DNA of 34,609 bases from Gammaproteobacteria bacterium (GTDB taxonomy: Bacteria > Pseudomonadota > Gammaproteobacteria > Arenicellales > JAOTWM01), in the NCBI GenBank assembly GCA_029862885.1, contig JAOTWM010000005.1, positions 1 through 34,609 of the forward strand, read 5' to 3'. The notes below the pieces were generated by a model that saw only the letters and a program-made list of their open reading frames with translations, had not been told where the DNA came from and did no database searches. Below are positions 1-34,609 of this stretch, one piece after another; position 1 is the stretch's first letter, and every line of letters starts with the position of its first letter. The position numbers and the translations under genes were made by a program.

Positions 1-104
1 ATATTGGCGACTGATACAGTATCAGTCGGGTAACGGAATTCAGGCCTCGCAATTCGATGGTCACGATATAATGTAATGCGGATTGATCTTAACGAGTTTA
101 AATT

Positions 105-989
105 GTGAACGGCGCTCCGCAAACCCCCAACGCGATGGTTTCAGCTCTGCACCAATTTATCGAGGGTCATCCGCGATTGTTTGTGTTGACAGGCGCAGGT
201 TGCAGCACCGATTCGGGTATTCCCGACTATCGCGATCGTAGTGGCGAATGGAAGCGGCGCCAACCCATCTACTTCCGTGATTTCACCGATAACCCCGGGG
301 CCCGTCAACGATACTGGGCGCGTAGTATGCTGGGTTGGCCACGGATCTGGCAAGCCGAGCCCAATACATCGCATTATGTACTGGCGCACTGGCAGCAATC
401 GGGACATATAGGGAAATTGGTCACACAGAATGTGGACGGACTTCACCAACGTGCCGGCAGTCATGACGTTATTGATTTGCATGGCCGGCTTGATGCTGTG
501 CAATGTATGGAATGTAACCGGCGTCTCGACCGTCATAGTTATCAGCGTGAGCTTGAGCACATCAACAACGCGTCGCAGTGGGTTGGGACGACCGCCCCGG
601 ATGGCGACGTCGATCTCGATGGTGTGGACCTGTCGACATTCGAAGTACCGGCGTGTCGTCACTGCGGTGGTGTGGTAAAGCCGAGTGTAGTTTTCTTCGG
701 TGAAGCCGTGCCGAGGAAACGAGTCGCAACGGCCTATCGCGCGCTGCGCGAGTGCGATGCCGTGTTGGTGGTCGGGTCGTCGTTGATGGTGTTCTCCGGC
801 TATCGCTTTTGTCGTGCAGCCGCGGAGCACCACAAGCCTATCGCCGTGTTAAATATTGGCCGCACGCGAGCCGATTCGATCCTGGCGCTGAAAATCGACG
901 CCGCCTGTGCGGGGATACTCTCCGCCGTAGCTAGCCGGTTGTCAGGCGCCGAAATTACGCCAGCCCAATATGCGAATTCGGACGGTTAA
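105..989 (+). CDS. Sir2-family NAD-dependent protein deacetylase (sirtuin)
   Basis: Motifs TGAGCSTDSGIPDYRDRSGEW, TQNVDGLHQRAG, Zn-binding CxxC pairs (CMEC, CRHC), VVGSSLMV; GTG start. Confidence 0.95.
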   Translation: MNGAPQTPNAMVSALHQFIEGHPRLFVLTGAGCSTDSGIPDYRDRSGEWKRRQPIYFRDFTDNPGARQRYWARSMLGWPRIWQAEPNTSHYVLAHWQQSGHIGKLVTQNVDGLHQRAGSHDVIDLHGRLDAVQCMECNRRLDRHSYQRELEHINNASQWVGTTAPDGDVDLDGVDLSTFEVPACRHCGGVVKPSVVFFGEAVPRKRVATAYRALRECDAVLVVGSSLMVFSGYRFCRAAAEHHKPIAVLNIGRTRADSILALKIDAACAGILSAVASRLSGAEITPAQYANSDG

Positions 990-1056
990 ATATCCATAAA
1001 TACGCAAACGAGTTGGAATTGACTCCGCCTGCAGGGCCGTCGATAGATCGGACCCG

Positions 1057-1650
1057 CTAGCCTCGGTTTCCGTTGTTCTTCAATATTGACCAAGTGGCCG
1101 GCAGCAATGCGGTCGCCAATGCGATCTTGGCGGCCTCACCCCATAGGAACGGCGTCACGCCCGCCGCGACGGCCTTTTCAAGGCCAATCAAATTTGCGAG
1201 CCACGCCACTCCCAACCCAAAGATTATAACTTCACCGATCACCATCGCAGCCACCGTCGTAACAGGAGACCGGTCCCAACCGCGTTGCGCGAGCCAACCG
1301 ACCGCCAGGGCTGCCAGTAAAAATCCCAATAGATAACCCCCAGTGAAGCCGTACAAATAAGCGAAACCTCCGCCTTTCGCGAATACCGGTAAGCCGACCG
1401 CGCCCTCCGCCAGATACAGCAACACGGCGGCGCCACCCAAGCGCCAGCCATAAGCGGCTCCGAGCAGCAACACTGCGAACGTTTGCATCGTAATCGGCAC
1501 CGGCCAAAACGGAATCTGTGCCTTAGCCGTCACCCAAAGCAACAACGAGCCGCCGATCACCAATGCCGTATTTCGTGCCCATCGATTGGTGTCCGTGCTC
1601 GGCCAGAGTTCTGCAGCCAGCGTGGGTGAGCCTAGGGTCGTACTTTTCAT
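1057..1650 (-). CDS. bioY: BioY-family biotin transporter (ECF S component)
   Basis: Multi-TM protein with AKAQIPFWPVPITMQTFAVLLLGAAYGWRLG and LPVFAKGGGFAYLYGFTGGYLLGF, typical of BioY. Confidence 0.95.
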   Translation of the reverse strand: MKSTTLGSPTLAAELWPSTDTNRWARNTALVIGGSLLLWVTAKAQIPFWPVPITMQTFAVLLLGAAYGWRLGGAAVLLYLAEGAVGLPVFAKGGGFAYLYGFTGGYLLGFLLAALAVGWLAQRGWDRSPVTTVAAMVIGEVIIFGLGVAWLANLIGLEKAVAAGVTPFLWGEAAKIALATALLPATWSILKNNGNRG

Positions 1651-1678
1651 GGCGGTCCTCGGCGGAAACTAAGGTCTG

Positions 1679-1864
1679 TCAGAGCGAGTCGATCGGGCGA
1701 TTATACAGAAATTCTCGGGCGGGAGCGGCGTCGTAATCGTCTGCGGGGTCCAATCGATATTCGAGCCAATCTCGGAGCGGTCGCCACCAAAACAAAAAAA
1801 TAGCCCGCCACAGCGACGGGCCAAAAACCACATCGTGGAGAATATCTATGCGTTTAGCCCTCAA
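1679..1864 (-). CDS. Possible small protein (61 aa) upstream of bioY; uncertain
   Basis: Open frame with ATG in the same orientation as bioY; no family recognised; overlaps a terminator-like hairpin. Confidence 0.25.
   Translation of the reverse strand: MRAKRIDILHDVVFGPSLWRAIFLFWWRPLRDWLEYRLDPADDYDAAPAREFLYNRPIDSL
1794..1821 (-). terminator. Rho-independent terminator-like hairpin on the minus strand, ~140 nt upstream of bioY
   Basis: Minus strand reads GCCCGTC-GCTGT-GGCGGGC (7-bp stem with one G-U) followed by TA TTTTTTT. Confidence 0.55.
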
Positions 1865-2156
1865 GCGTGACGTACCAGCACAATGAACTTTGGTGTTGTG
1901 CCTTGAATATTGAGTCGTCGCAAGTTCTTGGCCGGTTCAATCATTTTTGCGTACAACCACGGATATGGGCGGCGTCAGTGCCGTCCCGGTGCTGGGACGA
2001 GATAATTCAGGCGAGTTTTCGAACCGAAGCTCTTTCCCGACGTTTGTTATATTATTGACACCATCGGTCGCCGATAGGGACTAATTTTGAACTCGGCGAC
2101 AGCGATTGTAAAAGCAATCCAGGGTTCGAATATTGCGGGGAAGAGAACAACGTTCG

Positions 2157-2750
2157 ATGTCAAGCAGTTCGGTCTTCGGTGAAGATTACTACGCTCGCTA
2201 TTACCACGTACCTGAATCCCGTATCGAGAGTGTTGAGGAAACCGAGGCTCGCATCGATTTCGTGTGCAAGTACATAACGTATCTTGATCAACGTATTAAA
2301 ACGGTGTTGGACCTAGGCTGCGGCGTTGGACATTGGCAGAGTGCTATCGGCCGTTCGTTCCCCGGGGCGCAATACACGGGCGTTGAATACAGCGAGTATC
2401 TGTGCGATCGTTATGGGTGGGAACTCGGTAGCGTCGCAACATTCGACGCAAAACATCGTTTCGATTTCGTAATTTGCTACGATGTATTGCAATACCTGGA
2501 CGATCGACAAGCCGAGCGAGCCATTGAGAATCTATGTCGACTGTGTCGCGGCGTATTGTATTTTGGCGTGCTCACTAAGCAGGATTGGCAGGAAAATTGC
2601 GACCAACAGCGCACCGACGGAGACGTGTATCTGCGTAAGGGCAAATGGTACCGGCGTCGGTTACGCCCCGAATTCCAGAATCTCGGCGGCGGGCTGTTTT
2701 TACACGAGAAATCACCGGTCGTGGTCTACGACATGGAATCGATGCGCTGA
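2157..2750 (+). CDS. Class I SAM-dependent methyltransferase
   Basis: Motif I VLDLGCGVGHW, DFVICYDVLQYLDD; ATG at 2157 (ORF extends to a TTG at 2133). Confidence 0.85.
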   Translation: MSSSSVFGEDYYARYYHVPESRIESVEETEARIDFVCKYITYLDQRIKTVLDLGCGVGHWQSAIGRSFPGAQYTGVEYSEYLCDRYGWELGSVATFDAKHRFDFVICYDVLQYLDDRQAERAIENLCRLCRGVLYFGVLTKQDWQENCDQQRTDGDVYLRKGKWYRRRLRPEFQNLGGGLFLHEKSPVVVYDMESMR

Positions 2751-2804
2751 CTAAAACCTAAGCCCGTGAGGGCGCTGGCCTGAACCCTTCGCGAAATATC
2801 CTGG

Positions 2805-3566
2805 CTACGTTTTATAGCTGGGATCTTGTTCGTCGAGCAGGCGGTTCAAAGCCGGCCATTCGTATTTACCCGGCGGAAAATGTTTGTATTGTTGCGCGGC
2901 GTGTTCGCAAATATCGGTCGATGGGATGCGCACCGCTTGGCCCGTGCTGAACGCTTCGATTTGAGCCCGACACGCGCGCTCCAAATAGTACATGCGAATG
3001 AACGCGTCCCCAACCGTAGCGCCTGCCGTCAACAAACCGTGATTGCGCAGAATCATCGCATTATGCGATTTCAGTGCGGTTGCCAGTAGCTCGCTTTCGG
3101 AGACATCCGTCGATAAGCCTTGATAGTCGTGATAGGCGACGCGGTTGTAGAACATCATCGCATCCTGGATTACCGGCTGCAGGCCATCGTCGAGCGCCGA
3201 TACGGCCAGACCGTATGGGGTATGGGTATGCATTACGCAGGCGATGTCGTGCCGTGCGGTATAAATACCGCGGTGGATAACATAACCCGTTACGTTTATA
3301 TCATTTGAGCCGTCTATGACGTTTCCTCCCTGATCGAGGGTAACCAAATTGGACGCAGTGATTTCATCGAACCGTAGCCCGAAGCGATTAATGAGAAAGT
3401 GGGCGTCTGGCCCAGGCACCCGGGCGGTAATGTGATTCCAGACGATATCGCTGTATCCGAATCGGTCTGCGAGACGGTAACAGGCAGCGAGATCAACTCG
3501 CATTTGCCATTCTTCGTCGCGGTATGGCTTATCGCCCGCAGTGGATGTGGCTAGCTTAACGGTCAT
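2805..3566 (-). CDS. Class II aldolase/adducin family protein
   Basis: DIVWNHITARVPGPDAHFLIN, ACVMHTHTPYGLAVSAL, ILRNHGLLTAGATVGDAFIRMYYLERAC. Confidence 0.93.
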   Translation of the reverse strand: MTVKLATSTAGDKPYRDEEWQMRVDLAACYRLADRFGYSDIVWNHITARVPGPDAHFLINRFGLRFDEITASNLVTLDQGGNVIDGSNDINVTGYVIHRGIYTARHDIACVMHTHTPYGLAVSALDDGLQPVIQDAMMFYNRVAYHDYQGLSTDVSESELLATALKSHNAMILRNHGLLTAGATVGDAFIRMYYLERACRAQIEAFSTGQAVRIPSTDICEHAAQQYKHFPPGKYEWPALNRLLDEQDPSYKT

Positions 3567-3712
3567 CGCAATCCTCCCAGTCTGGATAATTCATGAAGAG
3601 TTCGGAGTTCACGGGAAATCGGGCGGTGGCCCCGTACCTGGAAACACAGGGTAACCGGCACAAATATTGATAGGATGATTGGTTCATGGTCCGCCCGCGT
3701 GGAATATCCGGG

Positions 3713-4645
3713 CTAGAACTGGCCCGCGGCGGCCGCCCGATCGTTTGCGAACGATCGGCCGCGCACGGCGTGTTGGTCGTCAAAGATTGAGTCGCTTTGC
3801 TCTATTCTCGGTAATGGAATTCGAACCGGCAACGCCTCTTGCCGCGGCGTCAGCGTCGGTTCTCCACGGATTATTCGACCGTCGAACTCTTCAAGGTCAC
3901 CACCGTCCAGCAGCGGCCATGCGTCGGTAGCCGCATAGGAAAATAGCAACAGCGGACGTGGTCGCAAGGTCAGGTTTTCTGTCGAGCCGTGCACTATGCG
4001 CACATGATGAATAGTAATTGAACCCGCCGGAGCGGCAAGCGCCACCGCGCCGTCGACGATCGGCGCCAAAGCCTTGGGTGCGATCGCACCGACAAAATAG
4101 CCGTCGTGGTGGTGGTCAAAAACCGGCCCGGTATGGGTGCCGGGAATCACATGTAACGGGCCGTTCTCCAGATCACAGTCTTCCAACATGATGCCGACCG
4201 CGAGAATATCGTCATTGGTGTGGGGGTAGAATGCCCAGTCTTGATGCCACTCGACGGTTGCATCGCCGCCGGTGGGCTTAAAATTTAACTTGGAGTGATC
4301 GAAGCGCACGTTATTGCCCAGCAACGGCGTGACGCAATCGACGATAGCGGGGCTGCGCATTAGCGCGTCGTAGACGGTGTGTTGGAAGGTGGGGTTTTTG
4401 AGCCGCCGTACCACCGGTCGTCGCGAGTTATGACCGGGGCCGAGATCGTATATCGCGTCACTACCGCCGATGCGACGCGACCGTTCCACGAACTCATCAG
4501 TCACGCGGCGCACCGCCGTCAATGTTTCAGGGTCGATGACGTTCTCGACAATGATATAACCGTCGGTCTGATACCTTTTAACCAGCTCCTGGGTCACCAT
4601 TGTTCGCCACACATCGGTGAATTGTGAAGCGTATGCGGGGTTCAT
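3713..4645 (-). CDS. Phytanoyl-CoA dioxygenase (PhyH) family protein
   Basis: YQTDGYIIVENVIDPETL at N-terminus, VEWHQDWAFYPHT (HxD), GPLHVIPGTHTGPVF, HHVRIVHGSTENLT; likely ATG at 4645 giving a 4-bp overlap with the upstream CocE gene. Confidence 0.9.
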   Translation of the reverse strand: MNPAYASQFTDVWRTMVTQELVKRYQTDGYIIVENVIDPETLTAVRRVTDEFVERSRRIGGSDAIYDLGPGHNSRRPVVRRLKNPTFQHTVYDALMRSPAIVDCVTPLLGNNVRFDHSKLNFKPTGGDATVEWHQDWAFYPHTNDDILAVGIMLEDCDLENGPLHVIPGTHTGPVFDHHHDGYFVGAIAPKALAPIVDGAVALAAPAGSITIHHVRIVHGSTENLTLRPRPLLLFSYAATDAWPLLDGGDLEEFDGRIIRGEPTLTPRQEALPVRIPLPRIEQSDSIFDDQHAVRGRSFANDRAAAAGQF

Positions 4646-6660
4646 ACAAGGTTCCGGCGCAGCCGCCGATCCCAGCTTCGCGTAAACGTTTTTGTATCGC
4701 CTTCGAACGCCTCGAGCTCGGCCTGTATATAGAAATTCTCGCGGTCCGACCACATCGTGGTGCGAGTTTCGATACGCACTTGCCATTCGCCGCGTTCGAG
4801 TTGCTCGGTCCAGTGAATTTCGGAGCGGCAACTTAGCGGATCGACGGGGTCGATGCGATGGGTCTCTCGCGCAACTTCATCGGTCACGAGGCCGTGCGCA
4901 TCGTTCTTGAATCTCCCGAAGTCGTCGACGATTGTGACCTCCGTCAAGCCCGTGGCGGCGTCTTGCGTCGTGGACCGGCGATGCTCGGATTCTCGTAATA
5001 CGGTGCGGCGCATCGGCGTCGAACATTCGGGTGCCGAGAACGGCGCAGGTGGAGGCCTAGAGGTATTGCGCACCGGTAGATCCAGGCTACTGGTACCGCT
5101 GTATAGCGTGATCGTTGCGGTTGCTGGCGATGGCCAGATCATCGGCCAGTACGCGGTCGAGATCGCGATTCGTAACTGGTGTCCGGCCGGCACCGCGTAC
5201 GCGATGTCGTCGAGTGCGATTCGAATACGATATCGCTTGCCGGGTTGAAGCGGTGCCGGCTCCGCATGGCTGTCGCGGTGAGTAAGGTTGAGAATACCGT
5301 AGCTGATGCGTGTCGATGCGCCGTCCGGCCAGATGTCACACAACCGCACCGCTAGGTTGGCTTGGGGGCGGTCGCAACTGACTTCCAAATCCACTGCCGG
5401 TGCGCCGACGATGTCAATTGAGTCCGGCAGCAGTGGCGTATCGAACGTCAACGAATACGCATCGTCGAGGCGTTGGTCGATGGGCCACTCCGGACCCAGC
5501 CACATAGCGCAGTATTCGCCACAGGCCGTGCCCGTATGTTGCGGCGAACTAACGATCAGCGGAGTTTCCGGTGTCGGATCGTGTCCCAAACCATCATGGT
5601 TCAAGGCCCAAGACTGGACATTAATGGCGGCCGACGGCCAAGCGGATTCGCCGATCCAACGGCCACCGCGTTCTTCGTAGGCACCTTGCGGCCGTGCCGC
5701 GTCCATGACGTAAGCCCGAATCGCGGGTTCGTCCACGATGTCATCGGGCTCATTTTTTAGCCAGTGGTTCCACCAGCGCAGCGCTTCCTGTAAGAAGCCA
5801 ATCGCGGGCCGGGGCACCGCAAAGTGTGGATACTTGTGTACCCAAGGGCCGATCAAGCCTTTTACCGGCGCTTGGACGCCGTTGACGAGTCGCGGGATCG
5901 CGTTCGAGTAGGCATCGCCCCAACCGCCGACCGCAAACACCGCAGCGTCAATGGCGGCGAAATTTTCGCATACCGACCCATGTCGCCAATAGTCGTCGCG
6001 GTACGGATGACTGAGCCAGGTTTCCACCAACAGCGGTGTGTTGTCCAAGCGATCCATCCACATTTCACGCCAGCGATCGCCCACCAGGGCGGGATCGGGC
6101 GGCCTGGACGAATATGCCAACATCGTTGACGCCCACCCCAAATTTTCCATCAACAACGCGCCACCCTTGTAATGAACATCGTCGGCATATCGGTCGTCTG
6201 TAGAACACAGTGTGATTACGGCCTTTAACGCGGGCGGCTTTCGTGCCGCAACCTGCAAGCCGTTGAAGCCGCCCCAAGAAATTCCAATCATGCCGACGTT
6301 GCCGTTACACCACGGTTGCTCGGCTAGCCAAGCGATAATCTCCAATGCATCTTCTTGCTCTTGTCGAGCGTATTCATCGTGCATCAGCCCTTCCGATTCG
6401 CCGTTGCCGCGCATATCGACGCGAACGCAGGCGTAGCCGTGCCCGGCGAAGTAGGGATGGGTCAGTTCGTCCCGCGGTGCCGTGCCGTCGCGTTTGCGAT
6501 ATGGCAGGTACTCGAGAATGGCGGGGACTGGTGTGGTGTCTGTTGGCCGCCACATTCGAGCCGCCAATCGGCAACCGTCTGCCAATTCAATCCACTCGTT
6601 TTCGTATTCCGCCACGGTATGAGGGAAAGACGTCACGATTCGAAGCTCATTGCTGATCAT
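4642..6660 (-). CDS. CocE/NonD family hydrolase (X-Pro dipeptidyl-peptidase-like)
   Basis: DGCRLAARMWRPTDTTPVPAILEYLPYRKRDGT, GMIGISWGGFNGLQVAA nucleophile elbow, C-terminal jelly-roll-like region (YRIRIALDDIAYAVPAGHQLRIAISTAYWPMIWPSP). Confidence 0.95.
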   Translation of the reverse strand: MISNELRIVTSFPHTVAEYENEWIELADGCRLAARMWRPTDTTPVPAILEYLPYRKRDGTAPRDELTHPYFAGHGYACVRVDMRGNGESEGLMHDEYARQEQEDALEIIAWLAEQPWCNGNVGMIGISWGGFNGLQVAARKPPALKAVITLCSTDDRYADDVHYKGGALLMENLGWASTMLAYSSRPPDPALVGDRWREMWMDRLDNTPLLVETWLSHPYRDDYWRHGSVCENFAAIDAAVFAVGGWGDAYSNAIPRLVNGVQAPVKGLIGPWVHKYPHFAVPRPAIGFLQEALRWWNHWLKNEPDDIVDEPAIRAYVMDAARPQGAYEERGGRWIGESAWPSAAINVQSWALNHDGLGHDPTPETPLIVSSPQHTGTACGEYCAMWLGPEWPIDQRLDDAYSLTFDTPLLPDSIDIVGAPAVDLEVSCDRPQANLAVRLCDIWPDGASTRISYGILNLTHRDSHAEPAPLQPGKRYRIRIALDDIAYAVPAGHQLRIAISTAYWPMIWPSPATATITLYSGTSSLDLPVRNTSRPPPAPFSAPECSTPMRRTVLRESEHRRSTTQDAATGLTEVTIVDDFGRFKNDAHGLVTDEVARETHRIDPVDPLSCRSEIHWTEQLERGEWQVRIETRTTMWSDRENFYIQAELEAFEGDTKTFTRSWDRRLRRNLV

Positions 6661-7054
6661 GGTTTGGTTTTCCTAGACGTCCTTCGGTCAATCCCGGGCG
6701 AACGGATATGCGGTCATTCTTGCTCGCGCTCCGGCCGCGAGTCGCCGCCAAAGCGGCCGCACCTTGTGCCTGCTCATGAATATATGACCGTGTACGCAAC
6801 GGCCCAGCTATTGTCAAGATTCACGAGGCCAAAAAAGAAAAAACTATCGTGTTATAAACGCATTCGAATTATCATTTTACCGAGCCTCGAAGCCGGGAAC
6901 GGTTGCTTGATTACGGCGTGGAATCTCGGCGGTGCCGGGGTCGAGGAATAGATTCAGGCCTGCGTTGGTGCCAAGCGATCGGGATCCGAAACGTGAAAAG
7001 ACCCCGTAAACAATGCCAGCGGGCCGGGATTAAGCTCGGCCGACGAGTTGGATC

Positions 7055-7354
7055 ATGCTAGGCCGGCGGCGAAGAGGATTGGGAAACAGCTATAGCGTTG
7101 CGGTGAATAGTCTAGTGGATCTCGATGTAAATGCAGTACAAGATTTTACGGAGCACGGCATCGTGTATCCGCTCAAAGCGCTGGATTCTGCCGCGGCGCA
7201 GGCGTTGTTACCGGGCTATGAACGGTTAACGGAACAACTGAAAAGATTCGGTTCGCTCCAGCAGTATCCAAAGCTCAATGTGGTGTCGGCGTGGGCGTAT
7301 GAATTGACGGCGAGTTCGCTACGGCATCCATCGTGGCGTATAGACGTGCCTTAG
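7055..7354 (+). pseudogene. Truncated N-terminal remnant of a PhyH-type dioxygenase
   Basis: DFTEHGIVYPLKALDSAAAQALLPGYERL...KLNVVSAWAYELTASSLRHPS resembles the N-terminus of PhyH-family proteins, but the frame stops before any HxD...H metal-binding motif. Confidence 0.6.
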
Positions 7355-7375
7355 AAGCGCCCAGAGGCCTCGGTC

Positions 7376-8290
7376 GTGCCGTTAAGCAGGGTCGCCGATA
7401 ACGTGGTGCATCTTTCCAGCGCCGTGCGTCAAGTTTGGACGCATCCGGCCAACCGCGGGCTGCGGTCGCGGGCGATTCTACGGTACTTCGCTTGGCAGGC
7501 GTGGAAGCGGGTCGTCGGTGGCCCGGTGGATGTGAGCTATCATGGATTACGGTTGCGATGTTATGCGGACAGCCACTCCGCGAGCGCCGCCCTATACTTT
7601 TCCGGTCTACCGGAATACCGGGAAATGTCTTTTGTAGTTCAATATCTTCGTCCCGGAGATCGATTTCTCGATGTGGGTGCGAATATTGGAATCTATACGT
7701 TGCTGGCGACGACCAGGGTCGGTGCGGCCGGATACGTGCACGCCTTTGAGCCCGCTTATGTGCCGCTGCAGCGCCTGCGTGAAAACGTGGCTCTCAACAA
7801 TTTGAACAATGTGTCCGTACATGCTGCGGCCGTGGCTGAGTCAAATGGGAACCGGGAATTTGGATTCAGTGGTGACGACAGTACCGGCCGAATCCGTGGC
7901 GCTGCCGATCGTTCAATCGGTGGAGCCGAAGTGACCACCGTACGGCTCGACGATTATTTTGAAAACGAAAATTTCACCATGGCAAAATTCGATATTGAAG
8001 GCGCTGAGCCGCTGGCATTACGGGGTGCGGCGAAAATGCTGAGCAAAGGTAATCCGCCGGTCATACAGGTTGAGATGGATGGATATTGTAAGCGCTACGG
8101 AATCACTACGCCCGAGTTTATCAGCGAATTGTCCGACTTCGGATATTCAGTAGGAATCTACTGTCCATCGCGTTGTGCCGTAAGTTACACCAATGAACCA
8201 TGGAAGCATACCGCAGTGAATGTTCTGGCTGTTGCCGATTCGTATCGTAGTAAATTGGCGGCCCGCCTTTGTGCTGGCGATATGATCTAA
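7376..8290 (+). CDS. FkbM family methyltransferase
   Basis: FLDVGANIGIYTLLATTRVGAAGYVHAFEPAYVPLQRLRENVALNNL, MAKFDIEGAEPLALRGA. Confidence 0.93.
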   Translation: MPLSRVADNVVHLSSAVRQVWTHPANRGLRSRAILRYFAWQAWKRVVGGPVDVSYHGLRLRCYADSHSASAALYFSGLPEYREMSFVVQYLRPGDRFLDVGANIGIYTLLATTRVGAAGYVHAFEPAYVPLQRLRENVALNNLNNVSVHAAAVAESNGNREFGFSGDDSTGRIRGAADRSIGGAEVTTVRLDDYFENENFTMAKFDIEGAEPLALRGAAKMLSKGNPPVIQVEMDGYCKRYGITTPEFISELSDFGYSVGIYCPSRCAVSYTNEPWKHTAVNVLAVADSYRSKLAARLCAGDMI

Positions 8291-8412
8291 ACAAGCCGGC
8301 TAGCTGCGGCTCGGCGCCGTGTGAGTCGTTGCGAATAATGTGCCACCAAGTGTTTGGTGCAATATATGTTCCCTGCATCCCCTATGCTGGCGTAGTCTTG
8401 GTAGCTGTGAAG

Positions 8413-8431
8413 CGATTATTGTCAATAATCG
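8413..8431. repeat. Perfect inverted repeat, 9-bp arms, 1-nt centre (CGATTATTG-T-CAATAATCG)
   Basis: Read directly in the intergenic region between the FkbM and PilZ genes. Confidence 0.8.
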
Positions 8432-8615
8432 GGTCCGGTATATCGAACATTTGCGTTATCGGCCGATCCGGCGATGAACGGTTGTCGAGAGCCGATCACA
8501 CGGCATAATTGTCGCTCTGCGCGTGGCGGCTGTAGTGATTCAATCGTCTATAGTTTGTAACGACCTTTGTGGTGCTTAGCTGTTACTGACTTCGGGTAAA
8601 ACCGGTAGCACGAGA

Positions 8616-9041
8616 ATGATCCATTCCGATGACGTGAGACAATATCGCCGTCATGCAACCGACATTCCAATACTGCTCGGGGGGGCCGACGACGATGAAA
8701 CCTATTGTATGCAAAATATCAGCCAAGGAGGGCTCTGCTTCCAGGCGGCGAGACGCATCGAGCCGGGTACATCACTTCGTCTTCGCGTGCCAGTATGCCA
8801 GCCCAGTATGACAGTCGATGGCAAAGTCGTTTGGTCTCGACCAGCGGGTGGGATATATGAAACCGGGGTGCAATTTGATCATGCCGAATTGTTATCCAAG
8901 GCCTGGATGGTGGAGCAGGTACGCAGTATCGAAATCTACAAGTTCATAAAGACACATAATGAAGGCCGTGCCCTTAATGGTGAGCAGGCCGCCAGGGAGT
9001 GGTTGGCGAGTCGCCCGAATCTGACTCCTCCTGCTTCGTAA
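8616..9041 (+). CDS. PilZ domain protein (putative c-di-GMP receptor)
   Basis: RQYRR (RxxxR) then NISQGG (NxSxGG) spacing, plus GTSLRLRVP...VDGKVVW typical of PilZ. Confidence 0.88.
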   Translation: MIHSDDVRQYRRHATDIPILLGGADDDETYCMQNISQGGLCFQAARRIEPGTSLRLRVPVCQPSMTVDGKVVWSRPAGGIYETGVQFDHAELLSKAWMVEQVRSIEIYKFIKTHNEGRALNGEQAAREWLASRPNLTPPAS

Positions 9042-9266
9042 TGAATTGATAAGAGATTCTGCAAAAAATTTTGATGTTCAGGATGTCCGGCGTGGCGACG
9101 TAGATTTGAGCACTCACCAGCGCGCAGTATGTCTGACATCGACGGCGGTTCACTATAGGCTCATATTTATCACCACTACGCTACTATAGAAATAAACAGT
9201 GATTTGTTTCCGAATTGTTCGTCGTCTCGGCGGCCTTGGTGAATTAACCGGGCGAGCCCAATCCCA

Positions 9267-10382
9267 ATGACGAGCGGTCGCAGTGTCGGGTCGGTGGGGG
9301 TGGATCGGGAAATTATTCAGCTACGCAGGGAGCTTTCCAGACTAAAGCGACAGGTGCGCGATAACGAAGCGATCTGGGCGGAATTTCGGCAACTCGAGAT
9401 CGATGCGGTCGGCGCGGAATCGTTACCGGCGCTAATTCATGGGATTTCCCATGGCCTTCGGCGGGCTTTTTCTCGCGTCGATGCGGTTGCCGTTGCGTGT
9501 ATCAATATCGACTATGAAGTGGCTAATATCGTTGATGAGAAAGATGGGCGTCATGATATTGGCGCGTGTTTTGAGATTATATCCGTGGATGAATTGCAGG
9601 AAATAATTCGTGACGAGACTAAGCCGTGGCTCGGCGTGTTTGATGATGCGCGCCACACACGACTGTTCCCGAATCAATCGAAGGTGCTGAAGTCTGTCGC
9701 ACTGGCGCCGCTGAATGTGGCGGGAGCATGCGTCGGCTGTCTTTGCCAAGGTAGCCGACACGAAAGCCATTTCAGTGAAGATACATCCACCGAACTGCTC
9801 GAGCATTTGGCGTCCACGCTGGCTCTGTGTATTCAAAATTCTGTAAACAAAGCGCGCTTGCAGCGTCACGGTCTGACCGATCCGCTAACGGGTGTAGCAA
9901 ATCGGCGCCTACTCATGCGCCGATTGCGTGAGGAAATGGACCGTTGTCGACGTTATGATCATCCGGTTAGTTGTATTATGCTGGACCTTGATTATTTTAA
10001 GCAGATTAACGACCGTTACGGACACACTGTTGGTGACCGGATGTTGGTGCAAGTTGCGGAAGCCCTTAAGCGCGGATTGCGTTCCAGCGATCTTTTGGCG
10101 CGTTACGGTGGTGAGGAGTTTGTGTTGTTACTGCCCGAGACTACCCAGGAGTTGGCTTTGGAGATCGCTAAGCGCCATCACCGGGAAATCGCTGGTCTGC
10201 AACTTCGCGATAATGATCACGGGAATATTTCGATTACGGCGTCATTTGGGGTGGCCGAACTGGTTGCTGCTGGGCATAGCGACATCGAAGATGCAGAAGT
10301 GTTGGTTAAGCAGGCCGACGCCGCAATGTATGCAGCAAAACGGGCGGGCCGGAACCGAATCGTAGCGGCGAATCGGGATTGA
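9267..10382 (+). CDS. DUF484/GAF-like sensor-GGDEF diguanylate cyclase
   Basis: LTDPLTGVANRR, MLDLDYFKQINDRYGHTVGDRML, intact YGGEEF with RSSD I-site five residues upstream. Confidence 0.95.
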   Translation: MTSGRSVGSVGVDREIIQLRRELSRLKRQVRDNEAIWAEFRQLEIDAVGAESLPALIHGISHGLRRAFSRVDAVAVACINIDYEVANIVDEKDGRHDIGACFEIISVDELQEIIRDETKPWLGVFDDARHTRLFPNQSKVLKSVALAPLNVAGACVGCLCQGSRHESHFSEDTSTELLEHLASTLALCIQNSVNKARLQRHGLTDPLTGVANRRLLMRRLREEMDRCRRYDHPVSCIMLDLDYFKQINDRYGHTVGDRMLVQVAEALKRGLRSSDLLARYGGEEFVLLLPETTQELALEIAKRHHREIAGLQLRDNDHGNISITASFGVAELVAAGHSDIEDAEVLVKQADAAMYAAKRAGRNRIVAANRD

Positions 10383-10392
10383 TCGACCCTAA

Positions 10393-10659
10393 ATGACGTT
10401 GTACGGGTTGCGCGGCATTACCCATGGCGGTGCCAAAGTATTGACCGTCATGAGCCCCAGCGGCGCGCGTGCGGTGTGTGAGCGTATTGATTTCGGCGAC
10501 GATCTTATCGCCACGGGCGGTGACGGCCGCCTCACTTACTATTCGGAGCAACGCAGTGGTGCTCTTAACCATATCATCGAGGAGTATGGGATCATCGTGC
10601 TCAGCAAGGCTGACTGGGACCAAAAAAAAGCCGAATTGGGAGAGCGCATTTGGAGTTAG
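10393..10659 (+). CDS. Small conserved-looking hypothetical protein (88 aa)
   Basis: ATG-initiated frame between two firm genes on the same strand; no family recognised. Confidence 0.5.
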   Translation: MTLYGLRGITHGGAKVLTVMSPSGARAVCERIDFGDDLIATGGDGRLTYYSEQRSGALNHIIEEYGIIVLSKADWDQKKAELGERIWS

Positions 10660-10775
10660 ATTGTGAATTAAAGTAATCCTCGGAGCCCTACACAGTCGCC
10701 GATAAATAGAGTACAGTTTATCATTCGGCCCGCGAACAACGGCGCGTAAATGCCGTTTCGAACCATCGTTGGGCG

Positions 10776-10794
10776 GATTTAAATTTCTTAAATC
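10776..10794. promoter_or_regulatory. Inverted repeat GATTTAA-ATTTC-TTAAATC upstream of the AOR operon
   Basis: 7-bp perfect arms, 5-nt spacer, ending ~20 nt before the first operon gene. Confidence 0.4.
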
Positions 10795-10815
10795 AATGTA
10801 ACTGCGAGACAGGTG

Positions 10816-11283
10816 ATGCAAAAGGCGCTACTAATCAATCCGGAGAAGTGTACGAGCTGTTTGCAATGCGAGCTGGCTTGTTCGTTTGAGCACGAGGGCG
10901 TGTTCAATCCCGCAAAATCAAGAATCAAAGTTTTTGAATTTGAACACGGCCGCCGCGCAATCCCTTATACCTGCACACAGTGCGACGAGGCGTGGTGTTT
11001 GCATGCGTGCCCAGTGGAGGCCATTACGATCAGTCCGAACACCGGCGCGAAAGAGGTAAACGACAATACCTGTGTTGGTTGCAAGGTTTGTACGATCGCC
11101 TGTCCCTTCGGGACCGTGAACTACAACGCGGATTCCGGAAAAGTTGCGAAATGCGATTTATGCGGCGGTGATCCGCAGTGCGCGGAAGCCTGTCCGACCG
11201 GCGCCATCACTTACGTGGATGCGAACTGGACGGGTTACGAACGCATGCTTGAATCCGCAGTGCGGGCTCATCCGGCAGCTTAG
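10816..11283 (+). CDS. aorA: 4Fe-4S dicluster-type electron transfer protein of the AOR complex (AorA-like)
   Basis: Four cysteine clusters: CTSCLQCELAC, CTQCDEAWCLHACP, CVGCKVCTIACP, CDLCGGDPQCAEACP; directly upstream of AOR. Confidence 0.9.
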   Translation: MQKALLINPEKCTSCLQCELACSFEHEGVFNPAKSRIKVFEFEHGRRAIPYTCTQCDEAWCLHACPVEAITISPNTGAKEVNDNTCVGCKVCTIACPFGTVNYNADSGKVAKCDLCGGDPQCAEACPTGAITYVDANWTGYERMLESAVRAHPAA

Positions 11284-11314
11284 AATTGAATGAAGAATCA
11301 GCGGAGTACTTAAA

Positions 11315-13138
11315 ATGAGTTGGCAACGTAAAATTCTCCGGGTCGATCTTTCCAAGGGTAGTGCCGAGATTGAACCGCTCAATATGGAGTGGGCACAACA
11401 ATTTCTCGGTGAACGCGGCCTCGCTACAAAGTATTTGATGGAAAGTATGGATCCGAAAACCGATGCGATGGATCCCGGCAATATCCTGATTTTCGCCACC
11501 GGACCACTGACCGGTACGATGTCGTCCACCAGCGGTCGATACGCGGTGGTGACCAAAGGGCCGCTGACCAATGCGATCGCTTGTTCTAACTCGGGCGGCA
11601 AATTCGGTGCCGAATTGAAGTTTGCGGGATACGACCTGCTCATTGTTCAAGGGAGGTCGCCGCAGCCGGTCTATCTGCATATCGACAATGATAACGTTGA
11701 AATCCTGCCGGCCGATGAATTGTGGGGCACGACAGTGTGGCACACCGAGGAGTGGCTCAAATCACGCCATCAAAATCCGTTATTGAAAGTGGCGTCGATC
11801 GGTGTGGCAGGGGAAAACGGCGTCCGTTTTGCGTGTATTGTCAACGATCTGCATCGTGCAGCCGGACGTTCCGGCGTTGGTGCGGTTATGGGTTCGAAAA
11901 ACCTCAAAGCCGTAGCCGTGCACGGTTCCGTCGGCGTCCGCGTCGATGATCCGCAGCGTTTTATGCAGGCCGTGAAGGACACCAAAGCGCTGCTATGGGA
12001 TAACGCGGGGCGACGGGAATTGACCGAACTCGGCACCAACGCAATGATTGACGCGATGCAGGAGTTCGGTGGCTTACCGACGCGTAATTTTCAGGAAGTA
12101 CAATTCGACGGTTACGACAAGATCGACCCTAATGCGATGACCACCCCCAACGAGCACGGCCATACCAATTTAATTACCAACAAAGCGTGCTTCGGGTGCA
12201 CCATCGCGTGTGGGCGGATCGCCCACATCGATCAAGAGCATTTTACGATTGTCAACCGCAAAGAATACTGGCACGCATCCGGAGGCTTGGAATACGAAAC
12301 CGCGTACGCATTTGGTCCGGTGGTGGGAGTTGATGATATCGATGCATTGACATTTGCAGGGTATCTAATGAATGAGCACGGAATGGACCCGATATCATTC
12401 GGCGTGACATTAGCCGCGGCAATGGAACTCTATGAAATGGGGGTTATTTCCGATAAGGATACCGATGGTGTGGCGCTTAATTTCGGTAATGCCGAAGCGT
12501 TGACGGTGATGGCCGAAAAGACCGGCAAATTCGAAGGATTCGGTCAAATTCTTGGTCTGGGCTCGAAACGTCTATGCGAGAAATATGGCCACCCGGAATT
12601 ATTCATGGGCGTTAAAGGCCAGGAATTCGCGGGCTACGATTCGCGTGCGTTGCAAGGAATGGGCTTGGGTTACGCTACCAGCAACCGGGGAGCGTGCCAC
12701 TTAAAGCACGATACATTCGCGGAGGACATGGAAGACCAAACCGGCAAGGGTAAGGCGGTGCCGTGCAAGGAATCCCAGGATCGCACCGCGGTGGTGGATT
12801 CGACGGGTTTGTGCCTGTTCACTACAGCGGCGTGGGGTGTCGAAGAATTTCAGCAGCAAATCGATGCGGCCTGTGAGGGCGATTGGAGCGTAGAGCGACT
12901 AGCGGCTACGGGCGAACGAATTTGGAACCTGGAGCGACAGTTTAATCTTGCGGCGGGGCTTTCGAAGGATGACGATACGCTGCCCAAGCGCTTACTGGAG
13001 GTACCCGCACCATCGGGCACCGCCAAAGGTAAAGTCAATCAGCTCGATATGATGCTCCCGGAATATTACGAGGCGCGCGGCTGGACGGCGGATGGGGTAC
13101 CTACCAAGGAGACCCTGCAAAGATTGGATCTTAGTTGA
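11315..13138 (+). CDS. aorB: Aldehyde:ferredoxin oxidoreductase (tungstopterin enzyme, AorB-like)
   Basis: MSWQRKILRVDLSKGSAEIEPL, GERGLATKYL, GPLTGTMSSTSGRYAVVTKGPLTNAIACSNSGGKFGAELKFAGYD, CFGCTIACGR, DSTGLCLF: family hallmarks throughout. Confidence 0.97.
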   Translation: MSWQRKILRVDLSKGSAEIEPLNMEWAQQFLGERGLATKYLMESMDPKTDAMDPGNILIFATGPLTGTMSSTSGRYAVVTKGPLTNAIACSNSGGKFGAELKFAGYDLLIVQGRSPQPVYLHIDNDNVEILPADELWGTTVWHTEEWLKSRHQNPLLKVASIGVAGENGVRFACIVNDLHRAAGRSGVGAVMGSKNLKAVAVHGSVGVRVDDPQRFMQAVKDTKALLWDNAGRRELTELGTNAMIDAMQEFGGLPTRNFQEVQFDGYDKIDPNAMTTPNEHGHTNLITNKACFGCTIACGRIAHIDQEHFTIVNRKEYWHASGGLEYETAYAFGPVVGVDDIDALTFAGYLMNEHGMDPISFGVTLAAAMELYEMGVISDKDTDGVALNFGNAEALTVMAEKTGKFEGFGQILGLGSKRLCEKYGHPELFMGVKGQEFAGYDSRALQGMGLGYATSNRGACHLKHDTFAEDMEDQTGKGKAVPCKESQDRTAVVDSTGLCLFTTAAWGVEEFQQQIDAACEGDWSVERLAATGERIWNLERQFNLAAGLSKDDDTLPKRLLEVPAPSGTAKGKVNQLDMMLPEYYEARGWTADGVPTKETLQRLDLS

Positions 13139-13160
13139 GATAAGATTAACCAGTTATTGA

Positions 13161-14447
13161 TTGGACAAAAGTATGAACCACATCATTATCGGTGCGGGGC
13201 CCGCAGGAGTGATTGCGGCGGAGACGCTCCGCAGGCTCGATTCCGATGACAGTATCATCGTGATCGGCGATGAGGACGAAACGCCGTATTCGCGCATGGC
13301 CTTACCGTATTTGCTCGCTGAAAACATCGGCGAAGATGGAACTCATTTGCGCCACGGCGCCGATCATTATGCGGCTCACGGTATTCGAGTCCTAAAAGGC
13401 CGAGTTACTGCGGTTGATACCGGTGCTAAAAACGTGACGCTGGAGGGTGGCGATGCGTTATCGTACGACAAGTTGCTCATCGCTACCGGATCCCATGCGT
13501 CACGGCCACCGATCGCAGGCATGGATCTTCCTGGTATCGAAAATTGCTGGACCCTGGCCGATGCGCGCCGAATCGCCGAGCGCGCTAAGCCGGGCGCCAA
13601 AGTCGTATTGATGGGAGCCGGGTTTATCGGCTGTATTGTGCTCGAGGCGTTGGCAGCACGTAACGTAGAATTGACCGTAATCGAGATGGCCGATCGCATG
13701 CTCGCACGCATGATGGACGATGCTGGCGCGGAAATGATTAGACGTTGGTGCGAACAGAAAGGTGTTCGGGTGCTTATCGGAACCCGTGTCGAAAGCATCG
13801 ACAATGGTGAGGTTGGTCTGCGCATCAATATCGGCGGGGGCGAGCCGGTCGCAGCCGATCTTGTGGTATGTGCAACCGGCGTTGCGCCAAACGTCGGGTT
13901 CTTAGAAGGTAGCGGCATCAATACCGACCTCGGTGTCATCGTGGATGATCATCTGCAATCCAATGTTGCCGACGTCTATGCCGCCGGAGATGTGGCGCAG
14001 GGCCCGGATTTTTCCACTGGCCAATCCGAGATTCATGCGATTCAACCCACTGCTAGCGAGCATGCGCGTATCGCCGCTGCCAATATGGCCGGGCGGTCGA
14101 ATCGATTTGACGGCAGTTTGTCAATGAACGTGCTCAATACGCTGGGGTTGATCACAAGTTCGTTTGGTTTGTGGGACGGTATCGAAAACGGAGAGCGTGC
14201 GACCGTATTAGACAAGAAGCATTTTAAATACCTGCGGCTAGAGTTTGACGGCGATATCTTGGTGGGCGCGTTGGCGATCGGACTAACCCAGCACGTTGGC
14301 GTTTTGCGCGGTCTAATCCAAACCCGGGTCAAGCTTGGACACTGGAAGCGAGAATTGCTACGCGATCCGCATCAAGCCATGAGCGCTTATCTCGGCCGTA
14401 CTCAAGGGGATACGTCGCCGCTAGTCGGCGCCACCCGCGCGGCATGA
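13161..14447 (+). CDS. aorC: FAD/NAD(P)-dependent oxidoreductase (AorC-like subunit)
   Basis: GAGPAGVIAAETLRRLD, ATGSHASRPPI, GAGFIGCIVLEAL, VYAAGDVAQGPD; positioned in the AOR operon. Confidence 0.9.
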   Translation: MDKSMNHIIIGAGPAGVIAAETLRRLDSDDSIIVIGDEDETPYSRMALPYLLAENIGEDGTHLRHGADHYAAHGIRVLKGRVTAVDTGAKNVTLEGGDALSYDKLLIATGSHASRPPIAGMDLPGIENCWTLADARRIAERAKPGAKVVLMGAGFIGCIVLEALAARNVELTVIEMADRMLARMMDDAGAEMIRRWCEQKGVRVLIGTRVESIDNGEVGLRINIGGGEPVAADLVVCATGVAPNVGFLEGSGINTDLGVIVDDHLQSNVADVYAAGDVAQGPDFSTGQSEIHAIQPTASEHARIAAANMAGRSNRFDGSLSMNVLNTLGLITSSFGLWDGIENGERATVLDKKHFKYLRLEFDGDILVGALAIGLTQHVGVLRGLIQTRVKLGHWKRELLRDPHQAMSAYLGRTQGDTSPLVGATRAA

Positions 14448-14469
14448 TCCGCGCTTGGTCGGCCGGCAG

Positions 14470-14721
14470 ATGAAAATCAAGGTGCGCACGACCGGCTTAT
14501 TAAGCGAATACTTGCCGCCAGGCAGCGACCGTAATGTGGCCGAGTTGGAAGTCGGCGACGGAACTACACCGATCGACGTATTAAAGCAATTAGGCATGCC
14601 GCTCGATGGCGCGTACTTGATGGCGGTCAACGGTCAGCTTGTGCCCAGTGCGGATCGCGCGGATTACCGCCTAGCGGAGGACGATAAATTGTCCATCATG
14701 CCGCCCCTAAAGGGCGGCTAG
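14470..14721 (+). CDS. MoaD/ThiS-family sulfur carrier protein (AorD-like)
   Basis: MKIKVRTTGLLSEYLPPG... ending in the diagnostic C-terminal Gly-Gly (IMPPLKGG). Confidence 0.88.
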   Translation: MKIKVRTTGLLSEYLPPGSDRNVAELEVGDGTTPIDVLKQLGMPLDGAYLMAVNGQLVPSADRADYRLAEDDKLSIMPPLKGG

Positions 14722-14747
14722 CCCGGCCCCTGCATAAGACCGTCGGA

Positions 14748-16115
14748 CTAACCGGTTGCCACCGGTGGTAATCCGGCTAGCGCCATCGCCAATTCCTGTT
14801 GATCGTAGGCCCGATCATTCAGATTACCGGCAAAGTAGTCCGAGTAGGCCTGCATATCAAAATGGCCGTGCCCACACAGATTAAACAGGATCGTTTCTGA
14901 TTTTCCTTCTTGTTTGCAGCGCTCTGCCTCATCGATAGCGGCTTTGACGGCATGGGTCGCTTCCGGTGCCGGCACGATACTTTCGGTGCGGCTGAATAAG
15001 ACCCCGGCTTCAAAACATTCGGTTTGGAGATAGGCGCGCGATTCAATCAATCCGAGTTCTTGCGCGTGGCTTACAATCGGCGCCATGCCGTGATAACGCA
15101 ACCCACCGGCGTGGAATCCCGATGGCACGAATGCCGATCCCAGGGTGTGCATCTTTGTCAGTGGCGTCTGCTTGGCAGTGTCGCCGAAATCGTAGGCGTA
15201 TTTGCCCTTCGTTAGTGTCGGGCACGCTGCCGGTTCCACCGCGATAACGCGAACCGATTTGCCGCCACGTAATTGATTTCCTATAAACGGCAGCGCCAGT
15301 CCCGAAAAATTGCTGCCACCACCGGTGCAGCCGATTACGATATCCGGGTAATCTTCCGCAAGGCCGAGTTGTTCCTCGGCTTCCTGGCCGATAACCGTTT
15401 GGTGCATGAGCACATGATTGAGTACGCTGCCCAACGCGTAGTTCGTGTCTTCACGTTGTGCGGCTTGCTCCACGGCTTCGCTGATCGCGATGCCTAGGCT
15501 GCCGGTACTTTCCGGGTTCTGTTCGAGAATGGCACGGCCGGCGGCGGTCTCTTCGCTAGGACTCGCCGTGCAGGTCGCACCATAGACTTCCATCATCGCT
15601 TTGCGATACGGTTTTTGTTGGAAGCTGACTTTCACCATAAAAACTTTAACTTCAAGACCGAACAGTGTACCGGCGTAGGCCAGCGACGACCCCCACTGAC
15701 CAGCGCCGGTTTCAGTCGTCAGTCGGTCGATTCCGGCCTCTTTGTTATAAAACGCTTGGGCAACGGCTGTGTTGGGTTTGTGGCTGCCCGTGGGGCTCAC
15801 GCCCTCGTACTTATAGTAAATGCGCGCCGGTGTCTGCAGTGCTTCTTCGAGGCGCCGGGCCCGATACAAAGGCGTTGGCCGCCACAGGCGGTAGACGTCG
15901 CGCACCGGTCGCGGAATATCGATGTATCGTTCAGTGCTGACTTCCTGGCCGATTAACTCCATCGGGAATAACGGTGCTAGATCGTCCGGTCCTATCGGGT
16001 TGAGTGTCCCCGGGTGTAAGACCGGGGGCAATGGCTCTGGCAGATCGGCCTGAATGTTGTACCACGCCGTGGGGATATTCGACTCATCCAGCAGATACTT
16101 AACGGTATCGGTCAT
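14748..16115 (-). CDS. TrpB2-type tryptophan synthase beta-like PLP-dependent enzyme
   Basis: [81 protein letters not shown] at 16115 ([12 protein letters not shown]). Confidence 0.95.
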
Positions 16116-16351
16116 CTCGCTATCTGGCTCCAATGTGGGCGAAAATGGACATTGTCGAACATGCACATGCGGATATCAATCGATACTGAAAGCTAGATGT
16201 TTACCGTTAGTGCCATGGTGCACCCCTGGTCGGCGCTGACACTGCCTTACCAGCTTGAATGATGGGATTGCCCGGAGCCTTGCGTTGGGATATGTTCGGC
16301 CGGGATTGCTGCGTCCGCAATATCGCCTCAAACGGGTACCGGGAGAATTAA

Positions 16352-17221
16352 ATGAAACTAGCAACCTATGAATACGATGGTCGGCGCAGCATCGGTGCGA
16401 TCGTATCCGACCGCGTCGTGGATATGAGCGCTTCTGTCGGTGGTTATCGGCGTAGTTTGCGCGGAATTATCGAGAACGACGAATATGACGCTCTCCGGAC
16501 CGCTGTTGAGGTGACCGACTCACCGGGAATTGCGTTGACAGATATCACTCTACTTCCGCCCATCACGAATCCCGATAAGATCATCTGTGTTGGCCTCAAT
16601 TACGAAAGTCATCGTAAAGAGACTGGGCGTCCGGAAGTTGAACACCCCACATTATTCACACGATTCGCCAATACCCAGGTCGGACATGAATCGCCAATTT
16701 GGTTGCCGCGAGATTCGGTTCAACTCGATTACGAAGGCGAATTGGCTGTGATCATCGGTAAGGCAGGGCGCTATATCCGCGAATCGCAAGCGATGGAGTA
16801 TATAGCCGGCTATTCCTGTTATAACGACGGGTCGGTACGGGATTGGCAACGCCACACCAGTCAGTTTACGCCGGGCAAGAATTTTCCGCACACTGGTGGA
16901 TTCGGCCCATGGATGGTTACGTCCGATGAGATCCCCGATCCGACACATTTGACGTTAACGACACGACTGAATGGCCAGGTCCTGCAACAGGCAGGCACCG
17001 ATATGCTGATTTTTACTATTCCGGTACTAATCTCCTACATTTCCACATTCACGCCATTAGCGCCGGGTGATGTCATCGTTACCGGAACGCCGGGTGGGGT
17101 GGGATTCAAACGCGATCCGCAAATCTTCATGAAACCGGGTGACCGGGTCGAGGTGGATATCACCGGGATCGGTGTATTGGCTAACCCGATTGAACTCGAC
17201 CCAACGACCGCTGAGGGCTAG
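16352..17221 (+). CDS. Fumarylacetoacetate hydrolase family protein
   Basis: NPDKIICVGLNYESHRKETG, LDYEGELAVIIGKAGRYI, GYSCYNDGSVRDWQ, VTGTPGGVGFKRDP. Confidence 0.95.
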   Translation: MKLATYEYDGRRSIGAIVSDRVVDMSASVGGYRRSLRGIIENDEYDALRTAVEVTDSPGIALTDITLLPPITNPDKIICVGLNYESHRKETGRPEVEHPTLFTRFANTQVGHESPIWLPRDSVQLDYEGELAVIIGKAGRYIRESQAMEYIAGYSCYNDGSVRDWQRHTSQFTPGKNFPHTGGFGPWMVTSDEIPDPTHLTLTTRLNGQVLQQAGTDMLIFTIPVLISYISTFTPLAPGDVIVTGTPGGVGFKRDPQIFMKPGDRVEVDITGIGVLANPIELDPTTAEG

Positions 17222-17258
17222 CGGGATAGCCGCTCCTATTGGTGGGCAAAGTATCGGT

Positions 17259-17709
17259 CTAACTTGACATATGTGCGTCGATCGCGATTTTCAAATTCTC
17301 GTATTCTTCGCAGCCCGTCGGACAGAGTTCGGCGAGTTTTTGCAAGTGCCCTTGCGCTTTGTTTATTTCGCCGGTACGTGAATAGAGTTCGCCAAGATAC
17401 TTGTTGGTGCCGAGATGTTCAGCGTCGACGGTCGGCGCCTTTTGATAGGCGTAAAGCGATTCGCCGTATTTCTCCAGATTACGTTAGCCGTAACCGAGAT
17501 AGTTCCAGGCATCGGCATTATTGGGTTTTTTGTTTACCAATTTGCGTAGCATGCGTACCCCGCGTGCGTAATTCTCCGACTCGATTGCTTCGACCGCGCT
17601 GGAATACTGGTCGTCTTGATTGGTTCCGCTGGAAAAGCCCCCGCCGTCAGCACCTACCGACGACGTGAGGGCGAACATTGCAATACTGATGTTTTTGGCG
17701 GCTGGTCAT
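17259..17709 (-). pseudogene. TPR-repeat protein disrupted by a 5' frameshift and an in-frame TAA
   Basis: Minus strand: SD-like AAAGGAG before ATG at 17709, +1 shift within the first codons, then ...NNADAWNYLGYG*RNLEKYGESLYAYQKAPTVDAEHLGTNKYLGELYSRTGEINKAQGHLQKLAELCPTGCEEYENLKIAIDAHMSS*. Confidence 0.8.
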
Positions 17710-17796
17710 CGATCGCTCCTTTAGGTGTGACTGGCCAGAGTGGCAACTATAAACCGACAATTGTGCGTTGTGGTATCCGCCCGTCCGCCGGTGCGG

Positions 17797-18537
17797 CTAT
17801 TCTAGACCCTGCGTATCGGAAGCGATATCAATGCCCACCAATCGGTCGAGTAGCTCGACGTTGGATCTAAGCTCCACGCTGGGTCCGTCCCGTACAATTT
17901 GCCCGCGATTCATGACGATACAGCGCTCCGCGAAATCCAACGCAACTCGACTATTTTGCTCCACTAATATAATCGCCAGCGATTCTTGTTCGCGCAACGT
18001 CCGCATTGTTGATTGCAATTCATCGACGATGACCGGAGCCAAGCCCTCGGACGGTTCATCCATTAGTAAAACCGATGGGTTGCCCAACAAGGCGCGACCG
18101 ATAGCCAACATTTGCTGTTCGCCACCGGATAGTTGATTACCCATATGGCTACGGCGTTCGTAAAGGAGGGGAAAGAGTTCGTATATTCGACTGACGGATA
18201 TGCGTTGTCGGTAATTCGACACTACGGTAAGATTCTCTTGCACGGATAGTGACGGAAATATCTCACGCTCCTGTGGTATATAACCAAGACCATGCCAAAC
18301 ACGTCGGTAGGTCGCACAAGCCGTAATGTCGGTGTTGCCAATATATATCGCTCCGTCGTGCAATGTCGTTTGGCCGAGGATTGTTTTTAGCAGCGTGGAT
18401 TTGCCAACTCCATTGCGGCCGATGATGCTAACCGCTTCGCCGTGACCGATACGTAGCGTCACGTCTTTGAGAATTACGGTCGCGTCGTATCCAGCGTAAA
18501 CGTTGTTTAGCCGAAGCTGGTCCGCTTGGCTGCTCAT
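17797..18537 (-). CDS. livF: Branched-chain amino acid-type ABC transporter ATP-binding protein LivF
   Basis: Walker A GRNGVGKST, LGYIPQEREIFPSLSVQENL, LSGGEQQMLAIGRAL, LLMDEPSEGLAP. Confidence 0.95.
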   Translation of the reverse strand: MSSQADQLRLNNVYAGYDATVILKDVTLRIGHGEAVSIIGRNGVGKSTLLKTILGQTTLHDGAIYIGNTDITACATYRRVWHGLGYIPQEREIFPSLSVQENLTVVSNYRQRISVSRIYELFPLLYERRSHMGNQLSGGEQQMLAIGRALLGNPSVLLMDEPSEGLAPVIVDELQSTMRTLREQESLAIILVEQNSRVALDFAERCIVMNRGQIVRDGPSVELRSNVELLDRLVGIDIASDTQGLE

Positions 18538-18539
18538 GT

Positions 18540-19286
18540 TTAGTAATCGCCCAGATATATCGCCCGTACGCGATCGTCCGCAGCGATTTCATTGGGAGTG
18601 CCTTCCGTCAATATTGCGCCGGTCATCATAACGGTGATGCGTTTCGCAAATCGAAATACGATCTCCATATCGTGCTCGATGATCAATATCGCAATGTCAT
18701 CGCTCAACGAGTCTATAACTTCAAGGATAAGCTGACTTTCGGCGGACGGTACGCCGGCGGCGGGTTCATCCAGCAGTAGTACCTGGGGATTTTGCCCAAG
18801 CGCAATGACAATTTCGAGGAGGCGTTGCCGCCCGTAAGGTAACTGATTGACAAGTTGCATGGCGTCGCCATCGAGTCGAAGCATGTGTAATAAGTGCATC
18901 GCTTCGTCGATCACCTGGTGGTGGTGGCCTAACGGGACGAGTAACGAGCTGGCAACGCCGGTGCGCTCGGCGATCGCGAGGCAGACGTTGTCCAACACCG
19001 AAAGACCCTTAAAGAGTTGGTTAATTTGGAATGTGCGGACTAGTCCAAGCCGAGTACGCTTGGACTGACCCATGCCCGTGATGTCGGTACCGAGCAATTG
19101 AATCCGTCCGGCACTGGGTCGCAGGACGCCGGTGATTAGATTAAGAAGTGTCGTTTTGCCCGCACCGTTAGGGCCGATCAACGCGTGGCGGGCGCCGCGT
19201 TGCAGTTCGAAATTGATATTCCGAGCGATCCGGAGTGCACCGAAATTCTTATCTAGTCCGGAAGTCTGTAATGCCGTGGAACTCAC
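18540..19286 (-). CDS. livG: Branched-chain amino acid-type ABC transporter ATP-binding protein LivG
   Basis: GPNGAGKTT, VRTFQINQLFKGLSVLDNV, LLLDEPAAG; GTG at 19286 overlaps the LivM stop (GTGA). Confidence 0.95.
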   Translation of the reverse strand: MSSTALQTSGLDKNFGALRIARNINFELQRGARHALIGPNGAGKTTLLNLITGVLRPSAGRIQLLGTDITGMGQSKRTRLGLVRTFQINQLFKGLSVLDNVCLAIAERTGVASSLLVPLGHHHQVIDEAMHLLHMLRLDGDAMQLVNQLPYGRQRLLEIVIALGQNPQVLLLDEPAAGVPSAESQLILEVIDSLSDDIAILIIEHDMEIVFRFAKRITVMMTGAILTEGTPNEIAADDRVRAIYLGDY

Positions 19287-20308
19287 GACCGCGCCTTGTG
19301 CATGAGTTCGTTCATGTCCGTAATAAATCCCAGCAGTCCGCGGCGTGCGAATAGTACCACCAGTACCAAAACCAGCCCGACCCCGAACTCCCAAAACTCG
19401 GGGCTCAATTTGGTGAGTTCATCCTCTACGACCATGTACACTACGGCACCGACGAATGCGCCGTATAGCCTGCCAGTGCCCCCTAATATCAGTATGACCA
19501 GTATCGTGCCCGAGCGGGCGAAGCCCAACACATCGAGCGTGACGAAGGCGTTCGACTGTGCGAACAAGCCTCCCGCTATGCCTGCCAGCCCTGCGGATAT
19601 GGTATAGATCGTCACCAGTCGTCGGTACACCGGCGTGCCGATAGCGTGCATTCTTTGTACGTTGTCGCGGATACCGATCAAAGAACGTCCAAATGGCGAG
19701 AACACGACGCGGCGGGCCGCCAAGAAAACGATAACCAACACCGTGAGCGTATACCAATAGTAATTGTGGCCCCACAAGTCGTTATCAAACTTACCCAATA
19801 GCGGGCTGATGTGTATCCCTAACAAGCCGTCGAATCCACCGGTGATATCTTCGAACGTATTGGCAAGCTCGTACAAGAGAATTGCGGTCGCCAGCGTCAG
19901 CATAATTAGCGCGAGGCCGCGGTAGCGAAGTAGGACGAGGCCCGATATCCAGCCCATTACGGCCGCCGCCGTGCCGGCTAGCACGAGTCCCGAGATGGGT
20001 TCGTTCCAGCCGAGGTGCGCCGATAACATTCCTGCAGCATAGGCACCAGTGCCGAAATACGCGGCGTGGCCCAATGTGACGATGCCGGCATAGCCGAGTA
20101 TTAGATCCAATGATATCGCGAAAATAATTGTGATCAGTATTTGCGTGCCGAACGCCAAGTAATCCGGAAACACAAAATACGCACCGACCGCGATTACCCA
20201 TGGTAATGCTTCCGCAAGGTGCCAGCGGTGGCGTCGGCTGGGGTGCTGGTTATTCTGTGTTGGCTGCATTTGCTGCCGACGCGTGTGCGATCCAACCAGA
20301 CTTGGCAT
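19283..20308 (-). CDS. livM: Branched-chain amino acid-type ABC transporter permease LivM
   Basis: LDLILGYAGIVTLGHAAYFGTGAYAAG, GIRDNVQRMHAIG, multi-TM; start likely at MPSLVG. Confidence 0.94.
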   Translation of the reverse strand: MPSLVGSHTRRQQMQPTQNNQHPSRRHRWHLAEALPWVIAVGAYFVFPDYLAFGTQILITIIFAISLDLILGYAGIVTLGHAAYFGTGAYAAGMLSAHLGWNEPISGLVLAGTAAAVMGWISGLVLLRYRGLALIMLTLATAILLYELANTFEDITGGFDGLLGIHISPLLGKFDNDLWGHNYYWYTLTVLVIVFLAARRVVFSPFGRSLIGIRDNVQRMHAIGTPVYRRLVTIYTISAGLAGIAGGLFAQSNAFVTLDVLGFARSGTILVILILGGTGRLYGAFVGAVVYMVVEDELTKLSPEFWEFGVGLVLVLVVLFARRGLLGFITDMNELMHKARS

Positions 20309-20309
20309 A

Positions 20310-21185
20310 CTAGTCAGTCCGACCGAATAGTCCCGACGGGCGCCACAGTAGAATCGCGATGGCGACGGCGTAAATAAAAAACGCGCCGCCCTCCGGCCAT
20401 AGGTACTTGCCGGCGTTGTCGATGATTCCGAGTGCCAGTGCGGCAACGAATGTACCGCGAATCGTGCCGAGACCACCCACTGCGACGACAATCAGAAACA
20501 GTACAAGGTACTGAATTGCAAAATTCGGAGTTAAGCCGAGGATATCGATCGCCAGGCCACCACCGATTGCGGCAATTCCGCTACCCAACGCAAATGTTAA
20601 TTTGAAGAGGCGGTTCACATTGATGCCGACCGCTTCGGCCATTGGCCGATTATCGACAGCGGCACGGATTCGGGCCCCTATCAACGTGCGTTCGAGGCTT
20701 ATCCATAACCCGAGAGCCATCGCTATGCCAACGGCAATCATAAAAACACGATAGGTAGGAAAGCTCCGGACGCCAAGATCAATTTGCCCGTGCAAATAAT
20801 CGGGTATCTGCACAGATATCGGATCCGGTCCGAAGAAATATGTGAATGCGCCGCTGGCCATAAACACCAATCCGATGCTGAGTAGCAGTTGATCAAGCTC
20901 GCCGGCTTTATAGAGTGGTGCGTAGAGCGTCTGTTCCAGAACGAGACTGGCAACCCCGATCGCGACGCCCGCGCACAGTAACGCGGGGAGAAACCCAATG
21001 CCCAACTGGGACATGATGGCGACGGTAGCGTAGCCACCGGCCATAGCAAACACGCCATGGGCTAGGTTGACAAATCCCATCAAACCCATCGTGACCGAAA
21101 GACCCACTGAGATGATAAATAAAATCATTGCATAGGCGAGTCCGTCAAAGACGATGCTAATTACGACATTAAGAAATTCGGACAT
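20310..21185 (-). CDS. livH: Branched-chain amino acid-type ABC transporter permease LivH
   Basis: GLSVTMGLMGFVNLAHGVFAMAGGY, IRAAVDNRPMAEAVGINVNR, VVAVGGLGTIRGTFVAALALGII. Confidence 0.95.
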   Translation of the reverse strand: MSEFLNVVISIVFDGLAYAMILFIISVGLSVTMGLMGFVNLAHGVFAMAGGYATVAIMSQLGIGFLPALLCAGVAIGVASLVLEQTLYAPLYKAGELDQLLLSIGLVFMASGAFTYFFGPDPISVQIPDYLHGQIDLGVRSFPTYRVFMIAVGIAMALGLWISLERTLIGARIRAAVDNRPMAEAVGINVNRLFKLTFALGSGIAAIGGGLAIDILGLTPNFAIQYLVLFLIVVAVGGLGTIRGTFVAALALGIIDNAGKYLWPEGGAFFIYAVAIAILLWRPSGLFGRTD

Positions 21186-21418
21186 GTTTCGAGCTAAACC
21201 ACTCCTTCGTGCGAGTGGTCGGCGCCGTCAGTGCAGAAAAGCGGCCGGATCGACCAAGCTAGTCCGCATATTGCATGCGAGTTCAGCCAAAAACCGGACA
21301 GTGTTTGTGAGAGTCAAAGTGTTCCTTTCAAGTGTTGCTTTGTTATTTGCCTAATCAATAACTGAAGTGATCTTCCGAACGGTCTCGTGCCATATGCGGG
21401 TTAAGATGGAACCGCAAA

Positions 21419-22624
21419 TTAGTTAGCACATTTACCGAGACTGAGGGCTTTACACGGGTCTTTGACCTGGGGAATAGTTCCTACGACCTGAATTGCAAGA
21501 CGGTCTCCCGATTTCACAACTTTATGTATATGCACATCCTGAACAATATCGCGCGTATCGGGGTCGATCAGGATGGGCCCGCGCGGGCTGTTGAATTTCC
21601 AGCCGCGCAGCGCCTGTATCGCACCATCCGCATCGATCTTGCCATTCTGTGATCGAATGACATGAAATATGGCGGCCATCCCATCCCAACCCGCTACCCC
21701 CATAAAGTCTGGTGTTGTGTCGGCTCCGTATTCGGCCTTCCAGGCTTGTACGAATGCCTTGTTTTCCGGGGTCTCGTAGTCCGCGGAGTAATGGTGCATT
21801 GTGACTAGTCCGACGGCGTCTTCACCCATCGATTGCAACTTCGTATCTTGGGTAATATCACCTGGGCCAATCAAGCGAATTCCAGCTTGCTTCATACCGA
21901 GATCCGCAAATGTTTTTACTACAGCGGTTGAATGGTTACCGCCCGGGACAAACACATAGAAACAGTCCGGTTTGGCGTCTTTGACCCGTTGGAAAAAAGG
22001 CGTAAAGTCCGGAACTTCGCGCGGACTCCCCATCGGAATTGAGTCTACGAGTTCGCCGCCGGCGCGCTCGAACCCATGCTTAAATGCCGCGACACTGTCT
22101 TTACCAGGCGGGTAGTCCGTATATCCGCTCGCGGCGGATTTACAGTCCAACGAATCGTAGGCATAGCCGCCCATAGGGTGACCAAATTGCCACATCGTAA
22201 ACGATACTCGGACGATGTAGGGCGACAGACTCGGAATCCACGCCGTCCCTGCATTCATGATCACCATCGGCACTTGGCCTCGAGTAACCAACGGCGCACT
22301 GGCCATCGCATTCGGTGAAAATACGAAACCGGTTAGGAGATCGACCTGGTCCCGGGTAATGAGTTCTTGGACAGCGGTTTTGGCGATATCGCCACCGGGT
22401 CGTTTTGAGTCGCGTTTGATAAGTTCAATGTTATGCTCACCGAGTTCTGAGCCATGCTGTTTAATATACAAATTCATGCCGCGATCAATCTGTTGGCCGA
22501 GCTGCGCGGCACCGCCGGTGTATGTCAGCACGACACCTACCCTAACGGTTGCCGCCAGCGTTTCGGCCGGTAACGAAGACAACGCCAGGAGTGCGCCCGC
22601 GTAGCCGTAGGTTCTGAACTTCAT
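21419..22624 (-). CDS. ABC transporter periplasmic substrate-binding protein (LivK/Peripla_BP_6 type)
   Basis: Signal peptide MKFRTYGYAGALLALSSLPAETLAA, VRVGVVLTYTGGAAQLGQQIDRGMNLYI, upstream of livHMGF. Confidence 0.93.
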   Translation of the reverse strand: MKFRTYGYAGALLALSSLPAETLAATVRVGVVLTYTGGAAQLGQQIDRGMNLYIKQHGSELGEHNIELIKRDSKRPGGDIAKTAVQELITRDQVDLLTGFVFSPNAMASAPLVTRGQVPMVIMNAGTAWIPSLSPYIVRVSFTMWQFGHPMGGYAYDSLDCKSAASGYTDYPPGKDSVAAFKHGFERAGGELVDSIPMGSPREVPDFTPFFQRVKDAKPDCFYVFVPGGNHSTAVVKTFADLGMKQAGIRLIGPGDITQDTKLQSMGEDAVGLVTMHHYSADYETPENKAFVQAWKAEYGADTTPDFMGVAGWDGMAAIFHVIRSQNGKIDADGAIQALRGWKFNSPRGPILIDPDTRDIVQDVHIHKVVKSGDRLAIQVVGTIPQVKDPCKALSLGKCAN

Positions 22625-22915
22625 GGAGGTCCTCCGTTCTATCAAATATGCGTACCGGAGTTTTTGGTCCTGTCCGACGACGCACGCGCCCGGAACGCCT
22701 TGACTATCCTGGAACGTGCTCCGGCGGCTCATACTAAACGATGAATGCGCCTCATTAAAAGTCTGGGGACCCAGTCCAGGCATGGATTTGATACACAGCG
22801 AGTGCGCCGTAGTTCATATCAATTGACCATTAAACTCGTATCAGCCTATATATAGTCGAATTATGTCGAGTGACTGAGCCACTGACGCCATAGGAAACTC
22901 ACCGGTAGATTGATT

Positions 22916-23947
22916 ATGACGGAAACGGTGGAAACCCTCCCGGCAGCCTGGTATACCGACCCGCATGTATATGCCCGCGAGCAGCAGCTCATATTCGCCC
23001 GCAATTGGTCGGTCTTCGCGCGCGCGGATCAAGTTGCGAATCCCGGTTGTTTCGTGGCGGGAAGGGTGGCTGGGTGGCCGGTTTTTGTGGTGCGTGACTG
23101 CAACGGTGTGTTGCGTGGGTTCCACAATTTTTGCCGGCATCGCGCGGGCCCTGTCATCAGCGGATCGTTCGGCCACTGCGATCTATTGCGTTGCCCCTAC
23201 CACGGTTGGACCTACGGCCTGGATGGCGCTCTTCAAAAAACCCCCGGTTTTGTGCGTGATGCGGCGGTGAACCCGTATGCTATGAGTCTGCTTCCAGTTG
23301 CGGTGCAAATTTGGAACAGTATCGTCTTTGTGTGTTTGGAAGATCGCGGTACCGATCTTGAGCAATGGCTCGGTGAAATTGTTCCGCTCGCGCAGGCGTA
23401 TCCACAGGTCGACGACATGGTTTTTCATAGCGAAGTCGTGAGTGAAGGTGAAGTGAATTGGAAATCCTATAGTGATAATTCCGCCGAGGGATACCACCTA
23501 GGTTCAGTTCACCCAGCGCTGACGCGAGCGTTGCTGCCGGAGCGTACCAAGATCAGTACATACGAAAACGGCCGGTTTATTGCCTTTAACGTGGTTTACA
23601 AAGAAACGGAATATCGCGCAATGAGCAACGGTTTGTGGGTCTACAAGTTTCCAGGGTTGTTACTGCATTTTTCTGATTATGGTTTCAACTTGGAGCGCGT
23701 CACGCCTCTGGGCGCAGAGCGCACACGCATGCAACGCTGGTTTTGGTTCCCCGCTACAGCGACCGGGGCGGAATGTGATGACGTAGTGGCGGCGTCCAAT
23801 CAAGTAATGGGCGAGGACCTCGCGATATGCACTCGTGTGCAGGAGAATCTCGCAGCCGGGACATACCAAACCGGACAAATGTCTCCAAGCCGTGAAGGGG
23901 GCACGATTTTCTTCCAGCATTGCGTGCGCGAAGCGCTGGAATCCTAG
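22916..23947 (+). CDS. Rieske-type aromatic ring-hydroxylating oxygenase, alpha subunit
   Basis: Rieske motif CRHRAGPVISGSFGHCDLLRCPYHGW; mononuclear iron motif DNSAEGYHLGSVHP. Confidence 0.95.
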   Translation: MTETVETLPAAWYTDPHVYAREQQLIFARNWSVFARADQVANPGCFVAGRVAGWPVFVVRDCNGVLRGFHNFCRHRAGPVISGSFGHCDLLRCPYHGWTYGLDGALQKTPGFVRDAAVNPYAMSLLPVAVQIWNSIVFVCLEDRGTDLEQWLGEIVPLAQAYPQVDDMVFHSEVVSEGEVNWKSYSDNSAEGYHLGSVHPALTRALLPERTKISTYENGRFIAFNVVYKETEYRAMSNGLWVYKFPGLLLHFSDYGFNLERVTPLGAERTRMQRWFWFPATATGAECDDVVAASNQVMGEDLAICTRVQENLAAGTYQTGQMSPSREGGTIFFQHCVREALES

Positions 23948-24915
23948 TCCGTTAGGTGCTGCAGCTCGTGACGAAGATACTGCGCAATGGCCAACATACC
24001 GCCACCATGCGACTTATCCAGTCCCGCGCGCGATTCGGCGTCGCTGTTGAAATTAGTATTAACGTTGATGTCGTAGGTGTAAGTAGTGCCGTCACGGTCG
24101 AGAATGAGTTCGATGCCGGCGATATCAATGTTGTACTTGGCTAACACTTGAAGATACGCATCGTCATCGGGCGGACGAAAATCGGTGAGGATTTCGAATT
24201 GCTCGCGAACGGCGGGTCTAACCAGTCGACCAGCTTCGTCGATGGCGCAGGCATCTGCCGGACACAATTCAAAACCGGTGGAGGTGTCGACGCGAACCGA
24301 ATACAGCAGTTTCCCACCGATATACTCGTTACGCACGATATAGCCGTCGGCGGATTCTATGTATTGTTGTATAAGCACCGCCCCATCGGGTCCGGCGTCG
24401 TAATCGCCACTTTTACTGATGTGTTGTAATGCTCGTGCGGAATCGATTTTTTGAACGCCCAGTCCTTTGCCGCCCCGATTAGGTTTCAGCACAACCGGAA
24501 ACGTCATATCGTCTGCGGCCGCAGCGACGGCCTCGCGGCCCACCGCAACCCGAGTCAACGGCACACGCACACCGGCGGCCATCAGAGCGCCGTATTGACG
24601 CGCTTTGCTGAGTTCAAGATCGAGGCCGCGCAGACCATTTATGACCCGCCGATTATGGCTTTCCAGCCATGCCAGTAGCGCTGCCGCATAGCTAGCCGCA
24701 TCGTCGTGGCCTCGGTTGTGCGCCGAGGCGCTCATACGGCTGTAAAACACGCCGCGCGGCGGGGTGGCACCGAAGTCCACGCAACCGGCGGAAACGTCCC
24801 AGAATTCAAATGGTACGGCGACGCTCTGCAGGGCCACGCGTAGCGGTCCGATCCACTGGGGATTTTCATGAAGAATATAGATCTTACTCAATTTTAACGA
24901 TTTCCTGCGACGCAT
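23944..24915 (-). CDS. ATP-grasp domain protein (RimK/LysX-like ligase superfamily)
   Basis: FPVVLKPNRGGKGLGVQKI, VLIQQYIESADGYIVRNEYIGGKLLYSVRV, YTYDINVNTNFNSDAE metal-binding segment. Confidence 0.85.
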   Translation of the reverse strand: MRRRKSLKLSKIYILHENPQWIGPLRVALQSVAVPFEFWDVSAGCVDFGATPPRGVFYSRMSASAHNRGHDDAASYAAALLAWLESHNRRVINGLRGLDLELSKARQYGALMAAGVRVPLTRVAVGREAVAAAADDMTFPVVLKPNRGGKGLGVQKIDSARALQHISKSGDYDAGPDGAVLIQQYIESADGYIVRNEYIGGKLLYSVRVDTSTGFELCPADACAIDEAGRLVRPAVREQFEILTDFRPPDDDAYLQVLAKYNIDIAGIELILDRDGTTYTYDINVNTNFNSDAESRAGLDKSHGGGMLAIAQYLRHELQHLTD

Positions 24916-24980
24916 CCCACGATTATGGCTTTAATTGTACCTTCGCATCGCCCGGAGTTGGAACGGGGCGATATCACTTA

Positions 24981-25010
24981 TTGATGAAGAGCCAACCACG
25001 ACGCTATTAT
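24981..25010 (+). promoter_or_regulatory. Candidate sigma70-like promoter for the lysW operon
   Basis: TTGATG (24981-24986), 18-bp spacer, TATTAT (25005-25010), ~33 nt before the lysW ATG. Confidence 0.45.
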
Positions 25011-25042
25011 GCCGTCTTTATAAGCGCGTGGAGGTTGAAGCG

Positions 25043-25207
25043 ATGGCAGAGTGTCCGGTATGTGGTACGGAGGTGCCTCTTGGCGCAGGCACGGTGCGCG
25101 GTGAATTAATCGAGTGCGGTGACTGTGGGAGCGAATTGGAAGTGTTGACGACCGACCCGATGACTCTTGGTGAGGCGCCGGAAGCTGAGGAGGATTGGGG
25201 CGAATGA
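25043..25207 (+). CDS. lysW: LysW-type amino-group carrier protein (AmCP), 54 aa
   Basis: [54 protein letters not shown]: zinc-ribbon CxxC x2, acidic tail and invariant C-terminal EDWGE. Confidence 0.97.
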
Positions 25208-26043
25208 GAGTGGGTTTTCTGCACTCACTCATTCGCAAAGAAGAGAAGCTCCTGATCGACGCATTCGAAACGATAAATGATGTCGAGTTGGTATTGTTGG
25301 ACGATCGCCAATTGGTGTTTGATCTGCATAGTCGGATCGACGTCGACGTCGTGTTGGAACGCTGTATTAATCACTCGCGCGCGGTACACGGGCTGCGGTT
25401 TCTGGAAAGTGTCGGCATTCGGTGCGTAAATAATTCCGAGGTCGCTCGAATTTGCGGCGATAAGTTGCTGACTGCGGTCGCACTGAAAGAACATGGAATA
25501 CCTCAACCCGATGTTCGGATTGCATTTACGGAAAAGTCTGCGCTACGCGCGATTGAAGAGATCGGCTACCCAGTGGTGCTAAAGCCAGCAGTGGGTTCCT
25601 GGGGTCGATTGTTGTCAAAAGTTAATGACCGCGATGCGGCGGAATCAATTCTTGAGCACAAAGCCATCCTCGGCAGTTACCACCATTCGATTTTTTTTAT
25701 TCAGAAATATATGGAAAAGCGTGGCAGGGACATTCGCAGTTTCGTAGTCGGAGACGAATGTATCGCGGCGATTTATCGCACGTCCGAGCATTGGATCACC
25801 AATACTGCACGGGGTGCCGTGGCCAGTAATTGCCCGCTCGATACCGAAATCTGCGAGCTATCGCTCGGCGCTGCGCAGGCGGTGGGTGGGGGGGTCCTTG
25901 CGGTCGATCTTCTTGAGGCAGAAGGTCGATTACTCGTCAATGAAGTGAACTATACGATGGAGTTTCGCAACAGCATCGACACTACCGGGGTCAATATTCC
26001 TCAGAAAGTAGCGGACTATGTAGCGGCGGTCGCGTCGCAGTGA
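25204..26043 (+). CDS. lysX: LysX/ArgX-type ATP-grasp ligase attaching an amino acid to LysW
   Basis: [85 protein letters not shown] overlap with lysW. Confidence 0.95.
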
Positions 26044-27065
26044 TCGGCGTTTCGATAGTTGGGGGTTCTGGGTACTCCGGCGGGGAATTGTTACGGTTGC
26101 TGCACCGTCACCCGGCAGCAACCGTGCAGCAAGTAACATCCGAGCGGTTTGCGGGCAAACCGGTGAGCCGTACACACCCGAACCTACGCAAGGTCGTTGA
26201 TCTCAAATATTGCACAATTGGTGATCTTGGCCACTGTGACGTATTATTTTTGTGCCTTCCGCATGGTGAGGCGATGCGTCGCATCGGCGAATTCGCGAAC
26301 TTGGCCGAGAGTATTATCGACTTAAGCGGTGATTTTCGGTTGAGCGATGGTGAGGCCTATAAAAAGTGGTATGGCCGCGAGCATGTGTGTCCAGAATGGT
26401 TGCCGCAATTTGTATACGGCATTCCTGAGATTAGCCGCGACGAACTAATCACGGCCCGCTACGTCGCCGGCGCTGGATGTAATGCGACGGCGGCTATATT
26501 AGGCCTTCGGCCTTTGTACCGCAGTGGCCTCGTCGAACAAGTTGTGATCGAGGTCAAAGCCGGCTCCAGCGAGGCTGGGAATGCCGCAAGCGACGCTAGC
26601 CATCATCCGGAACGCAGCGGTGCGGTGCGATCCTATAAACCGTCTGGGCATCGCCACATAGCCGAAATCAAACAGGCGCTTGCAGCAGATCGCGTGTATT
26701 TCTCCGCCACGTCCATTGAGATGGTGCGTGGTATCTTGGCGACCTGCCATGTTTTTATGGGCAAGGATTTGTCCGAAAAAGAAATATGGGGGTGGTACCG
26801 GGACTGTTATAAACACGAGCCATTCATCCGTATTGTCAAAGATCGGTCTGGGATACATCGCTATCCAGAGCCGAAATTGTTGAGCGGCAGTAATTACTGC
26901 GATATCGGTTTCGAACGCGATACCGATAGTAATCGGGTCATCGTAATTAGTGCGATCGATAACTTGATGAAAGGTGCTGCGGGTCAGGCAATTCAGGCAT
27001 TCAATATAATGCATAAAATTACAGAAACCGCCGGGCTCGAGTTTCCCGGGTTGCACCCGATTTAG
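26040..27065 (+). CDS. lysY: LysY/ArgC-type [LysW]-aminoadipyl/glutamyl phosphate reductase
   Basis: [69 protein letters not shown] overlap with lysX. Confidence 0.94.
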
Positions 27066-27106
27066 CTCTGTCTCTTTATGAACCATCCGCGCTAGCCACA
27101 CTCCAG

Positions 27107-27745
27107 ATGTGCCGTTTGCTTTGCGTCAGGTCGGCCGGCCCGCCATTTGCATTGTCGGACCACCTTGTTGCGCTCGCCCGCATCGCAGAAACTAGTAAGG
27201 AGTACCAAGGCCACGGCTGGGGATGCGCCTGGATCGAGGCAGGGAAATGGCACACTTATCACAATATTCGCCCTATTTGGGAGGATGATCTGTCACGATT
27301 TGGCGACGCGACGGTATTGCTGGCCCACGCCCGAAGCGCGTTCCGCGACGAAGGAATCTGTGTCGAGAACAACATGCCGTTTTTCGATGGCGAGTACGTG
27401 TTTATTTTTAACGGCGAGCTGCGTGGAGTGCGTATTCGTGAACAGGGGCGAATCGGTGCGGAAAAGATATTCAACTACGTCAAACGTTTCGATCACGGAG
27501 ACATGTTGTTGGGGTTGAATAAAGCCGTCGACGTGATTGCTAAACGGTCGCGCTATGTAAGAGCGTTAAATTTCATCATGTCAAGTTCCGAATCCATCTA
27601 CGTTGCGACTCAGTTCGGCGAAGACCCTGATTACTTTCAGCTTTATCGCTGTAGCGAGCCGGGGTTCGATATCGTGTGCTCACAACAATATACGGCATGT
27701 AGTGCGTGGCGGCCGATCGATAACGGTACTGTGCTGCGCTTATGA
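27107..27745 (+). CDS. Class II glutamine amidotransferase-fold Ntn hydrolase (glutaminase domain only)
   Basis: N-terminal MCRLL (Cys2 nucleophile), VLLAHARSAF, FIFNGELRG oxyanion-type NG motif; no attached synthase domain. Confidence 0.85.
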   Translation: MCRLLCVRSAGPPFALSDHLVALARIAETSKEYQGHGWGCAWIEAGKWHTYHNIRPIWEDDLSRFGDATVLLAHARSAFRDEGICVENNMPFFDGEYVFIFNGELRGVRIREQGRIGAEKIFNYVKRFDHGDMLLGLNKAVDVIAKRSRYVRALNFIMSSSESIYVATQFGEDPDYFQLYRCSEPGFDIVCSQQYTACSAWRPIDNGTVLRL

Positions 27746-27769
27746 AGATTGTCAAGGTAAGGAGAGTTC

Positions 27770-28570
27770 GTGTATCTGATTAAGGTTGGCGGTGGAACCG
27801 CAATCAATTTAGAGGGCATTGCGGCCGACTTAGCCCTGTTGAATCTTCCGTCCATCGTTGTTCTTGGCGCCAATGCTATCCGAGATGAAGTGGCCGAGAA
27901 GTTGTCGGTGGCGACCGAAGTAGTGACGTCGGTGTCCGGATATAGCAGCGTGTTAACGGATCGGTCGATGATGGACGCCATCATGATGACCTATGCGGGA
28001 CTACGCAGTCAGAGATTCGTCGAGTTGTGCCAACGCCAGGGCGTAAACGCACTGAGCTTATCGGGATTGGATGGTGCCGTCGTGAGGGGCCGCCAGAACC
28101 GCGGAATACGAGTGCGCCAAGCGGACAAAGTACTGATAAAGAGAGACTTGTCCGGGAAGCCGACGCAGGTAAACGGGTCGCTACTACAGTCACTGTTGGC
28201 GCAAGGTTATACGATCGTGCTTACCATCCCGGTATTGGGTGAGGACGGGGTGGCTCTGAATTCCGAAAATGACGATATTGTGGCGGCTCTACACGCGACC
28301 TTACGCGCACGACGAATTATCCAACTGATCGAGGCCCCGGGGTTTCTTGATGACCCCAGTGACCCCGAGACGGTAATACCAACGCTCGGTCGGGTCGATC
28401 TTATTGACCGCGAACAGCAGTCCAGTGGCCGCATTAAGCGGAAATTAATGGCATTGCGAAAGTTGTTCGACGGTGATCCGGTCGAAGTCATCCTTGCGGA
28501 TGGCCGGGTTGCGCAGCCACTCCAACAAGCTATGCAGGGCCACGGCACTTACATTAGGGTTGATCGGTAG
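27770..28570 (+). CDS. lysZ: LysZ-type [LysW]-aminoadipate/glutamate kinase (amino acid kinase family)
   Basis: LIKVGGGTAINLEGIAADL, LTDRSMMDAIMMTYAGLRSQRFVELCQRQGVNALSLSGLDGAVVRGRQN, GRIKRKLMALRKL, ILADGRVAQPLQQAMQGHGTYI. Confidence 0.93.
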   Translation: MYLIKVGGGTAINLEGIAADLALLNLPSIVVLGANAIRDEVAEKLSVATEVVTSVSGYSSVLTDRSMMDAIMMTYAGLRSQRFVELCQRQGVNALSLSGLDGAVVRGRQNRGIRVRQADKVLIKRDLSGKPTQVNGSLLQSLLAQGYTIVLTIPVLGEDGVALNSENDDIVAALHATLRARRIIQLIEAPGFLDDPSDPETVIPTLGRVDLIDREQQSSGRIKRKLMALRKLFDGDPVEVILADGRVAQPLQQAMQGHGTYIRVDR

Positions 28571-28608
28571 CAACGTTTTTTGTCAGCAGTATTTAGGGGC
28601 CTGCCAGC

Positions 28609-29763
28609 ATGAACTATCAGGAGATAAATGAACTTTACGAATTGAATATTTACCCGCGCCGCAACATCACCTTGGTAAGAGGCAGTGGTGCTCTGTTGTG
28701 GGATGATCTAGGCAACGAATATATCGACTGCAGTGCTGGAATCGGCGTGGCAAACGTGGGACATGCAAACTCCGATGTCGCCGCGGCCATCAGTCACCAA
28801 GCACAAACTTTACTGACTTGTGCTAACGTCTTTTTTAACGATGTTCGCGCCCAACTCGTCGAAAAGCTCGTTCAAATGGCTCCGCCCGGGCTGGATCGCG
28901 TTTTCCTTTGTAATTCGGGGGCCGAAAGTATCGAAGCGGCTATAAAATTTGCGCGGCTTGCGGGTGGCGGTCGCAGCCGATTCGTGTGTGCGACACGAGG
29001 GTTTCACGGGCGCACAATGGGGGCATTAAGTGCGACTTTCAAGAAGGAATACCGCGAACCGTTTCAGCCTGTGGTGCCGGGCTTTGAATTTGTTCCGTTT
29101 AACGATTTCGAAAAACTCAGCAACGCCGTTAATGAAAATACTGCGGCAATCATTCTAGAGCCGGTGCAAGGCGAGGGCGGGGTTCGGATACCGGGGCCGG
29201 ACTATTTTCAGAACGTACAAAATCTTTGTAAGGAACGTCGGGTCCTTCTCATTATCGACGAGATTCAAACCGGATTTTGCCGAACCGGTAAGATGTTTGC
29301 CTGTGAGCATTATGGGTTGGTACCCGATTTATTATGTCTGGCAAAAGCCATTGCGGGAGGCGTGCCGATGGGCGCAGTGTTGTGCGGTGGGCGCATTGAT
29401 GTCAAGCCGGGTCAACACGGCAGCACCTTTGGCGGTAATCCGTTGGCCTGTAGTGCCGCGTTGGCCGCAATTCATTTTATGGAAGTCAAGAATCTTGCAA
29501 TTCGCGCGGCCGATTTAGGAGACTATTTTATCGAGCGATTTGCGATACCGTGGCCGCCAATCGTTCGCAGTGTGCGCCAAATCGGATTGATGATCGGTAT
29601 CGAGCTTAAAGAGCGTGCCCAACCGTATTTGGTGCGCCTATTGGAACTCGGAATCTTGGCGTTGCCGGCCGGGCCGACAGTAATTCGCTTGCTTCCGCCA
29701 TTGGTGATCAACGAGGCGCAGCTTGATCGCGTGGTGCAGGCTTTGCGAGAGGCGTTACGTTAA
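28609..29763 (+). CDS. lysJ: LysJ/ArgD-type class III aminotransferase
   Basis: SGAESIEAAIKFAR, RGFHGRTMGALSAT, EPVQGEGGV, LLIIDEIQTGFCRTGKMFACEHYG, LAKAIAGGVPMGAVL, GSTFGGNPLACSAALA. Confidence 0.95.
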   Translation: MNYQEINELYELNIYPRRNITLVRGSGALLWDDLGNEYIDCSAGIGVANVGHANSDVAAAISHQAQTLLTCANVFFNDVRAQLVEKLVQMAPPGLDRVFLCNSGAESIEAAIKFARLAGGGRSRFVCATRGFHGRTMGALSATFKKEYREPFQPVVPGFEFVPFNDFEKLSNAVNENTAAIILEPVQGEGGVRIPGPDYFQNVQNLCKERRVLLIIDEIQTGFCRTGKMFACEHYGLVPDLLCLAKAIAGGVPMGAVLCGGRIDVKPGQHGSTFGGNPLACSAALAAIHFMEVKNLAIRAADLGDYFIERFAIPWPPIVRSVRQIGLMIGIELKERAQPYLVRLLELGILALPAGPTVIRLLPPLVINEAQLDRVVQALREALR

Positions 29764-29774
29764 TCGAAACTTGC

Positions 29775-30038
29775 TTATATGCCCATGTTGCTCAGGGTCA
29801 TCATGATATGATTGAGAACACCTGTGGTGCGGGGGTGCTCGACTTCAAACTGCCGAATCGTTTCTTGCACGTTATCGACTAATTTATCGTGTTCGGCGCT
29901 GCTTGGGTCGGCAAGCCGTTGCTCCAAGCTTTGAACGAGCTGAGTCAGTCGTTGTTTGGCGCGGACGTCGTCGTCGGACAATTGGTCGATTTCATCGCGT
30001 AGGTCCGCGATCAGTTTGGGTAGGTCTCGGTCCGCCAT
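29775..30038 (-). CDS. DUF4404 family protein
   Basis: Short helical protein LPKLIADLRDEIDQLSDDD...FEVEHPRTTGVLNHIMMTLSNMGI, as in DUF4404. Confidence 0.8.
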   Translation of the reverse strand: MADRDLPKLIADLRDEIDQLSDDDVRAKQRLTQLVQSLEQRLADPSSAEHDKLVDNVQETIRQFEVEHPRTTGVLNHIMMTLSNMGI

Positions 30039-30347
30039 GTAAGCCTCGCATCGGTTCTAGAGTGTTGATAACTATACCCGTTTTTTGTGTGCTATCGAAC
30101 CTTTGTACGGCAATGCTAGCCCAATAAACTAGCGATCGGGCCGGGCACCGTCGCCCGCCGATGGCCAAAGCCCGCCAATTACGGCCGTCATCGCGAGCAT
30201 TTCTGCGGTGTTTGCTACAATGGTGTTAGGCCGCTTAAACGCGGTTATCGTCTATGACAGGCACAAGATTCATTGTTGGCTCCATTGGACAATTGGCCTG
30301 TAGGTTAGACTGCGCTACGAGTACGAATCGGGTTGTGAGGAGGGTCG

Positions 30348-30773
30348 ATGGATCTGGTTAAGGAAACGGAACGATGCAGGCGGAGTTGGGAGCTCCTGCC
30401 CGACAAAAAGATAATTCGTCGGCGCGCGATGCCGCCCCTAAAAGCGCTATTTCAATACTTTTTTTGGTTCCTAAATCCACATCCGGTGCATGGGCTGTAT
30501 CGGATGACGAAGGAACAATGGTTGAGTCACGACCAGAATTTTCGATTTCCACTATTGCATATCCCCATCAGTGGCGCCATAAAATTCGACAACGGTTGGA
30601 CCATCCCAAAAGGCGATCTCAAATATTTATACGATGGCCCGCTGTGGACTGAGGACGGCAAAACATGTTTGGTGCCGCCGAATACCAGCATCGAGGCCGC
30701 AAAGCGTTGGCTCGGAATATGGAAGCCGATTGCTGTCCCACTGCTGCTGGTGATCGTCTTTTTCCTGCTTTAG
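30348..30773 (+). CDS. Hypothetical protein with C-terminal transmembrane anchor
   Basis: 141-aa frame ending WLGIWKPIAVPLLLVIVFFLL; SD-like GTGAGGAGG before the ATG. Confidence 0.65.
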   Translation: MDLVKETERCRRSWELLPDKKIIRRRAMPPLKALFQYFFWFLNPHPVHGLYRMTKEQWLSHDQNFRFPLLHIPISGAIKFDNGWTIPKGDLKYLYDGPLWTEDGKTCLVPPNTSIEAAKRWLGIWKPIAVPLLLVIVFFLL

Positions 30774-30924
30774 TGCGCCGTCCGTCAATGGCTGTTGAGC
30801 CGGTCGCACTTATGCGCATTGTGCGAAATTGGCGACGGACGCGTAGTTGAGACTCCGTTCTGCTCCTTCGGAGCGATTCCGGTTAATGCAATCTCTCAAT
30901 TCCTTAATTGGATGCTAACGCAAG

Positions 30925-33432
30925 ATGCGGGCTAGGTGCCGAAATCACCGAATGCTGCGGCGCTGGTGCTGGATGGCGCTTGCGGTGCTTCTGACTGTCA
31001 GTGCTGCAATTGTCCAGGGTCAGGACGTAGACGGTGTCGAGCCGTCGCGCAGCTTATCGGAAATTCTTTTGGATGAAGCCGACCGTTATACGGCTGAGTT
31101 CGACAAGCTAGTCGAACAAGAATTATGGGATGAACAACTTGGGGAGTGGGAAGCGCGGTTACGTGAAATCACATTGTACGTGGACGGTTCGGTGCACGAT
31201 CGGGAGCGAACCGCTCATTATGCGGCCCAACTTAAAGGGCTGAGGGGTTTGGCGACGGCAACAAGAAACGAACTGAGAGAAAAGCCGAAGTCGGTGCAAC
31301 GGCTCTTGGATGCATTGGGTGTTGCCCCAGACGAAAATCAGCCACCGGAAGCGGCTGAGATTGCATCGCGTCGTGTCGAATTCACGAACGATATAGCGAT
31401 GTTTCGAGCGCGCAGCGCGGAAATCGATGTTCATTTAGCCCGAATTTCTGAACTTGAGGCAGCCGTGTCGTCATTACGGCGAGTGTGGCTACTGGATCGG
31501 CTGGCTAAACACTATGCGCTGCCGGTATCGCCAAAGGTGCTGGCAGCTGCCGCCACTGAAACGTCACGTATCGCGAACGCGATTATTCACTCGCCGTTGG
31601 AATGGCATGCCGGGCTTAGCCGCGAGCGGCAGCAAACGTTGAGTTCGTATTCGGCGTTTGGTGTTCTGATATTGGCATTATTGCTAGGGTGGGGACTGCG
31701 CCGTCAATTGCTGCGCTATTGTGGACGTGACGGTAGCGTCGCAGAGCCGGGATATTCCCGGCGCTTTCTCGCGGCTGTGACCGAGGGTGTCAGCGGCGGC
31801 TTGATTCCGGCGCTGATAGTGGCCGGTGTACTGTTTTTTGCAATACACAACGACGTGTTGACGGATGATCTGTTCTCTAGAGTCGCGATAATAACACTGA
31901 CGGTATTGTTATTTTTTCTGTTAGTTGCGGCGTTGCCGAACGCGGTGTTGGCGCCAACCGAACCAGCATGGCGGTTGATCGAGTTTTCGGCGGATAGTGC
32001 GCGACTCCTCAGCCAGCGCGTATTGTTCTTGGCCGCCGTGGTCGCAATTGATGTATTTGTGGTGCTGATCGGCCGTGAATTTAGCCCTTCCGATGAAACC
32101 TTTTCGATCTACGGTTTCGTATTTATTACCCTAGAGGCAATGGCAGTCATTTCGCTGACGGCCCGAGCCGTGTGGCAGCCGAAAGTGGACGCTTCGCAGC
32201 AGGTCAAAATCGACGAAACCAATTCGACGGCAGCGGGCGCGTCTGTAACTTTGTGGAGCTATGTCCGGCGTTTAGTGGCAATCGTCGCATTGCTAGGCGG
32301 CGCAGCCGCGATAGCCGGGTACACCGCACTGGGCGTTTACTTGGTTCGCAATATTTTGATTACCGGTGGGGCTATCATGTTGGCGCTGCTGGTGCGTGGC
32401 GTGTTTTATGAACTGGTTAGTGTACTGGTGCGTTGGCCGGTGCTGCGGCGTAGATACGGGCTACGCCCGATTACGTTGAAGCGGATGAAAATCGTGTTTT
32501 CAGCGGCGGTTGACCCGGTGCTATCGGTATTGGCGGGGTTCGTAATTTTAGCCGGATGGGGGGTTCCGCCGAGTGACCTGTGGCGATGGGTGCGCGAGGC
32601 GTTACGTGGATTTACCGTCGGCAATATCACCATCTCGGTCGTCGACATTGTATTGGCGATCGCGGTGTTCTTCGTGGCGATGCTACTTACCCGCTTGCTA
32701 CAGCGGCTGATGTTGAAACGGGTATTACCGCAAACGCGGCTCGATATGGGCGCGCGATACGCGTTGAGTGCAGGACTGGGTTATGTCGGCGTTATTCTCG
32801 CCTTCGGATTAGCAATTGTAGCACTGGGTATTAGTTTTACGAATGTCGCGCTTGTTGCAGGCGCGTTATCGGTTGGTATCGGGTTCGGGCTACAGACGAT
32901 CGTGAATAATTTTGTGTCGGGGTTTATCCTGCTAGTGGAGCGGCCTGTTAAGGTCGGAGACTGGGTCGTGGTGGGCGCTCAAGAAGGTTTTGTTAAGCGC
33001 ATAAATTTTCGCGCTACCGAAATAGAAACCTTTCAGAGAGCGTCTGTCATCGTCCCTAACGCGGAAATATTGTCGAACGCGGTGACGAACCTAACCTATA
33101 AAGACCGCTACGGTCGAGTTGATATTGCGGTGGGGGTGGCCTATGGCACCAATCCGAAACTGGTTGAAGCGGTATTACTCGGGTGCGCCAGCGCACACCA
33201 AGAAGTGCTCGAGATTCCCGCACCGGACGTAGTATTTTCCGATTTTGGCGCAAGCAGCCTGGATTTCACATTGCGTTGTTATACCGGGAATGTATTGAAT
33301 CGCCCCATAATCGCGAGCGATCTGAGATTTGATATCGAGAAGCGATTCAGAGAAGAAAATATTGAAATTCCGTTTCCGCAACGCGTGGTACATCTTGCAA
33401 ATTCGGAAACGGCACCTTCCTTGGCGGACTGA
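30925..33432 (+). CDS. Large MscS-family mechanosensitive channel protein with periplasmic N-terminal extension
   Basis: Signal peptide, coiled-coil-like N-terminus, multiple TMs, GALSVGIGFGLQTIVNNFVSGFILLVERPVKVGDWVVV and VPNAEILSNAVTN. Confidence 0.95.
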   Translation: MRARCRNHRMLRRWCWMALAVLLTVSAAIVQGQDVDGVEPSRSLSEILLDEADRYTAEFDKLVEQELWDEQLGEWEARLREITLYVDGSVHDRERTAHYAAQLKGLRGLATATRNELREKPKSVQRLLDALGVAPDENQPPEAAEIASRRVEFTNDIAMFRARSAEIDVHLARISELEAAVSSLRRVWLLDRLAKHYALPVSPKVLAAAATETSRIANAIIHSPLEWHAGLSRERQQTLSSYSAFGVLILALLLGWGLRRQLLRYCGRDGSVAEPGYSRRFLAAVTEGVSGGLIPALIVAGVLFFAIHNDVLTDDLFSRVAIITLTVLLFFLLVAALPNAVLAPTEPAWRLIEFSADSARLLSQRVLFLAAVVAIDVFVVLIGREFSPSDETFSIYGFVFITLEAMAVISLTARAVWQPKVDASQQVKIDETNSTAAGASVTLWSYVRRLVAIVALLGGAAAIAGYTALGVYLVRNILITGGAIMLALLVRGVFYELVSVLVRWPVLRRRYGLRPITLKRMKIVFSAAVDPVLSVLAGFVILAGWGVPPSDLWRWVREALRGFTVGNITISVVDIVLAIAVFFVAMLLTRLLQRLMLKRVLPQTRLDMGARYALSAGLGYVGVILAFGLAIVALGISFTNVALVAGALSVGIGFGLQTIVNNFVSGFILLVERPVKVGDWVVVGAQEGFVKRINFRATEIETFQRASVIVPNAEILSNAVTNLTYKDRYGRVDIAVGVAYGTNPKLVEAVLLGCASAHQEVLEIPAPDVVFSDFGASSLDFTLRCYTGNVLNRPIIASDLRFDIEKRFREENIEIPFPQRVVHLANSETAPSLAD

Positions 33433-33456
33433 CGTTACTGGTATGAATCGGTACGA

Positions 33457-34338
33457 TCAACTGGTCAATCGGCCACTATTATAGTCATTGATCGCTCGTT
33501 CGATTTCGGCCGGCGTGTTCATAACGAACGGACCGGCGTGTGCAATCGGTTCGTTTAACGGCAAGCCGCCGACAAGAATAAGCCGTGCGCCGTCCGGTCC
33601 GCTTTCGGTCGTGATTTCCGAACCCCGAGATAATACTGCCAATGACTGCCGTGAGACTTCTGTCGATCCAACTAATGTCATTCCATCAAGCACATAAATA
33701 AAATATTCGGCGTCCGGGTCGGAGTCGGTGGTCAGCGATCCCCCGACCGCAAGTTGGACATCCAAATAAGCCACATTGGTATGAGGGTCGTCGATAGGGC
33801 CGTGCAGGCCGTCAAATACACCGGCAATGATTTTGACCGTGCAGTTAGAAAAAGACCTGGAAGGAATATCGTTCGCTGTGAATTCCTGATACTCGGGGTC
33901 CGACATTTTTTCGGAGGCAGGGAGGTTAATCCAAAGCTGGAAGCCGCGCATCAAGCCGTCTTCTTGCGCTGGCATTTCCGAATGAATCACGCCGCGTGCG
34001 GCTTTCATCCACTGCACGCCTCCAGATTTGAGATCGCCCCTATTGCCCATGCTGTCCTCGTGGCGCATATGGCCGTTCAGCATATAGGTCAAGGTTACAA
34101 ATCCGCGGTGCGGGTGGTCCGGAAAGCCAGCGATATAGTCGTCTGGATCATTGCTACCGAATTGGTCGAGCATTAAAAACGGATCCAGGTATCTTAGTTG
34201 GTTGCTGCCAATGGAGCGGTATATCGATACGCCGGCGCCGTCCCGTACGGTCTGCGCAGCTACCACCTTGGTTACTTCGCGAATCACTGATATTCCGAGA
34301 GCCCTGTTACCGACTGCGCGCCGGCGATGAAAAAACAA
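33457..34338 (-). CDS. Pirin family protein
   Basis: LDPFLMLDQFGSNDPDDYIAGFPDHPHRGFVTLTYMLNGHMRHEDSMGNRGDLKSGGVQWMKAARGVIHSEMP. Confidence 0.96.
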   Translation of the reverse strand: MFFHRRRAVGNRALGISVIREVTKVVAAQTVRDGAGVSIYRSIGSNQLRYLDPFLMLDQFGSNDPDDYIAGFPDHPHRGFVTLTYMLNGHMRHEDSMGNRGDLKSGGVQWMKAARGVIHSEMPAQEDGLMRGFQLWINLPASEKMSDPEYQEFTANDIPSRSFSNCTVKIIAGVFDGLHGPIDDPHTNVAYLDVQLAVGGSLTTDSDPDAEYFIYVLDGMTLVGSTEVSRQSLAVLSRGSEITTESGPDGARLILVGGLPLNEPIAHAGPFVMNTPAEIERAINDYNSGRLTS

Positions 34339-34341
34339 TCA

Positions 34342-34609
34342 TTACCTCTTAAGCCAGTCGACCAAGCCACCCCGTAATTCCTTCCACTCGAGTTTTAGCC
34401 AGGGCGTAAATAACTCGGGGCTAGCAATTAACTCTTGGTCGAGTTGCTGGAGGCTGACAAAGCGCCAGTCGGCAATTTCGTTGGTATTAGCGTTAACTGC
34501 ATCGCTCGATTTACCGAGGTATACCGAACAGTATTCGTGTTCGGCCCCAATTGATTCGTAATTAGCTTGGTAGATAAATTTATAAACAAATTGCAATTCG
34601 CTTGTTAGG
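34342..34609 (-). CDS. Isopentenyl-diphosphate delta-isomerase type 1/Nudix family, C-terminal part only (runs off the window)
   Basis: FVYKFIYQANYESIGAEHEYCSVYLG...NEIADWRFVSLQQLDQELIASPELFTPWLKLEW resembles the IDI C-terminus; frame continues to the window edge. Confidence 0.75.
   Translation of the reverse strand, partial: LTSELQFVYKFIYQANYESIGAEHEYCSVYLGKSSDAVNANTNEIADWRFVSLQQLDQELIASPELFTPWLKLEWKELRGGLVDWLKR

Follow-up and report, generated by a model that had tools for sequence, protein, structure and literature searches.

The known LysW hydrolase, LysK ([LysW]-lysine/[LysW]-ornithine hydrolase), is an M20 metallopeptidase that releases the amino acid from the C-terminal Glu of LysW, a residue whose α-carboxylate is free and whose α-amine lies in a peptide bond. 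EgtC, the γ-glutamyl-hercynylcysteine sulfoxide hydrolase, is a stand-alone class II glutaminase-fold enzyme that cuts a γ-glutamyl amide without a synthase partner. YafJ-type proteins (1te5, 3mdn) consist of a single glutaminase-fold domain with an MC[ER] start and an NG oxyanion motif, and yeast DUG3, whose sequence lay outside our comparison, is grouped with them as a single-domain glutaminase fold. In structures of GlmS, an Asp binds the free α-amino group of glutamine, an Arg binds its α-carboxylate, and an Asn-Gly pair forms the oxyanion hole. Dop, the Pup deamidase/depupylase, which possesses a glutamine-synthetase-like fold, deamidates the C-terminal Gln of a carrier and also hydrolyzes the γ-glutamyl isopeptide on that carrier. 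A LysWXZYJ-Hcs locus was reported in the genome paper of Caldithrix abyssi, whose authors pointed to possible non-orthologous displacements in the synthesis of lysine, arginine, and serine (PMC5317091). A search of an open-access library found no paper treating LysW together with an amidotransferase of the type described below.

The locus considered here lies in a 34,609-nucleotide stretch from a gammaproteobacterium (contig JAOTWM010000005.1, assembly GCA_029862885.1), the whole of which is termed the window. Pfam and NCBIfam assignments revealed a tight, co-directional operon of the order LysW-LysX-LysY-GAT-LysZ-LysJ:

25043..25207, + strand: LysW amino-group carrier protein, 54 aa, ATG start; TIGR01206 (lysW) 59.3 bits, cut-off 53.2; Zn_ribbon_LysW
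25204..26043, + strand: LysX ligase; TIGR02144 331 bits, cut-off 275.6
26040..27065, + strand: LysY/ArgC-type reductase; TIGR01850 385 bits
27107..27745, + strand: GAT, class II glutaminase-fold protein, 212 aa; proposed hydrolase for product release from LysW and for LysW-Gln deamidation
27770..28570, + strand: LysZ, [LysW]-aminoadipate kinase-like, GTG start; NF010659 191 bits, under the cut-off of 223
28609..29763, + strand: LysJ class III aminotransferase; TIGR00707 434 bits, cut-off 410; NF042418 (LysJ) 470 bits, under the cut-off of 700

The window LysW terminates in EAEEDWGE, and its stop codon overlaps the ATG of LysX (ATGA at 25204), which we take to be the ligase that couples the amino acid and the C-terminal Glu of LysW and which contains a GSWGR motif.

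Other genes in the window were recorded as well. A Rieske oxygenase α-subunit-like gene (22910-23947, +) and a second RimK-like ATP-grasp ligase (23944-24915, −), the latter divergent from the LysW operon, lie upstream; the relatives were seen to carry neither of them close to the operon. By eye, consecutive ORFs at 10813-14447 (+) resemble a ferredoxin, a tungsten aldehyde oxidoreductase, and an NAD(P)H-dependent flavoprotein, and an ORF at 14748-16166 (−) resembles the β-subunit of tryptophan synthase, possibly of the TrpB2 type.

GAT begins with MCRLLCVRS, displays the motifs LLAHARSAF (residues 71-79), ENNMPFFDG (87-95), and FNGELRG (101-107), and is a single domain with nothing beyond the glutaminase fold and no synthase domain. 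Its sequence is divergent, scoring below threshold for every curated Pfam and NCBIfam family searched, including GATase_6 (19.7 bits, cut-off 27) and EgtC (TIGR03442, 41.2 bits, cut-off 218.65). An AlphaFold model computed from an alignment of 30 family members reached a pLDDT of 90.2 and a pTM of 0.89, with the lowest-confidence blocks (residues 81-90, mean 57, and 111-120, mean 75) located near the expected active site. When compared with the PDB by Foldseek, the model retrieved EgtC structures first (4zfj, 4zfk, and 4zfl; for 4zfl, query-normalized TM 0.83, 17% identity, E 2.7e-12), followed by the predicted amidotransferase 1te5, PurF, 3mdn, and GlmS. The predicted fold places GAT among the class II glutaminase-fold (αββα Ntn) hydrolases; Pfam and NCBIfam searches gave no M20 zinc-peptidase match to the protein. 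A phmmer search of the PDB with the single protein returned nothing useful, while a profile search did give matches. We regard GAT as a real gene because its reading frame is kept in 39 relatives across several phyla and the model is confident. An earlier note, made from the sequence alone, had pointed to the MCRLL start, the AHARSAF and FNGELRG motifs, the lack of a synthase domain, and a solo class II glutaminase fold, and had implied neighbors corresponding to LysW, LysX, LysY/ArgC, LysZ, and LysJ; all of these held.

A scan limited to one genome per species identified the 39 relatives (47-66% identity) in Gammaproteobacteria, Gemmatimonadota, Calditrichota, Ignavibacteriota, Bacteroidota, Myxococcota, Thermodesulfobacteriota, SAR324, and Acidobacteriota. 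All 39 have LysW-operon genes as neighbors and, on every contig that extends far enough, fall between LysY and LysZ; the same LysY-GAT-LysZ placement was observed in 26 of 26 GAT-containing genomes picked by LysX alone, without GAT as bait. Clustering of flanking ORFs, which had a size limit above that of LysW and hence could not include it, showed broad sharing only for LysX, LysY, GAT, LysZ, and LysJ; the remaining clusters were lineage-specific or comprised opposite-strand ORFs overlying the operon. The ergothioneine genes egtB and egtD were not among the conserved neighbors, which are LysW, X, Y, Z, and J. A further LysW survey in the class of the Gemmatimonadota genome G142 yielded seven more GAT operons and one unresolved case (G507). 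The isoelectric points of LysW (4.05) and of the GAT family (median 8.3) agree with a pairing of the two, but this is weak support and at most suggestive, as the window GAT has a value of only 6.3.

In the unresolved case (locus L122, G507:C2:255500-264000), LysW-LysX-LysY is followed by no GAT, LysZ, or LysJ within the next 6 kb, and the remainder of the operon may be located elsewhere. An apparent GAT operon without LysX in genome G021 was rejected as a masked or chimeric stretch in which the last part of LysY can still be recognized immediately ahead of GAT.

With the profile TIGR01902, LysK is absent from the window, and no match above cut-off was found in the window genome or in any of 30 GAT-positive genomes. 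LysX (TIGR02144) was also searched without selection for GAT in 100 genomes from the class of G022, 150 from Gemmatimonadota, and 198 from the phylum of G021. Among the 28 new LysX-positive genomes, 26 encode GAT without an above-cut-off LysK; one (G142) lacks GAT and carries LysK (330 bits) in the order LysW-X-Y-Z-J-LysK; and the last (G296) contains neither of the two, although its contig stops just past LysJ. A LysW survey around G296 returned only that genome. The overall pattern is DISPLACEMENT of LysK: GAT and above-cut-off LysK never occurred in the same genome among those tested. LysW systems with M20 hydrolases were found, in part by tblastn, on plasmids of Deinococcus (where the hydrolase is annotated as [LysW]-lysine hydrolase), Pseudalkalibacillus, Staphylococcus, and several Streptomyces, and no GAT was found on plasmids; in the fetched stretch of two Streptomyces plasmid records, no M20 gene was seen. 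Fourteen control genomes were searched for LysX and LysK, not for GAT. Four of them (Thermus, Deinobacterium, Haloferax, and Sulfolobus) contain LysX above cut-off, and all four are among the LysK matches, which likewise number 4 of 14. A Fisher test of 26 GAT-positive, M20-negative systems vs eight GAT-negative, M20-positive systems and one with neither gave p 3.8e-7, a value that is optimistic owing to the shared ancestry of the genomes. On this comparative evidence, and without an enzyme assay, GAT probably replaces LysK in the LysW pathway.

Several plasmid clusters display features of their own. Two from Streptomyces carry a transposase gene between LysW and argC (L132, 7195-8415; L135, 7195-8412) and adjoin peptide synthetase genes; these are the records without a visible M20 gene. 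The clusters from Pseudalkalibacillus (L129), Staphylococcus epidermidis (L130), and Streptomyces camelliae (L134) closely parallel one another, with a DegT aminotransferase, transketolase halves, and an M20 protein of unusual length (~600 aa), the first part of which in L129 resembles LysZ, suggesting a kinase-M20 fusion.

Residues invariant in 73 GAT members comprise H74, R76, S77, A78, N88-N89-M90-P91-F92, F101, N102, G103, L105, G107, V108, G114, G117, A118, R127, N155, Y176, F177, and W201, and C2-R3 is invariant in the 70 members with a readable N-terminus. From the alignment with YafJ and GlmS, we infer that Cys2 is likely the nucleophile, Arg76 the α-carboxylate ligand, and Asn102-Gly103 the oxyanion hole. 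The family also differs at position 117, which is Gly in 73/73 GAT members and Asp (TD[ST]E or similar) in 17/17 comparison proteins, a multiply aligned set made up of GlmS, YafJ, EgtC-like proteins, and further stand-alone members of class II. An hhalign comparison of GAT with YafJ (probability 97.3) gave a register identical to that of the multiple alignment; the comparison with E. coli GlmS alone was insignificant, and the GlmS register was taken from the multiple alignment. Relative to YafJ-type proteins, TDSE has become IGAE, HNG has become FNG, and NTHPF has become NNMPF. Retention of the Arg together with loss of the Asp is predicted by a LysW-linked substrate and not by a free small γ-glutamyl substrate, although the function ascribed to this Asp derives from GlmS structures, without a modeled complex. 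Phylogenetically, the members group together with a support of 100/100, and a long stem of 1.8-2.1 changes per site leads to this single clade, which is separate from YafJ-type, GlmS, and EgtC-like proteins in trees that did not include DUG3. Assignment to the YafJ or EgtC family was rejected on profile scores and trees.

A further line of evidence comes from the carrier itself. LysW is readable in 67 GAT operons; it ends in Glu in 59 and is encoded with the ending EDWGQ in eight (L007, L038, L090, L096, L100, L101, L111, and L114), the codon before the stop being CAA or CAG. In the two Gln genomes checked (L007 and L038), LysX is full length and retains GSWGR. Since LysX activates a carboxylate, the γ-carboxamide of LysW-Gln should in all likelihood not serve as its substrate, an inference rather than a measurement; an amidase is therefore expected in these operons, and the one present is GAT. 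An EDWGQ-ended LysW would probably be useless unless deamidated. On the GAT tree, with rows lacking a readable LysW counted as Glu, the Gln label requires five changes, at least four of them forced by well-supported branches, which indicates that Glu and Gln interchange in a GAT background. In systems without GAT, Glu is the last residue of all 11 LysW tails. The enrichment (8/67 vs 0/11) is not significant (Fisher p 0.59), and the argument rests on the existence and multiple origins of EDWGQ, not on enrichment, as the sample without GAT is too small.

Taken together, the comparative evidence makes it likely that GAT is both a hydrolase for LysW-bound products and a deamidase of LysW-Gln, with substrate, hydrolysis, and deamidation all inferred and no biochemistry available. 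What is shown is the basis for this proposal: the predicted fold, the conserved catalytic residues, the operon linkage, the mutual exclusion with LysK, the loss of the Asp, and the EDWGQ-ended LysW. In the proposed mechanism, removal of the initiator Met would expose the N-terminal Cys as the nucleophile, which would attack the γ-carboxamide carbon of the LysW C-terminal Glu. The finished amino acid, bound to that Glu via its own α-amino group, would then depart, and water would hydrolyze the resulting LysW-γ-thioester to regenerate LysW with a free γ-carboxylate. Arg76 would grip the free α-carboxylate of the LysW C-terminal Glu, while Gly117-Ala118, in place of the usual Asp-Ser/Thr, would leave room for the LysW backbone at the site that a free ammonium would otherwise occupy. 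Deamidation of LysW-Gln would proceed by the same chemistry.

The rival accounts each explain part of these observations. If GAT served only in maturation, it would deamidate LysW-Gln to LysW-Glu and an unidentified hydrolase would free the product; EDWGQ tails are indeed seen only in GAT-type operons, and with Dop, an enzyme that deamidates a C-terminal Gln is already known. We consider this unlikely, since most GAT operons encode a Glu-ended LysW that offers nothing to deamidate and still keep GAT, and GAT-positive genomes lack LysK above cut-off. It also remains improbable that a diverged M20 enzyme (DapE, ArgE, or a relative) frees the product while GAT cleaves a small γ-glutamyl compound. 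In favor of this view, most GAT-positive genomes contain sub-threshold M20 matches, with best scores per genome of 20-96 bits and matches of 94-104 bits in G233, G170, G245, and G256. However, the best match in the window genome (57.8 bits) is DapE-like by eye and lies beside an ArgD-like aminotransferase gene, one GAT-positive genome (G030) has no M20 match at all, and another (G023) has one of only 20 bits; a small-molecule role would moreover leave the strict LysY-GAT-LysZ placement and the lost Asp unexplained.

Ammonia supply, in which GAT would feed NH3 from free glutamine to an operon enzyme, is compatible with the class II glutaminase fold and the intact nucleophile and oxyanion residues, but it is the least credible of these alternatives. 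GAT has no synthase domain, no ammonia-using enzyme was identified in the window operon by Pfam or NCBIfam, a PLP aminotransferase provides the amino group, and the Asp that would hold the α-amino group of free glutamine is Gly throughout the family. The earlier note had proposed a γ-glutamyl isopeptide hydrolase acting on LysW and judged this a better fit than ammonia supply. The preference is supported, and so is the hydrolase role by comparative evidence, with the activity itself only inferred. Placement among housekeeping YafJ-type proteins or an operon enzyme using NH3 would have refuted it, and neither was observed; the phylogeny it had called for gave the separate clade described above. 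The missing LysK, the Asp-to-Gly change, and the EDWGQ tails go beyond that note. A bolder reading, doubtful but still possible, is that GAT acts as an acyl transferase and not merely as a hydrolase. In place of water, the amine of an incoming aminoadipate or glutamate would capture the LysW-γ-glutamyl thioester on Cys2, and the finished amino acid would be freed while the carrier is reloaded, saving ATP in the manner of acetyl recycling by ArgJ; LysW-Gln could likewise be loaded without ATP.

For either activity, the identity of the pathway product is uncertain, and searches for ArgJ, LysA, and homocitrate synthase gave a mixed picture. LysA occurs in 27 of 31 GAT-carrying genomes and ArgJ in 14 of 31, the window genome having both, so it is not evident that lysine or arginine comes from the operon alone. 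Among PDB sequences, the window LysX matches 3vpd (305 bits), 1uc8 (273), and ArgX-type 3vpb (170), and it is closer to Thermus-type LysX than to ArgX. Two GAT operons contain a homocitrate synthase-like gene between LysW and LysX (L028, 6800-7963; L031, 6846-8009) that scores 347 bits against TIGR02146, under the cut-off of 414, and similar coding starts after the LysW stop in L090 and L096. By appearance, such operons resemble aminoadipate-lysine operons of the kind reported for Caldithrix abyssi (PMC5317091). In the window organism, the operon could conceivably provide an additional route to lysine, or yield ornithine, another diamino acid, or something else.

Compared with the described systems, the proposed enzyme would share the niche of LysK, amino acid release from the LysW C-terminal Glu, but differs in being an N-terminal Cys Ntn hydrolase rather than a zinc M20 enzyme, with unrelated fold and chemistry. 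EgtC is the closest structure, yet EgtC-like proteins keep the Asp, the two fall in separate clades, and the EgtC substrate is a small molecule. Dop matches the two proposed activities but acts on larger substrates and shares no homology. The GAT family is likely, on comparative evidence, a new LysW-dedicated branch of the Ntn hydrolases, one that has taken over from the M20 metallo-hydrolase LysK. If this is correct, GAT would supply the final step that the LysW pathway lacks in at least seven phyla, among them those with Ignavibacteria-type operons, which contain a homocitrate synthase-like gene and have the look of lysine operons. It would also represent an Ntn hydrolase that recognizes the C-terminus of a protein, and a single residue (Asp or Gly) would tell enzymes for free γ-glutamyl substrates from those for protein-linked ones. 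LysW would then join Pup as a second carrier whose gene can encode a C-terminal Gln.
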